From: Bacillota bacterium
Lineage (GTDB): Bacteria; Bacillota_A; Clostridia; Lachnospirales; WQUN01
Assembly: GCA_009786175.1 (NCBI GenBank)
Contig: WQTQ01000236.1
Location: 1 to 48,518 of the forward strand
Length of the DNA: 48,518 nucleotides
Reading direction: 5' to 3'
The notes below the pieces were generated by a model. The model was not told the DNA's origin and did no database searches. It saw only the letters and a program-made list of their open reading frames with translations. The position numbers and the translations under genes were made by a program. Below are positions 1 through 48,518 of this stretch, one piece after another. Positions within the stretch are counted from its first letter, which is position 1; every line of letters starts with the position of its first letter.

Positions 1-675
1 TTCTTCAAATTGCACTGCTCTTTCTTTATCACCAAGCAACAGAGCCATTGCCGATATGGCTTTGGCATCCGCATACATATAGCTGTTAATATTCGGACGC
101 TGGCCTGTCCCGCCTATGGACAGCTCCATGCCTTCCCGATCGTCAACCTGCCAAAACAAGCCATTATCATCGCTTCGTTCCAGCTCCCAGGCTTCGTAAT
201 TGCTAATAAAATCGGAAAAGTGCCGTTTTATGGGGGCAATGTCCCCTGTGACTAAGTAGCGTTTATATGCTGCATCAGCCAACCAACAGCTGTAACTGCG
301 TAAGCTTCCCCTTTCAAACCAAAAGCGAAGGTATTCATCCAAATACTTAGTTTCCTTTATCCAGCGTCCTTCGTAAAAATGATGCCCGGCGGCGCAGTTA
401 ATTGTATTATGTTTTCCCGCCCAAGCCACGTCGGGCATAAACTCTGTAATTACGTAACCGTCCGGTGACTTGCGGATATGCTTTCGATACGACCACCAAC
501 GAAAATAATAGGCCCGCTCTATAACCTTGTCGGGCAAATCAACCATTGGTATGTTCTTGCTCATCCATTCCAATACCCGGTCATTATTTATCAGGCAGAT
601 GTTTTGATCTCTGTCGTTTTTATTGAAAATTGCTACATATCCTGCCATACGGTTGTACATTTCATTAAAATCCAA
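1..675 (-). CDS. MGH1/GH63-like glycoside hydrolase, 3' end outside window
   Basis: The minus strand stays open from 675 to the window edge (225 codons), so the C-terminus is missing. The protein has an aromatic-rich (alpha/alpha)6-barrel look: a YYFRWWSYRKHI segment, then TEFMPDVAWAGKHNT, GHHFYEGRW and SYSCWLADAAYKRYLVTGD. These resemble MGH1-like/GH63-type glucosidases; the substrate cannot be told. I chose TTG at 675 because GGAGGG (684-689) lies 8 nt upstream. The first in-frame ATG (660) has no good ribosome site. The TTG start overlaps the end of the preceding glycosidase gene by 11 bp, so the two are probably translationally coupled. The family call is from recognised motifs only. Confidence 0.65.
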   Translation of the reverse strand, partial: MDFNEMYNRMAGYVAIFNKNDRDQNICLINNDRVLEWMSKNIPMVDLPDKVIERAYYFRWWSYRKHIRKSPDGYVITEFMPDVAWAGKHNTINCAAGHHFYEGRWIKETKYLDEYLRFWFERGSLRSYSCWLADAAYKRYLVTGDIAPIKRHFSDFISNYEAWELERSDDNGLFWQVDDREGMELSIGGTGQRPNINSYMYADAKAISAMALLLGDKERAVQFEE

Positions 676-1579
676 GGTCAGAACCCTCCAGTGTTGCCAG
701 CCCAATATATTCCGGTGCATGATGACGTCCATTGTAATATAAATACCATTTGTCTGCGCCCCGGTCATATAGTACGCCGGGTTTGTAGCAGGCATGGCCA
801 TCCCATTCGCCTTTTGAAGGCGAAATAATTGGATTATGACGGCTTCGTTTCCAACGGGTGATACCGTCCGGAGATTTTGCCACGCATATCCGGGCCGTAT
901 CAATATCTTCGTAGCCGATATAAAACATCAAGTATCCGTCGTCTACCGGTACCACTTGGCAGGCACCCAGCCGCTCCTGCTCGAAAGGATTACTTTGATC
1001 GTGTACAAAAATGGGATTTGCCGGATGTTTCCGCCAATTAACACCGTCCGGGCTGGTGGCGTAGCCAATGGCGTTTGGCTCGTAAGTTTCGCCGCCGGAA
1101 TACCACATCCTAAATTGCTGCTGCCGGTCATCCCACAGCACAAAAGGGTTCATTACAGAGCGGTTTTCCCAATACCGTTCGGGAATCATAACCGGTTCGC
1201 CAACCCCCTGCCGCTGAAAATGATAACCGTCCCGGCTGGTGGCATAACCAATGCAGCTATGCCCCCTGGCCTGGCCTGTATACCACATATGATAAATATT
1301 TCCGACTTTTACAACACAATTACGGTTCAAATCATCTTCCCACGCCGTTTCTTGCCGGGGTTCTAAAATAATTTTTGGCTCACTCCATTTAATGCCGTCC
1401 TGGCTTAAAGATACAGCCAAAGATTTTTTTGGCCGCCACGAAAAATACATGCGCAAGCCATCTTCATCCGGCAACATAAATACGTCAAAGCAGGTGCCCA
1501 ATGCTTCGTTCCCCAAGATTGGGTTCCCCTCATATTTTTTCCATCCTCCACCTGTTGGCAGATAATTGTGTTGTGCCAT
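665..1579 (-). CDS. Five-bladed beta-propeller glycosidase (GH43/GH32/GH130-like)
   Basis: The 304-residue protein has no signal peptide, so it is probably cytoplasmic and acts on imported oligosaccharides. Blade repeats recur along its length: SxDGxxW-type motifs (SLSQDGIKWSEP, TSRDGYHF, TSPDGVNWRKHP, KSPDGITRWKR) alternate with MWYTG, MWYSGG and MFYIGYED strands. An acidic N-terminal FDVFMLPDEDG region could supply the nucleophile or base. This is the fold of GH32, GH43, GH68 and GH130, and I cannot choose between them or exclude a phosphorylase. The ATG start has AGGAGG 8 nt upstream. It lies between a GH98-like gene and an MGH1-like gene on the same strand and is probably co-transcribed with them. 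Confidence 0.7.
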   Translation of the reverse strand: MAQHNYLPTGGGWKKYEGNPILGNEALGTCFDVFMLPDEDGLRMYFSWRPKKSLAVSLSQDGIKWSEPKIILEPRQETAWEDDLNRNCVVKVGNIYHMWYTGQARGHSCIGYATSRDGYHFQRQGVGEPVMIPERYWENRSVMNPFVLWDDRQQQFRMWYSGGETYEPNAIGYATSPDGVNWRKHPANPIFVHDQSNPFEQERLGACQVVPVDDGYLMFYIGYEDIDTARICVAKSPDGITRWKRSRHNPIISPSKGEWDGHACYKPGVLYDRGADKWYLYYNGRHHAPEYIGLATLEGSDLGF

Positions 1580-1598
1580 TTGTTTTCCTCCTTGTGTC

Positions 1599-1622
1599 GT
1601 ACCCCCTGATATCAGGGGGTAC
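1599..1622. repeat. Palindromic element copy 1 (24-bp perfect palindrome)
   Basis: The core CCCCCTGATATCAGGGGG is extended by GTA and TAC to a 24-bp perfect palindrome. It sits between the GH98-like stop codon (1630) and the ribosome site of the next gene. As RNA it would form a 7-bp GC-rich stem with an AUAU loop, but no U-run follows, so it is not a typical terminator. Identical cores occur at 16570-16587, 35294-35311 and 45215-45232. Confidence 0.9.
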
Positions 1623-1629
1623 CTTGGAT

Positions 1630-3264
1630 TTATTTTAATTTTATCACACGCAAATTAACCGGTCCATTATGCCACAGGCTTACGGTTGTGCGCCCTTCGC
1701 TATTACGAACAAACAACTCCGCGGCTCCTTCTGCGTGTATGGCGGGAGTACCTGCAAAAGACAGTACCGTTTCCCTATTCTGCCCCAAAAATGGGCAATC
1801 GTCTCTGATGTAACTCTCTATATACACGCTGCGGGAAAAGTTCCGGTTATCATAAACAGCAGCATTGGCATCACTTCTAAAATTATTAAGGTGAATAGTC
1901 ATGCCGTCATCTGTTTCCGTAAGCAGCATATAGCTATGGGGTTGGAAAATTCCGCTCATGGTAAAACCGGCAACGGTTACATTGTGAAAACTCTGCACAA
2001 CGTCGGCGTTTTCTTCCGTATGGGAAAATAACCAGCGTTTGCCCACTTGTACGATACACATATCAGTGTCATGGGGGTTGGGGTAGTGCGCGTCAAAGAA
2101 AGCACGCCGGTCTTGGCATTGGCTGTCCAGCAATGTGTTAAATACGGCGGCGGCTTGATTGCGGGCAAAAGCCGGAACTACCGGCACCACATAATACCGC
2201 CCTGTGGATTGCAAAATACTTCCGCTGGAATTGTCTTTTTTCACTTTATCCAGTGCGCGGCCAGGGCAATACAGGTCTAAAAAAGGCTGGTCTGCAGGCA
2301 GGCAAAAGAGTTCGCTTTCCCAGTCATCGGCCACGTAAGCGGCTTTGATTTTTTCCAAAACCTCCGCTTTGCCGGGCAGCCATTGTTCGTTTACCGCCAT
2401 TGCCTGCAAAGGATACAATACCCGGTCAAACAAAGGGGTACGGGTTTTGCCGGAAGCAATCATCCTGTCTGCGCACTCAAAGCTGATTATACTTGCGCCT
2501 TGCAACATAGCGGCAACTAATATTTGACCCATAAGGGCTTCGGGGCAGCCAAATTCCAAAATGGATACGATCATACCCTCAATGGAAGGCCCCAAACGTT
2601 GGAATAAGGGGTGGTAGTAGTCGCTTCGGCTATCCCCTTCCTGATACAAGCGGTTATACCCTTGCTCGTACCACCAAAAATCTTCTACGTTAATGCCCCA
2701 TGCGCTGGAATAGCCGCATAGCCAATACCCCATGGCCATGCTGCGGGTTAAGTGGTATTGACCCCATCCGTTCACTTTATCTACAAAAATAAAAGTCTGA
2801 GGGTTTTCTTGCAGGAAGGCGATAAATTCTTTGTCATCACCTGCCCGGGCAAAAACATGCTTGCGGTCCGGATAACCCATGTCTTCCCAAATAAGATATA
2901 CACCGTATTTGCTGCACACCCGAGCCATTTCCAAAATACGGTGCTTTTGCTCTTCGTTTAAAGCAAAACAGGACATTTCTACTACCGAAACGGCCACAAT
3001 ATTTTCATATGCGGCCAAAACTTCATCTAATCGATCGGGTGTAACGGCCCAATCCCTTTGGTAGCTGTTCCAATTTTCTGTTTGCATTACTACAGGTAAG
3101 TTTTTTTGCAAATATGCGTCCAGGTGTTTTTCATAACCTTTGTGCAATGCGTCCACACACAATGCGGCAAAAGGTAGCAAATCAGCCGGAATAATATCCG
3201 GGTCGTTGTACTTAAAGTGCAATAAGGGCTTTTCAGGGCTTATTTCCCTGCGTGGCTTAAACAT
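1630..3264 (-). CDS. Putative GH98-like glycoside hydrolase
   Basis: The 544-residue protein resembles the catalytic and C-terminal beta domains of GH98, whose known members release blood-group trisaccharides or cut beta-galactosyl linkages. Relevant stretches are VVMQTENWNSYQRDWA, IVAVSVVEMSCF, YLIWEDMGYPDR, a central IEGMIVSILEFGCPEALMGQ, ASIISFECADRM, and an all-beta C-terminus. No signal peptide or carbohydrate-binding module is present, so a cytoplasmic role on imported glycans is more likely than secretion. Two ATGs compete. The upstream one (3273) abuts GAGGA, whereas the ATG at 3264 lies 9 nt from it and is preferred. The family assignment is moderate and catalytic residues were not fixed by alignment. 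Confidence 0.6.
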   Translation of the reverse strand: MFKPRREISPEKPLLHFKYNDPDIIPADLLPFAALCVDALHKGYEKHLDAYLQKNLPVVMQTENWNSYQRDWAVTPDRLDEVLAAYENIVAVSVVEMSCFALNEEQKHRILEMARVCSKYGVYLIWEDMGYPDRKHVFARAGDDKEFIAFLQENPQTFIFVDKVNGWGQYHLTRSMAMGYWLCGYSSAWGINVEDFWWYEQGYNRLYQEGDSRSDYYHPLFQRLGPSIEGMIVSILEFGCPEALMGQILVAAMLQGASIISFECADRMIASGKTRTPLFDRVLYPLQAMAVNEQWLPGKAEVLEKIKAAYVADDWESELFCLPADQPFLDLYCPGRALDKVKKDNSSGSILQSTGRYYVVPVVPAFARNQAAAVFNTLLDSQCQDRRAFFDAHYPNPHDTDMCIVQVGKRWLFSHTEENADVVQSFHNVTVAGFTMSGIFQPHSYMLLTETDDGMTIHLNNFRSDANAAVYDNRNFSRSVYIESYIRDDCPFLGQNRETVLSFAGTPAIHAEGAAELFVRNSEGRTTVSLWHNGPVNLRVIKLK

Positions 3265-3340
3265 AAGAATCATTCCTCATTTTATTTCGATATAAAGCGC
3301 GCTTGCGCGCACGTTTCGTAAAGAGCAATTTCCAAGAGCA

Positions 3341-3368
3341 CAAAAAGGGGCTGTTTCGTCAGCCCCTT
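3341..3368 (-). terminator. Rho-independent terminator after the sugar-binding lipoprotein gene
   Basis: On the minus strand a 9-bp stem (AAGGGGCTG with CAGCCCCTT, 6-nt loop) is followed by TTTTTG. It lies 16 bp past the solute-binding protein stop and upstream of the GH98-like gene. It probably lowers expression of the downstream glycosidases relative to the binding protein. Confidence 0.85.
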
Positions 3369-3383
3369 CATAATTTATACAGA

Positions 3384-4865
3384 TTACGGCCTAAACACTT
3401 CGTCCAGTCTTTCTTGGAACTCTGGGCGGAATGTTTCAATTGCTTGCATAAGTGTAAACTCGCGGTTAAACATGTTCTCTATAATACGGCCAACTACTCC
3501 GCCATAACCATAGACATTTATGCCTAAATCCCTGGCTATTGTAGCAGAAGCATGGAACACGCGATAAATGTCATCATCTGTAGGGAATGTTGCGCGTCCG
3601 GAACTAATTGCGCCCGCAACCAGCAAGTCAACTTCGTTACCCGGCCATGCGTGTATTTCTTCAACTACCTTAAGAAGGTCTGCAGGGGCCCATGAAGAAC
3701 CGGTAACAAATGTATGTCCTTGTGCCCATCCATCCATAGATGTGTTGCCCAAAATGCTGGAAGGCCCGTTTGGAAATGGCACTACAGCCCATTCATATGG
3801 TAACCCGTCGCCCAATGCCCAAGCCCAAACTATAAATAATGCAGAGTTGCCATCTCTATGTCTGTAGAAGTTTCCTCCCCAGCCGATATCCGGCATAGCC
3901 GAGCCACAATTCTCCCAAAGTCCTTCGGCAAATATTCTTTCCAGAAACTCTAGTGTTTCAATAGTATTTGGATGGTCTATACCATAATTAAAATCGCTTG
4001 TCATTAGAATGCCGTCGTTTGCAGCCATTAGATTTCTTGTAATGTAAACAATGGGGCCGGATAGACCAAATTGGTCTATGGTGCCGTCGCCGGTTGTGTC
4101 ACGTGTGGTCATTCGCATTACTTCAAGCATAGTGTCCCAATTCCAACGGCCTTCATTAAACAGGTCAACAGGATTGGGGGCACCTGTGGCGTGAATCATG
4201 TCTAAATTAACGCCCAAAACCGGCACATGAAGGCTGGGCTGGTTGTAAATAAATGACCAGTAATGGCCAAAACCCGGGTTTTGTATACGGGTGTAGATTT
4301 GCGGACCCAATAGGTCCGAGTTTGGCAAATTAATTGTATCAAGCGGAACAAGCAATTCCCCCGTTACTGCAGACAGCTGCATTGTTCCGGATAGTGTTGC
4401 AACATCCATAATTGGGGCCCCGGCTAAAACAGATGCCGTAATATTTGGAATCATATACCCATGGGGTGTTACAGCATCTACAAAAACAATGTTAAACTCA
4501 CGCTCTACACGGCGGGCGTTGTCAAACAGCTTACGGTCAACAAGATAGTTCCCGGATGTTGCAGGGTCCGGCTCGTCCCATGGCCATGTTTGCCATATTC
4601 CTCCATCCCACCAAGCACCAAAGCGGAATTCTTTGCCGCCAAAGTCTACGGGCTGATGTACACCAAAAATGTGGGCAGTTTCTTCCGCTTCATTGTCTAG
4701 TGCTACTGGGGTGTCGGCTGCACCGTTCGCAGCAGGAGGTGTTACGGTTGGTGTTCCTTCATTTGCCTCATTGCCGTTACCATTGCGACCGCAAGCTGCA
4801 AATAGTAAAAGTGCCAGTGTCATAATAATGATAACTTTTGCTAATGTGTTAATGTTTTTTTTCAT
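3384..4865 (-). CDS. ABC-type sugar-binding lipoprotein (solute-binding family 1)
   Basis: This 493-residue protein starts with a Lys-rich n-region, a hydrophobic stretch and the lipobox LLFAAC, so it should be lipid-anchored to the outer face of the membrane. A low-complexity Asn/Thr/Pro linker follows, then a periplasmic-binding-protein fold with family-1 hallmarks: an EREFNI region, DTTGDGTIDQFGL (a calcium-loop-like segment), and a late GNTSMDGWAQGHTF. It probably binds an oligosaccharide for an ABC importer, but no permease or ATPase gene is in this window. The ATG at 4874 touches the GAGGAGG ribosome site. The ATG at 4865 has 9-nt spacing and is taken as the start. A strong terminator follows it. 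Confidence 0.88.
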   Translation of the reverse strand: MKKNINTLAKVIIIMTLALLLFAACGRNGNGNEANEGTPTVTPPAANGAADTPVALDNEAEETAHIFGVHQPVDFGGKEFRFGAWWDGGIWQTWPWDEPDPATSGNYLVDRKLFDNARRVEREFNIVFVDAVTPHGYMIPNITASVLAGAPIMDVATLSGTMQLSAVTGELLVPLDTINLPNSDLLGPQIYTRIQNPGFGHYWSFIYNQPSLHVPVLGVNLDMIHATGAPNPVDLFNEGRWNWDTMLEVMRMTTRDTTGDGTIDQFGLSGPIVYITRNLMAANDGILMTSDFNYGIDHPNTIETLEFLERIFAEGLWENCGSAMPDIGWGGNFYRHRDGNSALFIVWAWALGDGLPYEWAVVPFPNGPSSILGNTSMDGWAQGHTFVTGSSWAPADLLKVVEEIHAWPGNEVDLLVAGAISSGRATFPTDDDIYRVFHASATIARDLGINVYGYGGVVGRIIENMFNREFTLMQAIETFRPEFQERLDEVFRP

Positions 4866-4904
4866 TTTTTTCATCCTCCTCGGATATTTTTATATGCATA
4901 AGCA

Positions 4905-6398
4905 TTAAACTAACAAGATTACAATGCCCGGCTCAGACTTATCATCTGCCAAGCTGCCGGAAATTTTACGGATTAAACTGCCGCAGATTGTTAAGCGGGT
5001 ATCATCTACCGTTACATCCTTTGTTATGTCAACAGCTGTGTCGCAGGCCAGGTCTTGAGCATATATTTTTTTGCCATTTACTGTTTTGTCAAACCCAAGT
5101 GTTAACTGACCGTAGTACCCAAAAATACCAATCGGGCAGTCTGCCGGGCACTCTTCAAGAAGAATATTACATAAAGGTGTTTCCACACGCCGTTCCGCAA
5201 ATATTCTTGGTAAAGTTACTATTGATACTGCGCCTGTTGGGTTGCGGGCTGCTGCCATAAAGGGGGCCTTTTCTTTAAACCCGGTTGCAATTGGCAAGGA
5301 GATACCTCTGGATACTGCCAGTGGGCTACCCTGTTTTACTTCTTTACTGTGTACTTCCGCCGCCCATGTTTCACCATGTTCAAAAAACCAACTGTCATAC
5401 ACAATTTCGTCACTTACATAGGTTTTTGCCTTCTCTGCGCCAAATGCAGGCGCAATGCGCTGCCATTTTACTGCACGTATCGGCTCGTTCATTTTATTAC
5501 TTGGGTTTTCTCTATCCATGCTGGCACGCATAATGCCAAGCGTGCAGCCCAATGCCGCCCCCAAGTAAACCTGGTCTTCGCAATTTATTAACCCAAGGGC
5601 ATCATCGGCAACCGTAGAGGTTAGCAGATGTGCCACACGGTCCATAGTAACCATAGGGCCAAACGGGTTAATAACATCATAAGAGCGGAAAACATCGCTG
5701 AAGTAAAATATTTCCTTACATAAGGACGCCTGCGGCTCCCATGTTGAAATACGTCCTTTGCCTTTATTGTAAGGATTCATACATACACAGTGTTCAATCA
5801 GCAGTTCTGGGTATAATTCCTTGCCTATTTTTGTAAGCATTTCTCTAAAGGCTGGGTCGGTTGCGTATACACCCCAGTCTACCTTCCAATAAGGAATACC
5901 GGCCTCGCGGGACCAAATCACCCGTTCTCTCCAATATACCTCTGCTTCTTCCAAGGGAAGTTTTTTATCGTCATGTTCCCCCCGGGCTTGAGAAGCTACC
6001 CAAAGGCCAATACCCCGCCAGCCAAGTTCCTTTACTTTCTCATTAATTTTACGCAGCCTTTCAGCGGGGTTGCCTGCGAAGGAAGGAAATCTGTCTTCAT
6101 TTAGCAAAAGTGAGCCAAACTCATGCCTTTGAATAGATGGGTTTAACCCATATGGCACATCCCACCCATCGTCCAGGACAAGAAACAAGTCCCCTCTAAT
6201 TTCTTTGTGCTGCAAAGCAATGCCATTTTTTCCAAAAAGAGAATTCTCATTTAAGCTTTCTCTGGCATAGGATGCCCCTTGGTCGCCTACATGGGCAAGA
6301 GGGTCTGTATTGCCAACATTTTTGTTATAGGTATGCTGTGCATCCCATGTGCAAAAATAATTTGGTGTTGTACCATATTTGGGCGGAATTAAGTTCAT
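4905..6398 (-). CDS. Clan GH-D glycosidase, alpha-galactosidase-like (GH36/GH27)
   Basis: The 497-residue enzyme has the clan GH-D layout. It includes VLDDGWDVPYG near residue 70, NEDRFPSF, then KVKELGWRGIGLWVASQ and YWKVDWG, whose Asp is the expected nucleophile. A second acidic cluster, around SDVFRSYDVINPFGP, precedes the beta C-terminal domain. Clan members hydrolyse alpha-galactosides or alpha-N-acetylgalactosaminides. No signal peptide is seen. The ATG at 6398 has GGAG 9 nt upstream. The frame is open upstream to a TTG at 6413 (and further), so an N-terminus a few residues longer is possible. It is first in the minus-strand glycan locus and divergent from an AraC regulator that probably activates it. 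Confidence 0.75.
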   Translation of the reverse strand: MNLIPPKYGTTPNYFCTWDAQHTYNKNVGNTDPLAHVGDQGASYARESLNENSLFGKNGIALQHKEIRGDLFLVLDDGWDVPYGLNPSIQRHEFGSLLLNEDRFPSFAGNPAERLRKINEKVKELGWRGIGLWVASQARGEHDDKKLPLEEAEVYWRERVIWSREAGIPYWKVDWGVYATDPAFREMLTKIGKELYPELLIEHCVCMNPYNKGKGRISTWEPQASLCKEIFYFSDVFRSYDVINPFGPMVTMDRVAHLLTSTVADDALGLINCEDQVYLGAALGCTLGIMRASMDRENPSNKMNEPIRAVKWQRIAPAFGAEKAKTYVSDEIVYDSWFFEHGETWAAEVHSKEVKQGSPLAVSRGISLPIATGFKEKAPFMAAARNPTGAVSIVTLPRIFAERRVETPLCNILLEECPADCPIGIFGYYGQLTLGFDKTVNGKKIYAQDLACDTAVDITKDVTVDDTRLTICGSLIRKISGSLADDKSEPGIVILLV

Positions 6399-6460
6399 GC
6401 AGAATCGCTCCAACCAGTCTTTGTTTTTTATCAGATTATCACATATACAATGTGTAGTAG

Positions 6461-6490
6461 ATGGACAAATGTATCTAATTTATGGACAAA
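6461..6490. promoter_or_regulatory. Probable AraC-family operator: two direct repeats 21 bp apart
   Basis: ATGGACAAA occurs at 6461-6469 and 6482-6490, exactly 21 bp start to start, or two helical turns on one DNA face. AraC-family dimers bind such direct half-sites. It sits in the divergent gap between the GH-D gene and the regulator gene, and the second copy overlaps the regulator's own -35 element. Confidence 0.6.
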
Positions 6491-6511
6491 ATTTAATAAA
6501 GTCAGTATACT
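6483..6511 (+). promoter_or_regulatory. Predicted sigma-A promoter of the AraC-family gene
   Basis: A -35 TGGACA (6483-6488), a 17-bp spacer and a -10 TATACT (6506-6511) each differ from consensus at one position. The transcript would start just before the AAAGGAGG ribosome site, giving a very short leader. The overlap with the direct repeat suggests autoregulation. Confidence 0.6.
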
Positions 6512-6532
6512 TATCACAAAGGAGGAGTGTGT

Positions 6533-7414
6533 ATGAAGCAAATTGGTGTACACAACAGCAATGAATATAAATTTTTCCACGTACATTCTTCCGAGAGGTT
6601 AAACGGGTTGGATTTAGTTCAACTTGGCTACCATCAAACACCACCCTCATACGAGATAATGCCAATAGTCAGGGATCATTTTATTATTCACTTTATCGTA
6701 CAGGGTTCCGGGCAAATACACATTCGTGGCAGAGATGAGGTCTTTTCGGCAAAAGCCGGTGATTGCTTTATTATCCGCCCGTATGAAATTACCAGCTATG
6801 TAAGTGATACAAAAACCCCATGGGAATATTACTGGCTGGGGTTTGCAGGTTTTGATGCCGGGCAAATTATTTCAAAAACCGGGTTTTCCGACGGGTCTGT
6901 TGTTATACAAACAAAATACACAGACAAAATAATGGAGACTTTTGACCTGATAGATGACGACTACTTTGTCGATTGTACCGATGAGAATATAAATACCATG
7001 CTCCACCAATCTATTATGTACCGTTTGCTGCATTACCTTTTAAAAGATAATGAGAATAGTAAGCAGCCAAGTAAATTGGCAAGCTACAACAAACGTGATC
7101 ATGTTCGACATGTAATTTCTATGATCGAAATGTCTTACAGCAACCATCTTTTGGTAGAAGAATTGGCGAATATGCTTTCGGTAAACCGCAATTACCTAAG
7201 TAAAATTTTTAAAGAAGAGATTGGTATCTCAATAAAGCAGTTTTTACTCCAATACCGAATGAATGTAGCGGCTGCCAAAATCAGACGTTCGGAACAAAGC
7301 ATAAAGGAAATTGCTTTAGAGGTTGGCTTTGAAGACCCGTTATATTTCTCCCGTTATTTTAAGAAGCAATTTGGCTGCAGTCCGTCAAAATATCGGCTAT
7401 CGGAAGGTGTATGA
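6533..7414 (+). CDS. AraC-family transcriptional regulator
   Basis: The 293-residue protein has an N-terminal cupin-like sugar-sensing domain (FIIHFIVQGSGQIHIRG, then GDCFIIRPYEI) and a C-terminal double helix-turn-helix. The latter includes LLVEELANMLSVNRNYLSKIFKEEIG and IKEIALEVGFEDPLYFSRYFKKQFGCSPSKYR, the classic AraC signature. AAAGGAGG is 7 nt before the ATG at 6533; an upstream in-frame GTG at 6527 lies against the ribosome site and is rejected. Transcribed away from the glycosidase/sugar-binding genes, it most likely activates them when their sugar is present. A GNAT gene follows 4 nt downstream. Confidence 0.92.
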   Translation: MKQIGVHNSNEYKFFHVHSSERLNGLDLVQLGYHQTPPSYEIMPIVRDHFIIHFIVQGSGQIHIRGRDEVFSAKAGDCFIIRPYEITSYVSDTKTPWEYYWLGFAGFDAGQIISKTGFSDGSVVIQTKYTDKIMETFDLIDDDYFVDCTDENINTMLHQSIMYRLLHYLLKDNENSKQPSKLASYNKRDHVRHVISMIEMSYSNHLLVEELANMLSVNRNYLSKIFKEEIGISIKQFLLQYRMNVAAAKIRRSEQSIKEIALEVGFEDPLYFSRYFKKQFGCSPSKYRLSEGV

Positions 7415-7418
7415 TTGT

Positions 7419-7928
7419 ATGAGTTTTCAAATTAGAAAAGCACTGTTGGAAGACGCACACGAATTAGCAGCCTGCCATATTTCCGCATGGCAGGCTGCAT
7501 ACAAAGGAATTGTACCCGACGAACACTTGCGCAACATGGCCACAAACTTAACAAAGCGGGCAGAATTGTTTAAAGAACGTATTCATGAAAAAAATTGCTA
7601 TTATTTTTTGCCAACCTATGACGGCAAGATAATAGGCATGTTGGTGCTTTGGAACAGCCGTGACGAAGACAAGCCCGGCACCGGGGAAATTGGCGGCTTT
7701 TATTTGCTTGAAGATTTTTGGGGCAAGGGCTACGGCCGCAAAATGATGGATTTTGCCCAAAAACAGCTTAACGACATGGGCTGCACGGAAATTTTCCTAT
7801 GGGTGCTTGAAGAAAATACCCGGGCGCGGCAGTTTTACGAAAAATGCGGCTTTACCGTTGACGGTGCGCAAAAGGAAATAATCATTGGCGGTAAGGCCTT
7901 AAGTGAAATTAGAATGGTGTTTACATAA
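7419..7928 (+). CDS. GNAT-family N-acetyltransferase
   Basis: The 169-residue protein covers the full GNAT fold. It opens with FQIRKALLEDAHELAACHISAWQAAYKGIVP, typical of acetyltransferase domain 1. The acetyl-CoA binding motif A is GFYLLEDFWGKGYGRKMM, and ARQFYEKCGFTVDGAQKEI forms the end of the fold. It transfers an acetyl group from acetyl-CoA to an amine that cannot be predicted. The ATG at 7419 lies 4 nt past the araC stop with GGAAGG upstream, so the two share a transcript. A longer frame starting inside araC is rejected. Its last 8 bp overlap the convergent trmL gene. Confidence 0.85.
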   Translation: MSFQIRKALLEDAHELAACHISAWQAAYKGIVPDEHLRNMATNLTKRAELFKERIHEKNCYYFLPTYDGKIIGMLVLWNSRDEDKPGTGEIGGFYLLEDFWGKGYGRKMMDFAQKQLNDMGCTEIFLWVLEENTRARQFYEKCGFTVDGAQKEIIIGGKALSEIRMVFT

Positions 7929-8382
7929 GCCCTGTAAACCCGTTTTGCCGCAAGGCTTCGTACAATACAATTCCTACGGAAACAGAAAGGTTAAGGGACC
8001 GCTCTTCGTCTGCCATCGGTATTTTTATTATGCGGTTACTGTATTTGTCCATTATGCTTTTGGGGATGCCCGTGGTTTCGCTGCCAAACATAATGTAATC
8101 GCCGGGGCTGAAATTTACATCTGTGTAAAACTGCCCGTCACCGGACTCTGCCAGGTATAAATTAGCTTGCGGGTTCTTGTCCAAAAAGTCCTTAAAGTTC
8201 ATATACTCGCGTACAGAAATTTTATGCCAGTAATCTAGCCCGGAACGCTTAAGGCTTCTTTCGTCCAGGAAAAACCCCAACGGGTGAACCAAATGCAACG
8301 CAGAATTTGTCATTAGACAAGTACGGCCAATAGCCCCAGTGTTGTGGGGGATTTCCGGCTGGTGAAGAACAATATTAAACAT
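7921..8382 (-). CDS. trmL: tRNA (cytidine/uridine-34 2'-O)-methyltransferase TrmL
   Basis: The 153-residue SPOUT-class enzyme methylates the ribose of the wobble base of certain tRNA-Leu species using S-adenosylmethionine. The opening INIVL-type strand followed by QPEIPHNTGAIGRTC is the TrmL signature. Motif 2 is IMFGSETTGIP, and motif 3 is IPMADEERSLNLSVSVGIVLYEALRQ, which forms the trefoil knot. Length matches the family (about 155). Its ATG lies inside the end of pyrG (8-bp overlap), so it is the last gene of the secA-pyrG unit, and it converges on the GNAT gene. Confidence 0.93.
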   Translation of the reverse strand: MFNIVLHQPEIPHNTGAIGRTCLMTNSALHLVHPLGFFLDERSLKRSGLDYWHKISVREYMNFKDFLDKNPQANLYLAESGDGQFYTDVNFSPGDYIMFGSETTGIPKSIMDKYSNRIIKIPMADEERSLNLSVSVGIVLYEALRQNGFTGLM

Positions 8383-10000
8383 TGGCCGCCGTTAAACAGG
8401 CATTTAAAAACGCTTTTATAAGTGGGCTGGGCTTAGTTATACGGGATTTAAACTCTGGCCTAAACTGTACGCCAACAAACCACGGGTGTACATCTGTAGG
8501 CAGCTCTATCCCTTCCACGTGTTTTTCGTCGTGGGAAATGGCGGCCTCTATCATGCCATGTTTTATAAAATCATTGCGATACATATTGTTTAACTTGCAC
8601 AAATGGCGGAAACGTTCGTACACCTGATTTTCGCCATAGGCGGCTTCCAGTAAAGAATTTTCGGCCAATTTGCAGTGTTGGGCACCAAGGCGCATTTTTG
8701 GCTTTTCCCCGGTAACATTGCCTTCTTGCCTGTCGATATATTCAAAAATCGGCATAACAACATCCGGGTTTTCTTCCGCAGATGCAGCATCAGCAAGACC
8801 CATTACATCCCGCGCATATTCTATCATTGCGCACTGCATCCCCAGTCCAATACCAAGGAATGGGATTTTTTGTTCGCGGGCATACCGCGCGGCGGATATT
8901 AATCCGTCAACACCGTTTTGTCCGTAACCGTCTGGCATAAGTATTCCGCTTACACCGGAAAGCAGAGTCGCCGCATTGCTGTAATCAAGTTCACGGGAGT
9001 TAATCCATTTAATATTTACGTTTACATTTAGGCCTATGCCCGCATGTTTAATCGCCTCCACAACACTAAGATAGGCATCACGCAATTCCGTATATTTTCC
9101 AACAAGGCAAATAGAAATGTCTTTTGAAATCTGCTTTTCGTGGTTAACAAGGTTTCTCCACTCTATCAAATCCGGGGCAGGGTTATCCAAAGACAGCTGC
9201 TTACAAACAATATCCGCAAAATTTTCGTCTTCAAGCAAAAGCGGAATTTCGTATAAAGAGTTCACATCGCGGTTTTCGATAATACAGCTTTGGTCTACAT
9301 TGCAAAACATCGCAAGTTTTGTGCGCATGTCGTCCGGCATTGGGTGGTCTGTACGGCAAACAATGGCATCAGGCTTTATGCCAAGAGACATCAAATCTTT
9401 TACTGCGTTCTGTGCCGGTTTGGTTTTCATTTCGTCGGCAAAGCTAAGATACGGCACAAGCACTAAGTGAATGTACATAACATTTTCTGTACCCTTATCC
9501 TGGGAAATTTGGCGAATAGCCTCAATAAACGGTAAACTCTCTATGTCACCAACAGTACCGCCAATTTCTGAAATTATAATGTCGGATTGAGCATCTTTGC
9601 TGGCAAGGCATATGCGCTCTTTAATGGCATCGGTTATATGGGGGATAATTTGCACAGTCGCGCCTTTGTACGCACCCTTACGCTCTTTATTTAAAACTTC
9701 CCAATAAATTTTGCCGGCAGATACACTGTTGTTTACACCCAAATTTTCGTCTATGAAACGCTCGTAGTGGCCAAGGTCTAAATCGACTTCCGCGCCGTCT
9801 TCCGTTACGTATACCTCTCCGTGCTGGTACGGACTAAGAAGCCCCGGCTGCATATTAATGTACGGGTCAAACTTTTGAATGGTGACTTTGTACCCGCGGG
9901 CTTTAAGCAGCCGCCCCAATGACGCAACCGTTATACCCTTTCCAAGGCCGGAACATACTCCGCCGGTAACGAAAATGTACTTTGTACCTTGCTTGTTCAT
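8375..10000 (-). CDS. pyrG: CTP synthase with a degenerate glutaminase site
   Basis: The 541-residue protein converts UTP to CTP with ATP and ammonia. The synthetase half is intact: P-loop GLGKGITVASLGRLLKARG, the magnesium-binding EDGAEVDLDLGHYERF, EIGGTVGDIESLPF and MKTKPAQNAV. The C-terminal class I amidotransferase domain is full length but its active site is not. The usual LGICLGMQ reads LGIGLGMQ (Gly385 for the Cys nucleophile, codon 8846-8848). The usual FHPEF reads FRPEF (Arg514 for the catalytic His, codon 8459-8461). The oxyanion loop PGGFG reads PDGYG. I infer an ammonia-dependent enzyme unable to use glutamine. It sits between the nucleotidyltransferase and trmL. Confidence 0.95.
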   Translation of the reverse strand: MNKQGTKYIFVTGGVCSGLGKGITVASLGRLLKARGYKVTIQKFDPYINMQPGLLSPYQHGEVYVTEDGAEVDLDLGHYERFIDENLGVNNSVSAGKIYWEVLNKERKGAYKGATVQIIPHITDAIKERICLASKDAQSDIIISEIGGTVGDIESLPFIEAIRQISQDKGTENVMYIHLVLVPYLSFADEMKTKPAQNAVKDLMSLGIKPDAIVCRTDHPMPDDMRTKLAMFCNVDQSCIIENRDVNSLYEIPLLLEDENFADIVCKQLSLDNPAPDLIEWRNLVNHEKQISKDISICLVGKYTELRDAYLSVVEAIKHAGIGLNVNVNIKWINSRELDYSNAATLLSGVSGILMPDGYGQNGVDGLISAARYAREQKIPFLGIGLGMQCAMIEYARDVMGLADAASAEENPDVVMPIFEYIDRQEGNVTGEKPKMRLGAQHCKLAENSLLEAAYGENQVYERFRHLCKLNNMYRNDFIKHGMIEAAISHDEKHVEGIELPTDVHPWFVGVQFRPEFKSRITKPSPLIKAFLNACLTAANV

Positions 10001-10032
10001 GCCAAAAACCCTTTCGAAATTTTATTTTTTGT

Positions 10033-10752
10033 CTACTTTATTTGCTCATACATTTCAATTGTCCCTATATCGTAACAGTCACCGTTCATGGTGTATGCGT
10101 AAATATCGCGGATTTTATACAGCCACCCGGGGAAATAGCCGGGCGAATCCGGGTTGTTTCCTTCTTCTAAGTACCGTCTAAACAGCGGAATTGTGTCTTT
10201 GCGATAGAAATACGATGCAAATATTCCAATGTTAGACTCGGGTTTATCAGGTTTTTCTACAAGGTGAAGCACCTTGCCGTTCTCGTCCAGCTTTGCTACT
10301 GCAAAAGCCTTAAGCTGTTCTATGTCATCAAGCTCTTTTCCCGCTACGGTATCGCAGCCCGTCTTACGGAAAACTTCGTACTGCTCTGTTAAATCGTAAG
10401 TAAAATAATTGTCTCCCGCAACTACAAAAAGTTCGTCATCAATATTTTTCTCAGTTATTGCAAAAAAAATATCGCCAATTGCACCGCGCTTATTTTCGTT
10501 AGAGGTTGTACCGTCGTCTAGCACCTCTATGGGGATAGACGTTGACGAAGTTGTTGCCCACTTTGAAAAATGCGGAAAAAATTTACTGTTGGTTACGGCG
10601 TAAATTGTGTCCACTTGGGGCAGTTTGTTAATTTGCTCTACAATGTAGTCGATTACCGGCTTGCCTTTGATGGGCAATAAAGCCTTTGGCATATTTTCCG
10701 TTAACGGATACATGCGTGTGGCATACCCGGCTAATAAAATTATGGCTTTCAT
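10033..10752 (-). CDS. Sugar-phosphate nucleotidyltransferase (NTP_transferase family)
   Basis: The 239-residue protein has the pyrophosphorylase signature LLAGYATRMYPLTENMPKAL at the N-terminus, LPIKGKPVIDYI, the metal-site region FVVAGDNYFTYDL, VEKPDKPESNIGIF, and a C-terminal YDIGTIEMYEQ. Such enzymes couple a sugar-1-phosphate or a phosphocholine-like substrate to an NTP (RmlA/GalU/LicC relatives); the exact substrate is not readable. At 239 residues it lacks the C-terminal helix extension of long RmlA enzymes. Its start overlaps the preceding lipoprotein gene by ATGA, showing translational coupling, and pyrG follows 32 bp later. Confidence 0.85.
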   Translation of the reverse strand: MKAIILLAGYATRMYPLTENMPKALLPIKGKPVIDYIVEQINKLPQVDTIYAVTNSKFFPHFSKWATTSSTSIPIEVLDDGTTSNENKRGAIGDIFFAITEKNIDDELFVVAGDNYFTYDLTEQYEVFRKTGCDTVAGKELDDIEQLKAFAVAKLDENGKVLHLVEKPDKPESNIGIFASYFYRKDTIPLFRRYLEEGNNPDSPGYFPGWLYKIRDIYAYTMNGDCYDIGTIEMYEQIK

Positions 10753-11759
10753 TGTCGCATCGCCTCCAGTACGCTATGGTTTATTGTATAGTCTGCGCTT
10801 GCAATCCAGCCGTCTAAAAGTTCATCAATGGAATCCGCCCTATGGGCAAACGTATGAGTGTCAACAAAAGCCTGCTCTATTTCAGCGTCCGTGGCCTCTG
10901 TGCGGCTTTGGATGTATACCAAAAAAAAGAAATCGTCGATGTAAAAAACATGGGATACGTCCCCGGATTGCAGGTGAAATATTGCATTTTTGTCATGGTC
11001 GTACAGGCCAAAAATTTGTAGAAATAAGTTAATGTCATAAAGTATTGCGCCGCCGTCCACGTTATAAAAAAACGAATGTTCGCGAGCCAGCTCGTCGAAA
11101 TTGCCGGTGCCTTCCGTAGTAAGTCGGTAGTGCAAGTTTTGCATTGTGCTAAGGTCTTGGTTAACAATGTATTTTAACTGAATATCCGCAAGAAAATTAC
11201 GGTTTGCTTCCGCAAAAGCCGCAAATTCATGCTGGTATTCCGCAATATTTGGGGTGTAGTTTGTTACATAGTGGTCCAGCAAACGGCTAAGAAGCGTACC
11301 AACCGCAAAAAAATCTACCAGGCGTTCGTCGGTAATCATGCCGGAAAGCCCCATTATCCCCACGTTCATTTCCGCTACGGGAAGCATTTCATCCATGTCT
11401 TCCGGGGTTATGCCAAGGCCATGCCGGTTTGCGTGGTGGATTACGGTCATAAATTCTATCAGTTGGGCCATGGCAGCATTTTGTGCTTCTTCCGTGTCCG
11501 GGGTTAACCCCATAATGCCCGCCACAAAGCGCAGGTCATTCTCGAAAATAGGCTCACCTTCAAAAACCATAACCACAGCTGCATCTTGGGCTTGCTGCTG
11601 CGGCATTGGAGTTGTCTCAACGGTGGTTGTTTCGTTATTATTTTGAACTGTGGTGCCGTTCGTACTTTCCCCAGAGGACGAACCGCGCCCGCACCCGGCA
11701 AAACCCAGAAAAAGCACAGTTATAATTAACGCCGCTGCATATTTTCCTTTGTTAAACAT
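10749..11759 (-). CDS. PrsA/SurA-like peptidyl-prolyl isomerase lipoprotein
   Basis: The 336-residue protein has a signal sequence ending in the lipobox LGFAGC and a Ser/Asn/Thr-rich linker. A SurA_N-like helical chaperone region follows (residues about 60-180). The C-terminal segment has parvulin-like spacing: LKYIVNQD, FDELAREHSFFYNVDGGAI, ALFHL-type LQSGDVSHVFYIDDFFFLVYIQSR. It probably assists folding of exported proteins at the outer membrane face, fitting its place downstream of secA. The parvulin core is diverged, so isomerase activity is uncertain. CGGAGG lies 6 nt before the ATG. Confidence 0.75.
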   Translation of the reverse strand: MFNKGKYAAALIITVLFLGFAGCGRGSSSGESTNGTTVQNNNETTTVETTPMPQQQAQDAAVVMVFEGEPIFENDLRFVAGIMGLTPDTEEAQNAAMAQLIEFMTVIHHANRHGLGITPEDMDEMLPVAEMNVGIMGLSGMITDERLVDFFAVGTLLSRLLDHYVTNYTPNIAEYQHEFAAFAEANRNFLADIQLKYIVNQDLSTMQNLHYRLTTEGTGNFDELAREHSFFYNVDGGAILYDINLFLQIFGLYDHDKNAIFHLQSGDVSHVFYIDDFFFLVYIQSRTEATDAEIEQAFVDTHTFAHRADSIDELLDGWIASADYTINHSVLEAMRQ

Positions 11760-11786
11760 TGTTATCCTCCGTGCTAACTCTTTTTG

Positions 11787-12710
11787 CTAAAACCATTCGT
11801 CTATACATTTTTGTAACCCCTTGGGCAGTGGTGCCTCCCAGGTTATGCCCTGGGCCGGGATACTTAACCGGCGGCAATGCAGCAATTGCGATTGTCCAAA
11901 CGGTGTGGAATGCCCCCCGTATTTTTTATCCCCCGCCAACGGATGCCCTATGGCGGCAAAGTGTGCCCGTATTTGGTGGCTGCGGCCGGTTATAGGGTTT
12001 ACAGACACCAATGTATGCTTGCCATCTCTAGAAACCGCCAGCACCGTGTACGCTGTGGTAACCGCGTTGCCCGTGTCGGTGTTTACCACCCGGGCAAGGT
12101 TGGCTTTGCTCTCCTTTTGGTAGTACCCGCGCAAAACACGGCTTTTACCAACTTTGCCAAGCTCCCCTTCAACTACAGTAACGTACTCTTTGTCCATGCC
12201 CTGGTTAGCGAACATGGCATTTATATCTTGCAGGGTGTGGAGGGTTTTTCCACACACTACTAAACCGCTTGTGTTTACATCCAAGCGGTTACATAAAGCC
12301 GGTACAAATGTATCAGATGGGTCGTAAGCCCCGGATTGCTGTAAGTAATACAACACCCGCCCAAGCAAATGGTCATCCTTTTTATTCATGCCCCCGTGGG
12401 AAGGAAGCCCCTGGGGCTTGTTAACAATCAGCAGGTTTTCATCCTCAAAAACTATGCCCGTTAGGGGCCTGGCTTCGGAAATTTCGCGTACTTTGCGGAA
12501 TTTTTCGATTGTTTCGTCCGCAAGGTAAAGCTGCACCATATCGCCTGCCTGCAGCAACTCCGAGCCTTTGGCACGCCCTTCATTGAGGGTGATATTTTTT
12601 TTCCGCAGCATTTTATAAATGAAATTTTCCGGCGCGGCGTTTAAATATTGAAAAAGAAACTTGTCCAGCCTGCGGTTTGTGTTGGCGGCTGTAATTTGTA
12701 CGGTTTGCAT
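11787..12710 (-). CDS. RluA-family ribosomal/tRNA pseudouridine synthase
   Basis: The 307-residue enzyme has an N-terminal S4 RNA-binding domain (RRLDKFLFQYLNAAPENFIYKMLRKKNI) and a PseudoU_synth_2 domain. Motif I is NKPQGLPSHGG. The catalytic-Asp motif normally written HRLDxxTSG appears as NRLDVNTSGLVV, retaining the Asp with His replaced by Asn. GRSHQIRAHFAAIGHPLAGDKKYGG is motif III. It isomerises uridine in 23S rRNA (RluC/RluD-like) or another RNA; the site cannot be assigned. It starts 3 nt after the prfB stop. Confidence 0.9.
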   Translation of the reverse strand: MQTVQITAANTNRRLDKFLFQYLNAAPENFIYKMLRKKNITLNEGRAKGSELLQAGDMVQLYLADETIEKFRKVREISEARPLTGIVFEDENLLIVNKPQGLPSHGGMNKKDDHLLGRVLYYLQQSGAYDPSDTFVPALCNRLDVNTSGLVVCGKTLHTLQDINAMFANQGMDKEYVTVVEGELGKVGKSRVLRGYYQKESKANLARVVNTDTGNAVTTAYTVLAVSRDGKHTLVSVNPITGRSHQIRAHFAAIGHPLAGDKKYGGHSTPFGQSQLLHCRRLSIPAQGITWEAPLPKGLQKCIDEWF

Positions 12711-12713
12711 AGT

Positions 12714-13830
12714 CTACTCGCTTTCAAGCTTATGCTGCCAGATTAGATACGCGTTCATGAAAGGGTCTAACCCGCCGTCCATTACCGCTTGCAGGTTGCC
12801 GGTTTCTTCGTTAGTGCGGTGGTCTTTTACCAGGCTGTACGGGTGGAAAACGTAGGAGCGGATTTGGCTTCCCCAGGCGTTGTCCTTTATTTCGCCGCGA
12901 ATGCCGGAAAGTTTACTAAGCTGCTCTTCACGCTGCTTCAAAAACAGCTTAGCTTGCAGCATTTTCATGGCCCTTTCACGGTTTTGAATTTGGCTGCGCT
13001 CATTTTGGCATTGGACAATTATGCCCGTTGGAATGTGGGTAATGCGTATTGCGGATTCTGTCTTGTTTACATGCTGGCCGCCTGCGCCGCCGGAACGGTA
13101 TGTGTCTACCTTTAAATCTTCCGGGTTTATTTCTATGGAAATGGAATCGTCAAGTTCGGGCATAACATCGCAGGAAGCAAAGGATGTATGCCGCCGCCCG
13201 CTGGAGTCGAATGGTGAAATGCGCACCAGACGGTGAATCCCCTTTTCGCTTCGTAAGTAACCAAAGGCATTGTCGCCGCTTACTTGAAAGGTCACGGATT
13301 TAATACCCGCTTCGTCACCGTCCAAATAGTCCAGTACCTCAAAATTATAACCCCGCTTTTCTGCCCATTTCCCGTACATGCGAAACAGAATCTCTGTCCA
13401 GTCGCAGGATTCTGTACCGCCTGCACCCGGGTGAAGGGTGACAATGGCGTTATTCGCATCGTATTCGCCGCTTAGCAGAGTTTCTACGCGTAATTGGTCG
13501 TAGGTGTCTATGAAGGATGCGGCAGCTTCTTTTGCCTCGGGGATTATGGACTCGTCCTTCATCTCAATTCCCATATCCGCTAGGGTTAACGCGTCTTCAT
13601 AGCTGGTTTCCAGCCTCTCGAAAGCCGCAACTTTGTTTTTTAGAAATTTCAGCTGTTTTAGTACAACCTGGGAATTTGATTGGTCACCCCAAAAATCCGG
13701 GTCTAATGTTTTTGCTTCCAGTTCATCAATTTCTTTACGGGAGCCGACCAGGTCAAAGTGAATCTCCCATTTCGATTAATTTTGCTTTGTATGGCTGTAA
13801 TGTGCGTTTTAGCTCTTCTAGCATTAGCAA
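12714..13830 (-). CDS. prfB: Peptide chain release factor 2, with programmed +1 frameshift
   Basis: RF2 recognises UAA/UGA and triggers peptide release. It is encoded in two frames. The first 25 codons run from TTG at 13830 (AAAGGAG 9 nt upstream) to CTT, followed by an in-frame TGA at 13753-13755. Slipping +1 at CTTTGAC continues in the frame that ends at 12714, giving about 371 residues. Visible motifs are the RF2 anticodon tripeptide SPF (RLVRISPFDSSGRRH) and the peptidyl-transferase GGQ (SGGAGGQHVNKTESAIR). secA lies just upstream on the same strand, a common Firmicutes order. Without the shift, only a 25-residue peptide is made. Confidence 0.95.
13752..13769 (-). promoter_or_regulatory. 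Programmed +1 ribosomal frameshift site of prfB
   Basis: The minus strand reads GGGAGATTCACTTTGAC. A Shine-Dalgarno-like GGGAG stands 5 nt before the slippery CTT, which is followed by the TGA stop and C. This is the classic RF2 autoregulation signal: low RF2 lets the ribosome slip past the poorly terminated UGA-C. Confidence 0.93.
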
Positions 13831-13858
13831 TTATTTCAACTCCTTTGTAAGTGCTTTA

Positions 13859-16444
13859 TTACCTGCCCCCGCAGCATCTCTTATACTTATTCCCACTACC
13901 GCACGGGCATGGGCTGTTAGGCCCTACTTTTTCTTCAGCCCTACGGGTGGGCTTTTTAACAGCGGCAATTTCGCTGCTGTTGGTGGACAAATCTTCTTTT
14001 TTAACGAGCTGCTTCATTTCCAATTTTTGTTCTTCTGCAACTTTTACATTAAATAACGCACGGACGGTGTCAAGCTGTATGCCGTTGCTCATTTCTTCAT
14101 ACATATCGTAACTAACAAATTTATACTCTACAAGCGGATCCCGCTGGGCAAAGGAACGTAATGCAATACCCTGGCGTAACTGGTCCATTTCGTCTATATG
14201 ATCCATCCATCGGCGGTCTACAGCACGCATCATTACTATGCGCTCTATTTCGCGCATACGTTCCGGGGTTATTTCCGCTTCTTTTTTCTCGTAAATGGCT
14301 ATGGCATCGTTGCACAGCCGTTCTTTTATTTGCGCTTTAGTTATTCGGTCTAACTCGTCACTGGTCAGTTCCAAGGCAGGCTTGTGGAAAAGTATCACCA
14401 AATTGTCGTTTAGCCCCGGTAAATCCCAGTCTTCCGGGGTGTCGCTTTCAACGGTAAACTGGTCTACGGCGCGGCCAACTATATCTTTTATCATTGAAAT
14501 AATTTTGTCGCGCATGTCTTCCCCGGCAATTACCTTGTCCCGCTGGGCGTAGATAATTTCCCGCTGCTCGTTCATAACCTGGTCGTACTGCAACAGGTTT
14601 TTGCGAATACCAAAGTTATTGCCCTCAACTTTAGTTTGGGCTTTTTCCACGGCGTTAGACACCATTTTGTGTTCGATCACATCGTCTTCGTCCATTTTTA
14701 TCATGTCTGCAAGCTTACCAATGCGGTCGCCGCCAAACAGGCGCATTAAATCGTCTTCGAAGGAAATATAAAAACGGGAATCCCCCGGGTCGCCCTGACG
14801 GCCTGCGCGGCCGCGCAGCTGATTGTCTATGCGGCGGGCTTCATGCCGCTCTGTACCTATTACTTTAAGACCGCCAAGCTCACGCACGCCTTCACCCAGC
14901 ATAATGTCTGTACCGCGGCCCGCCATGTTGGTGGCAATGGTTACGTTACCCGCCTGACCTGCAAGGGCAATAATTTCTGCCTCGCGCTCGTGGTGTTTGG
15001 CGTTTAATACCTCGTGCTTTATGCCTTCTTTTTTGAGAAGCGTGCTTACATGCTCAGATTTCTCAATAGAAGTTGTACCAACCAAAACAGGCTGGTTTCT
15101 TGTATGGCAGTCTTTAATGTCCCGTACAATGGCGCGGTATTTTGCAGTTTCTGTACGGTAAACCGCATCCGGGTGGTCATTACGGATCATCGGCATATTT
15201 GTTGGAATAGAAACAACGTCTAGTCCGTAAATTTCGCGGAATTCATTTACTTCTGTCATAGCCGTACCGGTTGCGCCGGCCTTTTTTGTGTACTTGTTAA
15301 AAAAGTTTTGGAAAGTAATTGTGGCTGCGGTTTTGCTTTCCCGCTGAACCTTTACGTTTTCTTTTGCTTCTATAGCCTGATGCATACCTTCCGAAAAACG
15401 GCGGCCCGGCATCAAACGACCCGTAAAGCCGTCAACAATTATAATTTCCCCGTCTTTTACCACATACTCAACATCACGCTGATAACTGTAATTTGCCCTT
15501 AAGGCGTTGTTTACATGGTGCTGGATTTCGATATTTTCCGGGTCTGACAGGTTGTCTATGCCAAAGTAACGTTCGGTTTTTTGAACACCTACTTGTGTTA
15601 GGGTTACAGCTTTGCGTTTTTCATCTACAACAAAGTCACCTTCTTCTTGTATTTCTTGCCGCAAAATTGGGTTCATGGCGTCTTCTTCATTCAAAATGCG
15701 GCCTTTTTTTAAGGTTCTTACAAATTGATCCGCGCGGCTGTACATCATTGTAGATTTATCGCCGGGGCGGCTAATGATAAGCGGCGTACGGGCTTCGTCT
15801 ATTAAAATAGAGTCCACCTCGTCAATTATGGCGTAATGCAAACCCCGGTGTACTTTTTCGCTTTCATGAACTACCATATTGTCACGCAGGTAATCGAAAC
15901 CAAGTTCGTTGTTGGTGGCGTAGGTAATGTCGCAGGCATAGGCGGCGCGGCGTTCTTCCGTTTTAAGGCTGTTAAGAATACAGCCAACGCTAAGGCCAAG
16001 GTACTTGTAAATTACCCCCATCAACTCTGCATGGTATTGGGCCAAGTATTCGTTAACGGTTACAAGGTGAGCACCCTTGCCTTCCAATGCGTTCAAATAT
16101 AATGGAAGGGCAACCGTTTGAGTTTTACCTTCACCTGTTTTCATTTCGGCAATGCGCCCTTGGTGCAGCACCATGCCGCCGATAAGCTGTACGCGGAAGT
16201 GACGCTTGTCCGGGTTTAAACGGACGTTGGCTTCACGGAAAACAGCAAAAGCCTCGGGCAAAATGTCATCCAAGGTTTGTCCGTCTGCAAGGCGGCGTTT
16301 AAACTCGTCTGTTTTGCCACGCAGTTCGCCTTCCGTAAGCCGTTTCATATCCGGCTCAAGAGCTTCTATGCGGTCGATGGCCGGTGTCATACGCTTTATT
16401 TCTTTTTCGCTGTAATTTCCAAAGATTTTTTCTAAAATACCCAT
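13859..16444 (-). CDS. secA: Preprotein translocase ATPase SecA
   Basis: SecA is the motor that pushes unfolded preproteins through SecYEG. The 861-residue protein has Walker [15 protein letters not shown] (about residues 100-113), the DEAD-type [20 protein letters not shown], the preprotein cross-linking domain, helicase motifs [19 protein letters not shown] and [20 protein letters not shown], and the zinc-binding C-terminus [13 protein letters not shown]. Length is normal. GAGGAG lies 7 nt before the ATG. It heads the minus-strand unit secA-prfB-rlu-prsA-like-nucleotidyltransferase-pyrG-trmL. Confidence 0.98.
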
Positions 16445-16512
16445 ATTAACTCCTCGTCATTTATAAATAATACTGGTACAATGTGTATGAACATTTAGAT
16501 TAAGTTTAACAG

Positions 16513-16542
16513 TTGCCGGCAAGGTTAGCAAGGGGTTATAAA
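16513..16542 (+). promoter_or_regulatory. Possible promoter for the ggt homologue
   Basis: TTGCCG (16513-16518), an 18-bp spacer and TATAAA (16537-16542) form a plausible sigma-A site in the 212-bp gap between secA and the gamma-glutamyltransferase gene. The palindromic element lies 27 bp downstream, in the predicted leader. The rest of this gap holds a possible but unclear secA promoter. Confidence 0.4.
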
Positions 16543-16568
16543 AACTTTCGGTTCACCTTTCATGTGGC

Positions 16569-16588
16569 ACCCCCTGATATCAGGGGGT
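16569..16588. repeat. Palindromic element copy 2 (20-bp palindrome)
   Basis: The core CCCCCTGATATCAGGGGG flanked by A and T gives a 20-bp perfect palindrome. It is intergenic, between divergent secA and the ggt homologue. Confidence 0.9.
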
Positions 16589-16656
16589 AAATTGAAAATC
16601 TGCAACTTCTTCTATTGCAATTATTGCAATCGTATAAACGGAAAGGACAAATAAAC

Positions 16657-18282
16657 ATGACAACACCTAGTTTTGACCCGTTAAAAAACCCTTATTCATC
16701 CACACGCAACACTTTTTATGCCGCAAAGGGCATGGTAGCTACATCCCAGCCGCTGGCTGCCCAAGCAGGCCTTGAAATTTTGAAAAAAGGCGGAAACGCC
16801 ATAGACGCGGCAATCGCCACAGCCGCATGTCTAACTGTAGTAGAGCCTACATCCAACGGTATTGGTGCCGACGCTTTCGCAATTGTTTGGACAAAAGGCG
16901 AATTGCACGGACTTAATTCGTCCGGCAAATCGCCTCAGAGTATTTCCATAGACAATGTAAAAGCTCTTGGGCATACAGAGATGCCAAAGATGGGAATGGT
17001 ACCCGTTACCGTCCCAGGCGCGCCCGGTGCGTGGGCAGAGCTTTCGCAAAGGTTTGGCCGTTTACCGTTAATCGAAATTTTATCCCCGGCAATTAACTAT
17101 GCCCAAAACGGGTACCCATTATCCCCTACCCTGGGCAAAAGCTGGGGGCGAGCTTACAGCGCGTATAAAAACCGCTGCCAAAGCGCGGAATTTGCTCCAT
17201 GGTTTGATACTTTTGCGCCAAAAGGCCGGGCACCGTATATTGGCGAGGTTTGGTCTTCACCGGGCCACGCCGCCACGCTTACGGAAATTGGCGAAACAAA
17301 CGCGGAAAGTTTTTACCGCGGCAGCCTGGCAGAAAAAATCGCCGCCTTTTGCGTGAAATACGGCGGGTTTTTAACAGCAGATGACCTGGCGGCATTCAAA
17401 CCGGAATGGGTAAATCCTATTTCCGTAAACTATCGCGGCTACGACGTATGGGAAATACCGCCAAGCGGCCAGGGAATTGTGGCGTTAATTGCTCTAAACA
17501 TCATTAAAGGGTTTAGTTTTAGCCAAAGCGATATATACGATGCAGAAACCTGCCACAAGCAATTCGAGGCAATAAAATTAGCTTTCTCCTGCGGCAAAAA
17601 AGCCGTAACAGACCCGGAACATATGGACGTTTCCGTGGAAGATTTGCTTTCCGACGCCTTTGCCGATGAATTGCGCAGCAAAATTACCGGTACAGCCCAA
17701 GAGCCAATCGCTTATCTGCCGCCCAAAAGCGGTACCGTATACTTGGCCGCAGCAGATGGCGAAGGCAACATGGTAAGTTTTATACAAAGCAATTACATGG
17801 GCTTTGGCTCTGGAATAGTTATTCCCGGCACAGGAATTGGCCTGCAAAACCGCGGGGCAGATTTTAGTCTTGACCCGGCACACACAAATGCCCTTGCAGG
17901 CGGGAAAAAAACTTATCACACTATTATCCCCGGCTTTCTAACAAAAAGCGGCGTACCTGTCGGCCCATTCGGTGTAATGGGCGGATACATGCAGCCTCAA
18001 GGCCATATGCAGGTTATCATGAATACCGTAGATTTTCATCTTAACCCTCAATCCGCGCTGGACGCGCCGCGCTGGCAATGGATTAGCGGTAAAACATTTG
18101 AAGTAGAAAATCATTTCCCAAAACATGTGGCGGAAGAATTGGTAAATCGTGGACATCAGGTGAACATGTGCCTGGATTCCGGCAGCTTTGGCCGTGGGCA
18201 AATTATATGGCGAGACGCGGAAAGCGGCGTATTGGCGGGCGGAACAGAGTCCAGAACAGACGGTGCGGTTGCAACATGGTAA
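16657..18282 (+). CDS. Gamma-glutamyltransferase family protein (YwrD-like Ntn hydrolase)
   Basis: The 541-residue proenzyme belongs to the family that moves or hydrolyses gamma-glutamyl groups. It has the GGT start FYAAKGMVATSQPLAAQAGLEIL, GGNAIDAAIATAACLTVVEP, and the autocleavage region PKSGTVYLAAADGEGNMVSF, where the Thr of SGTVYL should become the N-terminal nucleophile of the small subunit. MGFGSGIVIPGTGIGLQNRG and a GGYMQPQGHMQVIMN motif follow. No signal peptide is present, unlike secreted GGTs, so it is probably cytoplasmic and YwrD-like. The ATG at 16657 has GGAAAGGAC upstream; a longer in-frame start at 16615 is rejected. Confidence 0.88.
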   Translation: MTTPSFDPLKNPYSSTRNTFYAAKGMVATSQPLAAQAGLEILKKGGNAIDAAIATAACLTVVEPTSNGIGADAFAIVWTKGELHGLNSSGKSPQSISIDNVKALGHTEMPKMGMVPVTVPGAPGAWAELSQRFGRLPLIEILSPAINYAQNGYPLSPTLGKSWGRAYSAYKNRCQSAEFAPWFDTFAPKGRAPYIGEVWSSPGHAATLTEIGETNAESFYRGSLAEKIAAFCVKYGGFLTADDLAAFKPEWVNPISVNYRGYDVWEIPPSGQGIVALIALNIIKGFSFSQSDIYDAETCHKQFEAIKLAFSCGKKAVTDPEHMDVSVEDLLSDAFADELRSKITGTAQEPIAYLPPKSGTVYLAAADGEGNMVSFIQSNYMGFGSGIVIPGTGIGLQNRGADFSLDPAHTNALAGGKKTYHTIIPGFLTKSGVPVGPFGVMGGYMQPQGHMQVIMNTVDFHLNPQSALDAPRWQWISGKTFEVENHFPKHVAEELVNRGHQVNMCLDSGSFGRGQIIWRDAESGVLAGGTESRTDGAVATW

Positions 18283-18328
18283 CTGTGCAAGTAGATTGTC
18301 ATTTTTGTACTAAAATTGTAGAGCGATA

Positions 18329-18357
18329 TTGCAATTAGATTACAGTTATGTTATAAA
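18329..18357 (+). promoter_or_regulatory. Predicted promoter of the VWA/tubulin-like operon
   Basis: TTGCAA (18329-18334), 17 bp, and TATAAA (18352-18357) lie 44 bp before the first ATG of the five-gene block. A second TATAAT (18374-18379) has no clear -35. No terminator was found between the ggt homologue and this site, so read-through is possible. Confidence 0.5.
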
Positions 18358-18400
18358 TGTGGGTAAATTGCAGTATAATCCTGGGAGGCGGAGATTACTA

Positions 18401-20326
18401 ATGAGTCATACAAAACGCAAGACTTCAATTTCTCTATTAACATTTTTAGCATTTATTTTAGCAATACCAATTTTTACAGCCAATCTGTACGCGACACCAA
18501 TAGTCATAGATCCAAGTGAAGGCATAGATGTTGTCTTGGTTATTGACACCAGCGGCTCTATGAATAATTCTGACCCGGAACGTATAACATTGGAAGCCGC
18601 GTCTTTATTTATGGATATGATGGAAACACGTCATTCGCGGATCGGTATTGTCGGTTTCTCCAGCGATGCGCATTCTGTTATGCCGCTTTCGCCAATTCAC
18701 ACGGTGTCAACAAGAAACCATATTCGCAACACGGTTTCCCGTTTTGTATACCATGGGTGGACAGATATTGGGCTCGCACTTCGCACAGCGGTAGAAATGA
18801 TTAACGAAAACCCCGTGGCTAACAACAGCCCCATGATTTTGCTGTTTACCGACGGCCGCATTGAGTTAGATGAACGGTTTGGCCGCACTGTTATAGATTC
18901 TTATAACGACGCATGGTGGGCAGTAGAAAACGTCGGCGAAAACGTACCTATCTACACTATAGGTTTAAACTACGACGGTGTCGTTAATGCCGACTTTTTG
19001 TGGGAAATTGCCAACAGAACCCATGGGGAATCACATATTATCGAGGATGCCGCGCTGCTTCCCGAACTTTTCCATAGAATTTTTGCAAACCACATACGTT
19101 CCTCTATCCACGAAATTGCTACCGTTATACCGGTTGGGGACGAGTTTAACGATGTAACAATTCCCATCCCCAGTAATTTTGTTGCGGAAGCTAATATTAT
19201 TATGCTGTCAACAAGGCCCGTAACAGAGGTCCGTTTATACGACCCTTCCGGAAGAGAAATTTATTTTGACGACTATGTATTTACTCTGACAGCAGCCAAC
19301 CGTTATTCCATGATTAAAATCATGGAACCCGTTGCAGGTGATTGGCGGCTTAGTGTCAGGGGCTTGCAAGAAGACCGGATTACTATAAATTTGATTTATA
19401 ACTACACGATAGATGTTGCTTTCTCCATAACCCAACCCAGTATGCTGGACGCTTTTTTCGATCCCGCGCTTCCGGTAGTTGTAAAAGCAAACTTTATAAC
19501 TCCTTTACCGCCTTCACAAGTTCGCGCTTTACTTTCAGAATCCGAGGCTGCAATAAACATATATGACTTAAACATGAGTCTATTGGAGATAATGCCAATG
19601 CAGTATGATGCTGTCGGTAATTTTTTCGCCGCAGAATTTATACCCGATCCGCCGCAAAATGTACGTATTAACATAAATGTAACTCACCCCGAATTTTCAC
19701 AAACCACTCCAACAGTATCCATTACCTTCTGTCCGGACGCACTTGCCGCACCTCCTCCTGTCCAACAGCCGGACCCGTCAACCCCTGTCGATGATCCTAC
19801 ACCACCACCTCCGCCTCCACCACCGGCAGAACCGGATCCTGTTCCTGTCCAAGAACGTTCTAATACGTGGATATTTATAGTACTTGGTATTTTGATAGTA
19901 ATTTTATTGGTTGCACTTCTTTTTGTTGTATTTAACACACAAACAAAACGCAACGCATTTATGGGCCACCTGGAAGTACGCTCGTTACTAAGCAACGGCA
20001 AGTATACCGCTCTCGAAGCCCCCAGCCTAAATACATTCGCAGGAAAAATTTCACTTGCAGAATTTTTCATGGTCAGTTTGGGCGAAAGGGCAAGCCGCAT
20101 TCTGGAAGCAAATGTGCCGATAGACGGAGTATTTATAGAGCCCGTAATTGTAAATAACCGGTCAATGATTAAACTTACCACAAACGGTGCATGCGTTATT
20201 ACCGATCCTGATAAAAACGTACTTCTCCAACGCAAATTTATTTGGGAAAAAGATTTGAAATTAACATTTTCTCTTGTTGACGCAATCGAAAAAATTGAAG
20301 TCACCTACAGAATTAACGAAGACTAA
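18401..20326 (+). CDS. Membrane-anchored von Willebrand factor A (VWA) protein
   Basis: The 641-residue protein starts with a signal peptide (hydrophobic residues 9-30). A VWA domain with a complete metal-ion-dependent adhesion site follows: D49-T-S51-G-S53, T121 in HGWTDIG, and D151 in FTDGR. Two or three beta-sandwich-like extracellular segments come next, then a Pro-rich linker (about 448-482) and one transmembrane helix (about 488-510). About 130 cytoplasmic residues with an all-beta, FHA-like look end the protein. The VWA domain therefore faces out while the C-terminus can meet the cytoplasmic GTPases encoded next. The ATG at 18401 follows GGGAGGCGGAG. It is the first gene of the block; the tubulin-like gene starts 12 bp after its stop. 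Confidence 0.88.
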   Translation: MSHTKRKTSISLLTFLAFILAIPIFTANLYATPIVIDPSEGIDVVLVIDTSGSMNNSDPERITLEAASLFMDMMETRHSRIGIVGFSSDAHSVMPLSPIHTVSTRNHIRNTVSRFVYHGWTDIGLALRTAVEMINENPVANNSPMILLFTDGRIELDERFGRTVIDSYNDAWWAVENVGENVPIYTIGLNYDGVVNADFLWEIANRTHGESHIIEDAALLPELFHRIFANHIRSSIHEIATVIPVGDEFNDVTIPIPSNFVAEANIIMLSTRPVTEVRLYDPSGREIYFDDYVFTLTAANRYSMIKIMEPVAGDWRLSVRGLQEDRITINLIYNYTIDVAFSITQPSMLDAFFDPALPVVVKANFITPLPPSQVRALLSESEAAINIYDLNMSLLEIMPMQYDAVGNFFAAEFIPDPPQNVRININVTHPEFSQTTPTVSITFCPDALAAPPPVQQPDPSTPVDDPTPPPPPPPPAEPDPVPVQERSNTWIFIVLGILIVILLVALLFVVFNTQTKRNAFMGHLEVRSLLSNGKYTALEAPSLNTFAGKISLAEFFMVSLGERASRILEANVPIDGVFIEPVIVNNRSMIKLTTNGACVITDPDKNVLLQRKFIWEKDLKLTFSLVDAIEKIEVTYRINED

Positions 20327-20337
20327 GAGGTGCAAAC

Positions 20338-23300
20338 ATGAAGTTGTCGGCAGAAATAAAATCTGAATTACAGTCGCTGGACTGTGAGTATGGCGGCGGC
20401 ATATCAACGTCAAGTACCCGCACAGATGTTATTGACAAACCAATTTTAATTATAGGACTTGGTGGAACAGGCGCGGAAGCATTAATACGGGTTAAGCGTT
20501 CCATAAATAAGCAATTTAAACTTGGCGTATCCGCCAGCGGTCGCAGGCTTGATAAACCGCCGCAGATAGAGTACATGGCAATCGATTCGGACAACAATAT
20601 GCAAAATCTCAGCTATGCGGGTACCACCTTATCAAATGACGAGTTTATGTGCCTGGATACAGCAAACCTAACTTCCATTTATAAAAACCGCGACACTGTT
20701 TTTAAAAATTCCACTCAAAGCTGGATAGCCGATAACTTACGATTGCAGCAAGTAAAACACGGTGCAGGCGGCATCAGGCAAGCAGGACGGCTGCTTTTGA
20801 CAATTAATTGCAACAGCGTTATTTCCATGCTGACAGAAAAAATTAACCGCCTGGTAACAAATCGCAAAGCAAACGACCTTCTGTATGTATTTATTACAAC
20901 CGGTTGTGCCGGTGGTACAGGCAGCGGCATTTTTATTGACGTACCGTATCTAATAAGAAAAATTGCAGAACAAAAAGGTTTTGAAACCGAAAATATCGGT
21001 ATGATTTTTTTGCCTGACGTAACTCTTTCAGACAGTACCATAGACGGTTCTGCTGCGCTAAATATAAAAGCGAATGGGTTTGCCGCGTTAAAAGAGCTTG
21101 ATTATTTAATGAATATCGAGCGCAACGGCGAAACCTTTGAGCAAACCTATGCAGATTTAGACATTAAAGCAAGCCAGCCCCCCTACGACCTTTGCCATCT
21201 AATAAGCGCGAAAGACGAAAACGGTAAACTTGCTCCATCTGCTAAAGACTACTGCATGAATGTAGCAGCCGAAACTATCATAAATTTCATAGCAAGTGAA
21301 GAAGTAATTGACGGTCAAAGCTACACAATCAGCTCATACCTTTCAAACATCGAAAATAACAAATCTGCGTTTATAATGACGCACCAGCAAAAACAGCCGG
21401 TAAATTACATCTACAATACTGTGGGCGCGTCCAGCGCGGCGTTGCCGATAGAGTATCTGATTAATTATCTGACATGGAAAATGTTCAGCGAGTTGGATAA
21501 TTTAAACGACAATACCCCAACATTTGACGACTCTCAACTTATGTTAGAGTCTTTTAAGCTTGACTTACCCACATTGGAGCGTAGATTAAGCCAAGACAGA
21601 CCCCCTGTAAGGGATTTTAAACAGTATGACCATACGGTTTTACAGGAACGTCCGGATATTTTAGAAGATGCTGTAAAAAAAGAACTTAGCAAGTTAGAAG
21701 ACCATTACAATAAAGTAGCCAATCAAGTAATTGAGGATTTTATGGGCGAAATTCAAGATAAGAATAACGTCTTCTTACAGCATTTTACAGATTTAGAAAC
21801 CGGGCCTTTTTATACGTTAAAGGCACTTTCGGACCTGCACGAGTATTCCACAACCCGTATTATTGATAATATCCGCAAACGTGACATTCAACAAAAACGC
21901 GAGCACCGGGATAATCTTGCTGCACTTGATGTAATACGTAAAACCGCTGCGGAAAAGTTACGAAAAAGATCTCTTCTCTCCCTTGGTAAAAAAAGCCGGG
22001 CAGCATATATCGTAGAGACAAATGAAAATTATCTTCGCATGTCCGGGCGAAATCTTATGTATGATGCCATCGACCGCGTTTACAATACGGTTTCCGAAGA
22101 ACTACGTAATTTTTATGACCAAAAAATAGACTCCTATTGCGAATTGCTAACGGCATTTAGGGAATTGTTTGTTAAGTTTAAAGATACAGAGCGTACAAAG
22201 GCTGTAGACGCTAATTTTGCATGGGACCTTGAAGATGCCCGTGTTTTTTGCGAAACATTTGAAGAAGATTCATCAGCTGCAATAGATTACAAAATGTCTT
22301 TGAAACGCCTGTTGCAGGATATGATACAAAAACCCGGCTGGACACCGGGGCCAACCCATACAATTGTAGAAAACTTAAACTCATTTGTAGCGCAGCAATT
22401 TCAAAGCGTGGCATATAAATCTTTGGATCACTACTGCAACATGATGGCTGACGAAAAAGAGTTGAGCTTGGAAGAATACGTCAGCGAAAAATTAAGTACA
22501 CTTAACGACAGCGCGAAGGTAATGTTTCCAATCAACCACATACCAAGCGGGCTTCATATTACGTTCCCACCGTATGCATACCTGTCTGTTCCTTCAAACG
22601 CGCCAAAAATACGCAATGTAATTAAGAATATGGGTGGAAAAATTCCAAACATAAAATACAGCAAAATGAACAACCGTTTATACATGCTAAATTTAAAAAT
22701 CGCTGTTGCATTGTATTGCTATAAAGAGCTTAACGACTATGAAAACGTATATGAAAGTTCCTTGGGCAAAATCGCGGGGATACATTTATATGAAAGCAGC
22801 ACTCGCAATTGGAAAAACCTCCCTTCACCTTTATACGATAAATTATGGACAAAAGATCATGAAAACCACCGCGAGCGTCTAAGAAATAACCGCTTACGCG
22901 AAATTTTTGACCAAGCCATTGAAGCAGGCATTATCCGCCATGACGAGCAAGCCCGCCGCCTGATAGGCTATTTTGGCGACCCCATAGATTTGTATAAAAA
23001 ATTCGCCAAAGTAGAAGCCAATATTGCAGAAAGAACTCTTTCTGCTGCACATGCAAGGGCAATTATTGCAGAGTTAAACGCCTTCTTAACAGACCCTGCC
23101 CGCGAAAAATACAGCGTACCCCTGTTCGATACAGAGTATATCCCGGACACCGATACCCCGGATCTTGAATATGCTAAAGGCGTATTCATATACATGCCCG
23201 CCCTAAGCGAATACATCACCAAAGAAATACAAATGCGCCAGTATATTTCTCAATTACAAGATACACTTACAAAAATTGATGTAAGTGAAGTAAAATATAA

Positions 23301-23688
23301 CCATTTCGCACAACTACTGTACATGGGAACAATCAGCAAAAACCGCAAAAACTACAGATATGCCGTAGACGGTGAGTATCATATTTTGTATACCACCCAA
23401 ACAATAAGCGAGCAATATGTAGAGTTCGATTTGTTCCAAGCATATCTTGCGCTGGATGAAGGAATTGCGTCGCATTTGCAAAAGCGCGCGCAGGAAGAAG
23501 AAAACCGTTGTACAGACGAGCAATTCTTATCCTTAGTTAAAACAATTGATGGGTATATTAAAGTTTACAAAGAAAAGCTTGATAAGCTAGAAGAAAATTA
23601 TGCAAGCGAACGTGACGGGGCAATAAAAAAATTGTTCTATCAAACCATGCTTAACGTATTTATACGTGAGAAGAAGGTTCTGTCGTAA
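20338..23688 (+). CDS. FtsZ/tubulin-like GTPase, very large (Tubulin_2-like)
   Basis: The 1116-residue protein has an N-terminal tubulin/FtsZ-type nucleotide-binding domain. Motifs are KPILIIGLGGTGAEALIRVK (residues 34-53) and the tubulin signature GCAGGTGSG (189-197) with FIDVPYLIRKIAE after it. The remaining 700 or so residues are mostly helical, charged and without a recognised family. FtsZ itself is about 350-400 residues and lacks such an extension, so this is not the division FtsZ. I expect a GTP-dependent filament or scaffold acting under the membrane with the VWA partner. AGAGGTG precedes the ATG, and its TAA shares one base with the next ATG. Confidence 0.88.
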   Translation: MKLSAEIKSELQSLDCEYGGGISTSSTRTDVIDKPILIIGLGGTGAEALIRVKRSINKQFKLGVSASGRRLDKPPQIEYMAIDSDNNMQNLSYAGTTLSNDEFMCLDTANLTSIYKNRDTVFKNSTQSWIADNLRLQQVKHGAGGIRQAGRLLLTINCNSVISMLTEKINRLVTNRKANDLLYVFITTGCAGGTGSGIFIDVPYLIRKIAEQKGFETENIGMIFLPDVTLSDSTIDGSAALNIKANGFAALKELDYLMNIERNGETFEQTYADLDIKASQPPYDLCHLISAKDENGKLAPSAKDYCMNVAAETIINFIASEEVIDGQSYTISSYLSNIENNKSAFIMTHQQKQPVNYIYNTVGASSAALPIEYLINYLTWKMFSELDNLNDNTPTFDDSQLMLESFKLDLPTLERRLSQDRPPVRDFKQYDHTVLQERPDILEDAVKKELSKLEDHYNKVANQVIEDFMGEIQDKNNVFLQHFTDLETGPFYTLKALSDLHEYSTTRIIDNIRKRDIQQKREHRDNLAALDVIRKTAAEKLRKRSLLSLGKKSRAAYIVETNENYLRMSGRNLMYDAIDRVYNTVSEELRNFYDQKIDSYCELLTAFRELFVKFKDTERTKAVDANFAWDLEDARVFCETFEEDSSAAIDYKMSLKRLLQDMIQKPGWTPGPTHTIVENLNSFVAQQFQSVAYKSLDHYCNMMADEKELSLEEYVSEKLSTLNDSAKVMFPINHIPSGLHITFPPYAYLSVPSNAPKIRNVIKNMGGKIPNIKYSKMNNRLYMLNLKIAVALYCYKELNDYENVYESSLGKIAGIHLYESSTRNWKNLPSPLYDKLWTKDHENHRERLRNNRLREIFDQAIEAGIIRHDEQARRLIGYFGDPIDLYKKFAKVEANIAERTLSAAHARAIIAELNAFLTDPAREKYSVPLFDTEYIPDTDTPDLEYAKGVFIYMPALSEYITKEIQMRQYISQLQDTLTKIDVSEVKYNHFAQLLYMGTISKNRKNYRYAVDGEYHILYTTQTISEQYVEFDLFQAYLALDEGIASHLQKRAQEEENRCTDEQFLSLVKTIDGYIKVYKEKLDKLEENYASERDGAIKKLFYQTMLNVFIREKKVLS

Positions 23689-25559
23689 TGAGTACCCAAA
23701 GCAACCCTATTATATTTGTATCCTTGGGACAAGGTGCAGAAATATGGCAGCATTTATCAAATGCCCTCAAAAAGTATACAAACGGGATTGCCTATATTGA
23801 TGTACAAGAGCGTTTTGACGAACGTTGGGTAAAACGTGAAATAGGCCGTGTTTGGAAAGAATTTTTACAGCAAGGGCAAAATTCTGCCGACCTTGTACGT
23901 GTTAACTTTATTATTAGCACAGACGAAGCAGGCCCTATGCTGCCCGACCTATATAAATACACGGAAAAATATCTTTCTGCCTTATACCCGGCAGGCATTT
24001 TAGCAGATGTCTATTGCGTTCTTGATGATGACAGACTTCTCGAGAATGAAGACAACCGCAGACTTGTTATGCTGATGCTAAAACGCGAACAGCGCGATGG
24101 GCTGAATGTTTATTTACTGTCAAATTTAACAAGCCAAAATGTACTGATCCCAAATGAATCTATTGGGCATACAATTGCCATGTTAACACTGTTTAAAGAC
24201 TGTGTACCGGATTTATACGTAACAGGCGCAGATGCTTCCCGTTACAACGAGTTATATTTTTTAGATAATTGCTATGCAAAACAAGGGCAATTTTTAACAG
24301 CCAGCAGTTTAAATGTAACTATTCCGCTTGACGGGCTGAAAGCCGTTTTAATGACAGAGCTGCTCTCCTTCGGCAAGGACAACCCCGTTGAAGCAGGCAA
24401 TATATTGGACGAAAATATTTTCTTTCTTACACGTGTTAGACAGGTTCCCGCAAAATCCATGGAGTATTTATTGGGAATGGCCATACCTGCAGTAAATGTT
24501 AGTTCACATTATACCCGCCGTCAGTGGATAGAAAAATTGTTTGGCAAGCGTTTAGAGCTGCTGGCAGACACCAATAAAAAACCCAAAATCGAAGCACAAT
24601 CCGATTCTTTACCTAAGTTTAATGCGTTGGAAGTTAACCTATATGATTTAATACGCCTTACAAGCGAAGACGGCGTTTTTGAGTATTACGCGGCGGCGGC
24701 CCTTGAAAATGCACAAAATAATTTAGACACGTCTACAGAAAAGTTACACAGCTGGCTGGATACACCGCCATCTTTTATTAAAGGCAGCCCGGAAGCCGAA
24801 AAGCGCCGCCTTTCTCCTTTTATTTCACAAGATTTATGGCCGTATGTAATTGCATCGGATTATTTGAACGGACTGGCCAAAATACAGTATTGGAATGACG
24901 TAATAGAAATTATGGAGAAAAGATGCGAGTATGTAGTTGACGTTCATCATGAGTTGTTGCGTTTTTTGGATCAGGTTAATACAAAAATTAGCGAGTACAC
25001 AAACAAATCGCAAATTATAAATGATACTTTCGCACCGTTTTCCCCCAACGCAACAGATTATTTCCGCAACCTTTTTAAAGAATTTTCAATCGCCAATCAT
25101 GAAGGAATTGCAGATTTATCCAGACAAATGATAAAGGCCTTTGTCGAAGATGATTTCCATGGTTATCTAAAAAAATTGGACGAATATATTGATAATTATA
25201 TATTAACATCCAGATTTTTTGATAAGCCCATTATGGACACATTAAATGACATTGTTACGATACACGGGCACAGCGACATTCCTACCGCGCTGGGTGAATG
25301 GGTGTTTAACCATCGCAGGTGGAATATCCGCCTTAAAACCGGGTATGCCAATTTACACACAGAGATAAACTTGTTTATGCCAACCCAGGGCGCGGCAGAT
25401 GTTAAACACCGGTATGAAGAACGGGGCTTTGGGCGTATGAACCTATTTACAGATGAAAACGCCAACCACGTAGCTGTGCTGTACCACGCCGGTGCTTTCG
25501 ATTTAGAGGATTTATTTTATGGAAGTTTATATATTGACAATTATGGTGAAGACGAATGA
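23688..25559 (+). CDS. Conserved-operon protein of unknown function (623 aa)
   Basis: I do not recognise a named family. The protein is cytoplasmic-looking, acidic and alpha/beta at the N-terminus, then helical. Its start, NPIIFVSLGQGAEIWQHL, can be laid against the tubulin-like neighbour's KPILIIGLGGTGAEALIRV, but no GGTGSG follows. In the place where the signature would fall it has VYLLSNLTSQNVLIP. A diverged, nucleotide-free tubulin-like paralogue is therefore possible (inference). The helical second half includes DLWPYVIASDYLNGLAKIQYWNDVIEIM. The start overlaps the previous stop by 1 bp and the end overlaps the next gene by ATGA, so tight co-translation is likely. Confidence 0.85.
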   Translation: MSTQSNPIIFVSLGQGAEIWQHLSNALKKYTNGIAYIDVQERFDERWVKREIGRVWKEFLQQGQNSADLVRVNFIISTDEAGPMLPDLYKYTEKYLSALYPAGILADVYCVLDDDRLLENEDNRRLVMLMLKREQRDGLNVYLLSNLTSQNVLIPNESIGHTIAMLTLFKDCVPDLYVTGADASRYNELYFLDNCYAKQGQFLTASSLNVTIPLDGLKAVLMTELLSFGKDNPVEAGNILDENIFFLTRVRQVPAKSMEYLLGMAIPAVNVSSHYTRRQWIEKLFGKRLELLADTNKKPKIEAQSDSLPKFNALEVNLYDLIRLTSEDGVFEYYAAAALENAQNNLDTSTEKLHSWLDTPPSFIKGSPEAEKRRLSPFISQDLWPYVIASDYLNGLAKIQYWNDVIEIMEKRCEYVVDVHHELLRFLDQVNTKISEYTNKSQIINDTFAPFSPNATDYFRNLFKEFSIANHEGIADLSRQMIKAFVEDDFHGYLKKLDEYIDNYILTSRFFDKPIMDTLNDIVTIHGHSDIPTALGEWVFNHRRWNIRLKTGYANLHTEINLFMPTQGAADVKHRYEERGFGRMNLFTDENANHVAVLYHAGAFDLEDLFYGSLYIDNYGEDE

Positions 25560-26164
25560 ACAAAAATTTTATCCTTCAACACGATGTAGACAAATCTATG
25601 AAACTGCGGCAATTTGATTGGGAAATAGAAAACAATTATGTGACATTAAGCTGGCAGTGGCCGGTAGACCGTTCTGTCAGACTGGCACTTGTTTTCCGAT
25701 GCGAGGAAGAAAACCCAAATCTTGAAGACCTTATTCAAAGCAATTATCATCACGATGTAATTGTACGCGATTTGGCTTCTAATTTTACTGTTGAACTACC
25801 GGAAGGGCGAAGCAAGTTTTTAATTTGCCCGGCATATTTTGATGATAATAAAAATATTTCTGTATGTATGTCCTCTTTTATAACGGACTGGGTGTATAAA
25901 AGATTAAAAGTGTCTGTGCGGGTTTTGTACAGTCCCATATCTTTTAGCCAATTTCAAAAGGCAACTCTCTCTGTCACGTCTGATTATGTACAGCCGGATG
26001 CAATTTCCTATGTTATACAGGAAAATGGCCAGACAATTGCCTCTTATCCGTTAGATTCTGCCATTATAACCGGCGGCGGATACATTTATATAAGCAAACA
26101 GCAAACAGTTAAGTTTATATTAAACCCCAATTATGCGCATCTGATAGAATTGAACGAGTCTTAA
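25556..26164 (+). CDS. Small beta-rich operon protein, unknown function (202 aa)
   Basis: The 202-residue protein is predicted to be almost all beta, with two sandwich-like halves. YVTLSWQWPVDRSVRLALVF resembles the first strands of a fibronectin-III or Ig-like domain. The second half contains VSVRVLYSP, ATLSVTSDYVQPDAISYVIQENG and TVKFILNPNYAHLIEL. No signal peptide or transmembrane helix is present, so it should be cytosolic. It may be an adaptor between the GTPases and the membrane protein; that role is inferred only from the operon. It overlaps the previous gene by 4 bp. Confidence 0.8.
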   Translation: MNKNFILQHDVDKSMKLRQFDWEIENNYVTLSWQWPVDRSVRLALVFRCEEENPNLEDLIQSNYHHDVIVRDLASNFTVELPEGRSKFLICPAYFDDNKNISVCMSSFITDWVYKRLKVSVRVLYSPISFSQFQKATLSVTSDYVQPDAISYVIQENGQTIASYPLDSAIITGGGYIYISKQQTVKFILNPNYAHLIELNES

Positions 26165-26188
26165 TCTAAACATGAAGGAGCTTGAAGT

Positions 26189-27610
26189 ATGCAGGAAAAA
26201 AAACAAGAACAAATTATCTGCCCCTTCTGTTGTTATCGCTTTCATCCTAACCAGGCCGATTTTAGGCTTGGCGGCTCTGTAAAATCACAGGATGAAAAAT
26301 TGATTAATTATTATACAGACGTAATGCTGCTGGATATAACAGAGGCAAAAGAAAAATCTGTCCAACCAGCTTCTGTTTCCTTGGAAGCCGACGGGCAGTT
26401 TATAACGTTTGATGAGTCTGACATTGAAAAATACGGATTTGTACAACGCATAACTTATGCAAAAGGCAAAGGTAAAAAACAATTATCCGAACAACGCCTT
26501 TGCCCAAACTGTCATAATAATTTACCGGTTGGATACGGAATGCGGGATACATTGTTAATTTCCATCTTAGGTGATGCAAGGTCCGGAAAGTCTGTATATT
26601 TGACTATGTTAATAGCCGAACTTGAAAATAACGCCGACTTTACGTCTAAGTTAACATTTATTGGCGACAAGCAAACCCGTGACAATTTTTTCGAAAATTA
26701 TCAAAAGCCGCTGCTAAAAGAGCACACATTGATAAGTTCTACAAAGCGGAAAAAAATCCCACCTTACGCTTTCAATTACTGGTATCAATATAAAGATGAA
26801 ACCGGTGACGAGAAAGAAAATTCTGTTGACATAATTTTTTATGACATCGCCGGCGAAGATTTAAGAGATGATGTTGGAATACGAAATAACGGGTTTAGTA
26901 TAAAATATTCTTCCGGGTTAATATTTTTAGCAGACCCTACTAATTTTAAACGTTTGGCAGATTTATTCCGTTTTTCAGACTCGGCTCTTATTGAAGCAAT
27001 ACCGGAAGAAAATTCTAATCAAGCGATTTTTAATACTTTGTATAACTATTTCATTGGCTTTGATAGGGAAAAGTCATCTATTCCGTTTGCTTTGGCCATT
27101 TCAAAAGCAGATCTTTTTAAGCATGTAAATTTCGATTTTTTTAACAATAAACCTGAAAACAGAATCCAGCATATAATTTATGATGAAATCCATCGCGGCG
27201 CGGTTAACATACCAAGTATTAAAGGAATCAACGAAGAAGTGCGTGAAATACTTTCCTACTTGAATGAAGACGGTATAATAAATAATGCCGTGGGTTGTTT
27301 TAAGAATGTAAGTTGTTTCGCACTGTCAAGCTTAGGAAAAAAGCCTATTGTAGAAAAAATTAGCGACCCTGCAACTAACGAAACTGTAGAAAAGGGTTTT
27401 ATTGACGGGCAGTTAGAACCATTCCGGGTCAAAGATCCATTTTACTGGATTCTTATGCGTAATCAACTGTTACCGCAGCATGAGAATAACCGTTTTTCTC
27501 TTAATAAAGAAACAACGTCTGAAACAGAAGAACAAAAACCGGTGTCCATACTGCAACAAATTGCGAATTTTTTCACAAAACTCCTGAGCAAACACTTGTC
27601 AAGAGAATAA
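26189..27610 (+). CDS. Zinc-ribbon P-loop GTPase (double-GTPase-like)
   Basis: The 473-residue protein starts with a split zinc ribbon: C11-P-F-C14 and C105-P-N-C108. A GTPase domain follows, with Walker A GDARSGKSVYLTM (about residue 128), a G3-type FYDIAGEDLRDD (about 218) and a G4-like SKADLF (about 304). The C-terminus is variable and ends in an amphipathic LLSKHLSRE helix. Such zinc-ribbon GTPases are found beside FtsZ-like and VWA genes, where they are thought to act in membrane remodelling. GAAGGAG lies upstream of the ATG. It is the last gene of the block, followed by a 157-bp gap before rimP. Confidence 0.85.
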   Translation: MQEKKQEQIICPFCCYRFHPNQADFRLGGSVKSQDEKLINYYTDVMLLDITEAKEKSVQPASVSLEADGQFITFDESDIEKYGFVQRITYAKGKGKKQLSEQRLCPNCHNNLPVGYGMRDTLLISILGDARSGKSVYLTMLIAELENNADFTSKLTFIGDKQTRDNFFENYQKPLLKEHTLISSTKRKKIPPYAFNYWYQYKDETGDEKENSVDIIFYDIAGEDLRDDVGIRNNGFSIKYSSGLIFLADPTNFKRLADLFRFSDSALIEAIPEENSNQAIFNTLYNYFIGFDREKSSIPFALAISKADLFKHVNFDFFNNKPENRIQHIIYDEIHRGAVNIPSIKGINEEVREILSYLNEDGIINNAVGCFKNVSCFALSSLGKKPIVEKISDPATNETVEKGFIDGQLEPFRVKDPFYWILMRNQLLPQHENNRFSLNKETTSETEEQKPVSILQQIANFFTKLLSKHLSRE

Positions 27611-27650
27611 CCCTGTGATATTCTATAGACATATTCATAAGATTTCGTCA

Positions 27651-27680
27651 AAAAAGAGTGGGTGCTTGCCCACTCTTATA
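27651..27680. terminator. Hairpin terminator between the GTPase gene and rimP
   Basis: A perfect 9-bp stem (AAGAGTGGG at 27654-27662 with CCCACTCTT at 27669-27677) closes a 6-nt loop. In the plus direction it is followed by ATATTATG. The true T-run (TTTTTT) is on the minus-strand side. It probably ends the plus-strand GTPase transcript weakly and blocks antisense transcription well. Confidence 0.6.
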
Positions 27681-27694
27681 TTATGTATACGAAT

Positions 27695-27732
27695 CTGAAT
27701 TTCAACTGGTCTGAAATTCAGACCAGTTGAAA
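27695..27732 (+). promoter_or_regulatory. Mutually exclusive hairpins in the rimP leader
   Basis: Hairpin A pairs CTGAATTTCA (27695-27704) with TGAAATTCAG (27712-27721). Hairpin B pairs TTTCAACTGGTCTGAA (27700-27715) with TTCAGACCAGTTGAAA (27717-27732). Both are perfect, 10 and 16 bp, and they share bases, so only one can form. They end 19 bp before the rimP ribosome site. A switch-like leader or a DNA operator are both possible. Confidence 0.6.
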
Positions 27733-27767
27733 CACACTTGTTTCATAACCGGAAAGGACATACACAC

Positions 27768-28229
27768 ATGACAGAAACACTGGAAACATTACTTGCGCCC
27801 GTAGCGGAAGCACAGGGCTGCGAATTATACGACATTGAATATGTAAAAGAAGGCAGTGACCGTATACTTCGTTTATATATTGACAAAGAGGACGGCATAG
27901 ATATTGACGATTGCGAACGTGTAAGCCGCGCTGTAGAAGTTGTTCTGGACGAGCATGACCCTATACCGGGGGAATATCGCTTACAAGTAAGTTCGCCCGG
28001 TGTAGAGCGGAAACTTAAAAAGCCCGCGCATTTCGCCCGTTTTGTTGGAAGCAAGGTAGAAGTTCGCATATATGCACCGCTGGACCCTGTATCCGGGCGC
28101 AAAAAATTTACAGGTAAATTAATAAACTTTGACGATAACGTAATAACTATAAAAGCAATCGAAGATAATCAAGATTTTACATTTGATTTAAAGCAGGTAT
28201 CATCATGCAGGCTGGTTGTTTTCGATTAA
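27768..28229 (+). CDS. rimP: Ribosome maturation factor RimP
   Basis: The 153-residue protein helps assemble the 30S subunit. It has the family opening LLAPVAEAQGCELYDIEYVKEG, then LRLYIDKEDGIDIDDCERVSRAVEVVLDEHDPI and YRLQVSSPGVERKLKKPAHFARFVG, which form the N-terminal domain, and an SH3-like C-terminus. Length is normal. The ATG at 27768 has GGAAAGGA 9 nt upstream; an earlier in-frame ATG at 27738 lacks a ribosome site. It leads the operon rimP-nusA-ylxR-infB-rbfA-nrnA-truB-ribF. Confidence 0.96.
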   Translation: MTETLETLLAPVAEAQGCELYDIEYVKEGSDRILRLYIDKEDGIDIDDCERVSRAVEVVLDEHDPIPGEYRLQVSSPGVERKLKKPAHFARFVGSKVEVRIYAPLDPVSGRKKFTGKLINFDDNVITIKAIEDNQDFTFDLKQVSSCRLVVFD

Positions 28230-28263
28230 GAGTAGCACCCCACTAAAAGGAGGACCCATTACA

Positions 28264-29703
28264 ATGGATAACGGTAGGGAACTTATTGATGCGTTGGTAC
28301 AGGTATCCCATGAAAAAGGCATCGATAAAGAAATTATATTTGAAGCTATTGAGGCTTCACTGGTTTCTGCATGTAAAAAACATTTTGGACCAAGTGCAAA
28401 TGTTCGTGTTGTAGTAGATCGCGAAAATGGCGAATATGTAGTGCTTGCGACAAAAATTGTTACTGAAAAAGTTGAAGATGAGATGGCGGAAATTAGCCTG
28501 GAAGACGCACGCAAGCTAAACTCAATATACGAGTTGGGCGACACCCTTGAAGTAAAAATTAAACCTGGCAATTTTGGCCGCATCTCTGCTCAAACAGCCA
28601 AGCAAGTCGTAGTGCAAAAATTCCGTGAGGCAGAGCGTGAAATTTTATATAACGATTACATTGATAAACAGCATAAAATTGTTACCGGCGTTGTGCAAAG
28701 ACGTGACCGCAGAAGTGTTATCATCAGTTTAGGGAAGTTAGAGGCTTTTCTTCCTACAGCGGAACAAATCCCGCGTGAATTATATCATTTTAACGAGCGT
28801 ATTCGCGTTTACGTATTGGAAGTTAAGCAAAGCAGTAAAGGCCCTATCGTAAATGTATCCCGTACCCACCCAGAATTGCTAAAGTATCTTTTCGAGCAAG
28901 AGATACCGGAAATACGCGACGGCATTGTTGAAGTTAAAGCCGTGGCCCGTGAAGCCGGCAACAGAAGTAAAGTTGCCGTATTTACAAAGCATCCTCATAT
29001 AGATCCGATTGGGGCTTGCGTAGGCCAGAACGGACAGCGTATTAATATGATAAGTTCCGAACTCAGAGGCGAAAAAATAGATGTGGTTCAATGGAACGAA
29101 GACTCTGCTAAATTCATCTCTGCTGCGCTGGGGCCAAGTAAAGTAGTTGCTGTTGCGGTAAATAAAGCACAACAAGTAGCCCATGCAGTTGTTCCGGACC
29201 ATCAACTTTCTCTTGCAATTGGTAAAGAAGGACAAAATGCCCGTTTAGCCGCACGCTTAACCGGCTGGCGCATAGATATTAAAAGTGAATCTCAAGCTGC
29301 AGGAACAGACTTCCTGGTATTCCCGGAACAGGAAGTTGAAAAAGAAGACTTAATAAATCTTGAAGCAGCCTACGCAGATTTTTATGAATCTGAACCGGAT
29401 GTGGAACCAATTGAAGACGTGGAAGTAGCTGCGGAAGAGGCAAGTGAAACAATAGCGGAAGATGTTGTTCAAGAAACTGTTGAAGAGATTGAAGAAACCA
29501 TAGCCGCAGACGACACCGGGGATGAAGAGTTGACAGACGTTGCTGCGGATGAGTATTACGACGACGAATATTATGATGACGAGTATTATGACGACGAATA
29601 CTACGATGACGAATATTATGACGACGAATACTACGATGATGAATATTACTATGACTACGAAACCGCATCACCTGAAGCAGACCAAGAGACGGCGGATGAA
29701 TAA
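28264..29703 (+). CDS. nusA: Transcription termination/antitermination factor NusA
   Basis: NusA binds RNA polymerase and nascent RNA, controlling pausing and termination. The 479-residue protein has the N-terminal polymerase-binding domain, an S1 domain (KIVTGVVQRRDRRSVIISLGKLEAFLP) and two KH domains (IGACVGQNGQRINMISSELRGEKIDVVQW and LSLAIGKEGQNARLAARLTGWRIDIKSE). An unusual acidic tail of EYYDD repeats replaces any long C-terminal domain. AAAGGAGG precedes the ATG at 28264. Its TAA shares a base with the ylxR ATG. Confidence 0.97.
   Translation: MDNGRELIDALVQVSHEKGIDKEIIFEAIEASLVSACKKHFGPSANVRVVVDRENGEYVVLATKIVTEKVEDEMAEISLEDARKLNSIYELGDTLEVKIKPGNFGRISAQTAKQVVVQKFREAEREILYNDYIDKQHKIVTGVVQRRDRRSVIISLGKLEAFLPTAEQIPRELYHFNERIRVYVLEVKQSSKGPIVNVSRTHPELLKYLFEQEIPEIRDGIVEVKAVAREAGNRSKVAVFTKHPHIDPIGACVGQNGQRINMISSELRGEKIDVVQWNEDSAKFISAALGPSKVVAVAVNKAQQVAHAVVPDHQLSLAIGKEGQNARLAARLTGWRIDIKSESQAAGTDFLVFPEQEVEKEDLINLEAAYADFYESEPDVEPIEDVEVAAEEASETIAEDVVQETVEEIEETIAADDTGDEELTDVAADEYYDDEYYDDEYYDDEYYDDEYYDDEYYDDEYYYDYETASPEADQETADE
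29551..29655 (+). repeat. Tandem 15-bp repeats coding (EYYDD)n at the NusA C-terminus
   Basis: Six full EYYDD units and a seventh EYYYD copy occur in frame. Codons vary between copies (GAA/GAG, TAT/TAC, GAT/GAC), so the peptide rather than the DNA is conserved. It forms a strongly acidic, tyrosine-rich tail. Confidence 0.95.
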
Positions 29704-29969
29704 TGCAACCAAAACGAAAAATACCCCAGCGCAGGTGTGTTGGCTGTCGCGAAATGAAAGATAAAATTCAGGTATTGCGCATTGTCTGCAATGCAGACGG
29801 CAATATTTCGATAGACAGAACAGGAAAAGCCCACGGACGTGGCGCATATGTATGTCGAAATACTGACTGCCTGAATATGGCAATAAAATCTAAAGGGCTG
29901 GAACGTTCATTAAAACGTGCCGTGCCGCAGGAAATATATGAATTGTTGAAAATAGAATTAGAAAGGTAA
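29703..29969 (+). CDS. ylxR: YlxR/RnpM family RNA-binding protein
   Basis: The 88-residue basic protein has the YlxR signature: PQRRCVGCREMKDK, LRIV, and GRGAYVCRNTDCLNMAIKSKGLERSLK. This family binds RNA and in Bacillus modulates RNase P. Length is normal. It starts on the last base of the nusA stop codon and ends 9 bp before infB. The ribosomal L7Ae-like ylxQ gene that often lies between ylxR and infB is absent here. Confidence 0.93.
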   Translation: MQPKRKIPQRRCVGCREMKDKIQVLRIVCNADGNISIDRTGKAHGRGAYVCRNTDCLNMAIKSKGLERSLKRAVPQEIYELLKIELER

Positions 29970-29978
29970 GGTGGCTTA

Positions 29979-32900
29979 ATGCCAAAAACCCGTGTGCACG
30001 AACTGGCCAAGGAATTAAATGTAAGCAGTAAGGAACTCATGACAAAGATGGAGGCATACGGGGAACCCGTTTCTAATCATATGAGTTCGTTGGAAGACAA
30101 CCATGTTTCAAGGCTTAGAACAGATTTTATCAAACCGGCTTCAAGACCTGCTGCGTCTGAAGGCGCGCAGATTCGCCGTGAGCCAAGACTTGGCCCCGAC
30201 GGTCAACCGTTACCGCCGCGTCCGCGGCCCATTGGCCCCGACGGCAAGCCTTTGCCGCCCAGGCCAAGATTGGGCCCGGATGGCAAACCTTTACGCCCGC
30301 GTCCTATTGGCCCCGATGGCAAACCTTTGCCGCCCAGACCAAGATTGGGCCCGGATGGCAAACCTTTACCACCGCGCCCGCGTCCTCTTGGCCCCGACGG
30401 CAAGCCTTTACCGCCCAGACCAAGGTTGGGCCCGGACGGTAGACCTTTACCACCGCGCCCACGCCCTGTAGACGCGGAAGGTAACCCGTTGCCTCCGCGC
30501 CCGCGCCCGGCAGCACAAGACGGTACACTTGCTGCCCCTGCAGAAACATCCCCTACCCGCCCGGCTGCCGACACTGCAGGTGAGTCAAGGCCGCCCGCTG
30601 CTGCATCAAATGCGCAAGGTCATCAGTCACGACGGCAGGAAGGCTCCCGTCCGCCCCGTCATGAAGGGACACGCGGCGATTCCCGTCCTCCACGCCAAGA
30701 CGGCAGACCTCCTTATCAGGGAAGACAAGACGGTAACCGTCCTCCTCGTCAAGACGGCAGACCTCCTTATCAGGGAAGACAAGACGGTAACCGTCCTCCT
30801 CGTCAAGACGGCGGCAGACCTCCTTATCAAGGAAGACAAGACGGTAACCGCCCGCCGCGCCAAGACGGTGGCAGGCCTCCCTATCAAGGCGGGCAAGACG
30901 GTAACCGTCCTCCACGTCAAGACGGCGGCAGGCCTCCTTATCAGGGAAGACAAGACGGTAATCGTCCTCCACGTCAAGACGGCGGCAGACCTCCTTATCA
31001 AGGCGGACAAGGCGGCCGCCCGGGCGGAGCACCAGGCGGACGTCCTGCTTTTGGTGGAAACCGGCCAACCGGTGCGCCCGGTGGGCGTCCCGGCGGAGCT
31101 GCAGGTGCCCGCGGCAAAGATGAGAAAAAACCGGAAACATCAACAAGAGGCGATAAGCGTACAATATGGAACCGTCAACAGCATGAACAGGCTATTGGTG
31201 CCAAAAAAGATAGAAAAGACAGTTTCAGCAACGAAAATCGCCAGGCACTGGATCGCAGAAATAAAAATACAAAACCTGCAAAAAGAGTTCCTGTACAAAA
31301 GGTAGAGCCTGATGTTTCACTTATAACTGTGGCGGAAACCATTACAGTTCGCGATTTGGCAGAAAAATTAATGCGTTCCAATGCGGAAATAATTAAAGTT
31401 CTTATGAAGCAAGGTGTAATGGTAACCGCAAACCAGACCATAACTTTTGAAGCGGCTTCTTTGGTTGCCGAATCATTTAACGTTTTGGTGGAAGCATATG
31501 TAGAAGTTGACGTGTTTGAAGAAGCTTTTTCTTCCGTGCCCGATGATGAAGAAAATATGGAATTACGCCCACCCGTAGTTGTTGTTATGGGTCACGTTGA
31601 CCACGGTAAAACATCTTTGTTGGATGTAATCCGTAACGCCAATGTACAAAAGTCTGAAGCCGGCGGAATTACCCAACATATCGGCGCATACAGCATAAAG
31701 CTTGATGACAGACGTGTAACATTCCTGGATACACCGGGTCACGAAGCTTTTACGGCAATGCGTATGCGCGGTGCCCAGGTAACGGATATAGCTATATTGG
31801 TAGTGGCCGCAGACGATGGCGTAATGCCGCAAACAATTGAGGCTATTAACCATGCAAAAGCCGCAGGTGTCGAAATTATTGTTGCAATCACAATGATGGA
31901 TAAAGAAAATGCCAATCCGGATAGGGTAAAACAGCAGCTAACGGAACACGGCCTGCAACCGGAAGATTGGGGCGGTCAAACAGTAGTTGTTCCCGTATCT
32001 GCCCGTCAAAAAATGGGTATAGACACACTTCTGGAAATGATTCTGCTTACAGCGGAAATGAAAGAGCTTAAAGCTAACCCAAATAAATCTGCCCGTGGCA
32101 GTGTAATTGAGGCTAAACTTGATAAGGGCCGTGGGCCCGTAGCCACAGTTTTAGTACAAGAAGGCACACTAAAAGTTGGTGACCCTGTAGTTGCAGGTGC
32201 AAGTTTTGGTAAAATACGCGCCATGGTAGACAGCCGCGGGCGTAACGTAAAGCAAGCAGGCCCATCTATGCCTGTTGAAATTATCGGCCTTGCGGAAGTA
32301 CCAACCACAGGTGACATCCTGTACACCGCGCAAAATGAAAAACAAGCCCGTCAGCTTTCCGAGTCTGTTAGGGCAAAAGAGCGCGTGGGCATGATTAAAA
32401 CAACAAGCAAAGTGTCTTTGGACGATTTGTTCAGCCAAATTCAAGCAGGGCAAATAAAAGATTTGAACGTAGTTGTCAAGGCAGACGTACAAGGTTCTGT
32501 GGAAGCTTTAAGAAACAGCTTAGAGAAACTGTCCAATGACGAAGTTCGTGTACGTATCATCCATACAGGCGCGGGTGCTGTTACAGAATCTGATGTAATG
32601 CTTGCCTCTGCGTCTAACGCGATTATCATTGGCTTTAACGTCCGTCCGGAACCTGTGGCAAAATCTGTTGCGGAATCTGAAAAAGTTGACGTTCGTTTCT
32701 ACAGTGTAATTTACTCTGCAATAGACGATATTGAAGCGGCCATGAAAGGTATGTTAGACCCAGAATTTGAAGAAAAAATTATGGGTCACGCAGAAATTCG
32801 TGAAATTTTCAAAGCTTCTAACGTTGGCACAATAGCCGGCTGCTATATTACCGAAGGAAAAATTTCCCGCAATGCAAAAGTGCGTATAGTGCGTGACAGC

Positions 32901-33062
32901 CGTGTAATTTATGACGGCACACTTGACACTCTTCGCCGTTTTAAAGATGATGTACGCGAAGTTGCCGCCGGTTACGAATGTGGTATGGTATTCAAAAATT
33001 ACAGCGACATTAAAGAAGGCGACAAAATAGAAGCATACACCATGGAAGAAATCCCGAGATAA
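29979..33062 (+). CDS. infB: Translation initiation factor IF-2
   Basis: IF2 delivers initiator tRNA to the 30S subunit. The 1027-residue protein has an N-terminal IF2_N helix domain, two blocks of Pro/Arg/Gly repeats (residues 72-177 and 236-346) and a second IF2_N ([27 protein letters not shown]). The GTPase domain (G1 [10 protein letters not shown]3 DTPGHEAF), domain II and the C-terminal tRNA-binding domain follow. The G4 motif, normally NKxD, reads T638-M-M-D641, with both the Asn and Lys changed. Length exceeds most Firmicutes IF2 because of the repeats. rbfA follows 27 bp later. Confidence 0.97.
30192..30509 (+). repeat. Coding repeat family 1 in infB ([12 protein letters not shown] type)
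   Basis: About eight units of roughly 12-14 residues with consensus [13 protein letters not shown] cover IF2 residues 72-177, with GC-rich tandem DNA of about 36-42 bp per unit. The region should be unstructured and polyproline-like. Confidence 0.93.
30684..31016 (+). repeat. Coding repeat family 2 in infB ([18 protein letters not shown] type)
   Basis: About six 18-19-residue units cover IF2 residues 236-346 and grade into a Gly/Pro-rich tail. Some units are nearly identical at the DNA level, so recent expansion by slippage is likely. The arrangement is coding and continuous and is not a CRISPR array. Confidence 0.93.
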
Positions 33063-33089
33063 TCCGAAAGTTAAAATGGAGGTATTACT

Positions 33090-33470
33090 GTGGCAAGAAC
33101 ACGTATCATTCGCATTAATGACGAAATTGCCCGTGTAGCGGCGGAACTTATCCGTTCAGAATTGTCTGACCCACGCATTGGTACCGTTGTTAGTGTGTTA
33201 AGAGCAGACACAACCACAGATTTAAAGCACTGCAAAATTTATGTAAGTGTTTTGGGGGATAAAGAGCAGCAGGAGGCTACAATGGATGCCCTTCACAGAG
33301 CATCAAGTTTCGTACGCAAGCGTGTGGCCGAAATTGTCAACCTTAGGCAAACGCCGGAAATAAAGTTTATTTTTGACGACTCTATTGAACATGGAATGCG
33401 TATGCGCCAATTGATAGAGTCACTTAATACACCCAAAGAGGGTGAGCAAACCAATGAAACAAATAACTAA
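33090..33470 (+). CDS. rbfA: Ribosome-binding factor A
   Basis: RbfA binds the 30S subunit during late maturation of 16S rRNA. The 126-residue protein has the KH-like family pattern: IRINDEIARVAAELIRSELSDPRIG, LKHCKIYVSVLGD, and a C-terminal LRQTPEIKFIFDDSIEHGMRM. The GTG start has GGAGG 7 nt upstream. The gene overlaps nrnA by 17 bp in another frame. Confidence 0.95.
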   Translation: MARTRIIRINDEIARVAAELIRSELSDPRIGTVVSVLRADTTTDLKHCKIYVSVLGDKEQQEATMDALHRASSFVRKRVAEIVNLRQTPEIKFIFDDSIEHGMRMRQLIESLNTPKEGEQTNETNN

Positions 33471-34428
33471 ACTAATCAACAGTCAACTGAACTTTGTTTT
33501 AACAGGACATGTTAACCCCGACGGAGATGCCATAGGCTCATGCTTTGGGCTTGCGTTTGCATTGGAACGATTGGGTAAAAATGTAGCTGTTGTTTTAGAA
33601 CCCTATTCTCAAAAGTTTAATGTAATACCCGGTCATAAATTCTTGTATACCGGTGATGTAAACAATTTAGATGTTGATGTGCTTATAGCCCTGGACTGTG
33701 CCGACCTTAGTCGGCTTGGTTCAGGGCAGCTTTTATTTAACCGGGCAAAACATACGGTATGCATAGACCATCACAAAACTAACACGGGTTTTGCCGAGTT
33801 TAACCATATCGAGCCGGAGACATCTTCTACCAGCGAAATTGTTTTTCGGCTAATAGAAGAATTGACGCAACCGGACGAAAACATTGCTTCCGCGGTTTAC
33901 GCGGGCATAATCTCTGACACCGGCGGGTTTAAGTACAGCGCAACTGCAAAGTCTACGCTGGAAATTGCTGCACGGCTAATAAATATGAATATACCGTTTA
34001 CAACAATTTACAATGAGTTGTTGCACATGCACAGTTTTGCGGCAGGCAAAGCGATGGGTATTGTAATGCAAAATGCCAAGCAAACATACGGCGGACGGGT
34101 TGTTTACTCGTATATAACGCTGGATGAAATGACAAGCGTAGAAGCAAATTCCGGCGATGTAGACGGCATTGTGGAGTATCTGTTAAGCACAAACGGTGCC
34201 GATTCGTCTGTATTCGTTTATCAACCGGAGAGACCGGACCAAGTAAAAGTAAGCTTTCGTTCGCGGGGGCCGGATGTAGGAAACATAGCTGTGGCCATGG
34301 GCGGCGGCGGGCATAGCCTGGCGGCAGGCTGTACTGTTACAGCCACAGTTGAAAATGCGTTGAAACAGGCGTTGTTCCTTCTTGAAAAGGAGTTTCAAAT
34401 TTATGACAGGCGTAATAAATGTTTATAA
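33454..34428 (+). CDS. nrnA: DHH/DHHA1 phosphoesterase NrnA (nano-RNase / pAp phosphatase)
   Basis: The 324-residue enzyme degrades 2-5-nt RNAs and in several Firmicutes also dephosphorylates pAp. Metal-binding motifs are visible: GHVNPDGDAIGS, LIALDCADLSRLG, CIDHHKTNTGFAEFN and IISDTGGFKYSAT. The C-terminal DHHA1 domain ends with GGGHSLAAGC. The ATG at 33454 lies about 9 nt from GAGGGTGA and within the end of rbfA; the upstream in-frame GTG is too close to the ribosome site. Its end overlaps truB by 26 bp. Confidence 0.93.
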   Translation: MKQITKLINSQLNFVLTGHVNPDGDAIGSCFGLAFALERLGKNVAVVLEPYSQKFNVIPGHKFLYTGDVNNLDVDVLIALDCADLSRLGSGQLLFNRAKHTVCIDHHKTNTGFAEFNHIEPETSSTSEIVFRLIEELTQPDENIASAVYAGIISDTGGFKYSATAKSTLEIAARLINMNIPFTTIYNELLHMHSFAAGKAMGIVMQNAKQTYGGRVVYSYITLDEMTSVEANSGDVDGIVEYLLSTNGADSSVFVYQPERPDQVKVSFRSRGPDVGNIAVAMGGGGHSLAAGCTVTATVENALKQALFLLEKEFQIYDRRNKCL

Positions 34429-35293
34429 AGAAAAGGGCTACACTTCCCATGATGTTGTGGCAATAATACGAAGGGTTGCCGGTACAAAAAAAGTTGGGCA
34501 CACAGGTACACTAGACCCGGATGCGGCAGGTGTATTACCAATTTGCCTTGGACGCGCAACAAAACTGTCAGATTATTTAGCCTCGGAAGATAAAACATAT
34601 ATCGCCGAGGTTATTTTAGGTATTGAGACAGATACCGGGGATATTTCCGGGGAAATAATTTCAAAAAAAGCAGTGGATTTTAATACCGAAGCAATTGAGC
34701 AAGCAGTTCTATCTTTTCATTTTGATGTACGCGGTAAATACATGCAGGTTCCGCCAATGTATTCCGCAATAAAAATTGGCGGGAAAAAGCTGTACGAGCT
34801 TGCCCGTAAGGGCGAAATTATTGACAGATCGGCGCGGCCTGTTGTTATCCATGACATAAAAATTGTAAATTTTGTGCCGAACAAAAACGCCTTTACCATT
34901 GAAGTCAAATGCTCGAAGGGCACGTATATCCGCAGCTTGGCAACTGATATTGGGCAAGCACTGGGGTGTGGCGCGACAATGGGTGAACTTGTGCGTACGC
35001 AAAGCGGTATGTTTTCTATTCGCGATGCAATGAAACTGGACGAATTAAAAGAAATCGCCGATGCCGGACGGCTTGCCGAGCTTATTTTGTCTGTGGATAA
35101 ACTGCTCCCCTACCCCCAAATTTATGTAACCGGCACGGAACTGACACTTGCTAAAAACGGAAACCCCTTGCCTCTTTCTGTAATAGATACAGCAACGGCA
35201 GCAGGGCTGAAATTTTGGGTCTGCGGTGATGACAGAATAATCGGATTGTACGCCGGTGATTCAAAAAAACTGCGGGCAGAAGTTATGATGTAG
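34403..35293 (+). CDS. truB: tRNA pseudouridine-55 synthase TruB
   Basis: TruB makes the universal pseudouridine at tRNA position 55. The 296-residue protein has TGVINVYKEKGYTSHDVV, the catalytic motif KKVGHTGTLDPDAAGVLPICLGRATKL (active-site Asp in LDPDAAG), MQVPPMYSAIKIGGKKLYELARKG, and SKGTYIRSLATDIGQALGCGATM. A PUA-like C-terminal domain follows. AAAAGGAG stands about 10 nt before the ATG at 34403, inside the end of nrnA. The palindromic element begins immediately after its TAG stop. Confidence 0.96.
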   Translation: MTGVINVYKEKGYTSHDVVAIIRRVAGTKKVGHTGTLDPDAAGVLPICLGRATKLSDYLASEDKTYIAEVILGIETDTGDISGEIISKKAVDFNTEAIEQAVLSFHFDVRGKYMQVPPMYSAIKIGGKKLYELARKGEIIDRSARPVVIHDIKIVNFVPNKNAFTIEVKCSKGTYIRSLATDIGQALGCGATMGELVRTQSGMFSIRDAMKLDELKEIADAGRLAELILSVDKLLPYPQIYVTGTELTLAKNGNPLPLSVIDTATAAGLKFWVCGDDRIIGLYAGDSKKLRAEVMM

Positions 35294-35311
35294 CCCCCTG
35301 ATATCAGGGGG
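35294..35311. repeat. Palindromic element copy 3 (18-bp core)
   Basis: CCCCCTGATATCAGGGGG starts on the base after the truB TAG stop, in the 46-bp truB-ribF gap. Only the core is symmetric here. Confidence 0.9.
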
Positions 35312-35339
35312 TAAAAAACGATATAAACGGAGGGGCAAA

Positions 35340-36164
35340 TTGAACAATTGCGTACTAACAATCGGAAAATTTGAAGGCATACACCTGGGGCACCGGGTAC
35401 TAATTAATGAGGTGACAAACCAGGCAGAACGGCTTGGAATTGCGTCTGCCGCAATGATATTCGAGCCAAATCCACATATTTTTTTGTTTGACACCGGGTA
35501 TAAGCCCTTATTTACAAAAGAGGAGCGCAGCCACATTTTAGAAAGCACAAAGTTAGACCATATATTTTATTGTGTATTTGACAAAAACTTTGTGGCAATG
35601 TCCCCCAAAGATTTTTGTAAGCTGCTGTTTGAAAAATACAGCGCGAAATTAATCATTGTGGGTGACGATTACCGCTTTGGCAAAGACCGTGCAGGAGATA
35701 TTTCGCTTTTACAGGCCCAAGCAGCGGCATATGACGCTAAAGTACAGGTTATCCCAACATGCTGCGGCAACGGGACTGACTCTCAAACCATCATCAGTAC
35801 ATCGGGCATACGCAGGTATCTTACCGAAAGCAACCTGCCGGAAGCCAACCGGCAGCTGGGGTTCCCGTTTTTCATAATAGGAATAGCAGCAAAGGGCAAG
35901 CAGTTGGGGCAAAATCTTGGCTTCCCTACATTAAACATATACCCACCCAGTGACAAATTCTTGCCGCCGGATGGGGTTTACGCCACGCAAACAACAGTTA
36001 ATGGCACTACATTTCCCGGCATTACTAACATAGGCCTGTGCCCGACAGTGAGCGATAATAAAATCCGTTCCGTTGAAACCCACTTGTTGGATTACACCGG
36101 CCCGGATTTATATGGCCGGGAAATTAAAGTAGAGTTTCTGGAATTTAAAATGAAAGGCAGGTAG
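35340..36164 (+). CDS. ribF: Bifunctional riboflavin kinase/FMN adenylyltransferase, short
   Basis: RibF makes FMN and FAD from riboflavin. The 274-residue protein begins at TTG behind GGAGGGG. The adenylyltransferase half shows LTIGKFEGIHLGHRVLI, VGDDYRFGKDRAGD and ISTSGIRRYL. The flavokinase half shows GKQLGQNLGFPTLNI, PPDGVYATQTTVNG and VETHLLDYTGPDLYGREIKVEFLEF. It stops soon after the VEFLEF strand, where family members usually continue about 30 residues (total near 305-315). The final helix is therefore missing, though the catalytic Glu region remains. A GH95-like gene begins 4 bp after the stop, so a junction here may have clipped ribF. Confidence 0.9.
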   Translation: MNNCVLTIGKFEGIHLGHRVLINEVTNQAERLGIASAAMIFEPNPHIFLFDTGYKPLFTKEERSHILESTKLDHIFYCVFDKNFVAMSPKDFCKLLFEKYSAKLIIVGDDYRFGKDRAGDISLLQAQAAAYDAKVQVIPTCCGNGTDSQTIISTSGIRRYLTESNLPEANRQLGFPFFIIGIAAKGKQLGQNLGFPTLNIYPPSDKFLPPDGVYATQTTVNGTTFPGITNIGLCPTVSDNKIRSVETHLLDYTGPDLYGREIKVEFLEFKMKGR

Positions 36165-36168
36165 CCAG

Positions 36169-38532
36169 ATGGACAAAATTTTACATGATCGCATTTCCAA
36201 GCATGACATGATCGTTGACGGGCCGTTAACCCACCCGTTCGAGTCTATGCACATAGGGAACGGAGATATTGGCGCAAGCGTAAATATTTTCCCGCACGAG
36301 ATTAAAATCATGCTTTCCAAGTCTGATGTATGGGACGCACGCTGTAACGCAGACCCTGAAAAGTATGCGTTAAAACACGACGATTTAATTAAACTTGTGG
36401 CGGGAAAAGACAGGGAATTATTTTGTGAATGGAGTGTGGGCCATGAAAAGGCCGACTACCGTGCAGATTCTTACCCCATAACCGGTGTAAAGCAGCCCTA
36501 CCCCAAACGTGCCGGGTGCATAAGAATTTTTCACCCGGGGCTTTCTAACACTCGCGTAAATTCACGGCTTATGCTGGCTGATGGGGTTTTGGAAAGTGTT
36601 TTCCATTTTGCAAAAGGCACTTTGACCATACGGGTTTTTGTTGAAAAAGGCAGTAACCGCGTGTGGGCCCAAGCGGAGGCAAGCGGCGAAGCCCCCTGGG
36701 TTGTGTTTGTTGTAGAAAAAGAGCCGGATGATACAGACATTACTCTTCCGCTGCCTGTTCTTTTGCCGGGGGAAGACCGGACGGCTTCAATAACGCAAAC
36801 AATACCCGCAGGGTATGGAATTGATGAATTTACATGGGCACTTGGGGCAAAATTCCCAAATGAAGGCCAATGGTTGGATTACAAGGCGTGGCGTGTAAGA
36901 CAATTTTGCGCAATGCCCCCGGGGCAAAAAGCTGCTTTGTGTGTAGCGGTAGTCACAGACCGGGACTGCGAAAACCCGCAAGAAAACCCACGCACACGCG
37001 CTTTGGCCTTAGCTGCAGGATGCCCAACCTTCGACGAGGCCTTAACGCGCAGCCGTAAGCAGTGGGAAAAATTTTGGCAAACTTCTAACATTGCTTTAGA
37101 GGACGAGGAATTAGAATCCATTTGGTACCGTAACCATTTTGGACAAAGCTGTGCCTTGGGCGTAAACCCAATTGGTGCAGGCGGCAATGTAATAATACAA
37201 GACTCCATCCCCTGGAATGGGGATTGCCACATGAACCACAATTTTCAAAAATGGTACTGCACGGCGTTAACAACAAACCACCCTGAATGGATAGAGCTGT
37301 ACGCCCGCTTTATTGCAGAAAAACTCCCTATTTTCCAATATCACGCAAAGCTTATTTTTGGGCTTGAAGGAGCATATTGCGATATTTCCTACTTCCCGTT
37401 CCCAAATATGGTTAAGGAACACGCGAATGTTATTAATTTTTTTGGCAGAGCCCTGGCAATTACAGGCTGGGTAGGCGTACCTTTGTGGCAGTACTGGGAA
37501 TACATGCGTGATAAAGACTGGTTAAGAGATAAAGCGTATCCATATATTAAAGCTTCTGCTCAGTTTTACTGGAACTATCTACAAAAATACTCCAATGAAG
37601 AAAACGAGATTTTCCCGTCTGTCCGTTTGGAAGAACCGCCGTTTAACAAAGATTTTATCGGCCACAGGAACACAGTTACAGATTTATGTATGTTTAAACG
37701 CACTTTTGACTTTGCCGTAAAAGCTGCCGAAATTTTAGGCGTAGACGAAGATTGGCAGCAAAAATGGGCAGATGCACGGGACAGTGTGCCGGAAATAGAA
37801 CACGGCATAGATGAAGACGGCAATGGCTGGCTTGGCCTGGACAAGCATTGGAAAGACGCAGAGCTAAAAAGAAGAGCGGACGAGTCCCGTTACAGCCGTT
37901 GGGGCGGCGGCGGATGGATTGTGTACCCCGGCGAGCATGTACCCGGTGACGGAGACGACCCTCTAACAATAACCCTACGCATTATGTTGAAAAAAACCGA
38001 CCTGATGAACCCCTTCATTTCCGAAATTACCGGGGAAAATATGTACCCGGGTGTGCCTGTAATTCACCCGATTTCGTCCTTGGTGCCGTCTATTAGGCTG
38101 GGCATAACAGAGCATTTTGACACCATAAAAAATGTGCTGCTTGCCCATAGGCTAACCTACGGACAAGCAGCGTCTTATATGTTATCCACCGGGGATATAC
38201 CCAAAGAAGTCAACTCCAGCACAGGATTTATGTGGTACGACTGGCGGTCTGTAGAAAACAAGTATGCCGGGGTTTTGGCAATAAATGAAATGCTTCTGCA
38301 AAGCCAAGGCGGGCTGATGCGACTGTTCCCGTTTATACCGGAAAATATGGACGCGGCCTTTGATAATTTTAGAGCAGTTGGCGGCTTTGTAGTTTCCGCA
38401 GAGAAAAAACAAGGGCGCGTAAAAGCTAAAATCTTAAGCGAAGCAGGCGAAATCCTGCGTATCAAGCCGCCTAAATGTGATGAAACATCGCTTGAAACCG
38501 AACCCGGAAAAATATACGAACTGGAATTTTAA
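36169..38532 (+). CDS. GH95-like glycoside hydrolase (alpha-L-fucosidase/galactosidase type)
   Basis: The 787-residue enzyme has an N-terminal beta-super-sandwich domain (PLTHPFESMHIGNGDIGASV, then SKSDVWDAR). A six-hairpin (alpha/alpha)6 barrel follows, with WYRNHFGQSCALG, WNGDCHMNHNFQKWY and RLEEPPFNKDFIGHRNTV. The C-terminal beta domain is EMLLQSQGGLMRLFPFIPENMDAAFDNFRAVGGFVVSAEK. GH95 enzymes remove alpha-1,2-fucose or alpha-galactose from glycans. No signal peptide is seen. It begins 4 bp after ribF, an unexpected operon partner, and ends 2 bp from the convergent ddh. It fits the glycan-use enzymes at 1-6.4 kb. Confidence 0.8.
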   Translation: MDKILHDRISKHDMIVDGPLTHPFESMHIGNGDIGASVNIFPHEIKIMLSKSDVWDARCNADPEKYALKHDDLIKLVAGKDRELFCEWSVGHEKADYRADSYPITGVKQPYPKRAGCIRIFHPGLSNTRVNSRLMLADGVLESVFHFAKGTLTIRVFVEKGSNRVWAQAEASGEAPWVVFVVEKEPDDTDITLPLPVLLPGEDRTASITQTIPAGYGIDEFTWALGAKFPNEGQWLDYKAWRVRQFCAMPPGQKAALCVAVVTDRDCENPQENPRTRALALAAGCPTFDEALTRSRKQWEKFWQTSNIALEDEELESIWYRNHFGQSCALGVNPIGAGGNVIIQDSIPWNGDCHMNHNFQKWYCTALTTNHPEWIELYARFIAEKLPIFQYHAKLIFGLEGAYCDISYFPFPNMVKEHANVINFFGRALAITGWVGVPLWQYWEYMRDKDWLRDKAYPYIKASAQFYWNYLQKYSNEENEIFPSVRLEEPPFNKDFIGHRNTVTDLCMFKRTFDFAVKAAEILGVDEDWQQKWADARDSVPEIEHGIDEDGNGWLGLDKHWKDAELKRRADESRYSRWGGGGWIVYPGEHVPGDGDDPLTITLRIMLKKTDLMNPFISEITGENMYPGVPVIHPISSLVPSIRLGITEHFDTIKNVLLAHRLTYGQAASYMLSTGDIPKEVNSSTGFMWYDWRSVENKYAGVLAINEMLLQSQGGLMRLFPFIPENMDAAFDNFRAVGGFVVSAEKKQGRVKAKILSEAGEILRIKPPKCDETSLETEPGKIYELEF

Positions 38533-38534
38533 GC

Positions 38535-39437
38535 CTATACCAATCTTCTGATTATCCCTTCTCGTTCGCCGGGAAGAAGGTCAATTAACGGTATTTCAAT
38601 CATTGTGTAGCACCCTGCCGCTTGCCGCATTGCGGCCCTGCCCGCGGATACCATAACCTGCGACGTTAATGCAGGGTTGTTAATGCGCATGTTATATTCA
38701 AATAACTGGTTGTCTGTAACACCGGAAACACCTTTTCGCACCATATTAACCCCATGACCTTTATCTTGCAGAGCGTCTACATCGTCTACTACTATGACAT
38801 GTGTTTCGTCGTTTACAAAGTAAGGGTCATTTTTTATTGCTTTTGTAACCGCGTCTGCCTGGTTTTTATCATGCAATTCTACATACACCATGCGGCGATG
38901 AATACTTGTACCCAGCGGAATTGTAACAGACAGCGCGTTTTTTACACCGTGTATTGCTTTAACCGCTACCGTGTGCCCCAAACTCATCCCCGGGCCAAAA
39001 TTTGTGTAAGTTATGCCCTTTGGCGCGGCGGCTTCCAAAAGACAGCGTATGACGGAATCCATACCCGGGTCAAAACCCACGCCAAGAATTGCTGTGGAGT
39101 TACCTTCCTTCGCGGTTTTGTCCAACTTTTGCTGTACATCGTACAAATTCCCATGAATGTCGTAACTGTCTATGGTATTTATACCGTTTGCCAACAGCTC
39201 ATCTGCCTCGCTGGGCACATCCCGCGACGGTACACATAAAAATGCTACATCAATTTTTTCAAGCTCGGAAAAATGCTCTACTACCCTAACATTTTGAGGT
39301 ATGCCTTTTTCCTCCGCTTTTCGTACATCTCTAATTTTAACACCAACCACTTCCATATCAGGCGATGCTGAAATGGCTTCATACACGCCCTTTCCAAGGT
39401 TACCGTAACCGATAATTGCTGCTTTTATTTTTTTCAT
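38535..39437 (-). CDS. ddh: meso-Diaminopimelate dehydrogenase
   Basis: This NADPH-dependent enzyme converts tetrahydrodipicolinate to meso-diaminopimelate in one step, supplying lysine and cell-wall crosslinks. The 300-residue protein has a Rossmann start (KAAIIGYGNLGKGVYEAI), AFLCVPSRDVP, TIDSYDIHGNLYDVQQKLD, and the substrate-binding stretch LGVGFDPGMDSVIR plus FGPGMSLGHTVAVKAIHGVKNALS. Length fits the long Ddh type. GAAGGGA precedes the ATG. It lies 18 bp downstream of the PIN toxin gene on the same strand and may be read from the toxin-antitoxin promoter. Confidence 0.94.
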   Translation of the reverse strand: MKKIKAAIIGYGNLGKGVYEAISASPDMEVVGVKIRDVRKAEEKGIPQNVRVVEHFSELEKIDVAFLCVPSRDVPSEADELLANGINTIDSYDIHGNLYDVQQKLDKTAKEGNSTAILGVGFDPGMDSVIRCLLEAAAPKGITYTNFGPGMSLGHTVAVKAIHGVKNALSVTIPLGTSIHRRMVYVELHDKNQADAVTKAIKNDPYFVNDETHVIVVDDVDALQDKGHGVNMVRKGVSGVTDNQLFEYNMRINNPALTSQVMVSAGRAAMRQAAGCYTMIEIPLIDLLPGEREGIIRRLV

Positions 39438-39455
39438 GGTTGTTATTTCCCTTCG

Positions 39456-39860
39456 TTATATACTAAGTGTCTTCAATTCTGCTACAACTTTGGACATTAC
39501 GTCAAAATCCTTATCGTTATGAAGAAGATATAAGCCATTCTCTATTGCTGTAAGCGCGATAAGTATATCCAATACACTTCTTGGGGTTACTCCACGCCTT
39601 CTTAGGTTAAAGTATAACGCTGCAGCCTTCTCATACGTTACTATTGCTTCCGGCAACAGAAAAATTCTTATAGAAGACAAGTAAAGCTTAAGTTTAGTAA
39701 ACTCATGCTCGTCCTTGGCTCCTTGCAAAATTTCTTGATAGGTGTATGCCGATATGCCATAGGGGATTTTGTTCTGCAGTATTTTTTTAAACAACAATAC
39801 TTTGTCGTTCATGGCACCTTTTAAGGAGTCAATTATTACAGAAGTATCGACTAATACCAA
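39456..39860 (-). CDS. PIN-domain ribonuclease toxin (VapC-like)
   Basis: The 134-residue protein has the PIN acidic triad. The first Asp is in LVDTSVIIDSLKG, a Glu is in YTYQEILQGAK, and an Asp pair is in VLDILIALTAIENGLYLLHNDKDFD. VapC-type toxins cut tRNA or rRNA and are held inactive by their antitoxin. The start is TTG directly after the antitoxin TAA, with GGGAGGGA 6 nt upstream, so synthesis is coupled. The best-known partners of PIN toxins are VapB-type; here the partner is RelB/DinJ-like. Confidence 0.88.
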   Translation of the reverse strand: MVLVDTSVIIDSLKGAMNDKVLLFKKILQNKIPYGISAYTYQEILQGAKDEHEFTKLKLYLSSIRIFLLPEAIVTYEKAAALYFNLRRRGVTPRSVLDILIALTAIENGLYLLHNDKDFDVMSKVVAELKTLSI

Positions 39861-40142
39861 TTATCGTCCCTCCCTAAGTGCTTTATAATCGTAGTTATCA
39901 GCAAACTGTATATTTCCAAACAGCTCCAGTATATTTTTTTCTGCATGCCCATCTTGGTTTACGGAATGTTTCTCAGATGCTGTATCCAGCGTAAGTTCAA
40001 AAGGTATAGCCTGCTTTCTAATAGATTGGCGTAAAAACATGTTTATCGCCGCACTCATAGACAAACCAAACTGCGCAAACAGCTCCTCTGCTTGTTTTTT
40101 TACTTCACTGTCTGTTCTAATATTCATGCTGGTAGATGCCAT
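39861..40142 (-). CDS. RelB/DinJ-family antitoxin
   Basis: The 93-residue protein opens with the RelB/DinJ ribbon-helix-helix pattern STSMNIRTDSEVKKQAEELFAQFGLSMSAAINMFLRQSI, which dimerises to bind its operator. The C-terminal half is acidic and probably unfolded until it wraps the PIN toxin. The start has AAAGGAGG and a clear promoter at 40172-40200. It probably represses that promoter together with the toxin. Confidence 0.9.
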   Translation of the reverse strand: MASTSMNIRTDSEVKKQAEELFAQFGLSMSAAINMFLRQSIRKQAIPFELTLDTASEKHSVNQDGHAEKNILELFGNIQFADNYDYKALREGR

Positions 40143-40171
40143 AAAGAACCCTCCTTTACAAATTCACATCT

Positions 40172-40200
40172 ATTGTAGCGCACTTGGCATACAATGTAAA
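40172..40200 (-). promoter_or_regulatory. Promoter of the toxin-antitoxin operon
   Basis: On the minus strand TTTACA (40200-40195), a 17-bp spacer and TACAAT (40177-40172) are close to sigma-A consensus. It lies 30 bp before the antitoxin ATG and is a likely autorepression target. Confidence 0.7.
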
Positions 40201-40244
40201 GCATATTGATACGTGTTTTTGTGCAGATTCATTACATTTTATTA

Positions 40245-40273
40245 TTGCGGACAGCTTAAGAGTGTTGTATACT
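40245..40273 (+). promoter_or_regulatory. Promoter of tRNA-Sec (and possibly selD)
   Basis: TTGCGG (40245-40250), 17 bp, and TATACT (40268-40273) place a start about 20 bp before the tRNA-Sec gene. Confidence 0.6.
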
Positions 40274-40302
40274 AAATGAGTAATCTCCACCAACCCAACA
40301 AT

Positions 40303-40399
40303 GGGAATAGATGCGTGCTGGTGTGCGCCAAGGTCTTCAACACCTATGCAGGTGGCCAAAAGCTGCCCAGGTGGGTTCGATTCCCACATATTCCCGCCA
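40303..40399 (+). tRNA. selC: tRNA-Sec (anticodon UCA)
   Basis: The gene folds as a selenocysteine tRNA. The acceptor is GGGAATA with TATTCCC, discriminator G and encoded CCA. A long 6-bp D stem (GCGTGC/GTGCGC) has a 4-nt TGGT loop, and the anticodon loop CTTCAAC carries TCA. A long variable arm (GGTGGC/GCTGCC with a CAAAA loop) and T-arm GTGGG-TTCGATT-CCCAC complete it. At about 97 nt it is longer than ordinary tRNAs. It stands 52 bp before selD, and a small hairpin (40411-40429) between them may aid 3' processing or partial termination. Confidence 0.95.
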
Positions 40400-40451
40400 A
40401 AATCTTCGTTGTTGGCCTGTAATGCCAACGCGTTTATATACAGGAAATTTC

Positions 40452-41483
40452 ATGGACATTAAAACAATCAGTAAGCTTGCCGCTTGTGGCGGCTGTACCG
40501 CAAAATTGCCCCCGGGGATGCTGAAAGACAGCCTTTCAAAAATCCCTAAATTTGACGACCCCAATTTATTGGTAGGCTTCGACAGTTCCGATGACGGGGC
40601 AGTTTACAAACTTAGCGACGATATCGCTATTATTCAAACGTTGGATTTCTTCCCGCCTATGGTAGATGACCCTTATTTGTTTGGGCAAGTTGCGGCGGCC
40701 AACGCCTTATCCGACATTTACGCAATGGGCGGTGACGTTAAAGTTGCCTTAAACATCGTTGCCTTTCCGGAAAATGAAGACCCGGGCATATTGGCGGCAA
40801 TTTTACAGGGCGGCGGCGAAAAAGTAAAGGAATCCGGCGGTGTACTGTGCGGTGGCCATTCAATTAATGACACCACTGTAAAATATGGCCTGTCTGTAAC
40901 AGGCGTGGTTCATCCGGACAAAATTATGCAAAATAACCGCTGTAGGATAGGCGATAGAATAATCCTGTCAAAACCACTTGGGATTGGGCTTGTAACGTCT
41001 GCCTACAGGGTTGGGGAAACAAGCCGCGAAAGTTTCCACATGGCAGTAAAATCTATGGTAACGTTGAATAAATACGCTTTCGAGATTGCAAAAAAGTACG
41101 ATATTTCAAGCCTGACAGATGTTACGGGCTTTGGCTTTTTAGGGCACTTGAATGAAATGGTGGATGGCAATAAGTATTCCATTCAAGTTAACAGTTTGAA
41201 TGTAAACTTTATCCCCGAAGCAGAGCGGCTTGCCCGTGAATTCTTGCTTACTTCTGCCGGGCAAAAAAACCGAAATTTCCTTGCGGATAAAGTAAAATTC
41301 GAAAATGTGGAAGATTGTATACAGGAAATTTTATTCGACCCACAGACATCCGGCGGGCTTCTTATTGCTGTATCCGCAAAAGATGCCGCGTTACTTTTCG
41401 CAGAACTGGGTAAGCTGGACCTTACGCCAAGCATTGTGGGCGAAGTTGTGCCAAGGCTGTCCAAAAATATTATTGTGTGGTGA
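40452..41483 (+). CDS. selD: Selenophosphate synthetase SelD
   Basis: SelD makes selenophosphate, the selenium donor for Sec-tRNA and for selenouridine, from selenide and ATP. The 343-residue protein has the N-terminal active-site loop [14 protein letters not shown], where the Cys of GGC stands at the Cys/Sec position. Then come [62 protein letters not shown] and [11 protein letters not shown], and it ends with [12 protein letters not shown]. The ATG at 40452 is behind AGGAAA. A longer frame starting inside tRNA-Sec is not real. yedF follows 5 bp later. Confidence 0.96.
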
Positions 41484-41488
41484 TAATA

Positions 41489-42115
41489 ATGAAACGGATC
41501 AATTGTGTGGGCGATATTTGCCCTGTACCCGTAATAAAAACGAAAAAGGCCCTGGCAGAGATGAATGCCGCCGGTTCCGCATTTGAGGGGCTTGAAATTA
41601 CAGTTGACAACGAAATAGCTGTGCAAAATATATCTAAGATGCTAAACTCCCTTGGATGCTCCTTTTCGACCTCAAAATTAGAAACGGGGCATTTTTTGAT
41701 TTCCATTGGGGGAGTGGATAACGTTCCGGATCAAACCGGGAATGATGATAATGGTACCGGTTCTCCCGGGAATAACAGTTCAGAGAAAATTGTAGTAATC
41801 TCATCGAAATTTATGGGATATGGTGACGATGTTTTGGGCAAAATCCTAATTAAGGGGTTTATTTTTGCCCTAACACAATTAGAAGTCCTTCCCAAAACCA
41901 TAATTTTTTACAATAGCGGGGTGCGGCATGTATTACAAAATTCCGAAACGATTAAAGATTTACAGTACTTGCACCTGCAAGGCGTTAAAATTTTGGTTTG
42001 CGGTACGTGCTTAAACCATTTTAATGCTTTGGCGGACCTTGCAATTGGGGAAGTTACGGATATGTACAATATTGTAAACCTAATGCAGCAAGCAGCTTGC
42101 ATTATTAGACCATAA
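41489..42115 (+). CDS. yedF: Selenium-metabolism protein YedF (TusA + DsrE-like domains)
   Basis: The 208-residue protein joins an N-terminal TusA-like domain (VGDICPVPVIKTKKALAEM, with the sulfur/selenium-carrying Cys in the CPxP motif) to a C-terminal DsrE/DsrF-like domain (VVISSKFMGYGDDVLGKILIKGFIFALTQ, then LVCGTCLNHFNAL). A Gly/Asn-rich linker separates them (about 80-98). Genes of this type accompany selD in many Clostridia and are thought to carry or channel selenium; the exact chemistry is unproven. The ATG at 41489 lies 5 bp past selD. Confidence 0.9.
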   Translation: MKRINCVGDICPVPVIKTKKALAEMNAAGSAFEGLEITVDNEIAVQNISKMLNSLGCSFSTSKLETGHFLISIGGVDNVPDQTGNDDNGTGSPGNNSSEKIVVISSKFMGYGDDVLGKILIKGFIFALTQLEVLPKTIIFYNSGVRHVLQNSETIKDLQYLHLQGVKILVCGTCLNHFNALADLAIGEVTDMYNIVNLMQQAACIIRP

Positions 42116-42124
42116 GGTGAGATT

Positions 42125-43267
42125 ATGATTTATCTGGACTCGGCTTCCACATCACTACTTAAGCCTCCGGTGGTAGCTCAAACGATTGCAGAAGCCATAT
42201 GTACAATGGGAAACCCCGGCCGTGGGGTACACAAACACGCGAAAAACGCGTCAGATTGTATTTACGCGGGGCGCAAGGCTGTTGCTGCCCTTTTTGGTAC
42301 AATTCCGCAAAATACAGTGTTTACGTCATCTGCAACGGAAAGTCTGAACATCGCACTCAGGGGGCTGCTTGGCCCAAATGACCATGTGATTACCACGGCA
42401 CTGGAACATAATGCTGTTCTACGTCCGTTGTATCATTTAGAGTCCGCAGGAATGGAAATTTCCATCATAAACATAAAAGAGGACAACAACCTGAATTACG
42501 CCGGTTTTGAAAACTATGTTAAGCCAAACACAAAAGCTGTAATAATAACCGCCGCATCCAATTTAACGGGCCTAATTGTAGATATGAAGTTTATTTCGGC
42601 CTTTTGCAAAAAATACGGCTTAATTTTAATTGTAGACGCAGCACAAGCGGCGGGAATAATCCCTATTGACATGAACACTTTGGGAATTGATGTGCTGTGT
42701 TTTACGGGGCATAAATCTTTGTACGGCCCCCAGGGGGTTGGCGGCCTTTGTGTGCGTGAAGGCTTTCCTCACCGGATTTTGCCTACTAAATTTGGCGGTG
42801 CGGGCACAGACAGCTTTTCCAAAACCCAGCCGAAAGAAATGCCGGAAGCACTAGAGGCCGGAACGTTAAACAGCCACGGAATTGCGGGGCTTTTGGCCGG
42901 GATAGAATATATTAACAAAGTAGGCATGGAGGATAATTTTACAAAGTCTCTGGAACTTGCCCGGGAGTTTTACAAAGAAATTTGTACTATCCTCAACGTA
43001 AAAATTTACACAAATGTATATTTGCCACATACCCCCATTATAACTTTAAATATCGGTGACTTAGATTCCGGAACCGTGGAATTTATACTGTCCAACGAGT
43101 ACGGAATTTCTGCCAGGGGCGGAATCCATTGCGCTCCTCTGCTTCACAAAGCACTTGGAACAGACAGACAAGGGGCGGTTCGTTTCAGTTTTTCATCACT
43201 TAACACAATAGAGCATGTGTGTGACGCTGTCCGGGCCGTAAAGGAGATTGCCGATAATTATGAATAG
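42125..43267 (+). CDS. Class-V aminotransferase, cysteine desulfurase/selenocysteine lyase-like
   Basis: The 380-residue PLP enzyme has IYLDSASTSLLKPP at the start and TSSATESLNIALRGLL. The EHNAVLRPL His stacks on PLP, VDAAQAAGIIPIDM supplies the PLP-binding Asp, and CFTGHKSLYGPQGVGGL supplies the Schiff-base Lys. RGGIHCAPLLHKALGT carries the sulfur/selenium-accepting Cys loop. Between yedF and a DUF3343 gene, it most likely mobilises selenium or sulfur from (seleno)cysteine for SelD. NifS/SufS-type sulfur work cannot be excluded. Confidence 0.9.
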   Translation: MIYLDSASTSLLKPPVVAQTIAEAICTMGNPGRGVHKHAKNASDCIYAGRKAVAALFGTIPQNTVFTSSATESLNIALRGLLGPNDHVITTALEHNAVLRPLYHLESAGMEISIINIKEDNNLNYAGFENYVKPNTKAVIITAASNLTGLIVDMKFISAFCKKYGLILIVDAAQAAGIIPIDMNTLGIDVLCFTGHKSLYGPQGVGGLCVREGFPHRILPTKFGGAGTDSFSKTQPKEMPEALEAGTLNSHGIAGLLAGIEYINKVGMEDNFTKSLELAREFYKEICTILNVKIYTNVYLPHTPIITLNIGDLDSGTVEFILSNEYGISARGGIHCAPLLHKALGTDRQGAVRFSFSSLNTIEHVCDAVRAVKEIADNYE

Positions 43268-43493
43268 AGAACGAAAGCCAAAGCTGGTTATCGGCTTTAA
43301 CACCACCACTGCCGCCCTGGCTTTTGAAGATACTTGCAAACTTGGGCGGCTAATTCCCCTGCCCTCGGAAGTTAAAGCCGGGTGCGGGCTGGCATATTGC
43401 ACAAATATTGAACACGAAGATGAAATCGAAAAATTATTGCAGGAGAAAAAAATAGATTATTTCGCGAAACAGGTTGTTATGTTGTACTTGTAA
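43260..43493 (+). CDS. DUF3343 small protein (putative Se/S carrier-like)
   Basis: The 77-residue protein matches the DUF3343 pattern: KLVIGFNTTTAALAFEDTCK at the start, GRLIPLPSEVKAGCGLAYC in the middle with the GCGL Cys and a second Cys, and a short C-terminal helix-strand. This family usually lies beside selenium or sulfur-relay genes and may carry the element on its Cys. The ATG at 43260 overlaps the previous gene by 8 bp. It is the last gene before a strong hairpin. Confidence 0.85.
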   Translation: MNRERKPKLVIGFNTTTAALAFEDTCKLGRLIPLPSEVKAGCGLAYCTNIEHEDEIEKLLQEKKIDYFAKQVVMLYL

Positions 43494-43528
43494 AGAAAAG
43501 AGCAGCTGTCGTAGCCTGCTCTTTTCTT
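43493..43528. terminator. Bidirectional terminator between convergent selenium-locus arms
   Basis: A perfect 13-bp stem (43493-43505 with 43516-43528) closes a 10-nt loop. U-rich CTTTTCTT forms its 3' arm in both directions. It separates the DUF3343 gene from the convergent helical-repeat gene. Confidence 0.75.
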
Positions 43529-43575
43529 AATACTATAAACTTTTGCTTAATAACAGTGGGAATCATCAAGCAAGA

Positions 43576-44457
43576 TTAACAGCACAACTTTTTAACAGCT
43601 TCTTCGATGTCCTTCGCGCCTTCCTTAAGAATGGTTAGGCCTTTACATATATGCTCTAGCCCTTCTTCGACTTTTTCGTCCAAGATTTCCCTTATACCCT
43701 TACGGATTTCGGCCAGACCAAGCTCCAAGTCTCTTAGGCCTTCTTCTATTTCCCTTAGGGCTTCCGGGTCTTTTACGAAGCAGAATTCGTCCAGGCCTTC
43801 ACGAATATCGCGGATACCTTCTTCGATATCTTTGATACCTTCACGGATTTTCTTTATACCTTCGCAATCGTGCCCATTTTTAATTTCCATTGCACCTTTT
43901 TCAATGTCACCGATGCCTTCAAAAATATCCCTAAGGCCTTCCTTGATTTTGTTGCAGGCTTTTTTGTTATCTTTAAAGTGTAAATCTTTCAAGCCTTCAC
44001 GGATATCGTGTAAGCCTTCTTCTATGCGGAAAAGGGCCTCTATAATGGCTATTACGGCTCTGTGGCAGTATTCATGCAAATGCTCTAAGGCAGCTTCAAT
44101 TTCACGTAAGCCTTTGCGAATATCCCTTATGCCATTTTTGACATCGCAAAACCCTTCGGAATCCTTGACCAAACATTTGTGCTTTAAGGCTTCTTCCAGG
44201 TAACACAAGCCTTTTTCGATGTCTTTGATACCTTCGCGTATTTTTTCTTTGCCTTCATGTACCCTTAGCAGGATTATTTCGGCCAAGCCTTTGCGGATAT
44301 CCCGGATACCTTCTTCGATGTGTTTGAGTGCCTTTTCAACCAGTTCGTCGAAATCATCACGGGATGGGTGTTTGTGTTTAACTTCATCATGTCGTGTGTT
44401 CCAATCTTCTACCTCGTTTTCCCAACGTGTTAAAAAAGGGTTATGATTTTCTTGCAT
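43576..44457 (-). CDS. Glycine-heptad helical repeat protein, unknown function
   Basis: The 293-residue protein is almost wholly helical and strongly charged, with no signal peptide or membrane segment. About eight repeats of 30-35 residues share a core of IREGIKDIEKGL type. A Gly recurs every seventh residue, giving an I-x-x-G-[IL]-x-[DE] heptad. Short linkers, several with Cys, break the repeats, and the chain ends in CC. This suggests a bundle of helical hairpins rather than one long coil. I know no named family. GGAAAGGAC precedes the ATG. It lies downstream of selB, but a terminator separates the two. Confidence 0.8.
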   Translation of the reverse strand: MQENHNPFLTRWENEVEDWNTRHDEVKHKHPSRDDFDELVEKALKHIEEGIRDIRKGLAEIILLRVHEGKEKIREGIKDIEKGLCYLEEALKHKCLVKDSEGFCDVKNGIRDIRKGLREIEAALEHLHEYCHRAVIAIIEALFRIEEGLHDIREGLKDLHFKDNKKACNKIKEGLRDIFEGIGDIEKGAMEIKNGHDCEGIKKIREGIKDIEEGIRDIREGLDEFCFVKDPEALREIEEGLRDLELGLAEIRKGIREILDEKVEEGLEHICKGLTILKEGAKDIEEAVKKLCC

Positions 44458-44520
44458 ACAATTTGTCCTTTCCTTATTGAAAGTGTTTGTACAAGCCCGT
44501 ACACTACACTATATGTAAGA

Positions 44521-44555
44521 AAATAAAAAAGGTGACAAGCCATTAGCCCATCACC
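44521..44555 (-). terminator. Terminator overlapping the selB stop codon
   Basis: On the minus strand GGTGATGGGC pairs with GGCTTGTCACC (10 bp with wobbles), and TTTTTTATTTT follows. The selB TAA lies in the hairpin, so the terminator uses the last codons of selB. Confidence 0.8.
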
Positions 44556-46456
44556 CTTACATCTCCAATTTTTTTACTTATTTTTTTTCTGTCGAAGTAT
44601 TCCAGCAATGCCATTGCATATTTGCGCGATGTTTCTAGTTTATCACGGAATTGAGCCAATGTTATTTCACCGTTTTTTGTCACTTCATCCGCAAAAATAG
44701 CTTTGGCCCTGTCGTAAAAATCTTTGTGAATTAAGATTTGCGGCGTAAGTAAAATTAAATCTCCGCCCGTTATCATGTTATCTAATACTTGCTTAAATAC
44801 GTTTTTTTCCTTGGCGTATGCTGCCTCCAATTCATCAACCGCAGGGGGCGAAAACCCCCCGTTGCAGAAAGCTTTAATTACTTCATCATAAATTTTTTGC
44901 TGCCGCTCGTTTACCTTTACTTTAAAATTTTTGTGAGCCACTAAACCGCCGGTTTTATTGATAAGCTCCAATTCGCAGCAAAAATCAACTATGCTGTTTG
45001 CATGTATCTGTTCATTTTGGTCAAAAATTTGGCTGGTCAACTCGCTTATGGGCATACCCTTGTAAAGAGGATTTTTTTTATGATAAACCAGCAGCAAGTC
45101 CTGGATACGCTTGCCGCACCGCTCAATAAAACTGCGATGAACCAAGCTTTGTCCGGCAGCAAGCAGAATTTTGTCATCAATAAGTTTCGAAAGCTCGCTT
45201 TCAAAGTCTGCGTACCCCCTGATATCAGGGGGTATATTAAAGCGTTCCTTAATGTACACCCTGTCAACAAATGGGCGTTCTTGCACAAATACCGCAATTT
45301 TTTCCGGCAAAGTACCTGTATCTTTTGCTTTTAGCCTGTCCAGCGAGCCTTGATTATTACGTGCTTTTTGAGGACACGGGTCTAAAACAACGCCCCCGCC
45401 AACTGTTTCTAATGGCGAATAAAACCGGATAACAAAAGGATCCCCGTATTTAGCCGCAAGAGGTTCCGCAAGGTGAAGCTGAGCATATCCGGATTCTCCA
45501 CGCTTTAACCCCTTGCTGCCGATTAATGAAATCCTGCACAGTAAATCCCGGGTACCGTGGTACAAATGAACTCTTGTGTTATTCAGAATTTCTCGGTCTA
45601 TGTTTTCTAAAATATCCAGGCGCACATCAAGGAGGAAGGAATTTTCCATAGAATTGGCCGGTGCAAGTACGTCGCCACGGGATACGTCTTCATTTTTGAT
45701 CTGGGCAAGGTTGACCGCCACACGCTGTCCGGGGCTTGCAGACAGAGCTTGTTCACCAAAAACTTGAATAAACCGTGCTTTGGTTGTCTTCATAGACGGA
45801 AAGATTGTTATTTCATCTCCCTCATTTAAATGCCCTTCAATTAATGTACCTGTTATAACCGTGCCAAAGCCTTCCATTGTAAAAACCCTGTCGATAGGCA
45901 GACGGAAAGACGTACCTACGTCTTTTTTTGGAGATTGGGCAAGCAAATCAAAAATATGTTGGCGCAACTCCCCTACCCCTTCACCCGTTATTGCAGACAC
46001 AGGGATAATCTTTGCGTTTTCCAAAAAGCTTCCCTTTACCTCTTCCTCAATTTCCATAGCCACCATTTCAAGCCACTCGGCTTCTACCAAATCTGCTTTG
46101 TTTAGGGCTACAACGCCGCAGTTTATTTTTAGCATAGACAAAATATCTAAATGCTCGCGGGTTTGTGGCATTATGCCTTCGTCGGCGGCAATTACTAAAA
46201 GAGCCACATCAATACTGCCTGCCCCCGCCAGCATATTTTTAATAAATTTCTCGTGGCCGGGCACGTCAACAATACCTATTTTTTCGCCGGAAGGCGCGGT
46301 TAAATGGGCAAAACCAAGTTCAATTGTAATGCCCCGTTTTTTTTCTTCCTTCAAACGGTCTGTATCTATACCTGTTAAAGCTTTAATTAATGATGTTTTA
46401 CCGTGGTCAACATGACCGGCCGTGCCGACAATATTTCCTTTAAAGTTGGTACTCAT
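44543..46456 (-). CDS. selB: Selenocysteine-specific elongation factor SelB
   Basis: SelB brings Sec-tRNA to UGA codons marked by a SECIS hairpin. The 637-residue protein has G1 [20 protein letters not shown]2 KKRGITIELGFAHL, G3 DVPGHEKFIKNM and G4 NKADL. EF-Tu-like domains II and III and the C-terminal winged-helix repeats that read SECIS RNA follow. AGGAGG precedes the ATG. Residues about 408-415 (IPPDIRGY) are encoded by a palindromic element inserted in frame between a helix and the next winged-helix segment. selA is not in the window. selB lies opposite the tRNA-Sec/selD group. Confidence 0.95.
   Translation of the reverse strand: MSTNFKGNIVGTAGHVDHGKTSLIKALTGIDTDRLKEEKKRGITIELGFAHLTAPSGEKIGIVDVPGHEKFIKNMLAGAGSIDVALLVIAADEGIMPQTREHLDILSMLKINCGVVALNKADLVEAEWLEMVAMEIEEEVKGSFLENAKIIPVSAITGEGVGELRQHIFDLLAQSPKKDVGTSFRLPIDRVFTMEGFGTVITGTLIEGHLNEGDEITIFPSMKTTKARFIQVFGEQALSASPGQRVAVNLAQIKNEDVSRGDVLAPANSMENSFLLDVRLDILENIDREILNNTRVHLYHGTRDLLCRISLIGSKGLKRGESGYAQLHLAEPLAAKYGDPFVIRFYSPLETVGGGVVLDPCPQKARNNQGSLDRLKAKDTGTLPEKIAVFVQERPFVDRVYIKERFNIPPDIRGYADFESELSKLIDDKILLAAGQSLVHRSFIERCGKRIQDLLLVYHKKNPLYKGMPISELTSQIFDQNEQIHANSIVDFCCELELINKTGGLVAHKNFKVKVNERQQKIYDEVIKAFCNGGFSPPAVDELEAAYAKEKNVFKQVLDNMITGGDLILLTPQILIHKDFYDRAKAIFADEVTKNGEITLAQFRDKLETSRKYAMALLEYFDRKKISKKIGDVRVMG
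45213..45234. repeat. Palindromic element copy 4, inside selB (22-bp palindrome)
   Basis: The core CCCCCTGATATCAGGGGG flanked by TA on both sides lies within selB and encodes PPDIRG in the selB frame. It is the only one of the four copies inside a gene. In this frame it has no stop codon. Confidence 0.92.
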
Positions 46457-46584
46457 TTTTACCTCCTGCGTTCTACGCGTTTACATCATTTTAGCACATA
46501 TTTGAAATGAATGTAGTAATTTGACACAATGAGTTGTATAATCAAACCGTAACATCAAAAATGGTGTACCCGAGGTGATGATAA

Positions 46585-47853
46585 TTGGAATTTGATATTA
46601 TCGCGTTTATTATTTTATTTGTTCTGCTGGCACTGTCAACATTTTTTTCTGCTTGTGAAACTGCGTTCACTTCACTAAACCGTATTAGGTTAAAAAGTAT
46701 AGCCGAAAAAGGCACTGGAAAAACCGCCGAAAAAGCCAAGCAAACGCTGGATTTATACAACGATTTCGACCGTTTGCTCTCAAGCCTTTTGGTGGGAAAT
46801 AACGTGGCCAACTTATCTGCTGCTTCCCTTTGTGCGGTTTTATTTGTGCGGCGTTTTGGGGACATGGGCGCGACATTATCAACTGCTGTTTTAACAATAG
46901 TTGTAATTATTTTTGCCGAAGTCTCGCCAAAAATAATCGCGAAAAAATCACCGGAAAAAATCGCAATATCTTGTACACCTTTTATCCGCTTTATAATGTT
47001 TCTGCTTACCCCTGCCAACCATTTTTTCATATGGTGGAAAAACATACTTTACCGGCTGTTCCGGCCTGAAACGGAAAGCCAGACTATAACAGAAGCAGAA
47101 ATACATTCTTATGTAGACGAAGCACAGCACGAAGGGGCAATTGGCAATGACGACAGGCTGCTGCTTCATAACGCGCTGGAGTTTTACGACCAACAAGCCA
47201 ATGATATTCTAACCCACAGGATGGACATTATCGGCATCCCCAAAAATGCCACCCCCGAGGAAATTGCTTCGATATTTTTACAATCCGGCCGTTCCCGCTT
47301 GCCTGTATACGACGGCAATATAGACAACATAACAGGCATTGTGCATATGAGGGATTTTTTCCGCTATACCATGAACAAGGACCGCCCGCTGCACAGCATT
47401 ATTTCACCTGCCGTTTTTGTTGCGAACATCACCAGCGTTAGCGAACTGATAAAAATTTTGCAAAGAGAAAAAAGCCATATGGCAATTGTCTCGGACGAAT
47501 ACGGCGGCACGGAAGGCCTTGTAACAATGGAAGATATTTTGGAAGAACTGGTTGGAGAAATTTGGGACGAAAGCGACAACGTTGAAGAGCAAATTGTGCT
47601 TTTAGGCAATAATTCTTACCGGGTATTATGTACCACCCATATGGACGATTTATACGAATATTTCAACCTAACCCACGAACATAACCACGCGCCGACAGTT
47701 AGCGTATGGATTAGAAACAAGCTTGGCAAAATTCCCGTGGAAGGTGACAGTTTTGGGTATGACGACATAACCGTAACCGTATCCAAAACCAACCACAGGC
47801 GGGCTGCAGAGTGTATAATTGTAAAGAATGTAGAGACGGAGCAACCAGGTTAG
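46585..47853 (+). CDS. CNNM/CorC (hemolysin-C-like) membrane transporter
   Basis: The 422-residue protein has an N-terminal DUF21/CNNM membrane domain with about four hydrophobic segments (FIILFVLLALSTFFSACETAFTSLNRIRLK is typical). Two CBS domains follow (about 200-330: SRLPVYDGNIDNITGIVHMRDFF and MAIVSDEYGGTEGLVTMEDILEELVGEI), then a C-terminal CorC_HlyC domain (PVEGDSFGYDDITVTV). Relatives export magnesium or cobalt or affect their balance; the ion here is unknown. It starts with TTG after GAGGTGAT. It is divergent from selB, with a 128-bp gap. Confidence 0.92.
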   Translation: MEFDIIAFIILFVLLALSTFFSACETAFTSLNRIRLKSIAEKGTGKTAEKAKQTLDLYNDFDRLLSSLLVGNNVANLSAASLCAVLFVRRFGDMGATLSTAVLTIVVIIFAEVSPKIIAKKSPEKIAISCTPFIRFIMFLLTPANHFFIWWKNILYRLFRPETESQTITEAEIHSYVDEAQHEGAIGNDDRLLLHNALEFYDQQANDILTHRMDIIGIPKNATPEEIASIFLQSGRSRLPVYDGNIDNITGIVHMRDFFRYTMNKDRPLHSIISPAVFVANITSVSELIKILQREKSHMAIVSDEYGGTEGLVTMEDILEELVGEIWDESDNVEEQIVLLGNNSYRVLCTTHMDDLYEYFNLTHEHNHAPTVSVWIRNKLGKIPVEGDSFGYDDITVTVSKTNHRRAAECIIVKNVETEQPG

Positions 47854-47878
47854 CCCGAAAACGATAATTCCCTATGCT

Positions 47879-47985
47879 TTGCGAGTCATTGCGCGAACAG
47901 CGCAATGACTCGCAATCCAGCGACTTTGCATATAAACACAATGCACAAATAGAAGTCACCGGATTGCTTCGCTTACGCTCACAAA
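47879..47985. repeat. Intergenic inverted repeat, REP/MITE-like
   Basis: A 16-bp stem (47879-47894 with 47900-47915) closes the loop GAACA and contains GTCATTGCGC. It is followed by GCAATCC (47912-47918) and, after about 40 bp, its complement GGATTGC (47961-47967) and CTTCGCTTACGCTC. This layout resembles the GTCATTGCGAG...GCAATCC intergenic repeats of many bacteria. No transposase is nearby. Confidence 0.7.
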
Positions 47986-48009
47986 ACTCAGTAATGTTGG
48001 AATGTTTTC

Positions 48010-48261
48010 TTATCCCCGCTTCTTTACCGGTACATAACACCAAAACTCAAAATTGGGCGAGTCGTGTGGCAGCTTAGAGTAAACCTCAAAATCCGCGCCG
48101 TCAACAGGGTCATAGCCGGAACTTGGCATCCATTCGCTGAAAATTAATTTTTCTGCTGCGGGCATTGTTTCACAAACACTTGCTAACGCGGCATTGCTCG
48201 ACTTTTTCGGATTATATTTTCCGTGTTTGACGGCGTAATTATTCGGTGGTAGACTTAAGCG
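48010..48261 (-). pseudogene. Fragment of a GyrI-like effector-binding domain gene
   Basis: An 83-codon open minus frame without a start codon ends in a TAA at 48010-48012. It contains LPPNNYAVKHGKYNP, then LIFSEWMPSSGYDPVDGADFEVY and a final NFEFWCYVPVKKRG. These match the end of AraC/GyrI-type effector-binding domains, which usually read EWLPxSGY and end in WIPVKK. The upstream DNA-binding part is missing, and an in-frame TGA stands at 48262-48264, with the next gene's ribosome site just beyond. I take it as a decayed remnant, perhaps cut by the adjacent repeat. Confidence 0.65.
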
Positions 48262-48291
48262 TCAAAAAATCATATCAACAAGGAGGACTTT

Positions 48292-48518
48292 ATGAGACAC
48301 ACCAAAAGCCACGTAATAAGCGGGATAATTGCCCTGCTGGTCTTGGTAGCAGTAGTTGGCGGGTTAATGTTTGGAATCCCCACGTATCGCGTGTGGCAGC
48401 AAAACATGGCAGGCCGCGCGCGCCTTGCGGAAGCCGAGTACAGCAGGCAAATTATGCTTATTGAAGCGGAAATGAACCTGCAGGCGGAAGAATTAAATGC
48501 CCTGGCTGAAGTAGCAAG
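48292..48518 (+). CDS. Single-pass membrane protein with coiled coil, 3' end outside window
   Basis: 75 codons are visible. A short basic N-terminus and a strong transmembrane helix (VISGIIALLVLVAVVGGLM) are followed by FGIPTYRVWQQNMAGRARLAEAE and a Glu/Ala-rich helical start. The PxYxVWxQxMxGxAxLxxAE pattern recalls short stomatin/band-7-related proteins annotated as membrane protease subunits, but the rest is cut off. AAGGAGG is 7 nt before the ATG. Confidence 0.7.
   Translation, partial: MRHTKSHVISGIIALLVLVAVVGGLMFGIPTYRVWQQNMAGRARLAEAEYSRQIMLIEAEMNLQAEELNALAEVA

Follow-up and report, generated by a model that had tools for sequence, protein, structure and literature searches.

A GAP1-less Tubulin_2/vWA/DO-GTPase operon with a predicted pseudo-tubulin in a gut bacterium related to Clostridia

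Described systems and the five-gene operon

Makarova and Koonin (2010) described systems that combine an FtsZl1 protein, a VWA protein and a GTPase, and predicted for them a role in membrane remodelling. In the passages of that paper devoted to these systems (PMC2875224), members from Bacillus, Brevibacillus, Clostridium and Corynebacterium are named, and an OmpA partner is given only "in several genomes". Kaur et al. (2020), in the corresponding passages of PMC7159879, present a firmicute version composed of two tubulins, two vWA proteins (one of them with several TM helices), an FNIII protein, a DO-GTPase and GAP1, and propose that DO-GTPase systems are conflict (immunity) systems. A search of the open-access literature found no functional study of the FtsZl1/Tubulin_2 family, reported in 2010.

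The window, i.e., the whole 48,518-nucleotide stretch of DNA analysed here, comes from a gut bacterium related to Clostridia and carries a five-gene operon at 18401-27610, with all ORFs on the + strand. The junctions are, in order, 11 bp, a 1-bp overlap, a 4-bp overlap and 24 bp; the first-pass annotation had read the same-strand five-gene operon and the last three junctions in the same way, but had put the first gap at 12 bp. A terminator-like stem-loop (10 pairs, loop of 4) follows on the + strand at 27654-27677, 3' of the operon, which is weak evidence alone because the scanned region contains 17 such patterns and shuffled sequence averages 12.4. As judged by gene reading, apparent housekeeping genes flank the operon on both sides. 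A search of 146 related genomes recovered the same gene types in the same order, hereafter "window-type", from 15 (the GTPase was seen in 13), mostly with other flanking genes, which confirms that the five-gene operon is real and beyond chance. A candidate further tubulin at 43576-44457 (E = 3.5e-4) was ruled out as a low-complexity helical repeat.

The first-pass annotation had placed the operon among the FtsZl1/VWA/GTPase systems, in agreement with the pertinent text of PMC2875224. With the operons portrayed there it shares a Tubulin_2 GTPase of about 1000-1100 aa, a MIDAS vWA protein, a P-loop GTPase and additional lineage-specific operon proteins, whereas it has neither a protein kinase nor an OmpA gene (a Pfam scan found no OmpA-type partner among the five operon proteins), and profile comparison allows two of its proteins that lack recognisable domains to be assigned. 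The absence of OmpA had been taken to mark a Gram-positive version of undescribed function. This idea was ruled out: OmpA occurs only in several genomes of the 2010 systems, so its absence is not a marker of a new version, Gram-positive members are already named in those passages, and a firmicute version appears in the part of PMC7159879 cited above.

With the GAP1-N2-type DO-GTPase systems, as presented in that part of PMC7159879, the operon shares a DO-GTPase2 with zinc-ribbon-like cysteines and a membrane vWA protein; with the firmicute tubulin theme it shares two tubulin-like proteins, one by Pfam and the other via canonical slot 3, and perhaps an FNIII-like component (a profile link, with no Pfam fn3 match). 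In contrast to the GAP1-N2-type systems described there, it has no GAP1, a single vWA protein and its own tubulin and GTPase lineages, and genomes related to the host additionally encode an orphan tubulin of canonical type and, at another locus, a DO-GTPase with GAP1. The lack of GAP1 and of a second vWA protein, and the second system in related cells, had gone unnoticed in the first pass.

The operon proteins

The first gene (18401-20326, +) encodes a 641-aa VWA protein; its ATG at 18401 is immediately preceded by gggaggcggag, and the ORF list extends the frame to a TTG at 18329. The VWA domain spans residues 43-224 (PF13519, 1.3e-16; PF00092, 1.5e-15), with the MIDAS letters DTSGS, GWTDIG and FTDG; among the 13 VWA rows checked, 12 have an intact MIDAS and the other is truncated by a contig end. 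Hydropathy indicates a signal-like helix at 9-27 and one strong TM segment at 491-509, separated from the VWA domain by a proline-rich stalk, and the C-terminal tail of about 130 aa has no Pfam match above cut-off. Pfam, motif letters and hydropathy thus bear out the surface VWA protein with a full MIDAS and one membrane helix proposed in the first pass, and by inference the VWA domain lies outside the cell. The window-type operon has only this one vWA gene by Pfam and the neighbourhood survey, whereas the canonical-type systems found in G063, G004 and G426 each have a second.

The 1116-aa protein encoded at 20338-23688 (+) matches PF13809 (Tubulin_2) with 220.9 bits (cut-off 27, E = 3.7e-65) and, below the cut-off of that family, PF00091 (2.7e-4). 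Its tubulin-like domain covers residues 37-385, and its length fits the Tubulin_2/FtsZl1 family with a long coiled-coil/helical C-terminal region. Both the T1 loop GLGGTG and the T4 loop GCAGGTGSG, from which a tubulin-like GTPase had first been recognised, are intact, and in a motif table of 47 tubulin rows every one of the 16 window-type rows has both, apart from a single T-to-S change in T1. In the tree, window-type tubulins form a single branch (support 100), separate from orphan and canonical tubulins. TubZ/RepX, BtubA/B and CetZ are, to our knowledge, without a long coiled-coil/helical extension and without vWA or DO-GTPase partners. They share with the 1116-aa protein the FtsZ/tubulin superfamily (names as in parts of PMC2875224 and PMC9871819), and this membership is what speaks for a TubZ-like DNA/plasmid segregation apparatus or a second division ring. 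We consider such a role highly improbable: FtsZ_C is matched in 21/21 genomes checked, which makes a division role for the operon tubulin unlikely, the five operon proteins include no DNA-binding Pfam family, the flanking genes read as housekeeping, and the partner is a membrane VWA protein.

The 623-residue protein (23688-25559, +), for which Pfam and PDB searches found nothing, had been left as unknown, but profile-profile comparison detects relatives. Its family aligns with three canonical third-slot proteins over 511 columns (hhalign E = 7.4e-9), and these in turn align with the tubulin-like family over 684 columns (E = 4.2e-14), whereas controls from that run, reversed or unrelated, gave E >= 0.06; all hhalign E-values are for single comparisons, of which about 160 were made. 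Compared directly with the tubulin family, the 623-residue family gives a weak match (Prob 36, E = 3.8e-4), and its N-terminal parts range from 5e-3 to 1.4e-2; aligned globally, it does no better (0.5-0.6) than reversed controls (0.06-0.1). When the 623-residue and canonical sequences are pooled, the match to the entire tubulin family reaches E = 7.7e-7, and that to the tubulin domain alone only 1.8e-3. The C-terminal parts of the 623-residue and canonical proteins do not match each other (0.59; last 110 residues, 0.02). Third-slot proteins of remoter operons show no significant match among themselves or to the 623-residue family, and for one remoter group the match to the tubulin family was confined to the helical part (E = 6.8e-4). 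Among 44 homologues of the 623-residue protein, 1 has GG[TS]G within its N-terminal 260 residues. Through the canonical third-slot intermediates, we predict that this protein is a degenerate paralogue of the tubulin-like GTPase, a pseudo-tubulin that has lost the GGTGSG loop.

The 202-residue protein (25556-26164, +), likewise left unassigned at first, has no Pfam match, fn3 included, and no significant PDB match. By hhalign, its family matches small proteins of the second locus (E = 1.9e-4), a third group (1.2e-4) and canonical slot-4 proteins (3.8e-3). Profile comparison through such intermediates indicates a distant kinship with the beta protein encoded ahead of DO-GTPase and GAP1 at other loci; the 202-residue protein is beta-rich and, by inference, would be an FNIII-like adaptor.

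The last gene (26189-27610, +) encodes a 473-aa protein that matches PF19993 (DO-GTPase2) with 29.6 bits, above the cut-off of 27. It carries GDARSGKS, DIAGE and SKAD motifs and the cysteine pairs CPFC and CPNC, as expected of the zinc-ribbon GTPase recognised in the first pass, and the motifs are present in 14/14 rows (with S/V, SKxD and CPxC variation). Window-type GTPases also form a separate branch (100/99). No ORF of the window matches the GAP1 profile. Simple loss of GAP1 was considered and was replaced as an idea once each of the 15 related genomes with the operon proved to have a GAP1-N2 match elsewhere, that of G038 being just a fragment at the end of a contig. The operon is a separate lineage without GAP1, which is new here. 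A hybrid histidine kinase lies 3' of the GTPase gene in four genomes (L040, L042, L061/L090, L065/L091); it is absent from the window and was rejected as a regular partner.

Distribution and inheritance

Genes of the 623- and 202-residue types were found at 15/15 window-type loci; the 202-type gene of L065 was located by tblastn, the gene caller, which takes longest frames, having mis-framed at least one gene. The first pass had regarded both proteins as locked into the operon and had suggested looking for them beside the tubulin-like gene in other genomes, which is where the survey places them. At L045, the 845 bp remaining on the contig contain no GTPase match. The window-type operon was not seen in 6 of 21 SecA-clade rows, all drafts.

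SecA was searched in 56 genomes, 40 of which were fetched for the tree, and Mantel tests used the proteins that were long enough and had a fetched SecA. Divergence of each of the five proteins correlates with SecA divergence (r = 0.81-0.85, n = 13-16 depending on the test), and 0 of 2000 permutations reached the observed r. This favours mainly vertical inheritance of the operon. In the tubulin tree, one genome (G011) joins the G031 set (98), yet it lies outside the clade in SecA, so transfer is possible there. Mean divergence is 0.60 for the 623- and 202-residue proteins and 0.23 for SecA. Such fast evolution is also consistent with an arms race. In a flank comparison covering 14 of 16 window-type loci (without L045 and L055) and 13 of 17 orphan loci, a flank family is common to 11 of 91 locus pairs, placing the operon at varied chromosomal sites. 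Varied placement is also seen in mobile units.

These observations bear on the conflict (immunity) system of Kaur et al., in which rapidly evolving beta and vWA proteins would sense an invader, the DO-GTPase would set a threshold and the tubulin-like proteins would assemble as effectors. In its favour, the operon has parts homologous to those of the GAP1-N2 tubulin theme, evolution is fast in the 623- and 202-residue proteins, chromosomal sites vary, and Tubulin_2 is patchy in the class (14/391 genomes). However, protein divergence follows SecA throughout the clade, relatives are few in phages (1 of 50,697 records) and plasmids (7 of 72,556 records), the operon has neither GAP1 nor a recognised variable effector gene, and PADLOC gives nothing below E = 0.026 for the five operon proteins. 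We regard this explanation as possible but on balance unlikely; that divergence tracks SecA speaks for a cytoskeletal device that is inherited and linked to the envelope, rather than for mobile defence. A PADLOC scan of 81 flank proteins, run with no background and including second-locus genes of G008, matched 42 families at <=1e-10 (members unspecified); mad3 and mad8 had 4 members each, AriA 3 and methyltransferase models 1. Four of 85 flank proteins had been dropped (IF-2 and three pieces of 118-169 aa).

Proposed function

We give roughly even credence to the reading that the operon is a GAP1-less, mainly vertically inherited variant of the Tubulin_2/vWA/DO-GTPase systems that builds a membrane-tethered, nucleotide-controlled assembly at the envelope with a standing cell-biological role. 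As hydropathy and family knowledge suggest, the VWA domain would face outward and bind a divalent-cation-dependent ligand (cell wall, a surface polymer or another cell), and the single helix would relay its state to the cytosolic tail. The tail may anchor a complex in which the active tubulin-like GTPase is paired with the inactive one, with the 202-residue beta protein bridging this complex and the DO-GTPase, whose GTP cycle would control assembly or release. The output would be a protein assembly tethered to the membrane rather than a mobile defence cassette, and the GAP1 that related genomes carry at another site may act in trans on the operon GTPase, besides its own.

A membrane-remodelling or vesicle machine, as predicted by Makarova and Koonin (2010), would use filaments of the tubulin-like protein to bend or constrict the membrane from its inner face, together with the VWA protein and the GTPase. 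The family and operon logic are shared with the 2010 systems and the VWA protein is membrane-anchored, but no feature of the locus points to curvature in particular, and a search of the open-access literature found no test of filament formation. Within the relevant text of PMC2875224, moreover, T6-H7 could not be placed in FtsZl1, and a reviewer suggested transport or signalling. We find this machine improbable.

The compactness of the five-gene operon matters: its parts, including a predicted dead tubulin partner, are now nameable, and co-expression offers a way to test polymerisation, pairing and the GTPase switch. Mainly vertical inheritance beside a sister system also gives a handle on defence, the 2020 prediction, versus envelope cell biology, which is nearer the 2010 prediction.

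An orphan canonical-type tubulin is present in 13 of 15 operon-bearing genomes, and in 11 of the 15 it occurs together with the DO-GTPase/GAP1 pair. We raise, as a tentative and rather doubtful extension, that the clade runs two parallel tubulin-like systems, one canonical and dispersed and the other compact, in which the compact one would be an obligate pair of an active and a catalytically dead protein with a single-pass VWA receptor tethering it to something outside the cell, a DO-GTPase gate and possibly a shared GAP1. If true, it would link the outside to the cytoskeleton, a bacterial counterpart of integrin coupling that uses tubulin-like proteins. A 355-aa Tubulin_2 piece (G037:C321) was considered as a broken window-type operon and rejected, its identity being 83% to the L048/L054 type and 36% to the window-type.

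Architecture of the operon and its surroundings

The first-pass annotation described 18401-27610 (+ strand) as a tightly joined five-gene operon; ORF calls on the window return the genes as described, with a first gap of 11 bp, not 12. The operon encodes, in order, a VWA protein (Pfam PF13519, 1.3e-16; PF00092, 1.5e-15), a 1116-residue protein matching Tubulin_2 (3.7e-65), proteins of 623 and 202 residues that have no above-cut-off family in the Pfam scan, and a 473-residue DO-GTPase2 (6.8e-7; 29.6 bits against a cut-off of 27). Hydropathy of the VWA protein shows a helix resembling a signal sequence at the start and a single strong transmembrane segment, which would place the VWA domain outside and about 130 residues in the cytosol.

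The gene 5' of the operon is presumably a gamma-glutamyltranspeptidase and those 3' of it we take, from their translations, to be rimP-nusA-infB; a terminator-like hairpin starts 43 bases past the last operon stop. By reading, window:28216-33062 holds two repeat-bearing genes, one nusA-like with consecutive DEYYD repeats at its C-terminus and one infB-like whose repeats are long ([24 protein letters not shown]), and a small gene pair at window:39456-40142 reads as a PIN-type toxin and a RelB/DinJ-type antitoxin. At window:40303-46456, a tRNA-Sec lies next to genes named by reading as selD, a SirA/YedF-type protein, a cysteine desulfurase and selB, which reads as a selenocysteine cluster. The 293-aa protein of window:43576-44457 consists of short helical repeats (EEGIRDIRKGL-like), and its hit to the tubulin profile (E 3.5e-4) is a chance match.

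Distribution and inheritance

A contig search recovered one related locus, in a Defluviitaleaceae MAG, and all nine organism-named homologues of the 623- and 202-residue proteins (8 of 45 listed in one search and 1 of 14 in another) come from Defluviitaleaceae MAGs. Among 146 genomes picked as relatives of the L001 genome, Tubulin_2 was matched at E <=1e-3 in 39 (above cut-off in 37), and the window's five-gene order, termed window-type, in 15 (loci L034/L001, L040, L042, L045, L047, L050, L052, L053, L055, L058, L061, L063, L065, L067 and L068). The earlier expectation that homologues of the 623- and 202-residue proteins stand beside the tubulin gene in other genomes is borne out, as tubulin, 623-type and 202-type genes each occur in 15/15 of these operons (the 202-type gene of L065 detected by tblastn). 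The VWA gene is likewise present in all 15, four copies being truncated by contig ends, and the GTPase in 13; in L055 the contig stops right behind the 202-type gene, and in L045 the remaining 845 bp of contig contain no GTPase match. Across the class Tubulin_2 is a rare family, matched in 14 of 391 genomes (above cut-off in 11), and GAP1-N2 was matched in 20 of 391 (19 above cut-off), the two lists overlapping in genomes G001 and G426.

In a SecA tree of 41 rows, the window falls inside a 21-row clade (support 100/99), of which 15 rows, including the window, carry the operon; it also occurs in G011, outside the clade, and was not found in the draft genomes of six clade rows (G002, G016, G026, G027, G028 and G037). 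For each operon protein, divergence between pairs correlates with SecA divergence (r 0.81-0.85, n 13-16; none of 2000 permutations reached as high a value), and the same holds for the orphan tubulins, i.e., Tubulin_2 genes without partner genes (0.84, n 16), and for GAP1 (0.90, n 12). G011 is discordant: in the tubulin tree it groups with the G031 set (98). Flank families are common to only 11 of 91 window-type locus pairs and to 8 of 78 orphan-tubulin pairs; flanks being mostly unconserved, the position shifts and the genes remain. FtsZ_C is matched in 21/21 genomes. We consider it unlikely that the operon is a conflict system: phage and plasmid relatives are rare, and in PADLOC none of the five proteins has a model better than E 0.026.

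Several variants were seen alongside. Hybrid histidine kinases lie immediately 3' of the window-type GTPase in four genomes (L040:1447-3096, L042:1748-3415, L090:713-3847 and L091:802-3840), and in G033 (L067; G033:C68) the window-type operon adjoins secA too, in an arrangement unlike the window's. G030 has three Tubulin_2 types: the window-type operon (L047), an orphan (L046) and the L054/L070 type (L048), the last of which recurs in G037 as a truncated fragment (L170).

Counterparts of the 623- and 202-residue proteins

GAP1-bearing operons, here called canonical, have the order VWA, tubulin, a 773/643-aa protein in the third slot, second VWA, a 210/208-aa protein, DO-GTPase and GAP1 in G063 (GAP1-N2 147.8 bits, GAP1-M 63.5) and G004 (GAP1-N2 117.8 bits), and again in G426 (GAP1-N2 137.8); their parts are those of the firmicute tubulin theme in the excerpts of Kaur et al. 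2020 (PMC7159879). A further type in G119 and G035, present only as cut pieces in G030 and G037, runs VWA, tubulin, ~640, ~200, GTPase and, where complete, a final ~980-aa gene, which matches GAP1-N2 in G119 (23.6 and 27.8 bits; cut-off 24) and returned no GAP1-N2 match in G035. Loci L077 and L169 have paired nearby Tubulin_2 genes followed by ~600-aa and ~230-aa slots.

Profile-profile comparison links the three canonical third-slot proteins to the tubulin-like family (E 4.2e-14, Prob 98, 684 columns) and the 623 family (44 sequences) to those three proteins (E 7.4e-9, Prob 96, 511 columns), against E >=0.06 for reversed and unrelated profiles in the same comparison set. With two canonical sequences the values are 2.1e-11 and 4.3e-5, and restricting both comparisons to the globular N-terminal parts leaves 1.5e-8 and 4.9e-6, which means that the match is not due to coiled-coil alone. 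Directly, the 623 family matches the tubulin family weakly (Prob 36, E 3.8e-4; N-terminal part only ~5e-3), and in global-mode alignment no better than reversed profiles do; a pooled profile does better against the whole tubulin family (7.7e-7) than against the tubulin domain (1.8e-3). The C-terminal parts of the 623 and canonical third-slot proteins gave no match to each other. The GGTGSG loop is lost, GG[TS]G occurring within the first 260 residues in 1 of 44 homologues. We read the 623-residue protein as a putative dead tubulin partner. The excerpts of Kaur et al. describe firmicutes with two tubulin-domain genes, which may already include the 623-type or third-slot gene.

The 202-residue family matches the small beta protein encoded 5' of DO-GTPase and GAP1 at a second locus (E 1.9e-4, 120 columns), the canonical slot-4 proteins (3.8e-3, 162 columns) and a third group (1.2e-4), while for seven single sequences of remoter operons the best value was 7.5e-3; second-locus and canonical small proteins match each other at 1.9e-33. 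The component at this position is named FNIII in the excerpts of Kaur et al. (PMC7159879). No Pfam fn3 model matched, and the profile's only PDB match, a cytokine receptor (E 0.92), is not significant, for which reason we call the protein putatively FNIII-like.

A second, dispersed system and possible function

Orphan Tubulin_2 genes (~900-1140 aa, one cut to 546) occur in 17 genomes without partner families beside them, several contigs being short, and operon and orphan coexist in 13 of the 15 genomes with the operon. A GAP1-N2 match lying apart from the GTPase of the operon occurs in all 15 (19 of 20 genomes searched): 14 have it on a separate contig (G038 only as a fragment where the contig ends), and G008 has it a few kilobases past the VWA gene. 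DO-GTPase lies immediately 5' of GAP1 in 12 of 16 fetched regions, preceded by the small beta protein in 9 of these 12, and a membrane protein lies 3' of GAP1 in the five cases viewed. Operon, orphan tubulin and DO-GTPase/GAP1 pair occur together in 11/15 genomes.

In the tubulin tree, orphans group with canonical G004 and G063 (100), apart from a distinct branch of window-type tubulins (100). The GTPase tree joins second-locus genes to G063 and G004 (96/99) and sets window-type GTPases apart (100/99). Long branches are flagged, and the trees do not fix where the window-type lineage attaches. Our reading is that the canonical operon was dispersed in this clade and that the window-type operon, which lacks GAP1, forms a lineage of its own. 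In G036 (L049), an extra VWA-family gene (419 aa) lies a few genes away from the orphan tubulin.

Parts, motifs, gene order and inheritance pattern are what the data show. Functionally, the VWA domain would bind a ligand outside the cell, the tubulin pair would be located at the membrane, the 202-residue beta protein would act as adaptor and the DO-GTPase as switch. We give an even chance to the operon being an assembly device that is inherited and linked to the envelope, and we judge strict-sense membrane remodelling improbable; these two readings and the conflict reading share chemistry in part and differ in purpose. A search of open-access literature, outside which most subscription papers fall, found no functional study of the Tubulin_2 family, named FtsZl1 in PMC2875224. 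Excerpts of PMC9871819 treat Tubulin_2 proteins as FtsZ-like but divergent and as having a history of their own, and the portion consulted of PMC12008871 reports that a methanogen operon combining VWA proteins with a tubulin-like gene (CetZ) was up-regulated under both tested motions, which is suggestive only.
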